Source of the DNA: Zwartia hollandica
GTDB taxonomy: Bacteria > Pseudomonadota > Gammaproteobacteria > Burkholderiales > Burkholderiaceae_B
Direction: 5' to 3'
Assembly (NCBI RefSeq): GCF_019923725.1
Contig: NZ_JAHXRI010000006.1
Location: forward strand, 124,001-188,000
Length of the DNA stretch: 64,000 nt
Part shown: piece after piece, positions 1 through 64,000 of the stretch
How positions within the stretch are numbered: position 1 is the first letter of the stretch
Layout: each line of letters starts with the position of its first letter
Position numbers and translations under genes: made by a program
Notes under the pieces: generated by a model
Told to the model about the DNA's origin: nothing
Database searches by the model: none
Seen by the model: only the letters and a program-made list of their open reading frames with translations

Positions 1-3000
1 AAGTAAACAACACCTTCTCGCGCGTTTCGTCTTGATAAATCTCGATATCGTCATCATTAATGGTATTGGCCGGATAGAAGGAAACCACACCATTCGCAGT
101 TAACCAGCGTCCATCAATCATGCGCTTGAGCATTGCCTGTCCGTCCTGGTGGACTTTGCGAGCCTGTTCACCAACCACATGGTCATCGAGAATGGCGGGG
201 AATTGACCAAACAAACTCCAGGTTTGAAAGAACGGCGTCCAGTCAATAAATCGTGCAAGCTCAGCTAAATCAAAATTCTTAAACGTCCGTCTCCCAATGA
301 ACTTGGGCCGTGGCGGTTGATACGTAGACCAATCAAACGCTGGCTTGGCCGCACGTGCATCCGTCATTGACATCAAAGGTGCTGCCTGCCGATTTGCATG
401 GCGGCGGCGCACGTCTTCGTATTCAACGGCCAACTCTTCGAGATAGGTGTTCGCCGTCTCTGACACAAGGTTCTGCGCAACGCCCACAGAGCGACTAGCG
501 TCCGGAACATAAATAACAGGGCCTTCGTAATGGGGGGCGATCTTCACGGCCGTGTGTACACGACTCGTCGTCGCTCCGCCAATCATGAGCGGTATCTTGC
601 GGCTACGGAAGTACTCATCGCGCTGCATCTCGCTTGCGACATAAGCCATTTCTTCAAGACTGGGCGTAATCAGTCCAGACAAACCAATGACATCTGCCTT
701 CTCGGCCTTGGCACGCGCCAGAATCTCCGCTGCAGGCACCATGACACCCATATTGATGACTTCAAAGTTATTACACTGAAGCACAACTGTCACAATGTTT
801 TTCCCAATATCGTGCACGTCGCCCTTCACGGTTGCGATCACGATTTTGCCCTTGGCACGGACATCGCCTCCGGCTGCAGCAATTAATTTTTTCTCTTCTT
901 CAATGAAAGGCACCAAGTGTCCAACGGCTTGCTTCATCACCCGGGCAGACTTGACGACCTGCGGCAAGAACATTTTGCCTTCGCCAAACAAATCGCCGAC
1001 GATATTCATGCCGTCCATCAACGGGCCTTCGATGACCTCAATGGGTCGGCCGCCGCGGTCAGCGATTTGCTGACGAATCTCTTCGGTGTCCTCAAGGATG
1101 AATTGCGTGATGCCATGGACCATCGCATGCGCGAGTCGTTTTTCAACAGCCTGCTGCCGCCAAGTGAGGTCTTCTTCACGCTTGGCGCCTGAGCCCTTTA
1201 CAGAATCGGCAAAAGCAACCAAGCGCTCAGTCGGTGTGCGCGTGTCGGTTGGGTCAGTTTGCCCAACAGGCTGCGCGCGATCGAGCACCACGTCTTCTAC
1301 GAGATCACGTAATGCGGGAGGCAGTTCCGCATACACGCCGAGCTGGCCGGCGTTGACGATACCCATCGTCATGCCTTCACGGATCGCGTAATACAGGAAG
1401 ACCGTGTGGATCGCTTCGCGCATTGGCTCATTGCCGCGGAAGGAAAAGCTTACGTTTGATACCCCCCCCGAAATGCGTGCATGTGGTAACGAAGTACGAA
1501 TCCATTTCGTGGATTCGATGAAATCAACCGCGTAATGGTTATGCTCGTCAATGCCTGTTGCAATCGCAAAAACGTTTGGATCAAAAATAATATCTTCTGG
1601 GGGAAAGCCAACGACATCGACTAGTAGACGGTACGCGCGAGTACAAATTTCTTTACGTCGCTCAAGTGTATCGGCCTGACCTTTTTCGTCAAAGGCCATC
1701 ACAACCGCGGCGGCACCATAGCGGCGACAAAGGTGCGCCTGCTTCAGAAACGGCTCTTCGCCCTCTTTCAGCGAAATCGAGTTAACGATCGACTTACCTT
1801 GCACACACTTGAGACCCGTTTCAATCACCGACCACTTCGAGCTGTCGATCATGACAGGCACACGTGCAATGTCTGGCTCAGACGCAATCAGATTGAGAAA
1901 CCTGTGCATGCAAGCCACCGAATCCAACATGGCTTCATCCATGTTGATGTCGATAATCTGCGCACCACTCTCGACTTGTTGGCGCGCGACCGCAACCGCT
2001 TCGTCATACTTCTCTTCGCGAATGAGGCGTGCAAACATTTTGCTGCCGGTCACGTTGGTGCGCTCACCCACGTTAACAAACAGTGTGGCGTCATCAATGT
2101 TTAAGGCTTCGAGGCCGGAGAGACGAGTTTTAACTGCGATATCCGGAACGGTACGAATCGGTAACACGCGCACTTTGGCTTCAATTGCGGCAATATGCTC
2201 GGGAGTCGTTCCGCAACAGCCCCCGACCATGTTGACAAAGCCGGCGCGTGCGAACTCCTCGAGCAAACTCGACGTATCTGCAGGGGTTTCATCGAAGCCC
2301 GTCTCACTCATCGGATTAGGCAGACCTGCGTTCGGGTATACACACACGTAGGTGTCGCAAATCTTGGAGAGCTCGGCAATGTATGGGCGCATCAGGGCCG
2401 CGCCCAGTGCGCAGTTCAATCCGATCGTAATCGGACGAGCATGTCGCACAGAGTTCCAGAACCCTTCTACTGTCTGGCCCGACAAAATACGACCAGAGGC
2501 ATCGGTCACCGTACCGGAAATCATCACCGGCAGTCGCTCACCGCGCGCTTCGAAAACTTCCTCAACTGCAAAAATTGCAGCCTTCGCATTAAGCGTGTCA
2601 AAAACCGTTTCGATCAAGACCAAATCGATTCCACCATCCAACAAGCCATTGAGCTGCTCGGCATAGGCGATGCGTAATTCATCAAACGTGACGTTACGCG
2701 CACCCGGATCGTTGACGTCTGGTGAGATCGATGCTGTTTTAGGTTGTGGGCCCAAGGCACCCGCGACGAAACGTGGTTGGTTAGACGTACTGAATTTATC
2801 GCAAGCCTGACGCGCGATGCGTGCGGACTCAAGGTTGAGTTCATACGCGAGTTCGGCTAGGTCGTAATCGCCTTGCGCAATCGTCGTCGCACCAAACGTA
2901 TTGGTTTCGATGACATCTGCGCCGGCAGCCAGATAGCTCTCGTGCACTTCGCGGATCACGTCTGGACGGGTGAGCGTCAAGAGCTCATTGTTGCCTTTTA

Positions 3001-3178
3001 CGTCTTTGCCATGCTCGGCAAATCGCGGGCCACGAAAATCTGCCTCAGACAATTTGTAGCGCTGAATCATCGTGCCCATCGCGCCATCCAAAATCATCAT
3101 GCGCTGACCCAGCGCACGAGCGAACTCTGCACCACGGGTGTAGCTTTCAATCGGATAGGGCAGTTTTGGATAGGGCAT
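1..3178 (-). CDS. metH: B12-dependent methionine synthase (partial, C-terminus beyond window)
   Basis: Transfers a methyl group from methyltetrahydrofolate to homocysteine through enzyme-bound methylcobalamin in the cytosol. The frame is open from the ATG at 3178 down to base 1, giving 1059 residues of a family usually near 1230, so the end of the reactivation domain is cut off by the window edge. The homocysteine domain comes first, with zinc ligands Cys256 (GLNC) and Cys321-322 (GGCCGT). The pterin domain follows ([11 protein letters not shown]). The cobalamin domain has the lower-ligand motif GDVHDIGKN with His near residue 789. The AdoMet domain begins near residue 1000. It diverges from the riboswitch-controlled B12 uptake genes, which supply its cofactor. 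I see no clear Shine-Dalgarno before this ATG. The identification is secure. Confidence 0.97.
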
Positions 3179-3271
3179 GGTTGTCTTGCAAAAAAGGAAA
3201 TTGGCGAATAACCCTAAGGCAGCCAACCCTACATCGTACCAAAAACAGGGGCGTGCTACATTGACAACAGA

Positions 3272-3450
3272 GTTGGTGCTTTCGATGCAAAGACCCTATT
3301 GCCACAAGCAAATTGGTCGCATTGGGAAAGTTAAACGGGAAACAGGGAAATACGTCTTTTTTGACGGTTGTGCCTGTGCTGCCCCCGCAACGGTCAATCT
3401 TGGACACCTCGCTTTTTGTTCAAGGCCAGCCCGATACCGGCCACCTCAAG
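3272..3450 (+). promoter_or_regulatory. Cobalamin (AdoCbl) riboswitch upstream of btuB
   Basis: The segment has the layout of a B12-sensing aptamer. There is a 5' GGTGCTTTCGATGCAAAG-type start at about 3274, a GGGAAA...CGGGAAACAGGG region at 3324-3347, the highly conserved GCTGCCCCCGCAACGG at 3378-3393, and a B12-box-like GCCAGCCCGATACCGGCC at 3425-3442. Two small hairpins follow before the btuB start (TCGGA/TCCGA at 3460-3475; CGTGCG/CGCACG at 3496-3511). The second lies only about 8 bases before the ribosome-binding GAGG, so control of translation initiation is the likely mode (inference). A weak promoter may sit at about 3240-3266. Boundaries are by eye. Confidence 0.9.
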
Positions 3451-3495
3451 CGGAAATTTTCGGACTTATCTCCGAGATTTCTTTTACGGATTGGT

Positions 3496-3523
3496 CGTGC
3501 GGGGACGCACGCCTTAAACGAGG
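3496..3523 (+). promoter_or_regulatory. btuB ribosome-binding region with adjacent hairpin
   Basis: GAGG at 3520-3523 lies five bases before the ATG at 3529 and decides the btuB start over upstream in-frame codons, which would place coding sequence inside the riboswitch. A 6-bp hairpin, CGTGCG-GGGA-CGCACG at 3496-3511, stands just upstream. It is a candidate expression platform that switches with the aptamer (inference). Confidence 0.55.
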
Positions 3524-3528
3524 TTCTT

Positions 3529-5454
3529 ATGCAGCATCCCTTTTTCCGGCTATCTGCCGGTGCCGCCCTTTGGGCAGCCGCAACGGGCGTTTTTGCTCAA
3601 AGCACTGGCCTGAGCCCTACCCCTGCTTCACAAATTCCTCAGCTATCCACAATCGTTGTCACCCCAGCGCGAACGCCTGAGCCTTTAGGTAACACGCTTG
3701 GAGACAATAGTGTAATCAGCCGTGAAAACCTGGACAATTTGCCAAACGGCACGCTAGGTGATGCGCTGATCAGGCAGCACAGTATTGAAACGGTCAACTA
3801 CGGCGGTCCCCAGACCTTAAATACCCTGAATATTCGGGGTACAAATAGCAATCAATCGTTGGTCCTGATCGATGGGCTTCGGATTAATAACGCCACAAAT
3901 GGCTTGCCTTCGATCAACGCGATTCCGCTTAATAGCGTAGAGCGTATCGAAGTCGTGCGAGGCACAAGTAGCAGCCTTTACGGCGCGGATGCGATTGGTG
4001 GCGTCATTAACGTCATTACGCGTGGCGAGCAAGATAGGCCGTTTTCGGCCTATGCCAATGCTGGTGTCGGCAGCTATGCCACCACCCAATATGATGCGGG
4101 CTTCTCTGGCGCTGCAGATGGCTGGGTGTATAGCTTGTACGGCGGCTATGGCCAAAGCGGGGGCTTCAATACCAACCGCAGCACCGCCTACTATTACAAC
4201 CCTGACAAAGACTCGTATTACCGTAGCAACGTAGGGGGCACACTGGGCTACACCTATAAGCCTGGCCAAACGCTAACGCTGCAGACCTTCCAGTCGACGG
4301 TAAACGGCGGCTACGACATGGGCATGCCTTTTTTTAACGACCGTGGCGTACAGACCCTGAGCAGCAATATGCTGACCAGTCGTAATGTCATCTCGTCACT
4401 TTGGACCAGCACACTGCGTGCCGGCTTCTCTGTCGACGACTATAAAACGATCGGCGCCACAGCAAGTGCGCTGGATGGCACGCAGTACTTCAAAACACGC
4501 CAAAACCAATATGTCTGGCAAAACGATTTGAAGTTTTCACCGACCCAAATCGTCAGCCTGGCCTATGAGCGACTTGAGCAAAGCGTGGACGGGACGCTCT
4601 CCAATGGCGATTACATGGCGCCTGCCTTCGTAAACTACCAGCAGACCTCGCGCTACACCAACTCGCTACTAGCCATCTATCGCGGTAACTGGGGACCCCA
4701 ATCGGTTCAAGGCAGTGTACGCACGGATAACAACTCCCAGTATGGAAACTTCGTCACAGGCAGTCTGACATATGGTCTTGAGTTATCAAAAAATTGGCGC
4801 GCAAGCGTGGGGGCAAATACCGGTTTTCGGGCGCCGAACTTCAACGAGCTCTATTGGCCAGTGACCCCGTTTTTTATGGGCAATCCTCTGCTGCAGCCTG
4901 AAAAATCGCGCAACATCGAAGCGGGGTTGCGGTACACCACAGACAAGACCCAACTCGGACTCACGGTCTATCGCAACGAAATATCCAATCTGATCCTGAA
5001 CCAGCCCAGTATCGCAGCCGACCCCTATTCGCCTTATATGCCGACCAATATCGGGCGGGCAACTATTCAGGGTGTGACGCTAACGGGCAACCAGCGGCTG
5101 GGGGCGTCAACCCTCGTACGCGGTAGTTTCGACTGGCTTGATCCGCGTAACGCAGACACCGGGGAGCTGCTGCCACAACGGGCTCAGCAGGTATTAAAGC
5201 TCGCAGTGGATCAATCGATTGGGCGCGCCCGCCTAACGGCGGAGTTCTATGCCACCAGCGCCCGGCGCGACTCCTTCTCGGGCGACACCTTGGCCGGCTT
5301 CAATCTTTTGAACCTCGCGGCAAGCTATCCGGTCTCGGATCACGCAGAGGTGCAGCTGCGCTGGAACAATGTGTTCGGTCAACAATACACCTTGGTGCAA
5401 GGCTACAACACGCCGGGCTCCAACGTGTTTGTCAACCTAGCACTCAGGATGTAA
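3529..5454 (+). CDS. btuB: TonB-dependent vitamin B12 outer-membrane receptor
   Basis: Imports cobalamin across the outer membrane using TonB energy. The 641-residue product starts with a signal peptide (MQHPFFRLSAGAALWAA..., cut near VFAQS). A TonB box follows (STIVVTPAR), then the plug domain (LGDALIRQ...LRINNA...VERIEVVRGTSSSLYGADAIGGVINVIT). The C-terminal beta-barrel has the receptor signature FRAPNFNELYWP and ends in an aromatic/methionine-type strand (FVNLALRM). The start at 3529 follows GAGG. A longer reading from 3313 is open but would run through the riboswitch and lacks a signal peptide. Four bases separate it from btuF. The riboswitch and the BtuF neighbour favour B12 over an iron-siderophore substrate. 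Confidence 0.93.
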   Translation: MQHPFFRLSAGAALWAAATGVFAQSTGLSPTPASQIPQLSTIVVTPARTPEPLGNTLGDNSVISRENLDNLPNGTLGDALIRQHSIETVNYGGPQTLNTLNIRGTNSNQSLVLIDGLRINNATNGLPSINAIPLNSVERIEVVRGTSSSLYGADAIGGVINVITRGEQDRPFSAYANAGVGSYATTQYDAGFSGAADGWVYSLYGGYGQSGGFNTNRSTAYYYNPDKDSYYRSNVGGTLGYTYKPGQTLTLQTFQSTVNGGYDMGMPFFNDRGVQTLSSNMLTSRNVISSLWTSTLRAGFSVDDYKTIGATASALDGTQYFKTRQNQYVWQNDLKFSPTQIVSLAYERLEQSVDGTLSNGDYMAPAFVNYQQTSRYTNSLLAIYRGNWGPQSVQGSVRTDNNSQYGNFVTGSLTYGLELSKNWRASVGANTGFRAPNFNELYWPVTPFFMGNPLLQPEKSRNIEAGLRYTTDKTQLGLTVYRNEISNLILNQPSIAADPYSPYMPTNIGRATIQGVTLTGNQRLGASTLVRGSFDWLDPRNADTGELLPQRAQQVLKLAVDQSIGRARLTAEFYATSARRDSFSGDTLAGFNLLNLAASYPVSDHAEVQLRWNNVFGQQYTLVQGYNTPGSNVFVNLALRM

Positions 5455-5458
5455 GGGT

Positions 5459-6331
5459 ATGTTGTGCCGCCTCGCTCTTTGTCTTGCCTGTAGCCTTCTG
5501 ATGGGAACTCAGGCCTGGGCGGAGATCGTGGTGCGCGACGACAGCGGCCGCAACGTCGTCTTGGAAAAACCTGCACGTCGTGTCGTGACGCTCAGCCCGC
5601 ATGCCACAGAGCTCGTGTTTGCAGCGGGGGGTGGTAAACAAATTGTCGCGACCGTCACGCCCAGTAACTACCCACCGCAAGCGCTTGCGTTACCTCGCGT
5701 CGGCGATGGCGTGGCACCAGATCCAGAGCGAGTGGCTGCGTACGCACCAGACTTAATCATCGGCTGGCTGCCCTCGCAATACGAAGCGCTCAAGGGACTG
5801 AACATACCGTTTTTCCTCAGCGCACCGACAACCCTGGCGAGCGTGAGTGACAATATTGTCCGGCTCGGGCAGCTGCTCGGCACCTCAGGCTTAGCAAACG
5901 ATCAAGCACGCCTGCTTAGCCAACGTCTTGAGGCGCTTTTGCGCCCACCACCGTCTGCGCCGATCAAGGTGTTTCTGCAGGTCGGCCATCCTGCGCGATA
6001 CTCACTGAATCGCAACAACCTGTTATCAGCCGTGCTCAGCCTATGTGGCGCAGAAAACGTTTTTGCCAATGCTAATGCTCCGGCGCCCTTAATCAGCCCG
6101 GAGGGCGTACTGGCGCGTGCGCCGATGGTTATTCTGGTGGGCCGCCCGGAGGCGGGGACAGCGCCGCAACAAGACTCGGAAGCAAGGGATTATTGGAAAA
6201 AAAATGGCTTGCCCGCGGCACAAGCCGGACATGTGTATATGATGAACGCTGATATCCTATTTAGACCTGGGCCACGCTTAATAGAAGCTGCAGAGTCGAT
6301 TTGCACCCTGCTCCAACAAGTTCGAAAATAG
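5459..6331 (+). CDS. btuF: Periplasmic cobalamin-binding protein
   Basis: Captures B12 in the periplasm and delivers it to an inner-membrane ABC importer. It has 290 residues with an N-terminal signal peptide ([21 protein letters not shown]). The class III binding-protein fold shows in the N-lobe motif [20 protein letters not shown], the hinge region [23 protein letters not shown] and the C-lobe [31 protein letters not shown]. It lies four bases after btuB, so it shares the riboswitch. No BtuC permease or BtuD ATPase is in the window, so the partner importer must be encoded elsewhere or be shared (inference). Confidence 0.88.
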
Positions 6332-6360
6332 GGCTTGCTCTCAATTTAAAGACGAATCTC

Positions 6361-7170
6361 ATGACCGCCACCTCAAACGACCCATTGGTGATTGCAGGAA
6401 CCGCCTACCAATCACGCCTGCTCGTCGGCACGGGAAAGTACCAAGATTTTGCGCAAACGCGCCAGGCGATCGACGCGAGCGGCGCACAGATTGTCACCGT
6501 TGCGATCCGTCGGACCAATATTGGCCAAAATGCAAACGAACCAAGCCTGCTTGAACACCTACCTGCAGAGCAATTCACGCTCCTACCTAACACCGCCGGC
6601 TGTTACAACGCCGATGACGCGGTACGGACGTTGCGTCTGGCGCGCGAGCTCCTCGATGGGCATAAGCTCGTGAAGCTTGAAGTATTAGGTGATGCGCACA
6701 CGCTGTTTCCGAATATGCCTGAAACTTTAGCTGCAGCAAAAACTCTGGTTGCGGATGGCTTTCATGTCATGGTGTATTGCACGGACGACCCAGTGCAGTG
6801 CCGGATGCTCGAAGATATAGGCTGCGTCGCTGTCATGCCACTCGCCTCGTTGATCGGCTCTGGCATGGGAATCCTAAACCCTTGGAATCTACGCCTGATT
6901 ATCGACCAGGCGCGTGTGCCCGTCTTAGTGGATGCGGGTGTCGGCACAGCGTCGGACGCTGCCATCGCCATGGAGCTCGGTTGCGATGGCGTACTGATGA
7001 ACACCGCGATCGCAGGCGCTACACATCCCGTGCTCATGGCGAGCGCGATGAACAAAGCAGTACAGGCGGGACGTGAAGCCTACCTTGCTGGCCGCGTTCC
7101 GCGCAAAACCTATGCAGCAGCCCCAAGCTCTCCCACGTCGGGCTTAATCTCTCCGGCTACAAGCAAATAA
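6361..7170 (+). CDS. thiG: Thiazole synthase
   Basis: Makes the thiazole phosphate half of thiamine from deoxyxylulose phosphate, ThiS thiocarboxylate and dehydroglycine. It has 269 residues, usual for the family. The N-terminal [10 protein letters not shown] is typical. The Schiff-base lysine lies in LVKLEVLGD (about Lys105). The phosphate-binding part is [13 protein letters not shown]...[34 protein letters not shown] chose the ATG at 6361; an upstream in-frame start at 6301 would overlap btuF and adds no conserved sequence. Thirty bases separate it from btuF and it overlaps thiD by one base. There is no thiS beside it and no TPP riboswitch before it, which is odd. Confidence 0.95.
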
Positions 7171-8018
7171 TGTCGACCGATTCACCACGAGCGATTCCCA
7201 ACACGCTCACGATTGCTGGGATGGACCCTTCCGGCGGCGCCGGTATTCTGGCGGACGTGAAGGCAATGAGCGCGCTTGGGGCCTACGCATGTGCGGTGGT
7301 CGCGGCACTGACAGCCCAAAACACGCAAGCGGTAACCGATATTTCGCCCGTAAATGCTCAATTTGTTCGGGCACAAATTGACACGCTCTTTGCTGATGTA
7401 GAAATCCATGCCGTCAAGATCGGCATGCTCGGGCAGACAGGGGTTATCGAGGTTGTTGCAGATCGCCTCGGACACTACAAGCCACCTCATCTGGTTCTAG
7501 ACCCCGTGATGGTCGCAAAAAGCGGAGATTTATTACTAGAGCAAAAAGCCGTCGGTGCCCTGCGCGAGCAATTGTTGCCCCTGGCCACGATCATCACCCC
7601 AAACCTACCGGAAGCCGGTGTCTTGCTCGAAATGCGAAGTGTAGAAACCGTCCGAGAAATGCGACGTGTGGCCGAACGTTTACGTAACCTGATGACTCAC
7701 GGAGGCCACCGCTGGGTCTTGCTCAAAGGTGGCCACCTGCCAGGCAACGACACCATCGATGTCTTACACGACGGGGACAAAATGATCGAGTTGCCCGGTC
7801 ATCGTATTCCAACACGCAACACCCACGGGACAGGCTGCACACTCTCGGCGGCTCTGACAGCCCTTTTGCCTCAGATGGACTCAGTCATTGACGCCACCCG
7901 CGCCGCGAAAGAGTATCTAGTAGCGGCGATCGCCAGCGCCGATATGCTGAAAGTTGGGCAGGGCCACGGCCCTGTCCACCACTTCCATAAACTATGGGCA
8001 GGAAAACCCTTACAATAA
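7170..8018 (+). CDS. thiD: Hydroxymethylpyrimidine / phosphomethylpyrimidine kinase
   Basis: Phosphorylates HMP and HMP-phosphate for thiamine synthesis. It has 282 residues of the ribokinase-like fold. The N-terminal IAGMDPSGGAGILADVKAM binds substrate. The sequence DPVMVAKSGD is family-typical. The C-terminal anion hole and base are in THGTGCTLSAAL. Its ATG overlaps the thiG stop by one base (TAATG), so the two are probably translationally coupled. The stop codon lies inside a 12-bp hairpin (8001-8027). Confidence 0.95.
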   Translation: MSTDSPRAIPNTLTIAGMDPSGGAGILADVKAMSALGAYACAVVAALTAQNTQAVTDISPVNAQFVRAQIDTLFADVEIHAVKIGMLGQTGVIEVVADRLGHYKPPHLVLDPVMVAKSGDLLLEQKAVGALREQLLPLATIITPNLPEAGVLLEMRSVETVREMRRVAERLRNLMTHGGHRWVLLKGGHLPGNDTIDVLHDGDKMIELPGHRIPTRNTHGTGCTLSAALTALLPQMDSVIDATRAAKEYLVAAIASADMLKVGQGHGPVHHFHKLWAGKPLQ

Positions 8019-8027
8019 GGGTTTTCC
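8001..8027 (+). other. Perfect hairpin over the thiD stop codon
   Basis: GGAAAACCCTTA (8001-8012), a three-base CAA loop and TAAGGGTTTTCC (8016-8027) form a perfect 12-bp stem that contains the thiD TAA at 8016-8018. No run of T follows, so it does not look like a standard intrinsic terminator. It may protect the transcript 3' end or attenuate read-through into pcm (inference). Confidence 0.6.
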
Positions 8028-8051
8028 GCAGTACGCCTTAAAAGAGTCCCT

Positions 8052-8732
8052 ATGAAAGCTTCGTCTCTGCCTGATATTGAACGCGCCCGTTTCAACATGA
8101 TTGAGCAACAAATTCGCCCCTGTGGTGTCTTTGATAACAACGTGCTCGATGCCTTGTTCAGTGTTCGTCGCGAACTCTTTGTCCCCGCCGGATACCGCAG
8201 CCTCGCGTTTTCCGATTTAGAAATACCACTTTCAATTTCCTCGGGCGAAACTAACCAAACGATGCTGTCACCAAAGCTGGAGGCCACGTTGGCCCAACTG
8301 CTACAGCTTCAGCCTGACGACTGCGTGCTCGAAGTAGGCACTGGCTCTGGCTATCAAGCTGCTCTGCTAGCAAAGCTAGCGCACTGTGTCACCTCCATCG
8401 AAATCGATCCTCGCTTGTCAGCCTTTGCCCAGCAAAACCTGCAGCAAGCCGGTGTGACCAACGTCACCGTTGAAACAGGGGATGCGAGCAATGGTTGGGG
8501 CACGACAGAGCACCACGCAATTCTGGTGACGGGAGCAGTACCTTCAATCCCAGACGCACTTAAATATCAACTGTGTGTGGGTGGTCGGATGGTTGTGGTC
8601 GTAGGCCACGCACCAGCAATGACGGTGTATCGGGTAACCCGAAGCACCGCTGCTAGCTTTGAGACGACACCTTTATTTGAGACCATGATCAAGCCGCTCA
8701 GTGGCTTGACCATCTCGCGATTTAAGTTTTAA
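8052..8732 (+). CDS. pcm: Protein-L-isoaspartate O-methyltransferase family protein
   Basis: The family methylates isoaspartyl residues in damaged proteins with SAM in the cytosol. It has 226 residues. The N-terminal RFNMIEQQIRPCGVFDNNVLDAL and VRRELFVP are typical of the short betaproteobacterial form. SAM motif I is VLEVGTGSGYQAALLA, followed by the acidic loop SIEIDPRLSAFA. The post-motif region AILVTGAVPSIPDALKYQL stands where classical Pcm enzymes have VTAAAPEVP, so true repair activity is likely but not certain. It starts 33 bases after thiD, beyond the hairpin. Confidence 0.85.
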   Translation: MKASSLPDIERARFNMIEQQIRPCGVFDNNVLDALFSVRRELFVPAGYRSLAFSDLEIPLSISSGETNQTMLSPKLEATLAQLLQLQPDDCVLEVGTGSGYQAALLAKLAHCVTSIEIDPRLSAFAQQNLQQAGVTNVTVETGDASNGWGTTEHHAILVTGAVPSIPDALKYQLCVGGRMVVVVGHAPAMTVYRVTRSTAASFETTPLFETMIKPLSGLTISRFKF

Positions 8733-8784
8733 AGCGACTGTTCATGCTCAGGCGCAGCGTAGGCTCAAGCGCCACCACACACGT

Positions 8785-9270
8785 TTAAGTTTGACGAATT
8801 TTAGTGACAAGTGCTGTCGTTGAGCGCACGAACTCGAACGGAATCGCGACAGCACGTCCACCCCAGCTTTCCACCAGAGCCGTCTCCGGTAGGGTGCGCA
8901 TATCGTAATCACCCCCCTTAACGATGATGTCAGGCCTTAGGCGTCGAATCAGCTCGACGGGGGTATCTTCATCAAAAACAATAACAAAACTCACACAGCC
9001 CATCGCCGCTAACAAGGCAGCACGGTCATGTTCATTATTCAAGGGTCGGTCCGGACCTTTGCCCAAGCGCTTAGCCGAGGCATCCGAGTTCACGCCCACA
9101 ACCAGGATGCTACCTAGCTGTGCAGCCTCGTCGAGATAAGTCGCATGACCACGGTGCAGAATATCGAATACACCGTTGGTAAACACCACTGGCTTGGCCG
9201 AGGATGCAAGTGATAAATGCTCGAGGCACTGCTCGGGCGTCAATACCTTGCTTTCAAACCGTGCAGTCAC
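8785..9270 (-). CDS. rfaE2: D-glycero-beta-D-manno-heptose 1-phosphate adenylyltransferase (stand-alone HldE C-domain)
   Basis: Makes ADP-heptose for the LPS inner core. The 161 residues are a single nucleotidyltransferase domain with VFTNGVFDILHRGHATYL (HxGH motif), VVGVNSDAS and VKGGDY. Enterobacterial HldE fuses this to a ribokinase domain; here the C-terminal activity stands alone. Translation appears to begin at GTG (9270), because no ATG precedes the conserved part. It lies 19 bases after the diiron protein gene and reads with the ubiJ-ubiB group. gmhA at 34231 serves the same pathway. The kinase partner (hldA) is not in the window. Confidence 0.93.
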   Translation of the reverse strand: MTARFESKVLTPEQCLEHLSLASSAKPVVFTNGVFDILHRGHATYLDEAAQLGSILVVGVNSDASAKRLGKGPDRPLNNEHDRAALLAAMGCVSFVIVFDEDTPVELIRRLRPDIIVKGGDYDMRTLPETALVESWGGRAVAIPFEFVRSTTALVTKIRQT

Positions 9271-9289
9271 AGCGTGATGACCCCTTTGC

Positions 9290-10165
9290 TTAAGCCACGG
9301 AAGGCGTTACATCCGTTGTGCCCGGTGCCGCACGCATCAGATCTTTACGGTAGCGATTCAAATCTTGAACCGTTTTAAACGAGCTATCCATCAGTAAGGA
9401 CATATTGTGCAAAATACGGGTGCTCACTTTGCCTTCCCACACCTTGTCAAACACGATCTGGTTATCAAGCCAGCGCTCAAGCCAGCCGGGCTCAGGCATT
9501 TTGGACTGCACCGTGTCGTTGGGGAATAGCCCTTTATTGACGTGCAAATTGGTTGGGTGCAGCGCCTGGGGAGTCCGGTGAGCCGAAGCCATCAAGACAC
9601 CAATCTTTGCAAATGCCATGCGCGCTTGCGTCGCGATATCTTGCCCGCGCTGCGTCAGAGCACGCTTCATGTAACGCAAATATGCGCCGGCATGCCGAGC
9701 CTCATCTTGGGCAATGACGTTATAAATCGCCTTGATGACTGGCTCCGTGTGCCAATCGGACGCTCGACGATACCAGTGATTGAGACGCACCTCACCACAG
9801 AAATGCAACATCAGCGTTTCAAGGGGTGGGGCGGGATCGAACTCAAAGCGCACGCGATGCAACTCTTCCTCAGTCGGAACGAGGTCAGGCGCAAAGCGAC
9901 GTAGGTACTCGATCAGGACGAGCGAATGCTTTTGCTCTTCAAAAAACCAAACAGACATAAATGCAGAGAAATCACTGTCGTCACGGTTGTCGCGCAAAAA
10001 CATTTCCGTTGCCGGGAGCGCCGCCCACTCTGTGATGGCATTCATCTTGATCGTCTGTGCTTGCTCATCTGTGAGCTTGCTGCGATCAAAATCCTGCCAC
10101 GGAATATCGGTCGCCATATTCCAACGCACCGATTCCATCGACTTGAACAATTCTGAGTAGAGCAT
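9290..10165 (-). CDS. Ferritin-like diiron protein (acyl-ACP desaturase-like fold), function unknown
   Basis: A 291-residue helical protein with a full set of possible diiron ligands: Glu46 or Glu54, Glu77 with His80 (EEQKH), Glu125 (CGEVR) and Glu155 with His158 (DEARH). This is the E, ExxH, E, ExxH pattern of ferritin-like oxygenases and desaturases. There is no signal peptide or membrane span. I chose the ATG at 10165, preceded by AAGG; a TTG codon at 10180 is the alternative. It sits between ubiB and rfaE2 in one leftward run. The substrate is unknown. A hydroxylase or desaturase acting on a lipid or quinone precursor is an inference from fold and neighbours only. Confidence 0.75.
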   Translation of the reverse strand: MLYSELFKSMESVRWNMATDIPWQDFDRSKLTDEQAQTIKMNAITEWAALPATEMFLRDNRDDSDFSAFMSVWFFEEQKHSLVLIEYLRRFAPDLVPTEEELHRVRFEFDPAPPLETLMLHFCGEVRLNHWYRRASDWHTEPVIKAIYNVIAQDEARHAGAYLRYMKRALTQRGQDIATQARMAFAKIGVLMASAHRTPQALHPTNLHVNKGLFPNDTVQSKMPEPGWLERWLDNQIVFDKVWEGKVSTRILHNMSLLMDSSFKTVQDLNRYRKDLMRAAPGTTDVTPSVA

Positions 10166-10226
10166 ATTCACTGCCTTCAATATTTGGCTTTCGCCAACGG
10201 ATTAATAAATAAAAAACAAACTACAG

Positions 10227-11780
10227 TCAGCGGATCAAGGCCCAAAGAGCCACACCTAACGCCACTGCAGCCACACCTGTTAATGCAACCAATAACCGGT
10301 TGCCCTGCTCACGCGCCTGCCGCGATCGCTGCAATTCGGAAAGCACCGCGGCAGACAAATCAGGTCGACTGAGCTGTGCATAGATCAGTCTAGGAAACTC
10401 GGGCAACCACTGCGACCACTGCGCAGCTTCTTGCGTTAATTTTTTTCGTATGCCTTTCAAACCTACACGCTGATGCATCCAGCGCTCGAGATACGGCTTC
10501 GCTGTTTTCCACAAATCTAGCTGAGGATCGAGCTGACGTCCTAAACCCTCGACATTCAGTAAGGTCTTTTGCAATAAAACCAGCTGAGGTTGTATTTCAA
10601 CATTAAAGCGCCGAGATGTCTGGAAAAGCCTCAAAAGCACCTGACCAAGTGAGATTTCTGCCAGCGGGCGATCAAAATAAGGCTCGCACACGGCACGTAC
10701 CGCCCCCTCTAGCTCCTCCTCCCTGGTGCTTGCTGGTACCCAACCCGACTCGATATGCAACCGAGCCACCCGCCGATAGTCCCGCTGAAAAAAAGCCAGA
10801 AAATTCTGAGCCAGATAATTCTTGTCAAACTCGGATAACGAACCCACGATGCCGAAGTCCAGCGCGATGTAGCGCCCGAGCGTAGCAGGTTGATCAGAAA
10901 CGTAAATATTGCCAGGATGCATGTCTGCATGAAAAAAACCGTCGTCAAACACCTGCGTAAAAAATATTTCTACACCCGTGCGAGCAAGGGTCGGTATATC
11001 GACACCTAAAGCGCGCAGGCGATCAACCTGACTCACGGGTATCCCGTACATGCGCTCCATCGTAAAGACATTGGATGCGCAGTAGTCCCACATCACCTCA
11101 GGGACCCAGAGCAAGTCTTTGCGCTCACCATCGGCTGCAAAGTTGCGTCGCAACTGGCTGCAGTTGGCCGCCTCGCGAAGCAAGTCCAGCTCATCGTGCA
11201 GATGCTTATCAAACTCCCCAACGACTTCGCGAGGCTTGAGTCTGCGTCCATCGGGAGCCAAGCGCTCAATTAAACCTGCGAGTACACGCATCAACGATAA
11301 ATCTTTGTCGATAACTTCAAGCATGCCCGGCCGCAGCACTTTCACCGCGACGTGGCGACCATCGTGCAGGACGGCAAAGTGCACTTGGGCAATAGAAGCC
11401 GACGCGACCGGATCTTTCTCGAAGTGGGCAAACAACTGTCCCGTTGGGGCACCCAGAGCAGCTTCGACAAGCGCTGCAGCCTCGCGAGAGGGAAAAGGTG
11501 CGACACGATCTTGAAGGAGAGCTAACTCATCGGCGATATCGGGAGGGATCAGATCCCGCCGGGTAGACAGTACCTGTCCAAACTTTACGAAGATTGGACC
11601 CAGCGACTCAAGTGCCAGCCTCAATCTCATACCCCGTGCCATCGTCGGACGAGACCCCAAGCGCGCAACCCACAGCAGACGAACAGCCCAAGGATGGTCG
11701 ATACCGGAGAGCACAAGCTCGTCGAGCCGGTAGCGCAACGCGATCAACATGATGCGTAACAGTCGCGGCAAAGACATCAT
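10227..11780 (-). CDS. ubiB: Ubiquinone biosynthesis ATPase/kinase-like protein UbiB
   Basis: An atypical kinase-like ATPase of the ABC1/ADCK family that supports the membrane-associated ubiquinone biosynthesis complex. It has 517 residues. The KxGQ-type motif is in [23 protein letters not shown], the alanine-rich nucleotide loop is in [12 protein letters not shown], the catalytic HxDxHxGN is in FHADMHPGN, and the metal site is in ALDFGIVG. Membrane segments lie at the extreme C-terminus ([21 protein letters not shown]). Its ATG overlaps the ubiJ stop (ATGA), indicating coupling. Confidence 0.96.
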
Positions 11781-12439
11781 CGCGCGACGCTCCGGTTTGC
11801 TTCCAGTCTACGCAGGCGCGCACTGAAATCAGCGGCGCGCTGCTCAATCGCAGATAGACGAGTATGCGCTTGAGCGTGCTCTTGCGCAAAGGCCTCCATG
11901 ACAGGACGCCCTGCGAGTGCATCCGTTTCCTCCGAGAGATACTCAGCCACATTGCGACCAAGGCCGCGCAACGCGTCGCTAAATCCGATTGCTGCGCTGC
12001 GCGCACCTTGCACAATCCGACGGGCAGCAACATCGCCCAAGAATTGCGCTAACGCATCCTCTGGATCAGGTCGCAAATCGCGCGAGAGCTCTGACACCAC
12101 CTGCGCCAAGGCCGCCTGTCCGGACACGTGCACATACTCCGCTATATCTGGACGCGAGGCCGATGAAAGCCATGCAATCGGATCAAAGAACTGCGGGTTA
12201 ATCTCAAGCACAACATCTGGTGTAGTGCTAACTTCCGTAGGAACTAACTGCCCTGCAGCGGAAATCTTGAAAGTGAGCGCAAACCCACCGAAGACAATTC
12301 GTAACGTTTTTTCTGCGTACCGCGCCAAGCGCTCCGCCGCCCACGGCTGCTGCCGCGCCAGCAAATTGAAGGCATGGGCAAGCGCTTGGACCGGTTGAAA
12401 AACCTCTAAGGTCGGTAGCGAGGGAAAGGCTCGTCTCAA
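11777..12439 (-). CDS. ubiJ: Ubiquinone biosynthesis accessory factor, SCP2 lipid-binding domain
   Basis: Binds hydrophobic ubiquinone intermediates as part of the soluble Ubi complex. It has 220 residues. The N-terminal SCP2-like region includes [19 protein letters not shown], followed by [11 protein letters not shown]. The C-terminus is a charged helix ([21 protein letters not shown]) that probably coils. The only usable start is TTG at 12439: an in-frame stop lies four codons upstream and no ATG or GTG precedes the conserved region. Such a weak start would keep the protein scarce (inference). It overlaps ubiB by four bases. ubiE lies upstream beyond the Tim44-like gene. Confidence 0.88.
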
Positions 12440-12510
12440 AGTATTGGACTATTGGAAGATGGACCATATTGGCACCAAACCGACAGTTTACCGGTTGTAG
12501 CGCAGTCACT

Positions 12511-12540
12511 CAGCAAAAACGCCCGCTTTCGCGGGCGTTT
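12511..12540 (-). terminator. Intrinsic terminator after the Tim44-like gene
   Basis: Read leftward, AAACGCCCGC, a GAAA tetraloop and GCGGGCGTTT form a 10-bp stem, and the T run continues to five. It lies 31 bases past the stop at 12572. It separates the Tim44-like transcript from ubiJ-ubiB, so the latter needs its own promoter in 12440-12510. Confidence 0.85.
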
Positions 12541-12571
12541 GAAGGTTAATTTCTCAACAAATTGGCAAGGC

Positions 12572-13561
12572 TTAGCTTGCCTGAGAAACCGGAACCTGTT
12601 GAATACCAGCCAACAACCAACCGCCTTGCTCTGGCTTAAACAGATTCCACACCTCTTCAAAGCGGAAGGCTTCTGCACCTGCTTGCTCACGCAGCATTCC
12701 AGAAAAGCGCACGCTGGCCAGATGACCGTCGCTGACTTTTTCGATACCAAGCAGTTCAGCGTTGAGCAGCACCACTTCTGTGTGATTCTGCCCGGTCTGA
12801 CCGCTTAGCTGTGCCTGCAATTCCTTCAAGAGGTCATCGGTCAAGAAATTACGCAGCTCATTGACGTTACCGCTATCCCAGACCTTCTGAATCGAGACAA
12901 ACTGCTGCTTGGCTTCACCCAAGAAGCGTTGCGTGTCGAAATCGGTCGGAATAAACCAACTTTGATCAGGCGCTGGCGCATCGGAGCCAAAACCGGCAGC
13001 AGACATTGAACCTGTCGCTGAAGGAGGCAACTGAACAGGTGCTGCTGCAGGCTCCGACGACTGACGCCACATGTCATTGGGTGCTGGGGCAGACCCCGTT
13101 GCAGAGCCGGCACCTGCGCCCTGCACAGCAGGTTCAGCAGAGGCACTGCCGCGCATTCTGCGCAAGATAAACATGACACCAAAGATCACAACGCCAGCGA
13201 TCAAGGCCATCACGAGGAAGTCTGCCATTGCGCCGCCTAAGCCAAAATGCGACAAGAGCGCAGCAATACCCAAGCCAGCTGCGATGCCGGCCAAAGGCCC
13301 GAGCCAACGCGAAGCACCGCTAGGCTTAGCGGCAGCTGCCGCACCAGCTGTCGAGCTGGCGGCTGCGGCGGGGGCTGTTGCACTTTTCTGAGTCGTGGTT
13401 GACGCAGCGGGTGCTTGATTCGTTACATTGCTGGATTGACGCCCGGCATTATTGCCCTTGCCAACACGGGCGGCATCGGCATCAAAGGCCATACTGGTCA
13501 GTGCCAAGCCACTCACCGCCAACACAGCTGCTGCTACAAAACGTGAAAGGGAACGAGACAT
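12572..13561 (-). CDS. Tim44-like domain membrane protein
   Basis: A 329-residue protein with an N-terminal signal or anchor segment (SRFVAAAVLAVSGLALTSMAF). A low-complexity Ala/Thr/Ser stretch follows, then two membrane segments (LAGIAAGLGIAALLSHFGLG; FLVMALIAGVVIFGVMFIL), a Pro/Ala linker, and a C-terminal Tim44-like domain from about residue 205 (FLGEAKQQFVSIQKVWDSGN...LRNFLTDDLLKEL...FEEVWNLFKPEQGGWLLAGIQQ). The ATG at 13561 follows AGGAG, so I prefer it to an earlier in-frame codon. It is a known betaproteobacterial neighbour of ubiE/ubiJ, but its role is not established; lipid binding is only implied by the domain. It is flanked by its own promoter and terminator. Confidence 0.88.
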   Translation of the reverse strand: MSRSLSRFVAAAVLAVSGLALTSMAFDADAARVGKGNNAGRQSSNVTNQAPAASTTTQKSATAPAAAASSTAGAAAAAKPSGASRWLGPLAGIAAGLGIAALLSHFGLGGAMADFLVMALIAGVVIFGVMFILRRMRGSASAEPAVQGAGAGSATGSAPAPNDMWRQSSEPAAAPVQLPPSATGSMSAAGFGSDAPAPDQSWFIPTDFDTQRFLGEAKQQFVSIQKVWDSGNVNELRNFLTDDLLKELQAQLSGQTGQNHTEVVLLNAELLGIEKVSDGHLASVRFSGMLREQAGAEAFRFEEVWNLFKPEQGGWLLAGIQQVPVSQAS

Positions 13562-13603
13562 CGATTGCTCCTGAGCGAAAATCGCCAATAAAAAAGTACT
13601 GAA

Positions 13604-13631
13604 GTAATAATGGACTTACTTTCGGTTACAA
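13604..13631 (-). promoter_or_regulatory. Candidate sigma-70 promoter for the Tim44-like gene
   Basis: On the minus strand TTGTAA (13631-13626) and TATTAC (13609-13604) are spaced by 16 bases, about 43 bases before the ATG, in an AT-rich gap of 177 bases. The rest of this gap holds no gene. Confidence 0.4.
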
Positions 13632-13738
13632 AGAAATACTTAATTAACTCTAACAGCTAAACCAAATCTTACTAAAAGCTGAACGAAATTGTAAGTGAGT
13701 AGACTGCTCCTGTCCAAATAAGTTCAGTTATTTGCTTA

Positions 13739-14476
13739 TTAGATTTTGATGCCTTCGTGCAATGCGGTCAGACCCGCCGACAAATTAAAATACTGGACAC
13801 GACTCAGACCAGCATCGGACAGCATTTTCTTAAGGGTTTCTTGATCTGGATGCATGCGAATCGACTCTGCCAAATAGCGGTAACTATCTGCATCACCCGC
13901 AACCTTACTACCCAGCCAAGGTAAGACGTTAAACGAATACCAGTCATACACCGGCGCCAAGGGTTTGGCGATGTGCGAAAACTCGAGCACCAACAACTTA
14001 CCGCTGGGACGCAACACACGGGTCATTTCAGCTAGAGCGCGGTCTTTGTGCGTCATATTACGCAAACCAAACGCAACACTGACACGATCAAAGTAATTGT
14101 CCGGAAACGGCAAACGCTCGGCATCACACACCGCACATGGCAAGACGATCCCATCGTCAATCAACCGGTCCCGGCCAACTCTCAACATCGAGTCATTGAT
14201 ATCGGTAAGCCAGACCTCCCCCTCAGGACCCGCCTGTTTGGCAAAGGCACGCGCCAAATCACCGGTTCCACCAGCAATGTCGAGCACCTTCATTCCAGGT
14301 CGCACAGCGGCACGTCCAATGGTGAAGGCCTTCCAGACCCGATGTAATCCAGCCGACATAAGATCGTTCATCACATCGTAGCGTGCTGCGACAGAGTGAA
14401 ATACCTGAGCAACCTTGCCAGCCTTCTCGGACTCAGCAACGGTCTGGAAACCAAAGTGGGTTTTATCGTCGGACAT
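13739..14476 (-). CDS. ubiE: Ubiquinone/menaquinone C-methyltransferase
   Basis: A SAM-dependent methyltransferase for the C-methylation of demethoxyubiquinol (and demethylmenaquinol where present). It has 245 residues, typical length. The N-terminal THFGFQTV and [21 protein letters not shown] precede SAM motif [15 protein letters not shown], the signature [21 protein letters not shown], and the C-terminal [18 protein letters not shown] chose the ATG at 14476 over one eight codons upstream, because conservation begins there. It is divergent from pxpB. Confidence 0.97.
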
Positions 14477-14598
14477 TGATGTTCGCTTAAAAAATTGCAA
14501 GTACTATTCTATTCGCTTCGAATGCGATTCGTCGCCTGCCATTGCACTCAAAAACCTATCTGCAACCAATACCTCTTGCGTGGAAACCAGACCAAAGC

Positions 14599-15318
14599 AT
14601 GAAAGGACCTGCGTTTACGATCCGCCCCCAGGGCGACCGGTGTCTGAGTCTGGACTTTGGCCAGGAAATTAGCGCTGCGACAGGCCTAATGTGTTTAAGC
14701 GCAGCAGCCACCTTGCGCGCTGCCCAGATTCCCGGCGTGTCCGACATCGTGCCCTCATACACCGCGGTCGCTTTGTTTTACTCGCCCGGCATACACGCGA
14801 CACCCGTTACCTTTGCAAGCCTGTCGCAAGAGGTTAAGCACATTTTGAGCGGTGAGTTACTGCCAGCCAACGCCTCGTCGCGACTGATCAAGATCCCTGT
14901 CTGTTACGGCGGCGTCCACGGACCAGACCTCAGCGACGTGGCCAAGCGCACAGGTCTGACCGAAGAGGAAGTGATTACCAAACATAGCGCGTCGGACACG
15001 ATGGTGTTTTCACTTGGCTTCTCACCTGGTCACCCCTACATTGGCATCCACGACGAAATTTTTGCAATTCCACGACGAGACGTACCACGCACAGTGGTGC
15101 CCCGTGGTTCAGTTGCAATCGCAAACCGCCAGTCTACGGTTTATCCAGAACGTCTTCCTGGGGGCTGGCATATTTTGGGCGCAACACCGCTCAGACTCTT
15201 TGATCTCGCGCGCGAGCAACCCTCGCTGCTATTGCCGGGTGACAAGATTCAATTCGTCCCCATCGACCAAAAGGAGTTCGAGCGGCTAGCGGCTGAGATT
15301 GATGGGGTGCGCACATGA
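14599..15318 (+). CDS. pxpB: 5-oxoprolinase subunit B
   Basis: With PxpC and PxpA it hydrolyses 5-oxoproline to glutamate using ATP. It has 239 residues of the KipI/allophanate-hydrolase subunit 1 type. The N-terminal is FTIRPQGDRCLSLDFGQEIS. Conserved family sequence includes IPVCYGG, GPDLSDVA, FSLGFSPGHPYIG and VPRGSVAIANRQSTVYP, then LPGGWHILGATPLRLFD. The ATG at 14599 is preferred to one at 14542, because similarity starts after it. It overlaps pxpC by four bases (ATGA). Confidence 0.93.
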   Translation: MKGPAFTIRPQGDRCLSLDFGQEISAATGLMCLSAAATLRAAQIPGVSDIVPSYTAVALFYSPGIHATPVTFASLSQEVKHILSGELLPANASSRLIKIPVCYGGVHGPDLSDVAKRTGLTEEEVITKHSASDTMVFSLGFSPGHPYIGIHDEIFAIPRRDVPRTVVPRGSVAIANRQSTVYPERLPGGWHILGATPLRLFDLAREQPSLLLPGDKIQFVPIDQKEFERLAAEIDGVRT

Positions 15319-16307
15319 GTATGGTCGTCATCAAGCCAGGCATGCTCTCGAGCTTTCAAGATGCGGGGCGGCACGGACATCAACCTCTTGGCATCTCAGT
15401 CGTCGGGGCGATGGATCAGCGCGCACACCGTCTGGCGAACATTCTGGTCGGCAACGACGCACAAGCCGCAAGCCTAGAGATTACGCTCACAGGCCCAACA
15501 CTTAAGTTCAAAGAACCCTGCTGCATCGCACTGTGTGGTGCCGACTTGAGTGCAACACTGAACGGCCAAGCTGTCGCCCTGAATCGGCCACTCATCGTGC
15601 GCCCGCAGGACGAGCTAGCTTTTGGGGCGCGCAAGCATGGCACCCGCTGTTACTTAGCGGTGCATGGGGGCTTTGCATTAACCCCCGTCTTGGGCAGCAC
15701 CAGCACTTACCTTCGCAGCCACTTCGGTGGCTGGCACGGTCGTGCACTGCAAAAAGGTGACGAGATCGCCTTTGCGCGACCACTAAAGAATAAAAGCCTG
15801 GAAGCCGTTGCAATGGAACTCTGGGCAATCAAAATTTATCTGCCCGCCGCGATCGCTGATTCTTCGCGCCAGCGAATCCGCTTGATCAAGAGCGCGCTGT
15901 GGAATGAGTTCACGCCGGAGAGTTGTGTGGCGCTCTTGACCGAAACATATCGCGTCAGCCCAGACTCTGAGCGGATGGGGTATCGCCTCACCGGCACACC
16001 ACTTTTGATGAGCAAGCCACGACAATTGTTATCCGAAGCAACCACCTTTGGCACCATTCAAGTGCCCGCAGGAGGGCAGCCCATCATCTTGATGGCAGAC
16101 CGACAAACCACCGGCGGCTATCCCAAGATGGCTTATGTCGCAACGGTCGATTTACCCCTCCTGGCGCAACTCGCACCAGGTGATGCGCTAAAGTTCGAAG
16201 CTATCACGCTCGAGCGCGCGCAAGAGCTCGACGCAGCACGGGAGTGCGCCTGGCAAACGCTCTCGCAAACAGTAAAACCTATACAAGACCTACTTTTAAA
16301 TCATTGA
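15315..16307 (+). CDS. pxpC: 5-oxoprolinase subunit C
   Basis: The biotin-independent carboxyltransferase-like (KipA/allophanate hydrolase subunit 2) partner of PxpB. It has 330 residues. The N-terminal motif is VVIKPGMLSSFQDAGRHGHQPLGIS. GAMDQRAHRLAN, a central SERMGYRLTGTPL and a late GQPIILMADRQTTGGYPK are family-specific. The start overlaps the pxpB stop, and eleven bases separate its stop from pxpA, so the three are one operon. Confidence 0.95.
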   Translation: MSMVVIKPGMLSSFQDAGRHGHQPLGISVVGAMDQRAHRLANILVGNDAQAASLEITLTGPTLKFKEPCCIALCGADLSATLNGQAVALNRPLIVRPQDELAFGARKHGTRCYLAVHGGFALTPVLGSTSTYLRSHFGGWHGRALQKGDEIAFARPLKNKSLEAVAMELWAIKIYLPAAIADSSRQRIRLIKSALWNEFTPESCVALLTETYRVSPDSERMGYRLTGTPLLMSKPRQLLSEATTFGTIQVPAGGQPIILMADRQTTGGYPKMAYVATVDLPLLAQLAPGDALKFEAITLERAQELDAARECAWQTLSQTVKPIQDLLLNH

Positions 16308-16318
16308 GGTGACACCAC

Positions 16319-17074
16319 ATGGCACTGCGAATTGACTTGAACTGCGATATGGGCGAAAGCTTTGGCGTCTGGAAGCTCGGGAACGACGAGGGCATCATGC
16401 CTTATGTTTCCTCTGCAAACATCGCCTGCGGGTTTCATGGCGGCGATCCAGCCACTATGCGCAAAACGGTGGCCGCAGCGCTTAAGCATGGCGTCGCGCT
16501 TGGCGCACACCCCGGCCTGCCAGATCTGCAAGGCTTCGGCCGCCGCAACATGGCGATTACCGACCAAGAGGCTTACGACATGATGGTGGTACAGATTGGT
16601 GCGCTTGCTGCCGTCGCCGCCTCGCAAGGGGCAAAGTTGCGTCACGTTAAGGCGCACGGTCAGCTCTACAACATGGCCGTTAAAGACGAAGGGCTCGCAC
16701 GCGCGCTTGCACAAGCCACCTACGATGTAGACAAAAACCTTGTGTTCTTTGTCCTGGCCAGCAGCCCAATGGTGCGCATCGCCGAGTCAGTGGGCGTAAC
16801 TGTCGCCAGCGAAGTGTTTGGTGACCGCAACTACATGCCTGACGGCACGTTGAGCCCACGGAACAAACCAGGTGCAATGATCGAGGATGTGCAGGTCTCA
16901 ATCAAGCAAGTATTACAAATGGTTAAGACCGGCACCCTAACGGCCAACGACGGTAGCATTGTCAAAGTGCAAGCCGACACGCTTTGCATTCATGGCGACC
17001 AACCCGGCGCTGTGACATTCGCAAAAGCAATTCGCGAAGCGTTGCAGGCCGAGGGGATTGAAGTCAGCGCTTAA
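16319..17074 (+). CDS. pxpA: 5-oxoprolinase subunit A
   Basis: The LamB/YcsF-family subunit, thought to carry the ring-opening step. It has 251 residues. The conserved metal/active-site segments are [49 protein letters not shown] and [14 protein letters not shown] lies just before the ATG. Its stop overlaps the convergent DUF3683 gene by four bases. Confidence 0.96.
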
Positions 17075-20000
17075 ACCAACACGCGTTCGATGCCGCCGTT
17101 ATTGGCTTTTTTGACATAGTCTTCAAGCCAATCGGCGCCTAGAATGTGGCGCGCCATTTCGACCACGATGTAGTCTGCCTTGGCGCCACTGTCGGCTTCA
17201 AAACGTGACAAACCTTGCATGCATGAAGGGCAAGACGTCAACATCTTGATGTCGCCATCAAACCCGTCCTTCCGCAAGGCAGCCGTGTTTTTCGCAAGCT
17301 CTTCCTCTTTGCGAAACCGCACTTGCGTTGAAATATCCGGACGCGTCACAGCCAGCGTGCCAGACTCGCCGCAACAACGCTCAGTTTTGATTGCGCTGTC
17401 ACCCACCAATGAGCGAACCGTCTTCATCGGATCCTGTAACTTCATCGGTGTGTGGCAGGGGTCGTGATACATGTAACGGGTACCCTGGATACCCTCAAGC
17501 TTGATGCCTTTTTCGAGCAGGTACTCATGGATATCAATCAAACGGCAGCCTGGAAAAATCTTTTCAAATTCGTAGCCGGAAAGCTGGTCGTAACAAGTCC
17601 CGCAACTCACCACCACAGTCTTGATATCAAGATAGTTCAAGGTGTTGGCGACGCGGTGGAACAATACCCGGTTATCCGTAATGATTTGCTCGGCCTTGTC
17701 ATTCATACCGTTACCGCGCTGAGGGTATCCGCAGCAAAGATAGCCTGGAGGCAACACCGTTTGAACACCCGCGTGCCATAGCATGGCTTGTGTTGCCAGC
17801 CCAACCTGTGAGAACAAGCGCTCTGAACCGCAGCCTGGAAAATAAAAGACCGCTTCCGTATCGGCTGGCACACTAGGTGGACGAATGATTGGAACGTAAT
17901 CAGCATCTTCAATATCAAGCAGTTTGCGCGCAGTCTGCTTGGGCAAACCACCGGGCATCTTCTTGTTGATAAAGTGGACAATCTGTTCGCGGATCGGTGG
18001 TTTACCAACCGTTGCTGGCGGGGCGCTTGTCTGCTTGCGCGCGAACTTGGAGAGCACATCATGCGCCATGCGCTGCAGCTTATACCCAACACCCACCATC
18101 GCCTGACGGGTAGCATTAATCGTCGCTGGATCTTTCGCGTTCAGGAAGAACATCGCGGCAGACGTACCGGCATTGAACGACTTACGCCCCATGCGTCGCA
18201 ACAATGCGCGCATATTCATCGAGACATCACCAAAATCGATATCAACCGGGCAGGGGTTGTAGCATTTGTGGCAAACAGTGCAGTGGTCCGCAACGTCTTC
18301 GAACTCTTCCCAATGCTTGAGACTAATTCCGCGACGCGTTTGCTCTTCGTATAAAAATGCTTCGATGAGTAATGAGGTCGCAAGGATTTTGTCGCGCGGC
18401 GAATAAAGAAGGTTAGCCCGCGGCACGTGCGTGGCGCAGACCGGCTTGCATTTACCGCAACGCAGACAGTCTTTGATCGAGTTACTAATGGCGCCAATAT
18501 CACTTTGTTGCATGATGATCGACTCATGCCCCATCAAGCCAAAGCTTGGTGTCCAAGCATGGCGCAGATCAGCGCCCGGCATCAACTTGCCTGCGTTAAA
18601 GTGATTGTGCGGATCGATCTGACGCTTGTAGTTCTGAAACGGCGCAAGTTCTGCTTCGGTCAGAAACTCATACTTCGTCAGGCCAATGCCGTGTTCACCA
18701 GAAATCACCCCGTCTAAATCACGTGCAATTTGCATGATCCGCACGACAGCCTCGTTGGCCTCGCGCAGCATCTCGTAGTCATCAGAGTTCACCGGGATGT
18801 TGGTGTGTACGTTGCCGTCCCCTGCATGCATATGCAAGGCGACAAACACGCGGCTCTTAAGCACGCGATCATGCACTGCCTGCATTTCCGTCAAAACCGG
18901 CGCGAAGTCGTTGCCACCAAAGAGGCCAGCAAGTTCAGCCTTCACCTCTTTTTTCCAAGAAATACGCAACGTCCGGTCTTGCACAATATCAAACACACGA
19001 GCCTGCGGATGCCGAGCTAGCCGCTCATCGAAGGCGGACTTTAAGTCAGACAGGCCGTGGGCAACCAAGGGCTGCAGCCCCTCAGCCAGTGGCATATCAA
19101 GATTCTCAAGCACCCACGACCACCGTCCTCGAACACGCGCAATCATTTCGGTCGCATGCCGACGTCGCTCATCCAACGCTTCTTCTAACGAGGCACCCTC
19201 TTCGCTGGCGCGATCGAGCTTGGCAATCGCCAAGTCTCCATCGAGCGCCGACTGCAACGCATCAAGCAGCTTGAGCTTGTTGCGCGTCGATAATTCGATA
19301 TTGATGCGCTCAATATGGTCGGTGTACTCACCCATCCGCCCAAGCGGAATCACAACGTCTTCATTAATTTTGAAAGCATTGGTATGACGCGCAATTGCCG
19401 CTGTGCGCGCACGATCGAGCCAAAACTTCTTACGTGCCTCAGCACTGACTGCAATGAAACCTTCGCCATGACGCGTATTAGCGAGACGAACCACTTCACT
19501 AGTCGCTGCAGCAACGGCCGTGTCATCGTCTCCGACAATGTCGCCGATCAGCACCATCTTGGGCAGCACACCGCGCTTACTCTTGGTGGAATACCCCACC
19601 GCGCGCAGATATCGCTCGTCAAGATGCTCCAAGCCTGCGAGTAAGGCGCCCTGCTCACGCCCTTGTGTGTCTAGATAATTTTTAATTTCAACAATAGAAG
19701 GAATCGAGTCGCGCGCTTGACCAAAAAACTCGAGGCAAACTGTCCGTGTGTGGCTAGGCATGCGATGCAATACCCACCGCGCCGCTGTAATTAAGCCATC
19801 ACAGCCTTCTTTTTGGACACCGGGTAGTCCCGACAAAAACTTATCGGTGACATCTTTGCCAAGACCAACTTTGCGAAACCTTGCGCCGTCGATTTCAAGG
19901 ATCTCGGTGCGTAACACACGTGCGCCAGCCGCAGCCGCGCCATCCGACCACTGCAACTCAAAGCGCACTAAACCTGCTTCGTGAATCTTGCCTAAGTTGT

Positions 20001-21009
20001 GATCCAAACGCGTGACATCGAGCCAATTACCTTGTGGATCTACCATCCGCCACCAAGCAAGGTTATCCAAGGCCGTGCCCCACAGCACAGCTTTTTTGCC
20101 ACCCGCGTTCATGGCGACGTTACCGCCTACACAGGACGCATCGGCAGACGTTGGATCCACCGCAAAAACTAACCCGTTCTCGTCAGCGATGTCGGATACA
20201 CGGCGCGTGACAACGCCTGCGCCTGCGCGTACCGTCGCAACCGGCTTGTCTACGCCGGGTAGCGACCGGATTTCAACCGAACCAAGCGTATCGAGCTTTT
20301 CAGTGTTGATGACGGCCGAGCGCCAAGTCAATGGAATGGCACCGCCGGTATACCCAGTACCACCACCACGGGGAACAATGGTCAGGCCCAGTTCGATGCA
20401 GGCACGCACCATCGAGGCGATCTCTTCCTCGGTATCGGGCGTCAGGACGACAAAGGGATACTCAACGCGCCAATCGGTTGCATCCGTCACATGCGAGACG
20501 CGGGAGAGACCGTCAAATTTGATGTTGTCACGAGCAGTACGCTTACCGAGCACCTTGAGCACTTGCTTACGCAACTGACCAATACGCTCAAACTCGCCAG
20601 CGAAGTCACGCACTGCCTCGTGTGCACGCGTGAGCAAGCTTGCCACCTTCTCGTCACGCTCTGCATCATCGTCGGCACGGCGTTGATCGATTTCCTTGAG
20701 ACGATGCTCAAGCGCCTCGACCAGTAACTTGCGTCGCTTTGGATTGTCGAGCAGATCATCTTGAAGGTAGGGATTACGGCGCACCACCCAGATATCGCCC
20801 AAGACTTCGTAAAGCATGCGGGCCGAGCGCCCTGTGCGCCGCTCACCACGTAAATCTGACAACAACACCCAAGCGTCTTCGCCCAGCAAGCGACAGACGA
20901 CCTCTCGGTCTGAGAATGAGGTGTAGTTGTAGGGGATTTCACGCAAACGAGACGTAGCGTCTGACGCAGGCATGGCTTTCAACAGGTGGCTAGCGAGAGG
21001 GGCGTTCAT
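17071..21009 (-). CDS. Large FAD-linked dehydrogenase fused to Fe-S and Cys-rich domains (DUF3683 type)
   Basis: A 1312-residue fusion. An N-terminal DUF3683-like region (to about 170) has a basic, coiled-coil-like segment (residues 90-150). The FAD-binding-4 domain follows with [16 protein letters not shown] and [11 protein letters not shown], then an FAD-oxidase C-terminal domain with [15 protein letters not shown] and EHGIGLTK. Two 4Fe-4S sites come next ([25 protein letters not shown]). Two CCG-type Cys-rich repeats close it (YFPGCGSE...[19 protein letters not shown]...DPCHTP...CCGESG). The layout resembles a D-2-hydroxyacid dehydrogenase joined to a GlcF/HdrD-like electron-transfer module. 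No signal peptide is seen; association with the respiratory chain is inferred. The substrate is unknown. The start is ATG at 21009, with TTG at 21024 possible. Confidence 0.88.
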
Positions 21010-21081
21010 AAAGGATCGGTTCAAGCCCTTAAAGCGTTATTTTAAGGCATCGTGCGGGGGCTGCTCGAATAACCCTTCCGA

Positions 21082-21585
21082 CTAGAGAACCAGAGTCAGC
21101 ATCCAAGAAATAGCCGCATACCGCAAAAATTTTCCTAGCGCCATCCAGGCCACGCAAGGCCAGAACGATAAGCGCAGCCAGCCGGCAACGAGGCAAAGGG
21201 GATCGCCAATCACCGGCAACCAAGCAAAAAAAAGTCCTGCTGGACCCAGTCGACGGATCCAGCGCTCTGCAACGTGATCTGCGCCACCTGAGCGGGTGAT
21301 GGCCGCTCGTTTGGCACGCCAGCGGCCGTAAGCGCCGTGAGCACCGGCTCCCATCCAATAACTCACCACGCCGCCGAGCGTGTTACCCGCAGTGGCAACC
21401 CAGATCGCTGGCCACAGCATCTCTGGAACACTCGTTACATAGGCGAGCAAAAAGGGCTCCGAACCAAAAGGTAAGATCGTTGCGGCGAGCAAGCCCACCG
21501 CGAAAAGGGCCGGCAAACCGACCTCCGGCAGCGACAGCCAAGCCAATAGCGTGCGTAACAATTCGTTCAGAGCAAACTCCATCAT
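21082..21585 (-). CDS. YqaA-family small DedA-like inner-membrane protein
   Basis: A 167-residue membrane protein with about four hydrophobic segments, including LPALFAVGLLAATILPFGSEPFLLAYV and the C-terminal WPCVAWMALGKFLRYAAISWML. The motifs FGSEPFL, GNTLGGVVSYWMG and FFAWLPVIGDPLCLVAGWLR match the YqaA branch of the SNARE-associated/DedA superfamily. Function is not established for this branch; lipid or ion transport is only suggested by superfamily relatives. Two adjacent ATGs (21585 and 21582) can start it. It diverges from ilvA with about 66 bases between. Confidence 0.85.
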   Translation of the reverse strand: MMEFALNELLRTLLAWLSLPEVGLPALFAVGLLAATILPFGSEPFLLAYVTSVPEMLWPAIWVATAGNTLGGVVSYWMGAGAHGAYGRWRAKRAAITRSGGADHVAERWIRRLGPAGLFFAWLPVIGDPLCLVAGWLRLSFWPCVAWMALGKFLRYAAISWMLTLVL

Positions 21586-21651
21586 AAGTAAGAAGACTTT
21601 AGCCTGGGCGTGGGATAATTGCGGCATCGCAGCACGCACGGCCAGGAAACC

Positions 21652-23160
21652 ATGAACACCGATTATCTTAAGCGCATCCTCACCAGCAAAGTGTATGACG
21701 TTGCGGTCGAAACATCTCTAGAACTCGCCCCCCAGCTTTCCGCTCGTATCGGCAACACGGTCTTACTGAAGCGAGAGGACACACAGTCCGTATTTAGCTT
21801 CAAGCTACGGGGCGCCTACAACAAAATGGCGCACTTGCCGAAAGCCACACTTGCGCGTGGCGTGATTGCTGCCTCAGCGGGTAACCACGCGCAAGGTGTC
21901 GCGCTCGCCGCTCGCCGACTCGGCTGCAAAGCCGTCATCGTCATGCCTACCACCACCCCGGCCGTCAAGGTTGAGGCAGTCAAAGCGCTTGGCGGTGAGG
22001 TCGTGCTCGAAGGTGACAGCTTCAGCGATGCATACGCCCACGCCTTAACCCTAGAGAAAAAGCGCCACCTGACCTTCGTGCACCCCTTTGACGACCCCGA
22101 TGTGATTGCTGGTCAGGGCACGATCGGCATGGAAATTTTGCGTCAGCACCCCGCCCCAATCGACGCCATCTTTGTTGCGGTTGGAGGCGGAGGTCTCATA
22201 AGCGGGATTGCCGCCTACGCCAAGCAACTGCGCCCCGAGATAAAAATTATCGGCGTGCAAACCGTCGACTCTGATGCGATGCTGCGTAGCGTTCGCGCGG
22301 GCCGCCGCGTCTCGCTTAGCGAGGTCGGGCTTTTTTCCGATGGTACTGCCGTCAAACAGGTGGGAGTCGAAACCTTTCGCTTAGCGCGGGAATACGTCGA
22401 TGACTATGTCGTTGTCGATACCGACGCCATCTGTGCAGCGATCAAGGATGTCTTTCAGGATACCCGCAGCGTGCTTGAGCCAGCAGGCGCACTCGCTATT
22501 GCGGGGGCCAAGCAGTATGCGACGGACCACAAGCTCAAAGGCAAAACATTGGTGGCGATTGCCTGCGGCGCCAACATGAACTTCGATCGGCTCAGATTCG
22601 TAGCCGAACGCGCCGAAGTCGGTGAAGAGCGCGAAGCCATTTTTGCGGTCACGCTACCCGAACAACGCGGTAGCTTTCGCGCGTTTTGCAGTCTCGTCGG
22701 AGACCGTAATGTCACAGAGTTCAACTATCGGATTTCAGACTCAACGTCTGCCTATGTTTTTGTCGGCATTCAGGTTTCAAGCCCAAACGAACCGCTTCGC
22801 ATCGCTAACAGTTTCCGCAAGCACGGCTTTGACACGCTCGACCTGACCGATGATGAAATGTCAAAAACCCACTTACGGCACATGGTGGGCGGGCGTTCAG
22901 GGCTGGCGCAGCACGAGCTGCTCTATCGCTTTGAGTTTCCAGAGCGACCCGGAGCGCTTATGCGCTTTTTACAGTCGATGAAGCCCGACTGGAACATCAG
23001 TCTTTTTCATTATCGCAACCAGGGTGCAGATTATGGTCAGATCTTGATCGGAATTCAGGTACCCGCAGGTAGTAAAAAAGCCTTTAAGGCTTTCCTAGAC
23101 GAGGTAGGCTACCCGCACTGGAACGAAACGGATAACCCCGCCTACAAGCTCTTTCTTTAA
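21652..23160 (+). CDS. ilvA: Threonine deaminase (biosynthetic), two ACT-like domains
   Basis: Converts threonine to 2-oxobutyrate and ammonia, the first step of isoleucine synthesis. It has 502 residues, the long allosteric form. The PLP lysine is in SVFSFKLRGAYNK. The glycine loop is VGGGGLISGIAAY. The C-terminal third holds two regulatory ACT-like repeats beginning near FAVTLPEQRGSFRAFCSLVG and YRFEFPERPGALMRFLQSM, so feedback by isoleucine is expected (family knowledge). AGGA before the ATG at 21652 decides the start; an upstream ATG at 21619 has none. Confidence 0.97.
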   Translation: MNTDYLKRILTSKVYDVAVETSLELAPQLSARIGNTVLLKREDTQSVFSFKLRGAYNKMAHLPKATLARGVIAASAGNHAQGVALAARRLGCKAVIVMPTTTPAVKVEAVKALGGEVVLEGDSFSDAYAHALTLEKKRHLTFVHPFDDPDVIAGQGTIGMEILRQHPAPIDAIFVAVGGGGLISGIAAYAKQLRPEIKIIGVQTVDSDAMLRSVRAGRRVSLSEVGLFSDGTAVKQVGVETFRLAREYVDDYVVVDTDAICAAIKDVFQDTRSVLEPAGALAIAGAKQYATDHKLKGKTLVAIACGANMNFDRLRFVAERAEVGEEREAIFAVTLPEQRGSFRAFCSLVGDRNVTEFNYRISDSTSAYVFVGIQVSSPNEPLRIANSFRKHGFDTLDLTDDEMSKTHLRHMVGGRSGLAQHELLYRFEFPERPGALMRFLQSMKPDWNISLFHYRNQGADYGQILIGIQVPAGSKKAFKAFLDEVGYPHWNETDNPAYKLFL

Positions 23161-23164
23161 GAGA

Positions 23165-23716
23165 CTAGAACGTACAGACGCTAAAAAATGGCGTGTCCGT
23201 TTTTGCGATGAGCGATGATCCCCCCAGCGCGGGAAGATCCACAATCGCGGCAGCCTCGACAACATTGCTGCCCAACTGTTGCAGCAACTTCACTGCAGCA
23301 AGCATCGTGCCGCCCGTAGCAACTAAGTCGTCAACAAGCAACACGCGTTGCCCTGGCTTGACCGCGTCTTGATGCACCTCGACCACCGCATCACCATACT
23401 CAAGCGTATACGCCGCTGAAACAGTTTTGTAGGGAAGTTTGCCCTGCTTACGGACTGGAACAAAGCCGACCCCTAGTGCATAGGCAAGTGCACTGCCAAA
23501 AATGAAGCCACGCGCATCAATACCAACCACTACGTCAAGCTTGTGACGCATGTGCCGATAAACAAAGATATCAATCAGCGCACGAAAAGCCCGAGGGTCT
23601 TGCAGCAAAGGGGTGATGTCACGAAACATGACACCTGGCTTGGGCCAGTCGGGTACGTTGCGGATCAGACTGCGTACCAGCTCTATCGGGTCTTGATAGG
23701 GAATCGGGTTATTCAT
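23165..23716 (-). CDS. apt: Adenine phosphoribosyltransferase
   Basis: Salvages adenine with PRPP to AMP. It has 183 residues. The N-terminal [25 protein letters not shown] is typical. The hood residues lie in [26 protein letters not shown], and the PRPP motif is [17 protein letters not shown]. It ends four bases from the convergent ilvA stop. purT lies upstream on the same strand, 46 bases away, so the two purine genes may be co-transcribed. Confidence 0.96.
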
Positions 23717-23762
23717 GGAACGGTTTTCCGCATACGTTTAAACAACACAGAGAATACGCTAT

Positions 23763-25019
23763 TCAAGACGTTCGCACCTTGACCGCATTCGACACACGCA
23801 ACGCCTTCGCCCGCGCCTCATCAATCGTACGATCTTGCGCGAGAGCAACCCCCATACGTCGCTTTACAAAGGACTCAGGCTTGCCAAAGAGCCGCACGTC
23901 CGTTCCTGGCTCACTTAGGGCGGCGGCCACTCCATCAAAGCCGATGCCTTGTGCCTCAACACCTCCATAAATCACACTGCTTGCGCCCGGAGCAATTAAT
24001 GTTGTGTCGACCGGCAAGCCCAAGAGTGCTCTGGCATGTAATTCAAATTCACTTTGGCGCTGAGTAGTTAACGTCACAAGCCCGGTATCGTGCGGGCGGG
24101 GGCTGACTTCCGAGAACCACACCTGATCTCCCGACACAAAGAGCTCCACCCCAAAAATACCTTGCCCACCCAAACTATTGGTTACCTGCAGGGCAATTTG
24201 CCGGGCGCGATCCAGTGCGCCCTCAGGCATTGGCTGGGGCTGCCAACTCTCAACGTAGTCCCCATCAACTTGGCGATGCCCGATGGGCTCGCAAAAATGC
24301 GTCGAAATCTTGCCATCTGCCCCGCGTGCGCGAACGGTCAACAGCGTGATCTCATACTCAAAATCGATAAATCCCTCAACGATGATGCGTGTGCCGTCGA
24401 CACGGGCGCCTTGTTTGGCGATATTCCAGGCCGATGCAATATCTTGAGGTCCACGCAACACCGACTGTCCCTTCCCAGAGGAAGACATCACGGGCTTGAC
24501 CAGACAGGGGAAGCCTACTTTTTGCGTCGCACGCTCAAGTTCCTCGACGGAGTCTGCGAACTGGTATGGCGAGGTAGGCAAGCCCAATTCTTCAGCCGCT
24601 AGTCGGCGGATCCCCTCGCGATTCATGGTGAGCTGTGCTGCACGTGCAGTCGGTGTGACACGCACTCGGCCGGCTGCCTCAAGCTCGACCAACAAATCCG
24701 TGGCGATGGCCTCGATTTCTGGGACGATGATGTGCGGACGCTCTTTCTCAATGATTGCCCTAAGCGCTTCTTTGTCAGTCATCGTCACGACATGCGCTCG
24801 GTGCGCCACCTGTTGCCCTGGCGCTTGAGGATAGCGATCGACCGCAATCACCTCAACGCCAAACCGCTGCAGGGCCATGATCACTTCTTTGCCCAACTCT
24901 CCAGAGCCCAGTAACAGTACACGCAACGCCGTCGGCGAGCCAGGGGTGCCTAGCCTAGCTTCAAAGGGCGCCAACGCGGCGGCAGGAGATGCGTTCGATG
25001 AAAAAGGAGTCGTAGCCAT
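23763..25019 (-). CDS. purT: Formate-dependent GAR transformylase
   Basis: Formylates glycinamide ribonucleotide using formate and ATP, a folate-independent purine step. It has 418 residues of ATP-grasp type. The N-terminal nucleotide-like fold is [30 protein letters not shown]. The ATP-grasp core includes [62 protein letters not shown] and [11 protein letters not shown]. The start is ATG at 25019, preceded by AGGA; the longer reading to 25088 would push into the kdsD promoter region. Confidence 0.96.
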
Positions 25020-25119
25020 GGGGATCCTGGAAACGGAAACAATGAATGGTGGTGCAGATTCGGACAGTAGCAGATACAAACACAGCACGCCCGCGGTCTG
25101 AAACGATTAAAATCGGGCA

Positions 25120-26106
25120 ATGTCTGCTCCTAAATCGTCCGCAGCCTCTGTGCTTGCATCTGCTCGTCGCACCCTGGATATCGAAGCCCGGGCGCTGAAT
25201 GAATTGAACCAACGCCTAGACGCGAGCGTTGAGCGCGCGGTTGCGCTCATGCTCGAGTGCAAAGGCCGCGTCGTCGTATGCGGTCTAGGGAAAACAGGAC
25301 ACATCGCACGCAAAATAGCAGCCACGCTAGCTTCAACGGGCACTCCCTCGTTTTTTTTGCATGCCGCCGAAGCCGTTCACGGGGACATTGGAATGATCGG
25401 GGGGCAAGACCTTCTAATCGCCGTGTCGTACTCTGGCTCAGGCCAAGAGCTGCTCACCATACTGCCCGCGGCCCATCGCCTAGGGGTCAAAGTGATCGCG
25501 ATGACGGGGCATAATGACTCAGATCTGGCTCGCTTGGCCGACGTCCACCTCGACGTCAGTGTCTCGCAGGAAGCCTGCCCTCTCAATCTCGCACCAACAG
25601 CGAGCACGACCGTCGCGCTCGCCATGGGCGATGCGTTAGCCGTGGCCTGTCTTGAGGCTCGAGGCTTCGGTGCAGAAGACTTTGCTCGTTCGCACCCTGG
25701 CGGTGCGCTTGGACGTCGACTGCTGACCCACGTGGCTGACATCATGCGCAACGCCGATGCCGTCCCCTGCGTAAAACAGACAGCCTCCGTGTTTGAAGCG
25801 CTGGAAGAAATCTCACGCAAGGGCATGGGGATGACCGCAGTGCTCGACGCTGAAGGCCGAGCCATCGGCATATTTACGGATGGCGATCTGCGTCGCCTGA
25901 TTGAACGTAAAGGCGATGTTCGCGACCTCAACGTGACCGACGGCATGTCGCGTAACCCTCGCCACATTCAACCGGAAGCATTGGCTGTTGATGCCGCAGT
26001 GCTAATGGACAGCCACAAACTCAACCAAATGCTGGTCGCGGACGAGCAAGGCAAACTGATAGGCGCCCTGCACATGCATGACCTAATGGCGGCAAAAGTC
26101 GTCTAA
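25120..26106 (+). CDS. kdsD: Arabinose-5-phosphate isomerase
   Basis: Interconverts ribulose 5-phosphate and arabinose 5-phosphate, the first step to Kdo for LPS. It has 328 residues. The SIS domain comes first (GRVVVCGLGKTGHIARKIAATLASTG; ISYSGSG-like AVSYSGSGQEL; LNLAPTASTT). Two CBS domains follow from about residue 210 (VADIMRNADAVPCVKQTASVFEAL; GIFTDGDLRRLIE; VTDGMSRNP). It leads the tight kdsD-kdsC-lptC-lptA-lptB run, with gaps of 6, 6, -4 and 10 bases. Confidence 0.96.
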   Translation: MSAPKSSAASVLASARRTLDIEARALNELNQRLDASVERAVALMLECKGRVVVCGLGKTGHIARKIAATLASTGTPSFFLHAAEAVHGDIGMIGGQDLLIAVSYSGSGQELLTILPAAHRLGVKVIAMTGHNDSDLARLADVHLDVSVSQEACPLNLAPTASTTVALAMGDALAVACLEARGFGAEDFARSHPGGALGRRLLTHVADIMRNADAVPCVKQTASVFEALEEISRKGMGMTAVLDAEGRAIGIFTDGDLRRLIERKGDVRDLNVTDGMSRNPRHIQPEALAVDAAVLMDSHKLNQMLVADEQGKLIGALHMHDLMAAKVV

Positions 26107-26112
26107 ACCGCC

Positions 26113-26712
26113 ATGAACAGACCCCCTCTTATTCCCCACCCTGCTGAAGCACTGGTGCTTTCCAAGATTTCCGCCTCAGTTAGAGAGCGCCTTGCGCGTA
26201 TCAAACTGATGGTATTCGATGTGGACGGAATACTGACCGATGGGAGTCTTTGGTACGGAGAGCACGGAGAAGTCTTCAAACGCTTCAATGCGCTTGATGG
26301 GCACGGCCTGAAAATGCTGGCGGCCAGCGGCATCGCTGTCGTGCTAATGACCGGCCGCTCTGGACCAATCGTTGATCGTCGTGCGGCCGAACTAGGGCTA
26401 GGCGATGTCTTACAAAATGTCCGAGACAAGGGTGTCGCAATCACAGAGCTCGCTGGCAAACACCGCGTGTCCTTGGAACAAACTGGCTTTATGGGTGATG
26501 ACCTCATTGACCTTCCTGCGATGCAACGCACTGGCTTCGCAGCTTCTGTGCCTGACGCGCCGGCCTACGTGCAGCAGACCGCGCACTGGGTGGCGATCAA
26601 AGCTGGCGGTCAGGGTGCAGCGCGCGAGTGTTGTGACATCATCCTGGCAGCGCAGCATCGGCTCGGACCGTTTTTTCAACCTGGGCGGCTTGGGCCAGGT
26701 ACGATACAGTAG
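26113..26712 (+). CDS. kdsC: Kdo-8-phosphate phosphatase
   Basis: A HAD-family phosphatase that releases free Kdo from Kdo-8-phosphate. It has 199 residues. The catalytic loop is VFDVDGILTDGSLWYG (DxDxT-like, with nucleophile Asp in FDVDG). It also has VVLMTGRSGPIVDRRAAELG and the metal site GFMGDDLIDLPAM. There is no cap domain, as expected for this tetrameric class. It starts six bases after kdsD. Confidence 0.95.
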   Translation: MNRPPLIPHPAEALVLSKISASVRERLARIKLMVFDVDGILTDGSLWYGEHGEVFKRFNALDGHGLKMLAASGIAVVLMTGRSGPIVDRRAAELGLGDVLQNVRDKGVAITELAGKHRVSLEQTGFMGDDLIDLPAMQRTGFAASVPDAPAYVQQTAHWVAIKAGGQGAARECCDIILAAQHRLGPFFQPGRLGPGTIQ

Positions 26713-26718
26713 CCACTC

Positions 26719-27336
26719 ATGAAAGAACGCGCCTCGATTATCGTATCCCTCTTTATACTGGTGACGCTCGTCTTGGGGACTTGGTGGGCGGCCGACTACT
26801 CGCAACGTGCGGTCGAGATTGACCCCCCTAGTCGTATCACACACGAGCCTGACACTTGGGCAAAAAAGATTGTGCTGCTGCGTACGGATGAAAAAGGGTT
26901 CGTGATCCATCGCCTCGAGGGCGATCTCATGGAGCATTTTCCTGATGACAAGTCCTACGAATTGATTTCGCCCCGCGCCTTTGCGCTCAAGCCTGAAAAT
27001 CCGCTGACCGTCGCTACCTCGCGTATGGCCGTCATTTACGATGAGGGCAATCGCATCATCATGCGCGGCGACGCCGTGATTTTGCGGCTCGGGGATGCTG
27101 AGCGTCAACCTCTTAACTTCCGTAGCGACGAGCTCACCTTGCTCGTCAAGGAAGACCTGAGCTACACCGACCTACCCGCCATCGCGACCAGTGGCCGCTC
27201 GCGGATGAGTGGTGTCGGGATGCGCTTTAACAACGCCACGCAGCAGTTAGACGTGTTTAAATCGACCGATGTCGACATTGCGCCGAAGGATCAGGCTGCA
27301 GAGTCGCCCTCCAAAGCGTTAATGCCCAAGCCATGA
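26719..27336 (+). CDS. lptC: LPS export system protein LptC
   Basis: A bitopic inner-membrane component that receives LPS from LptBFG and passes it to LptA. It has 205 residues. One N-terminal membrane helix (IIVSLFILVTLVLGTWWAADY) precedes a periplasmic beta-jellyroll with the family segment HRLEGDLMEHFPDDKSYELISPRAF. The proline-rich C-terminus is dispensable-looking. It overlaps lptA by four bases. Confidence 0.9.
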   Translation: MKERASIIVSLFILVTLVLGTWWAADYSQRAVEIDPPSRITHEPDTWAKKIVLLRTDEKGFVIHRLEGDLMEHFPDDKSYELISPRAFALKPENPLTVATSRMAVIYDEGNRIIMRGDAVILRLGDAERQPLNFRSDELTLLVKEDLSYTDLPAIATSGRSRMSGVGMRFNNATQQLDVFKSTDVDIAPKDQAAESPSKALMPKP

Positions 27337-27983
27337 TTAAATTTTGCTCTCTGCGCACAGCTCTTCAAACCGTCTTCGCGATGTTGTGCCTGCATGGGTC
27401 GCTCGGCCATGCGCAACAAGCGCCGTCTGCCACGGTAACGCCTGAAGAGCCGAGCACGACGATACTTTCAGACACACTGCATTACGACGACACAAAGCGT
27501 GAAAGTACCTTCACCGGAAAAGTCGTGATGACGCGAGGCTTGCTCACAATGAATGCCGATGTGCTACAGATGCGCGAAGACAAAGACGGCAACCAGTTCG
27601 GTGACGCCACCATGAAGAGTGACAAACTGGTTTTAATCCGTCAATTGCGCCCTGAAAACTTTGAAGTTCTCGAAGGCGTTGGTCAGCGCGCCGAGTACGA
27701 TGGCAAAAACGAAACGTTTGATTTAATTGGCAAGGCAGTTGTGTCGCGCTACATCTGCGGCAAACACTTTGACACGGTCAGTGGTCAACAAGTTCGCTAC
27801 AACCAAAAAACGGATGTGTATCAAGCATTTTCGGGGCCAAACTCTGCCAACGCAGATGGCCGCGTACGCTCAGTCGCACAACCTAAAGCACGTGCGGAAG
27901 CCGCCGTCGCGGAGTGCAAAGCCAAGCAAGGCAACCTAGCCCCCACACCAGCAGCGAAGCCCGCTGGCGCAGCGCGCCCTTAA
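27333..27983 (+). CDS. lptA: LPS transport periplasmic protein LptA
   Basis: Forms the periplasmic bridge that carries LPS to LptDE. It has 216 residues. The signal peptide ends near GSLGHAQQ. The OstA-like repeat region shows in [37 protein letters not shown] and [26 protein letters not shown]. The C-terminal tail is Ala/Pro/Lys-rich. It lies between lptC and lptB. Confidence 0.93.
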
Positions 27984-27993
27984 AGCATCACCC

Positions 27994-28785
27994 ATGCAAA
28001 CATCGCAAGCTTCAACATCGTCTAATCCCGCTTCCGAACACACGCCTGGAAAGCTCAGCGCAACCGGGCTGCGAAAGTCCTACGGCGGACGAATGGTGGT
28101 GCAAGACGTATCGATCTCAGTGAATAGCGGCGAAGTGGTTGGTCTACTTGGCCCCAACGGCGCGGGGAAGACGACTAGCTTCTACATGATTGTCGGCTTA
28201 GTCGCCGCCGATGCTGGTCGCATAGAAATCGATGACACACCCATCAGCAGCATGCCTATCCATCGTCGTGCGCGCATGGGCTTGTCCTACTTGCCCCAGG
28301 ATGCCTCGGTCTTCCGAAGATTAACTGTCGAACAAAACATTCGTGCAGTACTCGAATTACAAATCGATAATGATGGAAAAAAGTTTTCGGCGAGTACGAT
28401 CGAGCAACAGCTCAATGCCTTGCTTGAAGAGCTACAAATCACACATATTCGGAAAAATAGCGCCCTCTCGCTCTCCGGCGGAGAGCGCAGACGGGTCGAG
28501 ATCTCGCGCGCGCTTGCGACTCGTCCTCGGTTTATTCTGCTTGATGAGCCCTTCGCTGGCGTAGACCCGATCGCGGTGATTGAAATTCAGCGTATCGTGC
28601 GCTTTCTGAAAAGTCGCGGAATCGGTGTGCTCATTACTGACCACAACGTGCGAGAAACCCTAGGTATCTGTGACAGGGCTTATATCATCAGTGAGGGCAA
28701 AGTACTCACGAGCGGCGTGCCCGACGCGATCATTAACGATGCCTCTGTGCGTCGCGTCTATTTGGGCGAACACTTTAAGATGTAA
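27994..28785 (+). CDS. lptB: LPS export ABC ATPase LptB
   Basis: Powers extraction of LPS from the inner membrane with LptFG. It has 263 residues, about 20 more than the usual enzyme because of a polar N-terminal tail. Walker A is [17 protein letters not shown]; the Q-loop region is [19 protein letters not shown]; the signature is [15 protein letters not shown]; Walker B is [16 protein letters not shown]; the switch is [10 protein letters not shown]. rpoN, which usually follows lptB in related genomes, is absent here. Confidence 0.96.
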
Positions 28786-28870
28786 CGCCCGCCGTGGCGA
28801 GTAACCGCTCTTATGTTGCGGCGCACACCAAATTTTGCTGATGCAGATCAATCTATGGGTACTTTTACCC

Positions 28871-28898
28871 TTGATTTCCGCGCGCAAGTCACTACACT
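28871..28898 (+). promoter_or_regulatory. Candidate sigma-70 promoter upstream of hpf
   Basis: TTGATT (28871-28876) and TACACT (28893-28898) are 16 bases apart in the 200-base gap between lptB and hpf. I see no sigma-54 type GG...GC element here. Apart from this and the GGAG ribosome site before 28986, the gap holds nothing I recognise and no trace of rpoN coding sequence. Confidence 0.35.
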
Positions 28899-28985
28899 TT
28901 AAATATTGATCGCACACATAGGAGTCCCTCGCCGCCCACACCCCGTGCATTCGCACAACTGCCGTTCCTTTTTGGAGAGTACGCA

Positions 28986-29312
28986 ATGAACCTGAACATC
29001 ACCGGTCACCATCTTGACGTCACCCCAGCCATCCGGGAATACATCCAAACCAAAATGGCCCGCGTTTTACGGCATTTTGATCACGTGATTGGCACGCAAG
29101 TCATGCTGTCAGTCGAACCCCTCAAGCACCACGCAGAGATCACCTTGCATGTCCGCGGCAAGGACATTCATTGCGAAGCGTCAGAGCAAAACCTTTATGC
29201 TTCGATTGATTTATTGATAGACAAAGTCGACCGTAAAGTACTGCAGTACAAAGCCCGCACCCAAGATCATCATCACCTCGCCCCTAAGCGACAGGCTTTC
29301 GAAACGGCGTAA
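28986..29312 (+). CDS. hpf: Ribosome hibernation promoting factor (short form)
   Basis: Binds the 30S decoding region in stationary phase and helps make inactive 100S ribosomes. It has 108 residues, the short HPF/YfiA class without the dimerising C-domain. The sequence MNLNITGHHLDVTPAIREYIQTKM, the beta strand HHAEITLHVRGKDIHCEA and the helix LYASIDLLIDKVDRKVLQYK are typical. GGAG lies before the ATG. A strong terminator follows at 29338. Confidence 0.95.
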   Translation: MNLNITGHHLDVTPAIREYIQTKMARVLRHFDHVIGTQVMLSVEPLKHHAEITLHVRGKDIHCEASEQNLYASIDLLIDKVDRKVLQYKARTQDHHHLAPKRQAFETA

Positions 29313-29337
29313 AACGCCTCGCGTTGACCTCCAGCAA

Positions 29338-29375
29338 ACCCACGCCCGCCAACCCTCTGGCGGGCGTGGGTTTTT
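29338..29375 (+). terminator. Intrinsic terminator after hpf
   Basis: ACCCACGCCCGCC (29338-29350), an eight-base loop and GGCGGGCGTGGGT (29359-29371) form a perfect 13-bp stem that runs into five T. It isolates hpf from ptsN, which therefore needs its own promoter. Confidence 0.93.
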
Positions 29376-29430
29376 AATAAGTCCTCAACCGGCGAATGGG
29401 GCAATCGAACAAGCAGAAGTGCGGCCAACC

Positions 29431-29436
29431 TATAAT
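29431..29436 (+). promoter_or_regulatory. Consensus -10 element immediately before ptsN
   Basis: A perfect TATAAT lies only seven bases before the ptsN ATG at 29444, with no good -35 and no Shine-Dalgarno. Transcription starting the usual six to eight bases downstream would begin at or next to the A of the ATG, giving a leaderless message (inference). Confidence 0.5.
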
Positions 29437-29443
29437 CCCGTAC

Positions 29444-29899
29444 ATGAAACACTTGTCGCGCCTTTTGCCACTAAGCAATGTTGTGCTTGAGATGCCCGCA
29501 ACCAGTAAAAAGCGGGTGTTTGAGCAAGCCGCTCTGCTACTTGAGAATAACCAAGGAGTAGAGCGCGCCGCTGTTTACGAGAGTCTTTTCGCGCGCGAGC
29601 GTCTGGGCTCAACGGGCTTGGGCTCCGGGATCGCCATGCCACATGGTCGGGTTAAGGGCCTCAAAACGGGCATCGCCGCATTTCTTAGACTCGCAAAACC
29701 GATACCTTTTGATGCGCCTGACCGACAACCTGTTGATCAGTTACTCGTTCTGCTCACACCAGAAGCCTCAACGCAACAACATCTCGATATACTTGCCGAA
29801 GTGGCTCGCCTATTTTCCAACGAAGCGCTCAGGTCACGGTTGGCGATGGAAACCGACCCAAAGATCGTGCATGCTTTGTTGACTGAAGATCTACGCTAA
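29444..29899 (+). CDS. ptsN: PTS IIA-like nitrogen-regulatory protein
   Basis: The phosphoacceptor of the nitrogen PTS, which regulates potassium transport and stress responses in relatives. It has 151 residues. The phosphorylated histidine is in [12 protein letters not shown]. Family segments include [24 protein letters not shown] and [26 protein letters not shown] start it at the ATG at 29444, where conservation begins; upstream in-frame codons from 29396 would precede the TATAAT. HprK follows after 41 bases. PtsP and NPr are not in the window. Confidence 0.93.
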
Positions 29900-29940
29900 G
29901 TTTTCTCGAGCGGGCCCACCTCTTCCAAAATGGAGTCACC

Positions 29941-30867
29941 ATGCTGACGGTGCAGGACCTGGTTCACGACAATACCGAAGACATTCCATTCACTTGGGTT
30001 GCTGGACAAACAGCGGCTGATCGTCTCATCCCCGATAACGGGATGGCTGCAGCGGACTTGATCGGACACTTGAACCTCATCCACCCCTCACGGATTCAGG
30101 TGTTCGGCACCCAAGAGATGGACTACTACACACGGTTTGACTCTAAACGCCGCATACACCACCTCGATGAGCTTTTAGCGGGCGGTGTACCTGCGATCCT
30201 CATTGCAGACAGCTTGCCGCCAACGGACGATCTCATTCAAGGCTGTGAGCGCAATCAGATCCCGCTACTGACAACATCTGTCCCTGCAGCCGAACTTATC
30301 GACTTGCTGCGCATTTACCTTGGTCGGCGTTTAGCGCCTACAACCACCGTGCATGGGGTATTCATGGACGTACTCGGGGTGGGCGTATTGATCACAGGCG
30401 AGTCTGGCTTGGGAAAAAGTGAACTCGCGCTTGAACTGATCTCACGCGGTCATGGCTTAGTCGCCGATGATGCCGTGGATCTTTCTCGCACAGCACCCCA
30501 TGTTGTGGAAGGACATTGCCCAGAGCTCTTGCGTAATATGCTTGAAGTCCGCGGTTTGGGACTGCTCAATATTCGGACAATTTTTGGTGAGACGTCGGTA
30601 CGCCGCAAGATGAAACTCAAGCTCATCGTGCATCTTGTGCGGGCCACTGCGCAAGACAAGTTTGAGCGCCTGCCCTTGCAAGACATGACCCAAGATATGT
30701 TGGGCTGCCCAATCCGCAAAGTGATGTTGCAAGTGGCAGCGGGCCGCAACTTAGCTGTCTTGGTTGAAGCAGCCGTACGCAATACGATTCTAAAGCTGCG
30801 TGGAATTGACACTCTCGCAGAGTTCATGGAAAGGCAAGCAGAGGCCATCGCAAGAGGACAGCCATAA
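29941..30867 (+). CDS. hprK: HPr kinase/phosphorylase
   Basis: Phosphorylates and dephosphorylates HPr or NPr on serine. It has 308 residues. The N-terminal domain includes [13 protein letters not shown]. Walker A is [16 protein letters not shown], followed by [13 protein letters not shown] and the signature [19 protein letters not shown] lies before the ATG. One base separates its stop from rapZ. In Gram-negatives with an incomplete PTS it is thought to link phosphorelay to metabolism and virulence rather than to classic catabolite repression. Confidence 0.96.
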
Positions 30868-30868
30868 C

Positions 30869-31741
30869 ATGCCAGAGCTAAACGTTGTCTTACTCACAGG
30901 GATTTCTGGCTCAGGCAAATCCGTTGCCTTACGCCTACTCGAGGACGCCGGCTACACCTGTGTCGACAATCTGCCGGTCCGTTTTTTACATGAATTTATT
31001 GGTTCGATGCGAGGCGATCCGACCGGCAGAGTTGCCATTTCCATTGATGTACGTTCGCCCGGCGAGCTCGATGAATTACCCGACATCATCACGGCACTCT
31101 CTGCGATGGGGACACAACTGCGCGTTGTCTTTCTCGATGCAGACGACCAGACTTTAATTCAACGCTATTCTGAATCACGCCGACGCCACCCCCTGTCAGA
31201 TCGCCTCGCACGCAAAGGGGTAGCCGCCTCGCTCGAGCAGTGCATCGCCCAAGAACGGGATCAACTCGCGCCACTGCGCAATCTTGGGCATGTGATCGAC
31301 ACCTCCGGCCTGACTCCTGGTCAGTTGCGCACTTGGATTCGTGACCTCGTCCAAGCAGATCGTAAACCGCTGCTACTGACCTTTGAGTCCTTCGCCTTCA
31401 AGAAGGGCGTACCCAGTGATGCTGACATGGTTTTTGATGTGCGATGTCTACCCAACCCGCACTACGACCCGTTGTTACGACCACTTACGGGTAAAGACCA
31501 GCCGGTCGCTGACTGGTTGGGCGGGTTTGATGATGTGGCCCAAATGGCAACCGATATCGAAGCCTTCATTCGTAAGTGGCTGCCACGCTATACCGAGGAC
31601 ACACGCAGCTACCTCACGGTTGCGATCGGCTGTACCGGTGGCAAACATCGGTCGGTATACCTGGTTGAAACGCTCGGTAAGCGCTTCGCCGATCACGGTC
31701 CGGTTCTCGTGCGTCATCGCGATCAGCCGACACTATCCTAA
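30869..31741 (+). CDS. rapZ: RNase adapter / nucleotide-binding protein RapZ
   Basis: In enterobacteria RapZ directs RNase E to the GlmZ small RNA and so controls glucosamine-6-phosphate synthesis. It has 290 residues. Walker A is VLLTGISGSGKSVALRLLEDAGY. The C-terminal domain shows FESFAFKKGVPSDADMVFDVRCLPNPHY and VAIGCTGGKHRSVYL. The ATG at 30869 is chosen because the P-loop domain begins there; the open frame extends into hprK. It overlaps rlpA by one base. Confidence 0.95.
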   Translation: MPELNVVLLTGISGSGKSVALRLLEDAGYTCVDNLPVRFLHEFIGSMRGDPTGRVAISIDVRSPGELDELPDIITALSAMGTQLRVVFLDADDQTLIQRYSESRRRHPLSDRLARKGVAASLEQCIAQERDQLAPLRNLGHVIDTSGLTPGQLRTWIRDLVQADRKPLLLTFESFAFKKGVPSDADMVFDVRCLPNPHYDPLLRPLTGKDQPVADWLGGFDDVAQMATDIEAFIRKWLPRYTEDTRSYLTVAIGCTGGKHRSVYLVETLGKRFADHGPVLVRHRDQPTLS

Positions 31742-32633
31742 TGGCACCAGTAGGCTCGCACCTTGGCCGCTTACTTGTCATTGCGCTTGTCTGCGCGCTA
31801 CTTGCAGCATGTTCAGGAGGCGGTCGCCGTGGCGGCGCCTATTACATGGACGATGGCCCCGAGGCCAATCCCCCCGCAAACTTAGATGCTGTTCCGGATG
31901 CCGTGCCGCGCATTGAACCCTTGGCACGTGGCCCAAACAATCCTTATAGCGTCTTTGGTCAGCGCTACGTGCCGGACACATCGGGGCGGCCTTATCGCGC
32001 GCAAGGCCCTGCCTCTTGGTACGGCAAAAAATATCACGGCAAGCCCACGTCTAACGGTGAACGCTACGATATGTACGGCATGACGGCAGCCCACCCCACA
32101 TTGCCTATCCCGAGCTATGTGCGCGTCACGCGCGTGGCGACCGGCAAAACAGTAGTGCTGCGTGTTAACGACCGCGGGCCTTTCCTTGGCGGACGTGTGA
32201 TTGACTTGTCGTATGTCGCGGCCCATAAGCTTGGCGTGCTCTCGCCCGGAAGCGCTGACGTAATCGTCGAACGGATCATGCCAGAGCAAATTGCCAATGG
32301 CACAGCGCTGGCACCAGCAACCCAAACAGCGCAAAGCTTGGCGCCCGCCACGCCCGGGGTCGCCGCACTCCCACTCGCTGCGGTTCCACCTAGTAGCGCC
32401 ACACCGGCAGCCGCAGGGTCGGTTTATTTGCAGCTTGGTGCCTTTAGCGATCCGGCGCGCGCGCAGCCGCTCAAGTACCTACTCAGGCAGGCATTTCTGT
32501 AAATGTCGAGTTGGGTGCGGGAAATCTACACCGTGTTCGCGTGGGTCCCTTCGCCAGCACAGAGGCTGCCGTGCAAGCCGCCGCACCACTTGAAAGCGCA
32601 CTCGGTGTCGCACCGCGGGTAACGGGGCCTTAA
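31741..32633 (+). pseudogene. rlpA: RlpA septal-ring lytic transglycosylase-like lipoprotein, frameshifted before the end of its SPOR domain
   Basis: RlpA is an outer-membrane lipoprotein of the septal ring. The reading frame from 31741 gives a lipobox (ALLAACSGG), the double-psi barrel (ASWYGKKYHGKPTSNGERYDMYGMTAAH; VLRVNDRGPFLGGRVIDLSYVAA) and the first SPOR strand (VYLQLGAFSDPARAQPL). It then stops at 32502. The rest of a SPOR domain (GISVNVELGAGNLHRVRVGPFAS...LESALGVAPRV) continues in the +2 frame from about 32475 to the TAA at 32633. One base appears to be missing between about 32470 and 32490. This is either a true truncation that would lose peptidoglycan-septum targeting or a sequence error. 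No slippery motif is visible. Confidence 0.85.
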
Positions 32634-32653
32634 CCCCGCGCGCGCGCGGTTAA
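32630..32653. other. Imperfect palindrome with a CG-alternating core between convergent genes
   Basis: TTAACC (32630-32635) and GGTTAA (32648-32653) flank a core of alternating C and G. It contains both the out-of-frame rlpA stop (32631-32633) and the rsmI stop (32650-32652). There is no T run, so a bidirectional terminator is doubtful. The alternating purine-pyrimidine tract could favour Z-DNA. Confidence 0.4.
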
Positions 32654-33588
32654 CTGCCTTTGCGTGCCAAGGCTCGCGCGTACAAGGTGTCGCGGGACTG
32701 ACCTGTCGCTTTGGCCGCCACACGTGCGGCATCACGTACCGACAACACCTCAAGTAAGGCGTCCAGCCAAGCATCAACTCCCGCATCAGCTTGCTCGGCA
32801 GCCTCAAGGTCAGGCTCAGTTTGAGCAGGGTGAATGATGACGACGTACTCACCTTGCTCACGATGAGAATCTGCGTCCAACCATTGCTGCGCGTCCGCTA
32901 ACGTCACACACGCAACCTCTTCAAAACGTTTAGTCAATTCTCGGGCAAGACTCACTTGACGCAGGGGGCCCAGCACCACCAGCAAGTCTTTCAAACTTGC
33001 AGCAATACGATGAGGGGCTTCATAAAATACCGTTGCGCAAGCAAACTGCGTCCAGTGACGAAACCAACGCTGACGCGCCATAGACTTAGTGGGGGCAAAG
33101 CCGGCAAATACAAAGCCAGGCGAGGCGTCTGTTGTTACGCCGGTCGCCATCAACGCGGTAATCACCGCACTCGCTCCAGGTAAGGGGATCACGCGCATAC
33201 CAGCTTCACGTACTGTCTGGACCACGAGCCCACCTGGATCGCTCACAGCCGGCGATCCTGCATCTGAGACCAAGGCAACGCGTTGCCCTGACTCAAGTCG
33301 ACGAACGATATCCAGTGCCGCCCCGGCTTCGTTATGCCGATGTGCCGCCATGGTGGGAGTGGTCAGCCCCCAGGCGTCGAGCAAGGTGCGCGTAGCCCGC
33401 GTATCTTCGGCCGCAATCACATCGACCAACGCAAGCGCATGCCAGGCACGCAAGGAGAGATCCGCCAAATTACCAATAGGCGTTGCCACCACGTACAAAC
33501 AATGGGTGGGCCACTGTTGCGCGTCGACTTTTTGGCCAAGGCGGTGCCAAGCGTCTGGAAGCTCTTGCGGTAGGACATTTTCTGTCAT
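32650..33588 (-). CDS. rsmI: 16S rRNA (cytidine-1402 2'-O) methyltransferase
   Basis: Methylates the ribose of C1402 in the ribosomal P site. It has 312 residues. The conserved start of the domain is LYVVATPIGNLADLSLRA, then VIAAEDTRATRTLL, ALVSDAGSPAVSDPGGLVVQ and VIPLPGASAVITALMATG; the FYEAPHRI motif is also present. A C-terminal extension of about 40 residues precedes the stop. It is divergent from yraN, as expected for a rearranged rsmI-yraN-diaA-dolP neighbourhood. Confidence 0.95.
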   Translation of the reverse strand: MTENVLPQELPDAWHRLGQKVDAQQWPTHCLYVVATPIGNLADLSLRAWHALALVDVIAAEDTRATRTLLDAWGLTTPTMAAHRHNEAGAALDIVRRLESGQRVALVSDAGSPAVSDPGGLVVQTVREAGMRVIPLPGASAVITALMATGVTTDASPGFVFAGFAPTKSMARQRWFRHWTQFACATVFYEAPHRIAASLKDLLVVLGPLRQVSLARELTKRFEEVACVTLADAQQWLDADSHREQGEYVVIIHPAQTEPDLEAAEQADAGVDAWLDALLEVLSVRDAARVAAKATGQSRDTLYARALARKGS

Positions 33589-33661
33589 GGCGAGGCTGTT
33601 AAGGTCTGAATTCTGGCAGTGTAGTCGCGTTACTCCACCTCGTCACGGCACCTGCTCCCCC

Positions 33662-34198
33662 ATGTATAAAACAACCTCACCCTCTATGGACCATGCAGCC
33701 CTTTTCTCACTAGCAGAGCTCGCACAACAAAAAGCAGTCCAGCGCCGAAAAAAAGCTCTCGCCTCCCTCCACGGGCGACTGAGTCGCAAGCAAGCGGGCG
33801 CCGAGAAGCGCCCTCCACCAAACCGCTCGCCTCGGCAGCGCCAAGGAGACCTCTATGAGACGCGTGCACTGGAATATCTTCAAGGTGCCGGGTGCGTGCT
33901 GCTCGAACGCCAGTTGTGCTGCCCCGCAGGTGAACTCGATCTCGTCGTGCGCGACGGCTCAACGCTCGTATTTGTCGAAGTAAGACAACGGGCCTCCAAT
34001 GCCTATGGCGGTGCCTCTGCGAGTGTGACGCCGGCCAAACAACGTCGCATCCGACTTGCGGCGCGCTATTTTTTCTCAAGGTTGGTTCAACAACACTTTA
34101 AGGGGGCGACCCCCTATTGCCGGTTTGACTTACTCGCTTTCGAGCCACCCGGGTTGACTTGGCACCGCGATGCCTTTCGCTTGACGCTAGATAAATGA
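33662..34198 (+). CDS. yraN: UPF0102 (YraN) nuclease-like protein with N-terminal extension
   Basis: 178 residues if started at 33662, or 170 from a second ATG at 33686. The conserved domain begins only near residue 55 (RQRQGDLYETRALEYLQGAG) and has the endonuclease-like core GELDLVVRDGSTLVFVEVRQR. The family is usually about 120-130 residues, so a basic, low-complexity N-terminal extension (KAVQRRKKALASLHGRLSRK) is added. The function of YraN is not firmly known. A RecB-like nuclease fold is established for the family. Confidence 0.85.
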   Translation: MYKTTSPSMDHAALFSLAELAQQKAVQRRKKALASLHGRLSRKQAGAEKRPPPNRSPRQRQGDLYETRALEYLQGAGCVLLERQLCCPAGELDLVVRDGSTLVFVEVRQRASNAYGGASASVTPAKQRRIRLAARYFFSRLVQQHFKGATPYCRFDLLAFEPPGLTWHRDAFRLTLDK

Positions 34199-34230
34199 GA
34201 TAATTCAAGCTCTGGAGCCGAACAATTGCC

Positions 34231-34824
34231 ATGAATCTTGCCTCGACAATCGCCGCACACTTCAACGACCATGTCCTTGCTACGCAAGACAGCGCAGAAA
34301 CTCTTTCTTCGCCGCTTGTGCGCGCCATCGAGTTATGTTTTGGCTGCGTCACAAACAGCGGGAAAATATTAGCCTGCGGTAACGGCGGCTCAGCTGCCGA
34401 TGCGCAGCACTTTATTGCCGAGCTGGTTGGTCGCTTTGAACGCGAACGACTTCCACTCGCTGGCATTGCGCTCAATACTGACACGTCGATCCTCACTGCG
34501 GTCGGCAACGACTATGGCTACGCCCAAATTTTTTCGCGCCAAATCAGCGCCCTAGGGCAGCCCGGCGATGTGCTTGTCGCAATCTCCACAAGTGGCAACT
34601 CAGAAAACGTCAAGCAAGCGATTCAGGCCGCACACGAACGTGAGATGCGCGTCATTGCGCTCAGTGGGAAAGGCGGCGGCGCAATGAACGCTTTGCTCAG
34701 CGCCGACGACATCCATCTTTGTGTGCCACACGACCGCACAATGCGCATTCAAGAAATACACATTTTGCTGCTGCACATGCTGTGCGACGGCATTGATACG
34801 CTTCTACTCGGAGATCCCGCATGA
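34231..34824 (+). CDS. gmhA: Phosphoheptose isomerase / DiaA-like SIS protein
   Basis: Either sedoheptulose 7-phosphate isomerase for ADP-heptose, or the related DnaA initiator-associating protein DiaA. The 197-residue SIS domain has ILACGNGGSAADAQHFIAELVGRFERERLPL, VLVAISTSGNSENVKQAI and MRIQEIHILLLHMLCDGID. Gene order (next to yraN and a BON lipoprotein) matches E. coli diaA. The presence of a stand-alone rfaE2 in the window shows that the heptose pathway exists and needs a GmhA. Sequence alone does not decide; betaproteobacteria may use one protein for both (inference). It overlaps the next gene by four bases. Confidence 0.8.
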   Translation: MNLASTIAAHFNDHVLATQDSAETLSSPLVRAIELCFGCVTNSGKILACGNGGSAADAQHFIAELVGRFERERLPLAGIALNTDTSILTAVGNDYGYAQIFSRQISALGQPGDVLVAISTSGNSENVKQAIQAAHEREMRVIALSGKGGGAMNALLSADDIHLCVPHDRTMRIQEIHILLLHMLCDGIDTLLLGDPA

Positions 34825-35561
34825 CTAACGCAGCCCGTTATATTCGTCCCATTTTGCTTTGCGTTGCACTCGGAGCCTCATCGAGCATGCTGCAAGGCTG
34901 TATCCCCTTGCTCATCGGCGGCGCTGCTGCGACGACCGGCCTCGTAGCAGTCGATCGCCGATCTGTCGCGCAACAAACAGACGACAAAACAATCGAATTG
35001 AAGATCGGTGGCGAGCTGCGCAACGCCTTCGGCGACAGCATCCGCCCAACAATCACAGTCTATGACGGCGTTGTGCTGCTCACCGGCGACACAATCGGTA
35101 ACGATGTGAAGGCCAAGGCAGGCGAAATTGCACGCAAGACCAAGGGGGTTAAATCCGTATCAGACCAAATTACCGTCACCAAAGAAGCCGCTTCCGCAGG
35201 CGTCGTGGGTAACGATATTTGGATTACTTCAAAGGTGATGGCCACTCTTGCCACGACCAAAGACATCCCCTCACGCACAATCACGGTCACCACCGACCGT
35301 GGCATCGTGTACTTGATGGGTCTGGTGACCCAAAGTGAAGGCGATATGGCAGCTGCCACGACCGCCCAAATTGGTGGCGTCAAACGGGTAGACAAGCTTT
35401 TTCAAATCATCACCCCTGCCGAAGCAAACCGCTTAGATACCGCCAACCGTCTGATGGGTGGGCGTCTGGGTGACTCGGCGCAGCCTGCTGCACCGGTCAC
35501 GACCCCCGGCGCGGGCGCTGCACCCGCGCAGGGTGGTGTACAGGTTATGCCAATTCAATGA
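34821..35561 (+). CDS. dolP: BON-domain outer-membrane lipoprotein (DolP-like)
   Basis: 246 residues. The N-terminus has a lipobox (SSMLQGCIPLL), so it should be lipid-anchored, probably to the outer membrane. Two BON domains follow: ELKIGGELRNAFGDSIRPTITVYDGVVLLTGDT and DIWITSKVMATLATTKDIPSRTITVTTDRGIVYLMGLV, the second ending in VKRVDKLFQII. E. coli DolP binds anionic phospholipid and supports envelope integrity. A Pro/Ala/Gly tail is present. It overlaps both gmhA and the tlpA-like gene by four bases. Confidence 0.85.
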   Translation: MTNAARYIRPILLCVALGASSSMLQGCIPLLIGGAAATTGLVAVDRRSVAQQTDDKTIELKIGGELRNAFGDSIRPTITVYDGVVLLTGDTIGNDVKAKAGEIARKTKGVKSVSDQITVTKEAASAGVVGNDIWITSKVMATLATTKDIPSRTITVTTDRGIVYLMGLVTQSEGDMAAATTAQIGGVKRVDKLFQIITPAEANRLDTANRLMGGRLGDSAQPAAPVTTPGAGAAPAQGGVQVMPIQ

Positions 35562-36049
35562 AAAAACTCCTAGCGCTCGCGCTGCTAGCGGCGCTCGGGG
35601 GTATCGGGGCGTGGTTCTTTGCCGCACCCGCGCCCAAGGCGCCTGAGGTAACGTTTTCTACCTTGTCGGGCAAACAGCTCTCACTCTCAGAGCTGCGCGG
35701 AAAGGTTGTGCTGGTCAAGTTCTGGGCAACTAATTGCGTAAGCTGCGTGGCGCAAATGCCGGACAACATCGAGAACTACAACAAGTACCGTGAACAAGGC
35801 TTCGAGCTCGTGGCTGTTGCGATGCAATACGACCCTGCCAACTACGTGATTAATTTTGCGGAAACACGCAAGCTACCGTTTCCTGTTGCGCTAGACACTG
35901 TTGGTAAAGCAGCCAAAGCCTTTGGTGATGTGAAGCTTACGCCAACTGCCTTCCTGATCGATAAAAACGGTCAAATCATCAAGCGCTATCTCGGGCTGTA
36001 CGACAAGCAAGAGTTTCGTCGTACGCTCGAAAAAGCTTTGGCCGGCTAG
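35558..36049 (+). CDS. TlpA/ResA-family thiol-disulfide protein
   Basis: 163 residues with an N-terminal membrane anchor (LLALALLAALGGIGAWFFAAP) and a periplasmic thioredoxin fold. The redox pair is NCVSC in KFWATNCVSCVAQMP. The cis-Pro region is KLTPTAFLIDKNGQIIKRYLG. Such proteins reduce apocytochromes or partner disulfides; the specific partner is not shown here. It is co-translated with the BON lipoprotein. Confidence 0.88.
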   Translation: MKKLLALALLAALGGIGAWFFAAPAPKAPEVTFSTLSGKQLSLSELRGKVVLVKFWATNCVSCVAQMPDNIENYNKYREQGFELVAVAMQYDPANYVINFAETRKLPFPVALDTVGKAAKAFGDVKLTPTAFLIDKNGQIIKRYLGLYDKQEFRRTLEKALAG

Positions 36050-36130
36050 CCCCCATCAGGTCGTTCTTGGCTCTACAATCCGGTTCCAATAATTTGTTCC
36101 GATCCACAACCACTTGCCTGCCGAACGCCC

Positions 36131-37030
36131 ATGACCAGCCAGACACAAACCACTTCCATGCCTCCAGAAGTATTCGCCGAGGTTTTGTCCGAAAGTCTGC
36201 CTTACATCAAACGATTCCACGGCAAGACGATCGTCATTAAATACGGTGGTAACGCGATGACCGAAGAGGTCTTGCAGCGCAGCTTCGCGCACGACGTCGT
36301 GTTGCTGAAATTAATTGGCCTGAACCCCATCGTGGTACACGGCGGCGGCCCCCAGATTGATGAAGCGCTGCGCCGCATTGGCAAGCAAGGTACGTTTGTT
36401 CAAGGTATGCGCGTGACAGACGCAGACACCATGGAAGTCGTGGAATGGGTGCTTGGCGGACAAGTGCAGCAAGATATTGTGCTCATGATCAATGAAGCAG
36501 GTGGTAAAGCAGTCGGCCTCACAGGCAAAGACGGCTGTTTGATCCAGGCAAGCAAAAAGCTCATGCCTAACAAGGATGATCCGTCCAAGCCGCTAGACAT
36601 CGGCTTCGTGGGCGATATCGACCGCGTAGAACCCGCCGTTGTGAAAGCCTTGCAAGATGACCAGTTCATCCCGGTGATTTCGCCTATTGGTTACGGAGTA
36701 GACGGCCTTGCCTATAACATCAATGCGGACGTCGTCGCAGGTAAGATGGCCGAGGTGCTTGGCGCTGAAAAACTACTCATGATGACCAATACTCCTGGCG
36801 TGCTCGATAAGGATGGCAAACTGCTGCGTCAGTTGTCGGCCAAAACGATCGATGCGCTGTTCGCCGATGGAACAATCTCAGGCGGAATGCTGCCAAAGAT
36901 CTCCTCGGCACTGGATGCCGCGCGTAATGGCGTGAAGTCCGTACACATCGTCGACGGTCGCGTGCCCCACTGCCTGTTACTCGAAGTGTTAACAGATCGT
37001 GGTGTTGGCACAATGATCTCGTCGCAGTAA
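36131..37030 (+). CDS. argB: Acetylglutamate kinase
   Basis: Phosphorylates N-acetylglutamate in arginine synthesis. It has 299 residues. The N-terminal helix resembles that of arginine-inhibited hexameric forms, followed by [71 protein letters not shown] and [27 protein letters not shown]. Feedback inhibition by arginine is likely (family knowledge). It sits before a HAD nucleotidase and slmA, a betaproteobacterial order. Confidence 0.97.
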
Positions 37031-37037
37031 TGCGCGC

Positions 37038-37802
37038 GTGACGCCTAAAAGACTGCCACTGCATCCACGGATACGTGTGCGTCGTGCACGCGTACATCTT
37101 ACGGAAGGCTCTGCTGCCTCACGCAACAAGGACCTAGTCTGGTTCTTTGATCTGGACAACACACTCCACGACACGTCACACAAGATTTTCCGCGAGATCA
37201 ACCTCGGCATGACAGCCGCGGTAATGGAGGCACTCTCGATCGATGAGCAAGAAGCGAGTCTGCTTCGGACCCAGTACTGGCGCAAATATGGCGCCACCCT
37301 AATCGGTTTAGTTCGGCACCATGCCGTGGACGCACATGCGTTTTTGCACCGCAGCCACGACTTCGACGTCGCGCCGCTAGTTCGGGCCGAATCGGGTCTC
37401 GCCAGCAAGCTGCGTCGCCTGCCCGGGCGCAAGGTGCTGGTGACCAATGCACCGTTGCACTACGCTCGCGCAGTGCTAAAGCACCTAAAAATTCTGCAGT
37501 GTTTCGATGGGCTGTGGGCCGTCGAACAAATGCGCTTACACGGTCATTTCAGGCCAAAACCGTCAAGCGCTATGATGCGCCACATCTTGGCACACGAAGG
37601 CGTCTCTCCTCGCAGAGCGGTTCTCGTCGAAGACACTGTCGAGAACCTACGTGGTGCAAGGCGAGCCGGTCTGCGCACCGTGCATGTCTACCACCCCGGA
37701 ACACCATTTGGTCTCAGCAAAAGCGGTCGCCCAAATTTTGTCGACTTGCGGGTAAACTGCGTATCAGACCTCCTGCTTCAAAAGCGGCCGTTGCGGGCGT
37801 AG
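37038..37802 (+). CDS. Pyrimidine 5'-nucleotidase-type HAD hydrolase
   Basis: 254 residues. The catalytic loop is VWFFDLDNTLHDTSHKIF (DxDxT). A helical cap region includes YWRKYGATLIGLVRHHAVDAHAFLH. Later motifs are VLVTNAPLHYARAVL, KPSSAMMRHIL and AVLVEDTVENLRGARRAGLRTVHV. These match the bacterial/plant pyrimidine 5'-nucleotidase (SDT1-like) group that dephosphorylates UMP/CMP or noncanonical nucleotides. The reading frame starts with GTG at 37038, eight bases after argB; a start within the following 30 codons is also possible because the N-terminus is basic and not conserved. Confidence 0.85.
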   Translation: MTPKRLPLHPRIRVRRARVHLTEGSAASRNKDLVWFFDLDNTLHDTSHKIFREINLGMTAAVMEALSIDEQEASLLRTQYWRKYGATLIGLVRHHAVDAHAFLHRSHDFDVAPLVRAESGLASKLRRLPGRKVLVTNAPLHYARAVLKHLKILQCFDGLWAVEQMRLHGHFRPKPSSAMMRHILAHEGVSPRRAVLVEDTVENLRGARRAGLRTVHVYHPGTPFGLSKSGRPNFVDLRVNCVSDLLLQKRPLRA

Positions 37803-37861
37803 CACACACCCCTTCGCAGCTTACGCCTCACCTTTAATCCCTCCTTGATGGGCCGAACGCG

Positions 37862-38455
37862 ATGTCAGTCAAAACCGGCGAACGTAAACATCAGATTCTG
37901 CAAATGCTTGCAGAAATGCTTGAGCAGCCTCGTGCAGCTCGAATCACAACGGCTGCGCTTGCTGCGCGAATGCAATTGTCTGAGGCAGCGCTTTACCGTC
38001 ACTTCGCAAGTAAAGCCCAAATGTTTGAGGGCTTATTCGAGTTCATCGAATCAACGATTTTCACGCTCGTTAGTCAAATCGTGGCGGCAGAGCCCAATGG
38101 CGTGGAACAGGCGCGCAAAATCGCCACAATGTTGCTCACCTTTGCACAACGCAACCGCGGCATGACGCGCGTCTTGACTGGAGACGCCCTCGTGACTGAG
38201 GACGAGCGCCTTCAAGCACGCGCTAGTCAAATTACTGATCGCATCGATGCCTCTTTCAAGCAATCACTGCGCCATGCCATCACTAGCGGAACACTTGATC
38301 CCTCGATTGAAGTCACCGCCTTAGCGGCTGCGCTGACTCAGTTTGTGATTGGCAGCTGGTTGCGCTTTGCACAGAGCGCATGGCAAACGACTCCCACGTT
38401 GCACATGGAGACACAACTCAAGCTGATCCTGGGTGCGGCTACGAACGATCGCTAA
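37862..38455 (+). CDS. slmA: Nucleoid occlusion factor SlmA (TetR family)
   Basis: Binds SlmA sites on the chromosome and antagonises FtsZ assembly over the nucleoid. It has 197 residues. The DNA-binding domain is ITTAALAARMQLSEAALYRHFASKAQMFEGL; the FEFIESTIF and AQRNRGMTRVLTGDALVTEDERLQAR segments are specific to SlmA rather than to drug-responsive TetR proteins. It stands alone after the argB-HAD pair. Confidence 0.9.
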   Translation: MSVKTGERKHQILQMLAEMLEQPRAARITTAALAARMQLSEAALYRHFASKAQMFEGLFEFIESTIFTLVSQIVAAEPNGVEQARKIATMLLTFAQRNRGMTRVLTGDALVTEDERLQARASQITDRIDASFKQSLRHAITSGTLDPSIEVTALAAALTQFVIGSWLRFAQSAWQTTPTLHMETQLKLILGAATNDR

Positions 38456-38466
38456 GCCAAGTTAGA

Positions 38467-39225
38467 TCAGGCGTGAGGTCTCAACGCGCAAACGATACAA
38501 CCGGGATCGCGCTTAACTTTTACGCTATGCCACTGCATGTCGAGTGCGTCCAGTATCAATAGACGACCTTTTAAGGTCGTCCCTATTCCAGCGATGATTT
38601 TTAATGCCTCTGCGGCCTGCATGCTGCCGATGATGCCGACGAGCGGGGCAAAAACGCCCGTGGTCGCACAGTTAAGCGCCTCCACATCGTCCGCCTCGGG
38701 AAATAAGCAGTGATAACAAGGCGCGTGCGGATCGCGTGGATCAAACACACTGACCTGCCCTTCAAAACGAATACCAGCTCCAGAGACCAACGGTTTTGTG
38801 TGCCTGATGCAAGCGCGGTTGACCGCATGACGCGTTGCAAAATTGTCAGTGCAGTCTAATACTACGTCGACTTGTGAGATCTCTTGATCGAGGGAATGCG
38901 GGTCCATCCGCGTCGTTCGAATCTCTACCTTCAGTTCTGGATTCAGCGCCAGCATTGTCTCGCGTCCAGACTCTGCCTTGAGCTGCCCGAGGCGACTCGT
39001 ATTGTGCATAATCTGCCGCTGCAGATTACTAATCTCAACGACATCATTATCGGCCAACACAATCGTGCCCACGCCAGCAGAGGCAAGGTACATCGCCGCA
39101 GGCGAACCCAACCCACCGGCTCCTACGATTAACACCCTCGCCGCCAAGAGCCTTTCTTGGCCTTCTATGCCCAACTCATCCAGCAAGATATGCCGGGCAT
39201 ACCTTAGCAGCTGGGCATCATTCAT
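38467..39225 (-). CDS. moeB: MoeB/ThiF-family adenylyltransferase
   Basis: Activates the C-terminus of a ubiquitin-like sulfur carrier (MoaD or ThiS) by adenylation. It has 252 residues. The N-terminus YARHILLDELGIEGQERLLAARVLIVGAGGLGSPAAMYLASAG is typical. It also has DLQRQ-type NLQRQIMHNTSRLGQLKAES, VDVVLDCTDNFATRHAVNRAC and two CxxC pairs (CYHC, CIVC) for structural zinc. No rhodanese domain is fused. It could serve ThiS for ThiG at 6361 as well as MoaD (inference). It overlaps ctp by four bases. Confidence 0.9.
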   Translation of the reverse strand: MNDAQLLRYARHILLDELGIEGQERLLAARVLIVGAGGLGSPAAMYLASAGVGTIVLADNDVVEISNLQRQIMHNTSRLGQLKAESGRETMLALNPELKVEIRTTRMDPHSLDQEISQVDVVLDCTDNFATRHAVNRACIRHTKPLVSGAGIRFEGQVSVFDPRDPHAPCYHCLFPEADDVEALNCATTGVFAPLVGIIGSMQAAEALKIIAGIGTTLKGRLLILDALDMQWHSVKVKRDPGCIVCALRPHA

Positions 39226-40631
39226 TTTTTACTCGACGATCCCTCGGCAGCGGCTCCCGCCTTTGCACTCTTGGGCGCAGGGACAGCTTTTTGAATCGGC
39301 TTACCATCTAGGAAGTTAACGGCCTGTTGCAACTGGAAGTCTTCTGGTGTGCCAAACTGAAACACCTTGTTTGTATCTGCGAGCGGTGTTTCGTCTTCCT
39401 TCGCTTTTGCCTGCTCTTCCGGAGTCTGACGGTTACTTAGATGGCGCTGCAGATCCGCTTCACGAGGCAATTTAAACAAGTCGCCCTCGGCCGTATCCGC
39501 TACAACGATATCTGGGCTGATGCCCTTGGCCTGAATCGAGCGGCCATTAGGTGTGAAGTAACGTGACGTCGTAAGTTTGATTGCAGTGGTGTCTGAGATC
39601 GGCAGAATGACCTGGACCGAACCTTTACCAAAGGTTCGGTTACCCATGATGGTGGCACGCTTGTGATCTTGCAAAGCACCCGCGACGATCTCTGACGCCG
39701 AGGCTGAACCGACGTTAACCAATACCACCATCGGCACCGTCTTCACCCACGCAGGTAGACCACGCAGGTAGTCAGGCTCGCCACGCGCATAATCGGACGG
39801 GTTAGACAAGTATTTTTGTTTGGCGTCTGGCGCGCGACCGTCTGTCGATACAACCAGCGTATCTGGCTTGAGAAAGGCCGCGGAGACACCAATTGCACCA
39901 CTCAATAACCCACCCGGATCGTTGCGCAGATCGAGGATCAATGCACGCGGAGCACCCTTCGCCGCGAGCTCTTTCAAATGCCGCGCAAGGTCAGCGCCTG
40001 TCTTTTCCTGGAATTGAGCGATACGTACATAACCAATATTCCCGTCGAGCATCTTGCTTCGTACGCTACGCACACGAATCGTGTCGCGCACAATCTTGAT
40101 GACTAGCGGTTGTGCTTGACCTTGGCGAATAATCGTCAGGGTGATCGGCGTTCTAACGGGACCACGCATCATCTTGACCGCGTCAGTCAAGCTTAAACCT
40201 TTAGTCGAGGTGTCATCAATTTTAGAAATTAAATCCCCGGCGCGAATCCCCGCGCGTGCGGCGGGCGTGTCCTCGATCGGCGAGATGACTTTTACCATTC
40301 CGTCTTCCGTACCCACCTCAATTCCTAAACCACCAAACTCGCCTTGCGTGGAGCTTTGCATTTCTTTGAAAGCGTCCGCGTCCAGGTAGGCAGAGTGCGG
40401 ATCCAGATCGGACAGCATTCCAGAGATTGCGCCACTGATTAGTTTTTTATCGTCGACGGCTTCAACGTAATTATTTTTGATTGCCGAAAACACACTCGAG
40501 AATTGTCTCAACTCATCGAGCGGCAAGGGCGAACCGCGCTGCGCCACAGCACTGATGCCCAGGCTCAAGAGCACTCCGGCAACAATACCTGCGGAAACTA
40601 AACCCAAACTACGTAATTTGCGAGTGCCCAT
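39222..40631 (-). CDS. ctp: S41 C-terminal processing protease
   Basis: A periplasmic PDZ-protease. It has 469 residues. One N-terminal signal or anchor (LGLVSAGIVAGVLLSLGISAVA) precedes the PDZ domain (GLGIEVGTEDGMVKVISPIEDTPAARAGIRAGDLI) and the catalytic domain with serine in VGSASASEIVAGAL and lysine in RTFGKGSVQ. The ATG at 40631 follows AGGA; two earlier ATG/TTG codons are less well placed. It is between envC and moeB in a gpmA-envC-ctp-moeB operon, so a role in controlling cell-wall hydrolysis with EnvC is plausible. Confidence 0.94.
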   Translation of the reverse strand: MGTRKLRSLGLVSAGIVAGVLLSLGISAVAQRGSPLPLDELRQFSSVFSAIKNNYVEAVDDKKLISGAISGMLSDLDPHSAYLDADAFKEMQSSTQGEFGGLGIEVGTEDGMVKVISPIEDTPAARAGIRAGDLISKIDDTSTKGLSLTDAVKMMRGPVRTPITLTIIRQGQAQPLVIKIVRDTIRVRSVRSKMLDGNIGYVRIAQFQEKTGADLARHLKELAAKGAPRALILDLRNDPGGLLSGAIGVSAAFLKPDTLVVSTDGRAPDAKQKYLSNPSDYARGEPDYLRGLPAWVKTVPMVVLVNVGSASASEIVAGALQDHKRATIMGNRTFGKGSVQVILPISDTTAIKLTTSRYFTPNGRSIQAKGISPDIVVADTAEGDLFKLPREADLQRHLSNRQTPEEQAKAKEDETPLADTNKVFQFGTPEDFQLQQAVNFLDGKPIQKAVPAPKSAKAGAAAEGSSSKK

Positions 40632-40685
40632 GCACATTCCTGAATTCAATGTCGTTAATGCGGAAACCTAGGCAACAATAAAAAA

Positions 40686-42023
40686 CTAACGGGCCAGATA
40701 GGCTATCGGATCGACCGCGACGCCGCGGTGCCTGATTTCGAAGTATAGGGCCGAATCCACTTGCCCACCCGTACTTCCCGCCAGGGCAACCGTATCCCCA
40801 GCCCGAACCGCATCACCCACCTGTTTAAGCAAACTTTGGTTATAGGCATAGACGCTGAGATACTCTTGCCCATGGTCAACAATCAACAGGTTGCCAAACC
40901 CCCTGAGCCAGTTTGAGTACACCACGGTGCCATTCCCTACAACCTGCACTGCCGCACCAGAGTCGGCACGCACTAGAATCCCGCGCCAGACTCCACCCTC
41001 GGGGCGATCTGTTCCAAACCGCGCCATGATGGTTCCCCGGATCGGCCAGCGCACGCTCTTGGACAATCCCTTACCCGCAGCAAGGGATGCCGTATCCGAA
41101 TCGGCTTGTGTGGTGCCCTCGGCCTGCGTCGTCTGCTCAGCTGCTTGTCGACGCTTATCGGCCTCGGCCACACGTCGCGCCTCTTCCGCCTCGCGCTGCG
41201 CCTTCTCTTTTCGAGCCAACTCGATCTTACGAGCCTCTAGCGCTCGACGCTCCGCCTCGGCTGCTGCCTGCTGGGCTGCCTTAAGCTGCCCCTCTAAGTC
41301 CGTAATCAAGCCGGACAGGCGCTTTTCGTCCTGACCAAGTCGTGCTGATTCTGTCCGCTGGGCTTGCATCTGCCCCTCGATACGGGCCAAAACCGTCGCG
41401 CGCTCCTTTTTTTGCGCTTCTAATGCATCCTTTTGCTGGGCGGTTTCGCTGACAAGACGCGCCACATCCTTTTGGCGAATATCCGCACGCGCTTCTAGCT
41501 GAGCCAAACGCTCAATATCCTGCTTGAGCGCCGTAACAGTGTCTGCGCGCGCCTTAGAGACGTAGTCAAGATAAGCCAGGTTACGCCCAAGCTCTTGAGG
41601 GTCATCGCCCGACAGTAACGCGGACCATGGAGACAATCCACTTGAATACTGCCGACGTAACTGGTCAGACAGCTCATCGCGACGTACGCTCAAAGTGCGC
41701 TGCTGACGAGTAATTTGACGTTGCAACTCGGTTAGTTCGCTTTGAGCCTTTTTTAGCTCGGCGGCGAGCTCAGCAATACGTCGAGAAGTCTGAGAAATCG
41801 CCGTCTCCGACACCTTAAGCGCATCCGCGGCTTCCTTGCGATCGGCCTCTCGGGCGTCCAACTCCTTTTGCACAGACTGAATCCGACCGCGCAAGTCTTC
41901 CCTCTGGCGCTGAGCCTGGCTTTGGCGGGCGGCAATGTCATCGGGATTGGCGAACGAAGTACCTGCGCCCCCGCAGAGGCTTAGGCCAAGACACACCGCA
42001 ATCGCAAAACGCCGTTTGATCAC
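40686..42023 (-). CDS. envC: EnvC-type murein hydrolase activator
   Basis: Activates septal amidases during cell division. It has 445 residues with an N-terminal signal peptide ([20 protein letters not shown]). A long coiled coil spans about residues 25-280, rich in Arg, Glu, Ala and Gln. The C-terminal LytM domain has [16 protein letters not shown] and [14 protein letters not shown]. It lacks the catalytic His residues of active LytM peptidases (YGHN and LHFE are YAYN and LYFE), as in E. coli EnvC. The start is GTG at 42023 and overlaps the gpmA stop (GTGA). Confidence 0.93.
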
Positions 42024-42772
42024 GCTTTCTTAGCTTTCCCTTGGGCCGCCACCGCTGCCATGGCAGCCTCAATTTCAGCAGGGTCGCCGAGGTAGTAATG
42101 TCGAATGGGCCGTAATTCTTTGTCCAACTCATACACCAGCGGTTGACCGGTAGGGATGTTTAGGTGAACGATCTCGTCATCAGAGACATTATCTAGATGC
42201 TTGATCAATGCTCGCAAGCTGTTGCCATGGGCTGCAACCAGCACCCGACGGCCCGCTCGGATCGAAGGTGCGATTGTTTCATCCCAAAACGGCAGGACCC
42301 TCGCGACGGTGTCCTTCAGACATTCCGTCGCAGGCAGTTGCTCTGGAGTCAGCTTGGAGTAGCGTGGATCGAACCGGGGATGACGCTGGTCATCTAGGCC
42401 GATCGGATTGGGCGCAATTGCGTAGGCACGACGCCAGATGAGTACTTGCTCGTCGCCGTACTGAGCCGCCATCTCAGCCTTATTTAGCCCCTGCAAGTCT
42501 CCGTAGTGGCGTTCGTTCAGCCGCCAGTTGTTGTGAACCGGCAAATACATCGTATCCATGGCGTCTAACGCAATCCACAGGGTGCGAATCGCACGCTTGA
42601 GTACCGACGTAAAAGCCACATCGAAAACATAGCCTTTCGCCTTGAGCAACTCGCCCGCGCGGCGCGCCTGCTCTCGCCCTGCCTCGGTCAGATCGATGTC
42701 AGTCCATCCGGTGAATCGGTTTTCGAGGTTCCATTGGCTTTCGCCGTGACGCATCAAGACTAATTTATACAT
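42020..42772 (-). CDS. gpmA: 2,3-bisphosphoglycerate-dependent phosphoglycerate mutase
   Basis: Interconverts 3- and 2-phosphoglycerate in glycolysis. It has 250 residues. The catalytic phospho-His is in [46 protein letters not shown] and [18 protein letters not shown] are typical. I start it at MYKLVLM (42772). In E. coli the same place next to envC is held by the unrelated iPGM enzyme GpmM. It leads the operon with envC, ctp and moeB. Confidence 0.97.
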
Positions 42773-42784
42773 GGCAGACACAGG

Positions 42785-42879
42785 TTAAAGTGTAGTTAAA
42801 GCACCATTTTATAATTGTCTTTGTCTTTACAACCAGCCGACCCTTTTTTTGGGGCTATACCGCCTCTTTTGGACACACC
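42785..42879. promoter_or_regulatory. Divergent promoter region between gpmA and the rhodanese gene
   Basis: This AT-rich gap has TATAAT at 42810-42815 on the plus strand and TAAAAT on the minus strand in the same stretch, with GGTTGT or TTGTAA as possible minus-strand -35 elements. Overlapping back-to-back promoters are likely. No other signal is visible. Confidence 0.4.
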
Positions 42880-43290
42880 GTGGATTTCTTTTCAGATCAA
42901 AACAACCTTCTCTTAATCGGCATTGCTCTTGGTTCCGGGCTGGCCTTAGCTTGGCCTATGATTCAGCGCAGCCGCGGCGGGGCGAGCGTAAGCAGCACCC
43001 AAGCTGTACAAATGATTAACCATCAAGGAGCCGTTTTACTCGACGTGCGCTCAATCGAGGCGTTTCACGGCGGTCATATCCCCCAAGCGCGCCACGCCCC
43101 CCTCCCCGACCTAGAGAAGAAAGCGGCTAGTCTGGCCAAAGACAAGCCCGTCATTCTCGTCTGCGAAATGGGGCGTAGCGCTGTCGGGGCGGCGACCAAA
43201 TTACGGGCCTTAGGCTTTACGGCTGTCAGCATCCTGGACGGCGGCATCAAGGCCTGGACGACTGCTGGCCTCCCCCTCACCACCAAATAA
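42880..43290 (+). CDS. Membrane-anchored rhodanese (YibN-like)
   Basis: 136 residues. An N-terminal membrane helix (NLLLIGIALGSGLALAWPMI) carries a cytosolic or periplasmic rhodanese domain. The active Cys is in VILVCEMGRSAVGAATKLRALGF, after LLDVRSIEAFHGGHIPQARH. It may transfer sulfur or act on thiol redox state. The start is GTG at 42880. Its place before grxC-secB-gpsA is the same as yibN in E. coli. Confidence 0.9.
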   Translation: MDFFSDQNNLLLIGIALGSGLALAWPMIQRSRGGASVSSTQAVQMINHQGAVLLDVRSIEAFHGGHIPQARHAPLPDLEKKAASLAKDKPVILVCEMGRSAVGAATKLRALGFTAVSILDGGIKAWTTAGLPLTTK

Positions 43291-43302
43291 CGGAGTCACT
43301 CC

Positions 43303-43560
43303 ATGAACAAAGTTGTCATGTACACCACTGGCTACTGCCCATATTGCTCACGTGCCGAGATGCTCCTGACTCAGCGTGGTGTGGCCGAAATTGAAAAGAT
43401 CCGCATCGATGTCGATACCGAGCAGCGCGCCCTCATGATGGAGCGCACTGGCCGCCGGACCGTTCCCCAAATTTATATTGGCGACACGCATGTGGGTGGA
43501 TTTGATGATCTATCCGCACTAGACCGCGACGGAAAACTATTACCTCTGCTCAACGGGTAA
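43303..43560 (+). CDS. grxC: Glutaredoxin 3
   Basis: A small GSH-dependent disulfide reductase. It has 85 residues. The active site is CPYCSRAE; TVPQIYIGDTHVGGFDDLSAL supplies the cis-Pro and glutathione-binding GG. Twelve bases after the rhodanese gene, and 48 before secB. Confidence 0.96.
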   Translation: MNKVVMYTTGYCPYCSRAEMLLTQRGVAEIEKIRIDVDTEQRALMMERTGRRTVPQIYIGDTHVGGFDDLSALDRDGKLLPLLNG

Positions 43561-43608
43561 GCCTCTAACGCTCGCCCACTTTTTCTCTCCCCTGTCCCTG
43601 GATTCTTT

Positions 43609-44124
43609 ATGTCTGACCAAAACGCTCAACCCGAAAACGCGCCCTCCTTTAATATGCAGCGCGTCTATCTCAAGGATCTTTCCCTCGAGATGCCCAATGC
43701 TCCAAATATTTTTCTGGAGCAAGATGCGCCAGAGGTCGAAGTCGCGATCAATGTAGGTGGCCAAGCCCTTGCCGAGACGGTTTTTGAGTCGGCTGTTACC
43801 GTCACGGTCACGACACGCATTAAAGACAAAGTGTTGTACTTGGTTGAAGCTACGCAAGCTGCAATTTTTGAAATCGCAAATATTCCCGCGGAACAACTTG
43901 ATCCCATCATGGGCATCGTATGCCCCACGATGCTGTATCCCTACCTGCGTGCCAACGTGGCAGATGCCATCACACGCACATCTCTGCCGCCGCTGCATCT
44001 TGCTGAAGTGAACTTTCAAGCTCTGTTTGAACAACGCTTGGCACAGGCTGCTCAAGAGGCTGGCGCGGTAGACGCTGGCAAGGAGTCTGGCCTAATCCTA
44101 CCTCCGGGCATGACCCGGCAGTAA
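43609..44124 (+). CDS. secB: Protein-export chaperone SecB
   Basis: Keeps preproteins unfolded and hands them to SecA. It has 171 residues. The family core is [64 protein letters not shown] and [40 protein letters not shown]. The acidic C-terminal tail follows. Conserved order with grxC and gpsA. Confidence 0.97.
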
Positions 44125-44145
44125 TGCAACAAAGTCTAGGCCTCC

Positions 44146-45189
44146 ATGCCCGCAACTAACGCTCACAACGGCCCAGTTGCGGTGCTTGGCGCAGGTGCGT
44201 GGGGGACCGCGCTCGCAAATATCGCTTGTGACCATCGCGACACCCTACTGTGGGCGCGTAATAAAGAAGTTGCCAGCGAGATTCAAGCCAAACACACCAA
44301 TCGGGGTTATCTACCCGATGTAGCGCTTCACGCATCCATGCAGGCAACAAGTGGGCTCAGCGCTGCGCTCGATTACGCGTGCGCAGGGACATCTCCCGGG
44401 CTGTTAATCCTTGCGGTCCCGCTGGCGGGCTTGCGCAGCCTATGCGAGCTGGTGTCCGAAGGACTTGCACATCGCACCGACCGAATCTCCGGAATCATTT
44501 GGACCTGCAAAGGGCTCGAGGCAAGTAGCGGCAAGCTACCCTCCCAAATCGCGCAAGAAGCACTAGGCGCGGACTTGAACATCCCATCGGGTGTTCTGTC
44601 AGGCCCCTCCTTTGCACGTGAGGTTGCACAAGGGTTGCCGGTGGCACTGACCGTCGCGAGTCAAAGCGCTGCTCTGCGCTCGAGCTGCATCAACGCCCTC
44701 CACGGCGGCGCAGTACGGGTTTACACAAGCGACGACGTGGTTGGCGTTGAAGTGGGCGGAGCCTTAAAGAACATCATGGCCATCGCCTGCGGCATCAGCG
44801 ATGGCTTAGGGCTCGGCACAAATGCGCGTGCGGCGTTAATTACCAGAGGCCTCGCGGAAATGACGCGGTTTGGTGAAGCACTTGGTGCTCGCCCAGCAAC
44901 GTTCTACGGGCTCACTGGCCTAGGGGATCTCGTACTAACCGCGACGGGAGAGCTATCACGTAATCGGTTGGTCGGCCTCGAGATCGGCCGTGGGCGCTCA
45001 TTATCTGACATTCTTGCGGGTGGCCTGACTGCAGAAGGCGCACGCTGCGCGCAAGCTGTATTGCTGCGCGCCCAATCGTTAAAGGTAGACATGCCAATCA
45101 CCCGAGCGGTATGTGAAGTTTTATTTCAAGGAATCTCCCCAATCGGCGCGGTCACTCGTTTGTTGGCCCGCGAAGCGACAACAGAGTAG
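44146..45189 (+). CDS. gpsA: NAD(P)-dependent glycerol-3-phosphate dehydrogenase
   Basis: Makes sn-glycerol 3-phosphate for phospholipids. It has 347 residues. The dinucleotide fold is VAVLGAGAWGTALANIA; GVLSGPSFAREVAQGLPVA, VEVGGALKNIMAIACGISDGLGLGTNARAALITRGLAEM and FYGLTGLGDLVLTATG are diagnostic. Twenty-one bases after secB. Confidence 0.97.
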   Translation: MPATNAHNGPVAVLGAGAWGTALANIACDHRDTLLWARNKEVASEIQAKHTNRGYLPDVALHASMQATSGLSAALDYACAGTSPGLLILAVPLAGLRSLCELVSEGLAHRTDRISGIIWTCKGLEASSGKLPSQIAQEALGADLNIPSGVLSGPSFAREVAQGLPVALTVASQSAALRSSCINALHGGAVRVYTSDDVVGVEVGGALKNIMAIACGISDGLGLGTNARAALITRGLAEMTRFGEALGARPATFYGLTGLGDLVLTATGELSRNRLVGLEIGRGRSLSDILAGGLTAEGARCAQAVLLRAQSLKVDMPITRAVCEVLFQGISPIGAVTRLLAREATTE

Positions 45190-45194
45190 CTACC

Positions 45195-46217
45195 ATGCAA
45201 ACACACAACACACGGCGCACAATAACCAACACGAGCTACATGGCTCGCATCTTCACAATAATCTGTGCGCTCATGACAAGCGCGTTTTCAAGTGTCACTT
45301 CCGCTCAGCAGGCTTGGCCGCTTGAACGCCCCATCCATCTGATCGTTCCGTTTCCAGCTGGTAGCTCACCCGATTTGCTGGCACGCCTCTTGGCGACGCC
45401 ACTTTCCAAGGCACTCAATCAAAACATCATTGTCGAAAACAAGCCTGGTGCAGGAGGCAACATTGGTACGCGCTTAGCGGCGCGGGCAGCACCAGATGGC
45501 TACACACTGCTCTACACGATCAATGGGCCTCTTGTAACGGCCGCAACGCTCTACAAAAAAACGCTGGGCTACGATCCCTTTAAGGATCTCGCGCCGGTGA
45601 CGCTAGTTGCAACGAGCCCTAACGTGCTCATCGTCAACGCCGCGTTTCCCGCCTCGACGCTCTCTGAGTTCGTGTCTTATGTCAAAACAATACCGGGCAA
45701 AGCGAACTACGGCTCTGTCGGTCCTGGTAGCGCCTCACACCTAGCGATGGAACTCTTCAAACATCGCGCTGAACTTGAGCTGACGCACATTCCGTACCCC
45801 GGCTTCCCTCAAGTCACGACTGCGATAATTGGTCAAGATATTCAAGCGGCCTTTATGGTTCCCGCCATTGCCATGGCACAAGTCAAGAGCGGCAAAGTCA
45901 AAGCGCTTGCTATTACAAGCCTAACTGAGGTTGCTGCACTACCTGGTCTGAAGCCTGTTGCAAACCAAGGATTTGCAGGGTTCGAAGCAATCTCTTGGAA
46001 TGCCATTCTTGCGCCAAGCGGGACGCCTAACGCCATCACAGCGCGCCTACAAAAAGAACTTTCCTCAATTATTCAAAGCGACGAGATCAAGGAGAAGTTT
46101 GCGGCGCAATACTTTACGGCTGTTGGCTCCTCACCCCAAGAACTCACTCGCTTAATGCAACAAGAAACTGCACGTTGGGACGAAGTCATCGCGCGCTTAA
46201 AGCTGTCGCTAGATTAA
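45195..46217 (+). CDS. Bug-type periplasmic tricarboxylate-binding protein
   Basis: 340 residues from 45195, or 325 from the inner ATG at 45240 where the signal peptide (IFTIICALMTSAFSSVTSAQQ) begins in earnest. The Bug/TctC fold shows in WPLERPIHLIVPFPAGSSPDLLARLLATPLSKAL, NIIVENKPGAGGNIGTRLAARAAPDGYTLLYT, LAPVTLVATSPNVLIV, GSVGPGSASHLAMELF and SGTPNAITARLQKEL. No TctA/TctB permease is near, so it is an orphan of the kind that is greatly expanded in Alcaligenaceae. The ligand is unknown; small carboxylates are typical. It occupies the place of cysE in the E. coli gpsA-cysE-trmL order. Confidence 0.9.
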   Translation: MQTHNTRRTITNTSYMARIFTIICALMTSAFSSVTSAQQAWPLERPIHLIVPFPAGSSPDLLARLLATPLSKALNQNIIVENKPGAGGNIGTRLAARAAPDGYTLLYTINGPLVTAATLYKKTLGYDPFKDLAPVTLVATSPNVLIVNAAFPASTLSEFVSYVKTIPGKANYGSVGPGSASHLAMELFKHRAELELTHIPYPGFPQVTTAIIGQDIQAAFMVPAIAMAQVKSGKVKALAITSLTEVAALPGLKPVANQGFAGFEAISWNAILAPSGTPNAITARLQKELSSIIQSDEIKEKFAAQYFTAVGSSPQELTRLMQQETARWDEVIARLKLSLD

Positions 46218-46234
46218 TTGCTCGGGGTATTGGT

Positions 46235-46705
46235 TCAATTCGCGCCCACGTACCCTTGCTGACGCCAAGCTTCATACACCAGCACTGCAACGGCATTGGA
46301 TAAGTTCAAGCTACGCTGCGTCGGCAGCATGGGCAAGCGCAAACGCTGCTCTGCCGCGAACAATGCCATCTGTTGTGCAGACAAGCCTGCGGTTTCGCGA
46401 CCGAATACAAAAACATCACCGGGTTGGTAGGTCACCTCACCGGCATGGCGCGTGCCTTTTGTTGTAATCGCAAAAACGCGGTCGCAAGGCGTGCCAATCG
46501 TCGCAAGCGCTTGCTCTAGGCTTTCGTGTTGAGCGATCGGTTGCCAGTCATGGTAATCGAGGCCTGCGCGCCTAAGCTTCGCGTCATCCACCGTAAACCC
46601 CAGGGGCTTGACCAGATGCAAACGTGCACCGGTATTCGCGCATAGTCGAATGACATTGCCCGTATTTGGCGGAATTTCAGGCTGAACGAGGATCACATGA
46701 AACAT
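46235..46705 (-). CDS. trmL: tRNA (cytidine/uridine-34 2'-O)-methyltransferase
   Basis: Methylates the wobble ribose of leucine tRNAs. It has 156 residues of the SPOUT fold. The signature is MFHVILVQPEIPPNTGNVIRLCANTG, with HLVKPLGFTVDDAKLRRAGLDYHDW, FVFGRETAGL and LPMLPTQRSLNLSNAVAVLVYEAWRQ. It is convergent with the Bug gene. Confidence 0.96.
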   Translation of the reverse strand: MFHVILVQPEIPPNTGNVIRLCANTGARLHLVKPLGFTVDDAKLRRAGLDYHDWQPIAQHESLEQALATIGTPCDRVFAITTKGTRHAGEVTYQPGDVFVFGRETAGLSAQQMALFAAEQRLRLPMLPTQRSLNLSNAVAVLVYEAWRQQGYVGAN

Positions 46706-46747
46706 GTTCGTTATTGTGCCAGAGCCTGGGTGACTCGTCAGGCGCGA

Positions 46748-47392
46748 CTAAATTAGAGGAGTCTTTGCACCAACAAGCCCAACAACGCCGCGCACGCCCG
46801 CCTGTCGCAACGCATACGCCGCAGCCTCAAGTGTGCTTCCTGTCGTGGTGACATCGTCTACCAGACCCACCCAAACATCAGGGAGCGTTAGATCGCAGAC
46901 ATAAAGATCACAAACGCTTCGCCTACGTGCAACACGACCAAGTGATTTTTGACTATTGCCACTGCGCGTGCGCGTAAGCCATAAGCGCCGCACCGGAAGG
47001 CGCATCCACCGCGAAAGCTCTACGGCGATCTCGCAGGCGGGATTAAACCCGCGTCGCTGTGCAGCAAGAATGTCGGACGGAATCGGGACAAGTGCCGCGA
47101 GGCTTGGCAACGGCGGTTGAGCCGAACGCATCGTGCTCCAGAGCAGTCGTGCAAACAGTCCCGCATGATTCAATTGCCCACCCTCTTTAAACGCGCGCAT
47201 CAGTTGATCCGCTGGCGAGGTGTAATGGGTCGCCGCAACAACCGCAATACCACTAGGCAATTGACTCAAACTTCTCTCACACCGCACCGTCACCTCGCAA
47301 GGTAGACATAAGTCGCCTGCTCGCGCGGACCAGCCACATAGCGGACATGTCCCACTTAAGCAACGCCGAAAGCTCTCTCGAATAGAGTACAT
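46748..47392 (-). CDS. comF: ComF-family phosphoribosyltransferase-like protein
   Basis: 214 residues. An N-terminal zinc-finger-like module (CPLCGWSA...CLPC) is followed by a PRTase domain with LVPIPSDILAAQRRGFNPACEIAVEL, SLGRVARRR and the loop VGLVDDVTTTGSTLEAAAYAL. Related proteins assist DNA uptake; dprA at 58611 could be a partner. GGAGG seven bases before the ATG at 47392 decides this start over one at 47413. It is divergent from bioC with 53 bases between the ATGs. Confidence 0.9.
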   Translation of the reverse strand: MYSIRESFRRCLSGTCPLCGWSARAGDLCLPCEVTVRCERSLSQLPSGIAVVAATHYTSPADQLMRAFKEGGQLNHAGLFARLLWSTMRSAQPPLPSLAALVPIPSDILAAQRRGFNPACEIAVELSRWMRLPVRRLWLTRTRSGNSQKSLGRVARRRSVCDLYVCDLTLPDVWVGLVDDVTTTGSTLEAAAYALRQAGVRGVVGLVGAKTPLI

Positions 47393-47445
47393 TTTGATAC
47401 CTCCAGCAGCCATTGTCCGAGCACGCTGGTCGATTGTGTGAAACC

Positions 47446-48378
47446 ATGACTTCCCTGTCTACGCCGAACCGACTACCCATTGACGCCAAACACGTTGCTC
47501 TGCAATTCGCTCGGCGCGGTGATCTATCCAATGCTCAGTTTTTATACGCAGAGATCGCTAAGAGGATGGATCAAAGGCTTAAGCTGATTCGTCTGCAGCC
47601 ACGCGAAATCCTGGATGCTGGCTGCGGGGCAGGCCAACAGCTAAGTCTGTTGCACACACGCTACCCCAGCGCCCACTATCACGGGCTTGATCACTGCACA
47701 GCATTACTCAACCAAGCCCAACAGCGTGCAAGACAACAATGGCCACGGCGCCCACCGAGCTGGCTGCTCAAACTGCTGGCGCGTAAGGCGTCAGCTCAGT
47801 GGAGTCGAGCGGATCTTGCCCAAACAAATCTGCCGCCCGAGTCATTTGACTTTGTCTGGTCTAACTTGAGCTTGCACTGGCATCCGGCCCCTCATGATGT
47901 ACTTCAAGAATGGGGCCGCCTCTTGCGCCCAAACGGTCTGGTATTTTTCTCGTGCTTTGGTCCCGCAACGCTGAAGGAGTTACGGGCTGCCCTGCAAGTC
48001 GCGAACCTGCATACGCGCACGCCGGAATTTGTGGACATGCATGACTTTGGCGATTTGCTGGTCGAAAAGGGATTTTCAGACCCGGTCATGGATCAAGAAG
48101 TGTTGACCTTGACCTACGAAACGCCAGAAAAACTACTCGCTGATGTCAAAGCACTTGGCGGTAACGCAGCAATAGGAAGGCGCCCAGGCTTGGTAAGCAA
48201 GGAGTGGCGTACCCGCCTTCTCGCTGCACTAGAAGCGCAACGACAAGCAGACGGCCGTCTTCACTTAACGATCGAGGTGGCTTACGGCCATGCTTGGCGT
48301 AGTGCCTTGCGACGCACGCCCAGCGGTGAAACCCGCATCAGCGTGAGCGCGATTGGACGCAAATCAGCCAAAGAATGA
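47446..48378 (+). CDS. bioC: BioC-like SAM-dependent methyltransferase
   Basis: BioC methylates malonyl-ACP to start pimelate assembly for biotin. It has 310 residues. The N-terminal VALQFARRGDLSNAQFLYAEIAKRMDQRL matches the beta/gamma BioC pattern. SAM motif I is EILDAGCGAGQQLSLL; FDFVWSNLSLHWHPAPHDVLQEWGRLLRPNG and FFSCFGPATLKELR are typical. No other bio gene is in the window, so the assignment rests on family sequence and the common comF-bioC pairing. Its stop overlaps the convergent TSUP gene by 15 bases. Confidence 0.75.
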   Translation: MTSLSTPNRLPIDAKHVALQFARRGDLSNAQFLYAEIAKRMDQRLKLIRLQPREILDAGCGAGQQLSLLHTRYPSAHYHGLDHCTALLNQAQQRARQQWPRRPPSWLLKLLARKASAQWSRADLAQTNLPPESFDFVWSNLSLHWHPAPHDVLQEWGRLLRPNGLVFFSCFGPATLKELRAALQVANLHTRTPEFVDMHDFGDLLVEKGFSDPVMDQEVLTLTYETPEKLLADVKALGGNAAIGRRPGLVSKEWRTRLLAALEAQRQADGRLHLTIEVAYGHAWRSALRRTPSGETRISVSAIGRKSAKE

Positions 48379-49182
48379 CTGATACGCTTTAATGCTCATA
48401 TACGTTGCGAGACCGAACAGCAGGAACGCAAAAATACGTTTAAGTGTTTTGACGGGTAACTTGTGAGCCGCTTTGGCGCCAATCGGTGCCAGTAAGATAC
48501 TGACCGAACCCAATACCAAGAGCGCTGGCCAGTAAATGTAGCCAATCATTTCTGGTGGCAAACCCTCTTTGCCCCAACCAGACCAAATATACCCAATTGT
48601 GTTGGCAAAGGCGATCGGAAAACCTAACGCCGCCGAAGTCCCAACGGCCTGATGCAAAGGGACATTACACCAGAGCAAGAACGGCACAGAGATAAACCCG
48701 CCACCTGCTCCTACTAAACCAGAGACAAAGCCAATCGTTCCACCAGCAGCGCTGGACCCGGCAGGACCAGGCATCTGTCTGGCCGCTTTTGGTTTTTTGT
48801 CACGCAACATCTGTAGCGCGGAATAACCAACAAAGATTGCAAAAAAGAGCGCTAACCAACCCGTCTTAAGTGCTGCAAAAATTGCACCGCCCGAAATCAA
48901 GCCGCCAATCAGAATGCCTGGCGTAAGGGCGATCACGAGATCCCATCGAACCGCGCCTTTACTATTGTGCGCACGAACGCTCGACACAGAAGTAAACAGA
49001 ATTGAAGCCATCGAGGTGGCGATCGCTGTGTGTACGATGAGCTCAGGCGAAAGCTTTTGCCAAGTCAACAGCAGCGTTAAGAAGGGAACCAACAACATCC
49101 CGCCCCCGATTCCCAACAATCCAGCAGCAAAGCCCGTGACACAGCCTAGAATGACAAGTGCGACAATAAATAGTGGATCCAT
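48364..49182 (-). CDS. TSUP (TauE/SafE) family permease
   Basis: 272 residues with about eight membrane segments. The repeat motifs FAAGLLGIGGGMLLVPFLTLLL and FVSGLVGAGGGFISVPFLLWCNVPLHQAVGTSAALGFPIAFANTIGY mark the two halves. Members export or import sulfur-containing and other organic anions. No substrate-specific neighbour is present; the adjacent XdhC gene does not define one. Confidence 0.88.
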   Translation of the reverse strand: MDPLFIVALVILGCVTGFAAGLLGIGGGMLLVPFLTLLLTWQKLSPELIVHTAIATSMASILFTSVSSVRAHNSKGAVRWDLVIALTPGILIGGLISGGAIFAALKTGWLALFFAIFVGYSALQMLRDKKPKAARQMPGPAGSSAAGGTIGFVSGLVGAGGGFISVPFLLWCNVPLHQAVGTSAALGFPIAFANTIGYIWSGWGKEGLPPEMIGYIYWPALLVLGSVSILLAPIGAKAAHKLPVKTLKRIFAFLLFGLATYMSIKAYQSFFG

Positions 49183-49289
49183 GACGGTGATCGTTGCCTC
49201 GACGCTATAAAAGTGGCTCAGTATACTGATAGGATCTTTATTGTGCCGGCCACGATTGTGCCAACTTCCTCTCCTAACGAATACTCAGC

Positions 49290-50273
49290 ATGAACTCTCT
49301 CGATACCGAAGTCTTGCAACACGCATTGGAATGGCTTCGCGAAGGCCATCCCGTTCATCTCGCGACCGTAGTCCAAACATGGGGTTCGGCGCCCCGTCAA
49401 GCGGGCGCGATGTTGGCCGTTCGGAAAGACGGGCGCGTTGTGGGCTCTGTTTCTGGCGGCTGCATTGAAGACGACCTCATCGCACGTGCCCAAGGCGGAC
49501 AACTGCCGTCAAAGCCTGAGTGGGCACGTTATGGTGTGTCCCAAGAAGAAGCCGCGCGTTTTGGTCTGCCTTGCGGTGGCACGTTACGTCTCGTCATTGA
49601 ACCACTCAAGCTCGGTGACTGGATCGACCGCGTTGTCGAAGTCACGCAAGCTCAACAACTCGTTGGGCGCTGGCTTGACTTGGCAACAGGCGTATCGACC
49701 TTAACCGACGCTCGCCCCGGACAACTGACTGAAGTTAAGGAAGAAGGCTGTCATTTCGTGTACGGCCCGCACTGGCGCCTGTTGATTATTGGCGCAAATC
49801 AAACCGCTCAGGCCTTGGCAAAAATCGCAACCATGCTGGAATTTCAGGTGATTGTCTGCGATCCGCGCGAGGAATTTACTGCAGATTGGGATATGCCGGG
49901 TGTATCCCTGCAAACCGGCATGCCGGATGACGCCGTATTGGAAATACAAACCGATGCGCGTACTGCAATCGTTGCCATCACTCACGACCCAAAGCTCGAC
50001 GACATGGCATTACTCGAAGCACTTAAATCCAAGGCATTTTATGTCGGTGCACTTGGCTCATCGCGTAACCAAACCAAACGTCGTCAACGCTTATTGGATT
50101 TTGACTTAACCGAGGATGATATCGCTCGCCTACATGGTCCAGTCGGCCTGCAGATTGGTAGCCGCACGCCTGCAGAAATCGCGGTTGCTGTAGGCGCGCA
50201 GCTCGTTCAGGTTAGGCGCAAGCTCGAGGATGAGCGGGTCGCTGGACTGACCCATCCACCCAAAACAACCTAG
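49290..50273 (+). CDS. XdhC/CoxI-family protein
   Basis: 327 residues. The N-terminal XdhC-CoxI domain has HLATVVQTWGSAPRQAGAMLAVRKDGRVVGSVSGGCIEDDLI and YGVSQEEAARFGLPCGGTLRLV, the segment that carries the likely sulfur/cofactor Cys. A Rossmann-like C-domain follows (LLIIGANQTAQALAKIATML; DPREEFTADWD). It ends in the CoxF-type region YVGALGSSRNQTKRRQRLLDF and IGSRTPAEIAVAVGAQLV. Such proteins insert or protect sulfurated molybdenum cofactor in xanthine- or CO-dehydrogenase-like enzymes. No molybdoenzyme is in this window, so its client is unknown. Confidence 0.9.
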   Translation: MNSLDTEVLQHALEWLREGHPVHLATVVQTWGSAPRQAGAMLAVRKDGRVVGSVSGGCIEDDLIARAQGGQLPSKPEWARYGVSQEEAARFGLPCGGTLRLVIEPLKLGDWIDRVVEVTQAQQLVGRWLDLATGVSTLTDARPGQLTEVKEEGCHFVYGPHWRLLIIGANQTAQALAKIATMLEFQVIVCDPREEFTADWDMPGVSLQTGMPDDAVLEIQTDARTAIVAITHDPKLDDMALLEALKSKAFYVGALGSSRNQTKRRQRLLDFDLTEDDIARLHGPVGLQIGSRTPAEIAVAVGAQLVQVRRKLEDERVAGLTHPPKTT

Positions 50274-50300
50274 CTGAGTTCAAACGATCAGTGCGGACGC

Positions 50301-50999
50301 TTACCCGCCACGTTTGCGCGACTCAATCCCCAGCTGCTTAAGCTTGCGATAGAGGTGGGTTCTTTCCAGACCAGTTTTGTCTGATACCCGAGTCATGCTG
50401 TGGTTTTCGCGAGCGAGGTGATATTCGAAATACACCCGCTCAAATGCATCCCGCGCCTCGCGCAAAGGCAACTCTAAGGAGATGTCTCCCAGCAAGCTTG
50501 GATCAAGAGGCGCTGCGACAACAGCAGCGGCAGCAGCAACTGCCTCCGCCGGCTCTTGCATCGCCGTCACAGGCGCAGCCGTTGTGGGCACAACCGGCAC
50601 GAACGCGCCACTCGCGGACTTCACCACAGGCAGGCGGCCGCGCGCAAGACCAGTAGAGATAGTCTTGAGCAAGCGCTGCAATGTGATGGGCTTTTCTAAG
50701 AAATCAATCGCACCAATGCGAGTGGCCTCAACCGCAGTATCAATCGTTGCGTGGCCACTCATCATGATGACAGGCATATCGAGCAGACCCTGTGAACCCC
50801 ACTCTTTGAGCAGCGTCACACCATCCGTGTCCGGCATCCAGATATCCAGCAATACCAGATCGGGTCGCATGCGAAGCCGTGCCGCACGCGCTTGCGCCGC
50901 GTTCTCAGCAAGCTCAATCGTATGCCCCTCGTCGTAGAGGATTTCGGAAAGCAACTCGCGAATTCCGACTTCATCGTCGACAACTAAAATTCTTGCCAT
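50301..50999 (-). CDS. NtrX-like response regulator lacking the AAA+ domain
   Basis: 232 residues. The receiver domain (1-120) has the acidic pocket VVDDE, the phosphoacceptor Asp52 (LLDIWMPD) and Lys in FLEKPI. An Ala/Pro/Val linker of about 60 residues (about 125-185) stands where NtrX has its AAA+ sigma-54 activator domain. A Fis-type helix-turn-helix ends the protein (LREARDAFERVYFEYHL, VSDKTGLERTHLYRKLKQLGI). It must act by DNA binding alone, not by opening sigma-54 complexes. It is 41 bases after the NtrY-like kinase. rpoN is also missing from its usual place in this window. Confidence 0.9.
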   Translation of the reverse strand: MARILVVDDEVGIRELLSEILYDEGHTIELAENAAQARAARLRMRPDLVLLDIWMPDTDGVTLLKEWGSQGLLDMPVIMMSGHATIDTAVEATRIGAIDFLEKPITLQRLLKTISTGLARGRLPVVKSASGAFVPVVPTTAAPVTAMQEPAEAVAAAAAVVAAPLDPSLLGDISLELPLREARDAFERVYFEYHLARENHSMTRVSDKTGLERTHLYRKLKQLGIESRKRGG

Positions 51000-51040
51000 A
51001 TATCTCTTATCACCTGTTGCACACGTGCATTATCGTCATC

Positions 51041-53320
51041 TTACGACTTTCCGTCCACCGCTGACGCGATCTGGGTCAATAAAATTGAAACCCGCGCCCC
51101 GCCTTCCTTGCGATTCGAAATATCAATGCGCCCCTGATGCTCCTCAACGATCTTACGCACAATCGCCAGCCCGAGGCCTGTGCCTTGGGCTTTCGTAGTG
51201 ACATAGGGCTCGAAAGCCCGCTGTAAGATTTGTGCGCTAAACCCAGGGCCGTTGTCGGAAACCGTCAGACGAATGCCAGACTGCTCCAAGCCTTCGCTGG
51301 GCGCTGATTCCACCCGCTGCGTCGTCACCTCAATGACTCCTGACTCGGGTTGATCCACCAACGCATCGCGCGCATTCGCCAACAAATTATGTACAACTTG
51401 CCTCAATTGTGTTGGGTCGCCCACCACCCAGGGCAAATCCGGCTCAAGCGATACGCTGAGGTGCCACGCATGATGAGCATCCCGAACCATCCCTTCGATT
51501 GGGTCCCAGCCATATAAGCCCAACACCTCATCGACCAGCGCATTGAAATCCAAGCTCACCATCACCACCGCCGGCTTGCGCGCGTATTCTTTAAAATCGT
51601 CGACCATGTGCTTCAGGGAGCTGACCTGATTGACGATCGTATTCGTGGCGCGCGCCAAAAGTTGGGCGTCTGCGGGCTCTAGTTTATGAGCGAGCTTCAT
51701 TGCCAATCGCTCGGCCGACAGCTGTATGGGTGTCAACGGATTCTTGATCTCATGCGCGAGGCGGCGTGCAACCTCAGCCCAGGCAACGCTGCGACTTGCA
51801 GAGATGACCTCGCTAATGTCATCAAACACAACCATGTACCCATTATTACTGCCGTCCACACGCAGTTGCGTCCCGCGTGCGAGCAAGGTCAAGGTGTAGG
51901 ATTCGGTGGCGATCCTCGCATCCTCCAGGGTGATCTCAAATTGTTCCTGCCAATGCGAACGCTCTGACCCGACGGCAGAGTGCTCAGCAAACGCTTGTCT
52001 AATTCTTCGCGCAAAATCAAGCATGCCTTCAATCGTTTCAAGCGGCCGTCCAGGTGCTGAGCGCAGATCCACCTTAAGAATCATTTGAGCGCCGTGGTTG
52101 AATGTCGTCAACCGGAACTGCTCGTCAAAAACTAGCACGCCTGCTGACAGGTTAGACAGCACACTTTCCAAGTAGACATTCGAACGTTCAAGCTGCATGC
52201 GATTACTTTCAACCATGCGCCGCGCCTCACCCAACTGTCGAGTCATGGCGTTAAAGGACCGCGTTAACTGTCCGACCTCGTCTTTAGAGGGCGGCTCAGG
52301 AAGTGCCCGAAAATCTCCGACGCTGACAGCCTGAGTGCCCGAGGCCAAAGCAAGTAGCGGGCTCACCAGCTTTTTTGATAGGTATAACGCGATCGCGATC
52401 GCAGCAAAAACGGCTAATAGCAGGGCCAATGTCAGCGTGACGCCAAAGAGGTTACGCAAACTCTCACGCGACAGCGCAAGCTCTTGATAATCGCGGTTAC
52501 CTTTCTGCACTTCGCTGGCGTTGCGTGCGATGATTTCAGATACGGGCTGCATCAATTGCAACCACCGGGTTTCCCCTGCGACACCGAGCGCAGCATCGAC
52601 ACGCTCGGGGGCTGCCAGCGGCACGATCACACGCAACTGCAGGCCGGTCTGAGACAGCGCCGCCCCAAGGTCATCACTATCGGCTGCTGAGTAACCGCGT
52701 GATACGCGTAACTGATTCATCACGCTCTGGGGTGGCAACGTCGGTGTTAACGACCCGAGTTTATCGGTGGAAAATGCAATAAGTCGCCCCGCGCCGCTGA
52801 ATACTAGGGCATCGATTGCTGTATTGGTTTCCCGCAAACGAGTTAAGGTGGTTGCAATGTCAGAATCTGGCGTATTGTTCAAAGCAGGGGCCATCGCACG
52901 GGCACGCGCTTCAAGCTCTGCTAACTGAGAGCTCAGCGCAGATCGGGCGAGCGCCAGTCCAGACTCGAGCGCCGTATCCACGCGCACATTAAACCAAGAC
53001 TCAATAGAGCGAGCCATAAACTGAATAGACACGCCATAAATTAACGCGCCAGGCAAGACTCCGATTAAGGCAAAGGCCAAAGCAAAGCGTGCCGTGAGGC
53101 GAGCACCAAACTGTCCGCGCCTGAGTTGTGCGACAAGACGGATGGTCAACGCCACAACCCAAATAAACAAGGCCAACGCGAGAGCCCCGTTTAACCAGAG
53201 CAATAAGTCTTGAAAACGTGCAACCAACGAGGCATTGCCCGTTGACCAAGCCAAGAGCGCAAACAAACCAAATGCACTAAATATGCCAACGACAAGAGCG
53301 ATGCGCAAAAACGTATTCAT
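51041..53320 (-). CDS. NtrY-like membrane sensor histidine kinase
   Basis: 759 residues. Three to four membrane helices precede and follow a periplasmic sensor region (about 95-300). HAMP is near LYLSKKLVSPLLALASGTQAVSVGDF, followed by a PAS-like domain (SNLSAGVLVFDEQFRLTTFNHGA). The HisKA phospho-His is in RRLAHEIKNPLTPIQLSAERL. ATPase boxes are VHNLLANARDAL, VSDNGPGFS and GTGLGLAIVRKIVEEHQGRI. It overlaps the DUF4390 gene by four bases and lies directly upstream of the regulator gene. NtrY homologues sense redox or nitrogen status; the signal here is not known. Confidence 0.93.
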   Translation of the reverse strand: MNTFLRIALVVGIFSAFGLFALLAWSTGNASLVARFQDLLLWLNGALALALFIWVVALTIRLVAQLRRGQFGARLTARFALAFALIGVLPGALIYGVSIQFMARSIESWFNVRVDTALESGLALARSALSSQLAELEARARAMAPALNNTPDSDIATTLTRLRETNTAIDALVFSGAGRLIAFSTDKLGSLTPTLPPQSVMNQLRVSRGYSAADSDDLGAALSQTGLQLRVIVPLAAPERVDAALGVAGETRWLQLMQPVSEIIARNASEVQKGNRDYQELALSRESLRNLFGVTLTLALLLAVFAAIAIALYLSKKLVSPLLALASGTQAVSVGDFRALPEPPSKDEVGQLTRSFNAMTRQLGEARRMVESNRMQLERSNVYLESVLSNLSAGVLVFDEQFRLTTFNHGAQMILKVDLRSAPGRPLETIEGMLDFARRIRQAFAEHSAVGSERSHWQEQFEITLEDARIATESYTLTLLARGTQLRVDGSNNGYMVVFDDISEVISASRSVAWAEVARRLAHEIKNPLTPIQLSAERLAMKLAHKLEPADAQLLARATNTIVNQVSSLKHMVDDFKEYARKPAVVMVSLDFNALVDEVLGLYGWDPIEGMVRDAHHAWHLSVSLEPDLPWVVGDPTQLRQVVHNLLANARDALVDQPESGVIEVTTQRVESAPSEGLEQSGIRLTVSDNGPGFSAQILQRAFEPYVTTKAQGTGLGLAIVRKIVEEHQGRIDISNRKEGGARVSILLTQIASAVDGKS

Positions 53321-53922
53321 TTTGCAGGTCCCGCTGGCCTAATCGAAAAATCAAACGGCGCCCAAGGACTTGCCATGGACCAGGCGCCCCGATTTCGCGC
53401 GTCAAGCTGTAAGGGACGCGCCATCTGACTCGTATCCAGCCGAACACGCACCCTGCCTTCGTACCTGACATCAGGCTCGAAGCGATCGACCGGGGAAATG
53501 GGCCAGCCTCGCACTTGTTTAATCACCTGCAGTGCATCCTCCTGCGTCGCAACAGGCAAAAACAAATCCCCTGTTGCTACACGCCATTGCTGCGTCAAGT
53601 TGTTGTAAATCAAGCGCCGGCTCAACGTAGCCTGCACGAGAACTTTATCAAACCACCACCAGCGCGGAGCGCTGATTTGCACATCGTAGGTGAAGTACAG
53701 CGGGACACCGTGCTCCGCCGCCTCTAGGACGCTGCGACTAAGATCGAGCGCGACATCAAGGTCCATCGTCAGCTGGCCATCTTGCGGTAAGGGCTCGATG
53801 CGCGCCACCCGGGCTTCCGAAGCTCGAGCAACGTTCATGTTCACGCTCACGCAGGCAACGCACAGGAGCCACACCGCCCACAGGCGCCAACCAAGCATCC
53901 AAGGTGTTGTGCGTACTGTCAT
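53317..53922 (-). CDS. DUF4390 periplasmic protein
   Basis: 201 residues with an N-terminal signal peptide (WRLWAVWLLCVACVSVNMNVARA). The rest is beta-rich with VLEAAEHGVPLYFTYDVQISAPRWWWFDKV, SRRLIYNNLTQQWRV and RFEPDVRYEGRVRVRLDTSQMARPLQLDA. The function is unknown. It is always found between rsmB and a NtrY-like kinase in many betaproteobacteria and overlaps the kinase gene here, so it may be part of the same signalling module (inference). Confidence 0.88.
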   Translation of the reverse strand: MTVRTTPWMLGWRLWAVWLLCVACVSVNMNVARASEARVARIEPLPQDGQLTMDLDVALDLSRSVLEAAEHGVPLYFTYDVQISAPRWWWFDKVLVQATLSRRLIYNNLTQQWRVATGDLFLPVATQEDALQVIKQVRGWPISPVDRFEPDVRYEGRVRVRLDTSQMARPLQLDARNRGAWSMASPWAPFDFSIRPAGPAK

Positions 53923-53928
53923 CTCTTA

Positions 53929-55263
53929 TTAAGCCTGCATCCGGCGAGTAAACAATGCATAGAAGAACCCATCGTGACCAGCGGGATGCTCTGCATCCGG
54001 TCGGGATGGCAATAGCTGCCCGGGCGCGGGCAACCGTTGCGCCTGCACATGCCGCTTAGAGAATGATTCTGCCTGCATTTCGCCCTCTTGGGGGAATATC
54101 GAACAAGTTGCCAGCAATAATTTTCCTCCGGGCGCAACCATGCTCCAGAGAGAGTCAAGGATTTCGCGCTGTAATTTAACGGTTTGCTGCACGTCACTTT
54201 CGCGCCGGAGCCAGCGAATATCAGGGTGACGACTGACGATGCCCGAAGCGGTACATGGCAAATCAGCTAAAACGACATCAAACGGCTTGCCATCCCACCA
54301 AAGGTGCGCGCGTGTCGCACTTTCTGCAACCAATCTGACTTTGGGGCTCAACAGCCGAAGCCGCTCTAGATTCTGCTCTACTCGCGCCATCCGCGCTGGA
54401 TCGACATCGAGCGCTGTCAACTCAACATCGGCCAACTCAAGCAAATGTGCGGTCTTGCCTCCAGGTGCGGCGCAAGCATCAAGCACTCGCATCCCATCAC
54501 GCACCTCTAGCAAAGGAGCAGCCAGCTGAGCGCCGGCATCTTGCACAGACCACCACCCCTGAGCATAGCCAGGCAATGTCGTCACAGGACGAGGCACATC
54601 CAGGACAATACCGGCCTCACCAAAGGCCGTTGAGCCGATTTGTTCATGGGCGAACGCTTGTATGACCGCCTCTCGCGAAGTCGCCCGAACATTCACCCTT
54701 AGCGTCAATGGCGGATGCGCATTGGCCGCGTCTAACAAGCGCTCCCACTGTTCGGGATAGGCTTTGCGTAAAGCGTCAATCCACCAGCGCGCATGATTGA
54801 AGCGCACCTCTGGTGCGTCAGCCGTATCAGCCAGGACTGCCTGACGCTCGCGCTGAAAGCGACGCAACACAGCATTCACCAATCCCTTGAAAGAGGCGGT
54901 GGAACGCTGCAGCTGAGTTGCCTCAACCGCCTGATCAACCAAAGCATGCGCGGTATAAACCGGAGTGCCTGCCGCGGGAGTTTGTTCCCCAGCTCGTACT
55001 GAAGTTTCAAGTAGCAGCAGGCTCAAACCAACCAAGGCATTTAACGTAGCGTTTGGCGGTTCTCGTTCGACTAAGGTGTGGCGCAACCCCATGGCCAGCC
55101 CCCAATTTCGCATGGCAAAAAAACTCAAGGCCTGCGCGGAAGGGCGCACGTTGGAAGGTAGCTCGGCGAGCGCCTCTGTGAGCGATTGGCCGGACTCGAC
55201 ACCAGCGATTGCACTGGCTGCGGCCAGTAAGGAATGAGACAAAGCAGGAGCGGCGGTATTCAT
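53929..55263 (-). CDS. rsmB: 16S rRNA (cytosine-967 C5) methyltransferase
   Basis: Methylates C967 of 16S rRNA. It has 444 residues. The N-terminal NusB-like domain (to about 150) ends near LKGLVNAVLRRFQRER. The methyltransferase domain has the SAM motif VLDACAAPGGKTAHLLEL, the catalytic Cys in VLADLPCTASGIVSRHPDIRWLR, and the release Cys in LLATCSIFPQEGE. It is the first gene of rsmB-DUF4390-ntrY-ntrX, six bases before DUF4390. Confidence 0.96.
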   Translation of the reverse strand: MNTAAPALSHSLLAAASAIAGVESGQSLTEALAELPSNVRPSAQALSFFAMRNWGLAMGLRHTLVEREPPNATLNALVGLSLLLLETSVRAGEQTPAAGTPVYTAHALVDQAVEATQLQRSTASFKGLVNAVLRRFQRERQAVLADTADAPEVRFNHARWWIDALRKAYPEQWERLLDAANAHPPLTLRVNVRATSREAVIQAFAHEQIGSTAFGEAGIVLDVPRPVTTLPGYAQGWWSVQDAGAQLAAPLLEVRDGMRVLDACAAPGGKTAHLLELADVELTALDVDPARMARVEQNLERLRLLSPKVRLVAESATRAHLWWDGKPFDVVLADLPCTASGIVSRHPDIRWLRRESDVQQTVKLQREILDSLWSMVAPGGKLLLATCSIFPQEGEMQAESFSKRHVQAQRLPAPGQLLPSRPDAEHPAGHDGFFYALFTRRMQA

Positions 55264-55362
55264 ACTTGGATTGTAGGGGCTTAAGGCGCCACTGAGGGGG
55301 TGCTTCGCAAGGTAAAATCCTTCTCTCTCTTATGCGGGCGTTAGTCCGTCAGGCGGCACATC

Positions 55363-56685
55363 ATGTCATCCCCAAAAGTCGGTTTTGTCAGCCTTGGCTG
55401 TCCCAAGGCACTTGTAGACTCTGAGCGCATCCTCACACAGTTGCGCACCGAGGGCTATCAAATCGTGCCTGACTACGACAACGCGGACGTAGTAGTAGTC
55501 AACACCTGTGGCTTCATTGACAGCGCAAAAGCAGAGTCTCTCGAAGCGATTGGCGAGGCGATTGCGGAAAACGGACGCGTGATTGTCACGGGCTGCATGG
55601 GCGTCGAGGAGTCCGTGATCCGTGCCGCGCATCCAAGCGTACTAGCCGTTACCGGCCCCCAGCAGTACGAGCAGGTCGTTCGCGCAGTCCACGCGGCAGC
55701 CCCACCCAGCACCTCGCACGATCCTTTTACAGACTTGGTGCCGCCCCAGGGCATCAAACTCACTCCCCGTCACTATGCCTATCTGAAGATATCAGAAGGC
55801 TGTAACCATCGCTGCAGCTTTTGTATTATCCCGTCGATGCGTGGCGATCTGGTTAGCCGCCCCGTTGGGGATGTTCTCGATGAAGCCCAACGACTGGCAA
55901 AGGCAGGTGTTAAAGAGCTGCTGGTTATCTCTCAAGACACCAGCGCGTACGGCGTCGATGTGAAATACCGTAGCGGGTTCTGGAACGGCAGGCCTGTTAA
56001 AACTCGCATGACTGAATTGTGTGCGGCACTTTCCGAATTAGACATTTGGGTCAGACTCCACTACGTCTATCCTTACCCAAGTGTAGATGAGGTCATCCCG
56101 TTGATGGCGCAAGGCAAAATTCTCCCCTACCTAGACATTCCCTTCCAGCACGCCAGTCCCCGCATCCTGAAGGCAATGAAGCGTCCCGCTTTCGAAGACA
56201 AAACGCTCGCTCGCATTCACCGCTGGAGGGAAGAATGCCCAGACCTTACATTGCGCTCGACCTTCATTGTTGGCTTTCCAGGTGAAACCGAAAGTGACTT
56301 CCAATATCTACTCGACTGGATGTCAGAAGCGCAACTCGATCGCGTCGGCTGCTTTCAGTATTCACCGGTCCAAGGTGCAGCCGCCAATGCCTTGGAGGGT
56401 GCCGTACCTGACGAGATTAAACAAGAACGCTGGGATCGGTTTATGGCCCATCAGCAAACGATTTCGACTGCGCGACTCGCACGTAAAGTAGGCAAAGAAA
56501 TTGAGGTCCTGATTGACGAAGTCGATGAAGACGGCGCCATCGGACGCTCTAGCGCAGATGCCCCCGAGATCGATGGCTGCGTGTATGTCGATAGTCAAGT
56601 AATACTCAAACCTGGCGACAAGGTGCGCGTGCGTGTGACGGACTCTGACGAATACGACCTGTGGGCTGAGCACCTTCAGTCTTAA
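55363..56685 (+). CDS. rimO: Ribosomal protein S12 methylthiotransferase
   Basis: Adds a methylthio group to Asp of ribosomal protein S12 with a radical-SAM mechanism. It has 440 residues. The UPF0004 domain has three cluster cysteines ([31 protein letters not shown]). The radical-SAM motif is [24 protein letters not shown] domain closes the protein ([30 protein letters not shown]). It lies 99 bases from divergent rsmB and 11 bases before fmt. Confidence 0.97.
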
Positions 56686-56696
56686 GCCTTGATCAC

Positions 56697-57701
56697 ATGA
56701 CACTGCGCGTAGGCTTTGCCGGCACTCCCGAATTCTCACGTCTCGCACTACAGGCGATCCTTGACGCGGGCTTTACCGTGCCGCTCGTGCTGACGCAACC
56801 TGACCGCCCCTCCGGGCGAGGGTTAAAGCTCACGCCAAGCGCCGTCAAACAACTTGCCGCAGAAATCAAAATACCTGTCGCGCAACCGCGAAGTCTGCGT
56901 CTGGAGGGAAAATATCCAGAAGACGCTCTGCTCGCACGTAACGCCTTGCAGGAGGCTGAGCTTGATGTGCTCGTAGTCGCGGCTTATGGTTTGATTTTGC
57001 CAAACTGGGCGCTGAACACGCCGCGCTGGGGATGTTTGAATATTCATGCCAGTCTATTGCCGCGCTGGCGTGGTGCCGCGCCTATACAACGCGCAATTGA
57101 AGCAGGTGATACGCACACAGGTGTCACGATCATGCAGATGGATGAGGGTTTGGATACGGGAGATATGCTTTTAGAAGAGCAAGTCGCGATCACAGAAACC
57201 GACACTGCCGCGGTACTGCACGACAAACTTGCGCAACTGGGTGCTCAATTAATTGTGGACGCACTTACACAGTTGGAAAGTGGTGCACTGAGCCCGCGTG
57301 CACAACCTACCGAAGGCGTGACCTACGCTGCAAAACTAGACAAAAGCGAAGCCGCGCTCGATCTTAGTCTGGATGCCCAAACGCTCGCGCGCCGCATCCG
57401 TGCCTTTAATCCGGTGCCCGGCGCCACCTTGCGCTTACCAGGCATCGAGGAGCCCGTTAAGATTTGGCAAGCGCAAGAACTGGAAGCGCGTTCGACTGCA
57501 GTGCTTACCATGCCCAGCGCGGCACAGAGCACGTCTGACGAGGCACGAGTACTCTCTGCGACCCATGAGGGCGTCGACATTCAAACCGGGCAAGGCACGC
57601 TACGCTTACTCGAATTACAGCGTGCTGGCGGCAAACGCCAAACGGCGGCAGTGTTTATTTCTGGTTGGTCTTGGGCTCACGCAGCTTCAGCACCAAAATA
57701 G
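56697..57701 (+). CDS. fmt: Methionyl-tRNA formyltransferase
   Basis: Formylates initiator Met-tRNA. It has 334 residues. The catalytic segment is [45 protein letters not shown]; the N-terminal [16 protein letters not shown] and C-terminal [16 protein letters not shown] are typical. Its 3' end overlaps the convergent SemiSWEET gene by 47 bases. def, its usual operon partner, lies just beyond that gene on the opposite strand. Confidence 0.97.
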
Positions 57702-57924
57702 TTAGGGCCAAGACAAACGTGATGCTGTTTGCGTAAATCAGTGGCCATGACTCGACCAGCAGGCCATACATCAGCCATAGCGCGATCCCAGAGGTAAACA
57801 TCACGTACATCGCGAGCGATATGGATTTTGTGTCGCGCGTACGGATCGTCTTGATGGTCTGGGGGAAGAAGGCAGCAGTCGTTAAAAAAGCTGCGATATA
57901 CCCAAGGACTTCTGGATGAAACAT
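57655..57924 (-). CDS. SemiSWEET (PQ-loop) sugar transporter half
   Basis: 89 residues forming a three-helix bundle, [43 protein letters not shown] and [18 protein letters not shown]. The PQ motif is in [18 protein letters not shown]. Dimers of such proteins move sugars across the membrane; the substrate is unknown. It is six bases from def on the same strand, so the two may be co-transcribed. Its last 15 codons lie antisense to the end of fmt. Confidence 0.9.
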
Positions 57925-57930
57925 GCTTGG

Positions 57931-58443
57931 CTACACCCGCTCAAGCTCGCGCTGCTCTTTGCGCAAGCGCGCCTTGAGTCGCGTTTGCTTGAGCATTGAC
58001 AGATGCTGCACAAAGACTTTGCCGTTGAGGTGATCGATTTCGTGCTGCACGCAGACAGCCAACAACCCGTCTGCCTCAAACTCGTAAGACTTACCCTCTA
58101 AATTCAGTGCTCGGACGCGCACACGCGCGGGGCGGTCCACTTCATCGTACACGCCGGGAACCGACAAACAGCCCTCTTCGTATGTGTTCTGATCTTCGCT
58201 ATGGAAAATGATCTCTGGATTAATCAGCACACGCAAATCATTTTTTTCTTCGCTCACATCAATAACAACAACGCGTTCATGCACATCGACCTGCGTCGCG
58301 GCCAACCCCACACCTGGTGCCTCATACATCGTTTGTGCCATATCCTCGGCAAGCTTTCGAATCCGGTCATCCACAGCAAGGACCGGCTTGGCGACTTTGT
58401 GTAAGCGCTTATCGGGGTAATGCAAGATTGTCAGGAGTGCCAT
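57931..58443 (-). CDS. def: Peptide deformylase
   Basis: Removes the formyl group from new proteins. It has 170 residues. The three metal and active-site motifs are [17 protein letters not shown] and [10 protein letters not shown] start it at [14 protein letters not shown] (58443); the longer reading to 58569 adds only unconserved sequence. It is divergent from dprA with a 167-base AT-rich gap that holds the promoters and no gene I can see. Confidence 0.96.
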
Positions 58444-58610
58444 AAATCTTTTCGTTATTAAGGCGAAGATTGTTTGATATACCAATTCTAATTTAATAAT
58501 CCTGAGTTTTCTAATAGCTGTTTTAAATCTGGGCGATAGCCAAAACAACACTAGACAAACCTGTCCCACCCGTCTAGAGCAGGGCTTAAGCTCATGCCAA
58601 ACTTACGAGG

Positions 58611-59735
58611 ATGCATGACTCAGACGCTTCCTTACAACAATACCACTGGCTAAGACTAAGTTTCGAGCCCGGGATCGGTCCCATCCTTGCCAATAGGCTG
58701 TTGCGCCGCTTCCAACATCCCCTTGCCTTGTACCGTAGCGCGCCAGATTTAATGAGCACGATCGTACCTAGAGCCTCCGCGCGGCAGTTGACCAGACCAC
58801 CCCCCGCAGAGATACAAGCCAGGATCGAGGCAGCCTTGCGATGGTCTGCACTCCCCGGCCACACGCTCTTAACCCAAGATCAGGCAGAATTTCCGGCGAT
58901 CCTACGCCACACAGAAGACGCACCCGTTGTCTTATATGCGCGTGGAAATCTCAAGTGCCTCTCAGCAAACGCCATCGCAATCGTTGGCACCCGACACCCG
59001 ACGGCGGACGGGATCGCAAATGCTCACGCATTTGCTCAACACTTGGCCGCGCGTGGCTGGTGCGTCGTCAGCGGTCTAGCCAACGGTATAGACGGCGCAG
59101 CGCACCGCGGCGCCCTACGAGCGGGTGACGCGGCCGCCTCGACAATCGCAGTGCTTGGCACAGGCATTGATACCATTTATCCCCCCACACATGCAGGTCT
59201 CGCCGCAGAAATAGTCGCGCAAGGTGGACTCCTGCTCTCGGAGTTTTCCTTGGGCACAGCACCCATTGCCGGCAATTTCCCTCGACGTAACCGCCTTGTT
59301 GCCGGTCTTACTCGAGGCACACTTGTTATCGAGGCCGCACTCAAGAGCGGCTCACTCATCACCGCCAGATTGGCGACCGACTTAGGCCGTGAAGTCTTTG
59401 CTCTGCCTGGTTCCATTCACTCTCCTTTAAGTCGCGGCCCTCATGCCCTGATTCAACAAGGTGCCAAACTTGTCACTTGCGCAGACGACCTCCTTCAGGA
59501 GTTCGGAGGCTGGCATCAAATAGCGCTGGATCACGTGGAACCGGCATTACAGAACCCCCTCCAGCCATCCTCCCCAATCTGGAACGCAATCGGCTACGAT
59601 CCCATTACGGAGGACGTGTTGCAGCAACGCACAAAAGTCGCCGTTGCGGCGCTGCACGAGGCGTTACTCGACCTTGAGCTTGCCGGCCATCTTCAACGTC
59701 ACCCTGATGGTCGGGTCAGTCGTATGCCTAGCTAG
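58611..59735 (+). CDS. dprA: DNA-processing protein DprA
   Basis: Loads RecA on incoming single-stranded DNA in transformation. It has 374 residues. The SAM-like N-terminus (YHWLRLSFEPGIGPILANRLLRRF) is followed by the Rossmann-like domain (IAIVGTRHPTADGIANAHAFAQHLAARGWCVVSGLANGIDGAAHRGAL; VLGTGIDTIYP; SEFSLGTAPIAGNFPRRNRLVAGLTRGTLVIEA; GREVFALPGSI). A DML1-like winged helix ends it (ITEDVLQQRTKVAVAALHEALLDLELAGHL). Its presence, with ComF, suggests competence, but no other uptake gene is in this window. Confidence 0.95.
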   Translation: MHDSDASLQQYHWLRLSFEPGIGPILANRLLRRFQHPLALYRSAPDLMSTIVPRASARQLTRPPPAEIQARIEAALRWSALPGHTLLTQDQAEFPAILRHTEDAPVVLYARGNLKCLSANAIAIVGTRHPTADGIANAHAFAQHLAARGWCVVSGLANGIDGAAHRGALRAGDAAASTIAVLGTGIDTIYPPTHAGLAAEIVAQGGLLLSEFSLGTAPIAGNFPRRNRLVAGLTRGTLVIEAALKSGSLITARLATDLGREVFALPGSIHSPLSRGPHALIQQGAKLVTCADDLLQEFGGWHQIALDHVEPALQNPLQPSSPIWNAIGYDPITEDVLQQRTKVAVAALHEALLDLELAGHLQRHPDGRVSRMPS

Positions 59736-59759
59736 CTGTCCTAAAAAATTACCAATTCT

Positions 59760-60230
59760 ATGATTCGAACCTCGATACATTACGGTCTAGCCCTAATAGT
59801 GGCTGGCTTAGTTTTGACAAGCGCCCCAACCACCGCACATGCACAAGCGTGCAATGCCGTGGTTCAAAGTGATGACGCCCTACGTTACACACCACAAACG
59901 ATCGAAGTGCCGCGCTCTTGCAAAGACTTTACCGTGACGCTTACGCACAGTGGTCGTTTGCCGGTGCTCGCGATGGGCCACAACTGGGTGCTCGCCAAAC
60001 AATCCGACATGGCCGGTGTAGCACGCACCGGGATGTTGGCTGGTGCTGCACAGGACTATATCGACCCCGCTGACCGACGCGTAATTGCACACACCAAGGT
60101 GATTGGAGGCGGCCAGGCTGCCTCCGTCAGTTTTTCAGTTTCCGCACTACAACCTGAAGAAACTTACGCATTCTTTTGCACGTTTGCGGGGCATTCGCCC
60201 GTCATGCAAGGCACGCTCGTCTTAAAGTAG
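59760..60230 (+). CDS. azu: Azurin (type I copper protein)
   Basis: A periplasmic blue-copper electron carrier. It has 156 residues with a signal peptide ending near TAHAQA. Copper ligands are His in AMGHNWVLAK and the Cys-His-Met set in FFCTFAGHSPVMQG. The structural disulfide pair is CNAVV and SCKDF. HTKVIGGGQAASVSF and the terminal GTLVLK are azurin-like. Partners in other species include nitrite reductase and cytochrome c peroxidase; none is encoded here. It ends one base from convergent yggS. Confidence 0.95.
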   Translation: MIRTSIHYGLALIVAGLVLTSAPTTAHAQACNAVVQSDDALRYTPQTIEVPRSCKDFTVTLTHSGRLPVLAMGHNWVLAKQSDMAGVARTGMLAGAAQDYIDPADRRVIAHTKVIGGGQAASVSFSVSALQPEETYAFFCTFAGHSPVMQGTLVLK

Positions 60231-60231
60231 C

Positions 60232-60933
60232 CTAACTACGCGAGCCGAAGATTGCAGAGCCAACTCGAACCTCCGTTGAGCCTTCTTCAATCGCAATTTC
60301 AAAATCGCCGCTCATACCCATCGATAAGCGTTCGAGCGATACGCCCGCAATAGCCTCTTCGCGCGCACGCGCTTGCAACTGCTTGAGTTGCGCGAAGCAG
60401 GCGCGAACCGCTTGCGTATCTTCAGATAGTACGGCCATGGTCATCAGCCCCTGCACCCGCAACGTTTGGTAGTTCGCGAGCTGTCGCAAGAATGTGAATA
60501 GTTCTGAGGGCTCAAGTCCCGACTTAGTTTCTTCCGGTGAGGTTTTGACCTGCACCAATACATCAATGGCACGCCCCTCTTGCTGCAGCCGGCGGTCGAG
60601 CGCCTCGGCTAATTCGAGGCGGTCTAACGACTGGAGCTCATGCGCGAACTTTGCAACTTCTTTTGCTTTATTGGTTTGCAGCTGCCCGATCACCACCCAT
60701 TGCACATCGCAATCCCCGAGCAACGGTGCTTTTTGTGCGATTTCTTGTGTGCGGTTCTCGCCGAACCTCGTGAACCCTAAAGCGATCGCCTCACGAATCG
60801 CCGCCACATCAAACGTTTTGCTCACGGGCAAAAGCGTTACTTCCCTAGGATAACGCCCGGCGCGCGCGCAAGCTTGATCGATTCTGTTGCGAATCTGGGC
60901 GACTCGCTCGGCCATCGTGGTGTTGTTCAACAT
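60232..60933 (-). CDS. yggS: PLP homeostasis protein (YggS/PROSC)
   Basis: Binds pyridoxal phosphate and buffers it; it has no known catalytic activity. It has 233 residues from the ATG at 60933. The PLP lysine is in VTLLPVSKTFDVAAI; GFTRFGENRTQEI, WVVIGQLQTNKAKEVAKF, LQSLDRLELAEALDR, VLVQVKTSPEETKSGLEPSEL and LSMGMSGDFEIAIEEGSTEVRVGSAIFG are family-typical. A TTG at 60942 with a nearby AGGA is an alternative start, and an internal ATG at 60915 another. A 162-bp inverted-repeat element begins 54 bases upstream. Confidence 0.94.
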   Translation of the reverse strand: MLNNTTMAERVAQIRNRIDQACARAGRYPREVTLLPVSKTFDVAAIREAIALGFTRFGENRTQEIAQKAPLLGDCDVQWVVIGQLQTNKAKEVAKFAHELQSLDRLELAEALDRRLQQEGRAIDVLVQVKTSPEETKSGLEPSELFTFLRQLANYQTLRVQGLMTMAVLSEDTQAVRACFAQLKQLQARAREEAIAGVSLERLSMGMSGDFEIAIEEGSTEVRVGSAIFGSRS

Positions 60934-60987
60934 GGGGCTCAAGGTTCCTATCTAGGTAGGTATGTTACGACATCGTAATCGGTACGC

Positions 60988-61149
60988 TGACGGTGTGCTG
61001 GGCGGTGGGGCTCTGCCGCTGAGACATTGCGGCGAGCCGATCCGGTCGCTAAAGATGGCGCAGTGTCAGCTAGCGATCGGTGAGGGAAGTGGGCAACGCC
61101 CATCCGCAGCTGTCTCAGCGGCAGAGCCCCACCGCCCAGCACACCGTCA
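60988..61149. repeat. 162-bp element with 39-bp perfect inverted arms and structured interior
   Basis: Arms at 60988-61026 and 61111-61149 are exact reverse complements over 39 bases (TGACGGTGTGCTGGG... on the left). A TGCGG/CCGCA pair continues each arm after a small bulge. The 84-base interior has a 10-bp hairpin, CCGGTCGCTA (61042-61051) with TAGCGATCGG (61071-61080), with one G-U pair if RNA. A third hairpin is TGGGC-AAC-GCCCA (61090-61102). There is no coding sequence that I believe. It could be a miniature transposable element or a structured RNA. I see no clear target-site duplication. It is the only such element I noticed here; the rest of 60934-61323 has nothing else recognisable. 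Confidence 0.9.
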
Positions 61150-61323
61150 ACCAATCGCCCGCACGCCTTCCAAACATCCCCCATACAAAATCAGGACACC
61201 CCCACCCGCAACCCCGCATTCCCCTACAATACCGCTCACAAATTAGGCAGGCGCGAACCCCCGCCGCCGGCTTACCATTCAGCATTCAAAAACTCAACGC
61301 GAACCAAACCGCGAGGCAAGAAT

Positions 61324-62736
61324 ATGTGGGACGTAATCGTAGTAGGCGGTGGCAATGCTGCCTTGTGCAGCGCGCTCATGGCGCGTGAAGCTGGCGCCAG
61401 CGTATTGATTCTCGAGGCATCACCAAAAGAATGGCGCGGTGGAAATTCACAGCACACACGCAATTTGCGCTGCATGCACGACGGCCCCCAGGACGTCCTC
61501 GTCGACTCCTACCCTGAAGAAGAGTACTGGCAGGATCTACTCAAAGTCACCGGCGGCATCACCAACGAAAAACTAGCGCGCATGGTGATACGCGAATCCT
61601 CCAGCTGCCGCGACTGGATGCGTAAACACGGTGTGCGCTTTCAGGCCCCACTGTCGGGTACGCTGCACGTTGCTCGTACCAACGCGTTCTTTATGGGTGG
61701 TGGAAAGGCTCTGATCAACGCCTATTACCACAGCGCTGAAAAGCTTGGTATTGATATTCTGTATGACTCACCCGTCGACGATCTCGAGATCAAAGATGGC
61801 AAATTCATCGCAGCCAAAGTAGGAGACAAACGCTACCCTGGTAATGCCTGTGTGCTCGGCTGCGGCGGCTTTGAGTCCGACCGCGAATGGTTGCGCGAGG
61901 CCTGGGGCCAAAACGAGCGTGGCGAATGGCCCGCAGACAACTTCTTAATCCGTGGCACACGCTACAACATGGGCGTCGTCTTAAAGGTCATGATGCGCGC
62001 AGGCGCCGATACGATGGGTGATCCCACTCAAGCGCACTGCGTCGCCATCGATGCACGCTCCCCGTTATATGACGGTGGCATCTGCACCCGCATTGACTGT
62101 GTATCGCTGGGCATTGTTGTTAACCGTGAAGCGAAACGTTTCTACGACGAGGGCGAAGACTTTTGGCCCAAGCGTTATGCGCTGTGGGGGCGCCTCGTTG
62201 CCCTGCAGCCCGGGCAAATCGCTTACTCGATCATTGATGCAAAATCCGTGGGACGCTTCATGCCACCCGTGTTTACAGGCGTTCAGGCAGACACGCTGCC
62301 GGAGCTTGCCGCGAAGCTTGAACTGGATGTGGATACGTTTATGGAGACCGTGAACGCGTTCAATGCCTCTTGCCGCCAAGGCACGTTCGACCACAACATT
62401 CAAGACGACTGCTACACCGAGGGAATTACTCCCGCCAAAACGCACTGGGCACGTCCTATCGATACCGGGCCGTTTTTTGGCTATGCCGTGCGGCCGGGCG
62501 TGACCTTTACTTACTTCGGTCTCGCCACAGACGAAAAAGCTAGTATCTTTTTTGACGGTAAAGCAAGCCCCAATATGTATGCAGCTGGGGAAATCAACGC
62601 GGGCAACGTCTTGGGCAAGGGCTACACCGCCGGAGTGGGTATGTCGATCGGTACTGCCTTTGGTCGTATCGCCGGCACACAAGCTGCCGCAGCAGCAAAG
62701 AAAATAAAAGAAGGAGCGCAGCATGCAACCGCTTGA
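61324..62736 (+). CDS. tcuA: FAD-dependent tricarballylate dehydrogenase (TcuA-like)
   Basis: Oxidises tricarballylate to cis-aconitate in characterised relatives. It has 470 residues. The FAD fold is [29 protein letters not shown]. Fumarate-reductase-like parts include [53 protein letters not shown], a capping domain to about 380, and [33 protein letters not shown]. It overlaps tcuB by 14 bases. No TcuR regulator or TcuC transporter flanks it in the visible part. A related dicarboxylate or aconitate analogue is possible as substrate. Confidence 0.9.
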
Positions 62737-63910
62737 ATCCCTAACCCGCGAAGCACAAGACCTGGCCGGGAAAACTGAACACTCGATCTCGTGGCACAAA
62801 AAAGGCATCTCGGATAACGAAGCCGAAGTTGCCCGTCAAATGCAAATTTGCAACGCCTGCCGCTACTGCGAGGGCTTTTGCGCAGTGTTCCCCGCGATGG
62901 CACGCCGTCTGCAATTCGACAGCAAGGCTGACTTGAACTATCTGGCTAACCTCTGTCACAACTGTGGCGCTTGTCTGCATGCCTGTCAGTACGCACCACC
63001 CCATGAGTTCATGGTGAACGTACCCCAAGCGATGGCCAAAGTGCGGATGGAAACCTATACTGACTTTGCGTGGCCCGCTTCGCTAGGTAAGCTGTATAAA
63101 AATAACGGTCTGACAGTGTCGCTTGCAGCGGCCTTTGGTCTCGCGCTTTTTCTAGTGCTGACGGTCATGTCGACAGGCACGCTATTACATGAGCCGCTCG
63201 CTGGTAATTTCTACGCTATCTTCCCGCACAACACGCTCGTATTGATGTTCGGTTTTACGTTCGGTTTTGCAATTCTTGCCTTAGGGATCGGTGTCAAACG
63301 CTTCTGGAGTGAAATCACGCCAGGACAGGCGACCGGTGAAGCAATCGGCGAAGCTGCGCACAACGCGCTAAAACTGAAATATCTGGATGGCGGGCACGGC
63401 GACGGCTGTAACGATGAAGACGATCGCTTTACGCTGCGACGTAGGCGCTATCATCACCTGACGTTTTACGGCTTTATGTTGTGTTTTGCGTCGACCTCTG
63501 TCGCGACGCTTTATCACTACGCCTTCGGGTTACAGGCGCCCTACGCCTACACAAGCTTGCCAGTGATCCTAGGGACGGTGGGTGGCATCGGCCTGCTCAT
63601 TGGACCGGCTGGTCTGCTATGGCTCAATCTCAATCGCTCCGCTTTACACGGCGACGCCGCGCAAAAGCCAATGGATATTGGGTTTATATCGCTACTGTTT
63701 TTAACCAGCCTCACTGGTTTAGCGCTGTTGATTTGGCGTGACACCAGTGCCATGGCACTGTTACTGGCGATTCACTTAGGTATCGTCATGGCGCTCTTTT
63801 TGACCTTGCCCTATGGAAAGTTTGCACACGGCGTCTATAGAAGTGCTGCACTGCTGAAGTGGTCCATTGAAAAACGTATGCCCAATAAACTTTCACTCGG
63901 TTCAGACTGA
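62723..63910 (+). CDS. tcuB: TcuB-like Fe-S/membrane electron-transfer subunit
   Basis: Accepts electrons from TcuA and passes them to the quinone pool (family knowledge). It has 395 residues. Two 4Fe-4S sites are [11 protein letters not shown] and [12 protein letters not shown] near the N-terminus. Five to six membrane helices follow (for example [19 protein letters not shown] and [20 protein letters not shown]). A cytoplasmic loop near residue 215-245 is charged. Its stop overlaps the next ATG by one base (TGATG). Confidence 0.92.
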
Positions 63911-64000
63911 TGAAACAACATGGCCCCCTGACACACGTCAAAGTTCTTGATCTCAGCCGTGTGTTGGCGGGTCCTTGGGCCGGGCAGGTTCTTGCCGACC
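63910..64000 (+). CDS. CaiB/BaiF-type CoA-transferase (N-terminal fragment, runs off the window)
   Basis: Only about 30 residues are present. They read [20 protein letters not shown] and continue GPWAGQVLADL, the opening strand, RVLAGP signature and helix of family III CoA-transferases. The overlap of its ATG with the tcuB stop says it belongs to the same operon. The acid and CoA donor cannot be inferred from this fragment. Confidence 0.85.
   Translation, partial: MKQHGPLTHVKVLDLSRVLAGPWAGQVLAD

Follow-up and report, generated by a model that had tools for sequence, protein, structure and literature searches.

Between yggS and tcuA, in the stretch of 64,000 nucleotides analysed here (the window), two 39-base arms face one another as exact reverse complements around a core of 84 bases. 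Long perfect stems such as this one are a puzzle for models that combine point mutation with selection. The locus raises the questions of what kind of element this is and how its arms stay matched.

The repeat and its genomic place

The features of the locus are given below. Gene names were assigned by NCBIfam on the proteins of the window and of a relative, G021.

60232..60942, minus strand: yggS, YggS family PLP-dependent enzyme; flanks the element on the left and is transcribed away from it (TIGR00044, 197 bits, cut-off 106)
60976..60988, no strand: putative left edge of the urtABCDE loss (homology to the G015 yggS-urtA spacer stops at 60976; the element starts at 60988)
60988..61026, plus strand: 5′ arm (P1), 39 nt, perfect complement of 61111-61149
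61027..61110, plus strand: element core with the motif strand on plus, 84 nt compared with 133 nt in the closest relatives (R1 covariance-model match, 54.4 bits, E 5.2e-8)
61042..61080, plus strand: inner helix P2 and remnant of the inner hairpin (predicted fold; alignment with relatives)
61066..61067, no strand: deletion junction; 49 nt present in G020 are missing here, between direct repeats of CAGCT (alignment)
61082..61103, plus strand: conserved side-hairpin motif GAGGGAAGTGGGC-AAC-GCCCAT, with P4 at 61089-61103 (motif search, fold, alignment)
61111..61149, plus strand: 3′ arm (P1′), pairing with 60988-61026 at 39/39 positions
61324..62736, plus strand: tcuA, tricarballylate dehydrogenase; flanks the element on the right and is transcribed away from it (NF006130, 746.8 bits, cut-off 369)
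62723..63910, plus strand: tcuB, next in the operon (NF011607, 686.3 bits, cut-off 524)

The first-pass annotation of this DNA had described two exact arms around a core with a 10-bp and a 5-bp hairpin. The arms are indeed fully complementary, making an inverted repeat of 162 bases in total. In the predicted fold the 10-pair helix is seen (P2, 61042-61051 with 61071-61080) and encloses a 4-pair helix, while the side hairpin (61089-61094 with 61098-61103) has six pairs, five Watson-Crick and one G-U. The arm helix extends a further six pairs inward (61027-61032 with 61104-61109). The region 60980-61160 has a folding energy of -133.9 kcal/mol, whereas its shuffled versions average -75.6 (z -13.4) and 0/200 of them do as well. 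Scanning for perfect arms of at least 12 bp with loops of at most 250 nt returned five inverted repeats in the window, and the next-longest arm after 39 bp is 16 bp. That second repeat (29336-29351 with 29358-29373, 6-nt loop) is terminator-sized.

The annotation had allowed for one arm being an assembly fold-back. This is excluded, since the repeat is also found at the corresponding site of two relatives, G020 and G042, with differences that match between the two arms. Compared with the 5′ arm of the window, the matched differences fall at 3 positions in G020 and at 2 in G042, the latter having one unmatched difference in addition.

The gene order around the element varies between relatives. 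In G021, G014, G022 and G011 it runs yggS, element, urtABCDE, one or two elements, tcuAB; G044 carries the same elements on a contig that stops before yggS. Close relatives keep urtABCDE, a five-gene urea-uptake operon, at the site of the window copy. In the window's own genome (G000), G042 and G020 the element lies directly between yggS and tcuAB. In G015 and G010 yggS adjoins urtA with no model match between them, and an element lies beyond urtE at the contig end; homology between the G015 yggS-urtA spacer and the window stops 12 bases short of the left arm. Presence of the operon was judged genome-wide by UrtA only. UrtA matches (E <= 1e-100) were found in 23/32 genus genomes and were absent from G000, G042 and G020, the last of which is only 65% complete. 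Because of this distribution among relatives we infer that urtABCDE was lost rather than gained, and that the window copy marks the loss. Two contigs of G002, to the extent that they show the arrangement, place tcuAB in inverted orientation with respect to urtABCDE and have elements close to the ends. That the elements border operons which have been lost or inverted (urt, tcu) suggests an influence on gene content.

Other features were noted in the same region. On the two G002 contigs (C106 and C132; L118 and L119) elements lie beside urtE and upstream of tcuA. Genus members without the hairpin element share another repeat, GTCCAGCGTAAGCG...CGCGTATTTTTTGCTCAGCACAAAAATACCGG..., which fills their urtE-tcuA spacer (L007, L008, L009, L212, L216, L218), and in G011 short tandem-like repeats, CCCTCCCCCTCAGATAGGCG..., lie between urtE and the element (L209, about 120-220).

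A dispersed family with a conserved core

Searches for further copies had been proposed both within the genome and among relatives. The genome of the window comprises 3.22 Mb in 25 contigs and is 99.7% complete; no second copy was found in it by DNA similarity (other matches are of 14-27 bases), motif or covariance model. Among related genomes, copies with conserved structure are present in many. Upstream of tcuA, Zwartia panacis (L010) and a related MAG (L006) hold other inverted repeats with different arms and a common motif, GAGGGAAGTGGGC-NNN-GCCCA. Allowing at most one mismatch, this motif occurs in 9/41 genomes, all of the same genus, and its reversed control in none. Twenty-three cores align well, with 21/37 predicted pairs changing on both sides in at least one copy, and a covariance model built from these cores matched 18/32 genus genomes (E <= 0.01).

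Wider sampling extended the family. The first covariance model matched 23/300 genomes sampled from the order, in 15/135 genera (E <= 0.001), and a second model matched 48/369 genomes of the class, in 38/272 genera. In a phylum sample the second model matched 15/398 genomes, all 15 within the same class, a result whose meaning is bounded by the share of genomes from other classes in that sample, which is not stated. E-values of the covariance models are rough, copy numbers are lower bounds since the large searches scored 8-11 candidates per genome, and the genus, order, class and phylum samples overlap, with the window's genome in all of them. The window repeat belongs to a dispersed, structured family of gammaproteobacteria.

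The family core is of about 133-150 nt and comprises a variable inner helix, an invariant module and a side hairpin. In an alignment of 70 copies from 49 loci, fitted to the covariance model, the module TGTYTGAG-[variable hairpin]-CGAGTT is common to all copies that reach it except the window copy, and most copies also carry GCCGAG and GAGGGNA. In the same alignment 34/37 pairs change on both sides and 92.9% of cells are paired. The covariation score is 0.599, compared with 0.140 for shuffled alignments and at most 0.074 for slid structures, and 0/500 shuffles reach any of the measures. Two forms of the element can be told apart: one has long copy-specific arms (the window copy, L157, L179 and L270), the other has short outer helices, after which comes a further A/T-rich hairpin. 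In copies from other families (L158-L185, L252-L263) the core is often followed by a hairpin, ACTTTCTTTGG-CGAAGC-AAAGAAAGT, apparently another module of the element.

The exact module, TGTCTGAG-N3-25-CGAGTT, gave 102 matches in 17/26 chosen genomes against 10 for the reversed control, although a match need not be an element in each case. Copies of the module range from few to about 19 per examined genome. The 19 matches of a single genome (G133, contigs C1 and C2) include many back-to-back pairs about 330-365 bp apart. Such strict conservation of a module, in an element that many families carry, calls for a binding partner. The window copy has been shortened by 49 nt between the CAGCT repeats, which removed this module, and the exact pattern has 0 matches in its genome. 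Since the invariant module is absent, the core function of the window copy has probably been lost.

We next consider whether the core behaves as RNA or as DNA. Across the helices of 120 copies, single mismatches on the motif strand were G-U in 62 cases and A-C in 15 (32 and 7 in the genus; 30 and 8 in the order and class together), and folding the complement strand reversed the proportion (13 and 64). These counts come from a fold that forbids G-U and accepts a mismatch only when it is flanked by three Watson-Crick pairs on each side. Counting on the model-fitted alignment instead gave 39 G-U and 35 A-C, that is no G-U preference, which disagrees; we place more trust in the former count because of the three flanking pairs that it needs on each side. 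Because tolerated mismatches on the motif strand are far more often G-U than A-C, the core appears to be selected as RNA of that strand. The motif strand also folds more stably in 99/117 copies against 16 (controls 112/233), a bias that is partly built in, as the motif itself fixes the strand. Against a cis-acting RNA, the element shows no preferred direction relative to co-directional neighbouring genes (25 same, 21 opposite), which would be unusual for one.

Copy-specific arms and flipped cores

Whereas the core is conserved, the arms are specific to each copy. Perfect enclosing arms of 13-69 bp were found in 23/26 distinct motif copies; of the exceptions, two are cut by contig ends and one (L120) is without long arms. 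In total 47 distinct arms of 13-69 bp were collected, amounting to 1409 bp. In G002, where six of at least 8 model matches were compared, the cores are 86-98% identical, yet the arms were no more alike than shuffled sequence in 14/15 pairs (lowest p about 0.09), one pair being related. Likewise in G016 the two copies compared have similar cores and unrelated arms (1/1 pair).

Arms at orthologous sites tend to change together. We made seven comparisons over three sites, scoring changes as double (matched on both arms) or other. Double and other changes numbered 3 and 0 for G000/G020, 2 and 1 for G000/G042, 1 and 1 for G020/G042, 5 and 2 for G014/G044, 7 and 1 for G009/G004, and 6 and 2 for G004/G019; G009/G019, at 0 and 2, runs against joint change. 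When each site is represented by a single independent pair (G000/G020, G014/G044, G009/G004), the totals are 15 double and 3 other changes. The annotation had read the exact match of the arms as recent duplication or selection for pairing. This was close: the joint change of orthologous arms fits template switching, pairing selection, or both.

Arms can also be replaced. At the yggS-urtA site the flanks align in G022, G014, G044, G021 and G011, but on both sides G044 has other arms than G022 and G014, and its arm sequence is present as unpaired flank in those two genomes. The alignment is consistent with two histories: in G044 the flank served to rewrite the right arm, or else in G022 and G014 the left arm underwent duplication and was matched anew. 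Among 29 arms checked against the loci examined, none had a copy standing unpaired at an empty site, and no pair of filled and empty sites was found.

At four orthologous sites the core lies in opposite directions between similar arms, as read by hand from strands and gene directions. At yggS-tcuA, G015 differs in this way from G000, G020 and G042; only the right half of G015 is visible, in which 35/39 arm bases match without mismatch. The other flips are between G014 and G044 at a second site, between G009 and G004 at a third, and between G011 and G021, G022, G014 and G044 at yggS-urtA. Moreover, the 5′ arms are skewed in base composition, with G exceeding C in 38/44 and T exceeding A in 38/42 of the arms that have a difference, whilst core stems are balanced; p-values for this skew are optimistic, as the orthologous arms among the 47 are not all independent. 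Long arms hold very few mismatches of any sort: the arm helices (runs of at least 15 bp, loops below 185 nt) contain nine G-U, three A-C and four others.

Monttinen and Loytynoja (2022; PMC8794818) propose that template switching in replication gives rise to perfect stems and repairs them, inverts loops and enriches G-C and U-A pairs, the excess of these pairs being ascribed to intra-strand switching. The hairpins described there lie in rRNA and microRNA genes (PMC8794818). They resemble the present elements in their perfect stems, multi-base matched changes, loop inversion and G-C/U-A excess in the 5′ arm, and differ in that here we see a dispersed bacterial family with arms of up to 69 bp. 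Because the proposed signs of template switching (perfect stems repaired, loops inverted, G-C/U-A excess) are all seen, we favour an RNA-like core combined with arm repair at the level of DNA.

The explanation that we consider most probable, with reasonable though by no means full confidence, is that the window repeat is a decayed copy of a dispersed RNA-like element, its arms renewed by template switching, and that urtABCDE was lost with one endpoint at the element. A replication fork would switch template at the hairpin, so that the nascent strand copies one arm and rebuilds the other; a switch between strands, or recombination between the arms, would flip the core; and selection would act on the core as a motif-strand RNA. 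With inverted copies paired next to the urt and tcu operons, this region may rearrange readily, and the ancestors of the window's genome would have lost the urt operon with one endpoint at the element. In this family, dozens of naturally occurring hairpins that share almost the same core but differ in their arms can be compared across related species, such that arm repair, arm replacement and core flipping are countable and testable against the template-switching model.

A bolder proposal, which we put forward tentatively, is that these are an undescribed class of dispersed RNA elements of Gammaproteobacteria in which a conserved RNA core with the TGTYTGAG/CGAGTT module acts as a fold-back primer, copying local DNA at each new site into long, perfect double-stranded arms of its own, flipping between them, and spreading within genomes via a trans-acting factor. 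If true, the element would generate its ends at the target site instead of bringing them with it.

It is doubtful, by comparison, that the element is simply a structured RNA kept by pairing selection alone, with every arm change compensated by selection and no special DNA mechanism. The covariation of the core, the excess of G-U over A-C on the motif strand and the greater stability of that strand (subject to the bias noted above) all accord with such an RNA, and pairing selection could also keep the arms matched. This upholds in part the suggestion of a structured RNA made by the first-pass annotation. However, the arms are nearly free of G-U, paralogous arms have no sequence in common, the window copy keeps its 39/39 arms although the invariant module is gone, and neither core flips nor a base skew confined to the arms would be expected.

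Mobile-element and regulatory alternatives

MITE-like repeats such as ERIC, Correia and RU are small mobile repeats that share their terminal repeats between copies. The present element is likewise short, non-coding, intergenic and hairpin-forming, with several copies per genome, and it could be a non-autonomous transposable element whose arms are terminal inverted repeats. We regard this as unlikely. Several nearly identical cores per genome would suit it, as would the arrangement of adjacent copies: of 28 pairs lying 60-700 bp apart, 23 are back to back (minus then plus), 1 is plus then minus and 4 are direct. In contrast to MITEs, however, the terminal repeats are not common to copies, and inspection of the flanks of the window copy revealed no target-site duplication. 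Moreover, the element is nearly absent from the mobile DNA searched, with 2/72,556 plasmid records for one query and 0 for another, 0/50,697 phages (one query) and 2 viral contigs for a strict pattern. Thus the mobile-element option raised at first pass is right as to dispersed related copies, but the arms are unlike transposon TIRs.

REPs are short (20-40 nt) palindromes with a GTAG or CGTC tag. The REP/REPIN (BIME)-RAYT system resembles the element in being dispersed, intergenic and palindromic, with adjacent copies in inverted pairs, and a GNAG tetranucleotide precedes the side hairpin of the element, much like the GTAG of REPs. This tag varies, however, between GAAG, GTAG and GGAG, and the core is of 84-150 nt with a conserved branched fold, as opposed to 20-40 nt, and has long copy-specific arms. 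The number of module copies per examined genome, few to about 19, also sets it apart. The Y1 transposase (PF01797) was considered as a mobiliser. It was found in 9/32 genus genomes, including 4/18 of those that bear the element (G009, G016, G019, G045), and had 0 matches in the window's genome; Y1/RAYT was rejected for this role, being missing from 14/18 element-bearing genus genomes.

A cruciform, terminator or barrier controlling yggS and tcuA, another of the options first put forward, is in our view quite improbable. The position between two divergent genes and the very stable hairpin speak for it. Yet the right flank of the window copy has no T-run after the hairpin, as a terminator should, and the spacer appears to be a deletion scar of the urt operon. 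Nor does the family favour such positions. The 89 classified copies are intergenic, 31 between convergent, 46 between co-directional and 12 between divergent genes, compared with 110, 275 and 98, respectively, among 483 neighbouring gene pairs without an element; divergent spacers are thus under-represented (12/89 against 98/483), with gene directions taken from a crude home-made gene caller. A further 32/121 copies were left out, being near an end or having no predicted gene on one side. Restricting the element-free pairs to the 69 with spacers of at least 150 bp gives 21 convergent, 18 co-directional and 30 divergent.

An assembly artefact or chance is scarcely credible, as independent assemblies show the same repeat with matched differences and chance is excluded by the shuffled-fold test and the window-wide inverted-repeat scan.

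Lastly, we sought earlier descriptions of the family. Keyword and sequence-string searches, whose coverage ended short of subscription papers and supplements, returned no published description of the element; of two papers containing a string, at least one is unrelated. Weinberg 2010 (PMC2864571) lists a candidate motif, 'Burkholderiales-1', as a doubtful RNA without an Rfam number. It comes from the same taxon as our element, and it is possible that this motif was an earlier sighting of part of the family. At the gathering score Rfam had no match to the element, whether the window was searched alone or with 7 and 12 loci of relatives; the best of the sub-threshold matches were to precursors of plant microRNAs (43.2 bits, where the cut-off is 150). 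The sole Rfam match in the window lies elsewhere, a cobalamin riboswitch (RF00174) at 3297-3459 on the plus strand, scoring 39.5 bits against a cut-off of 31.5.
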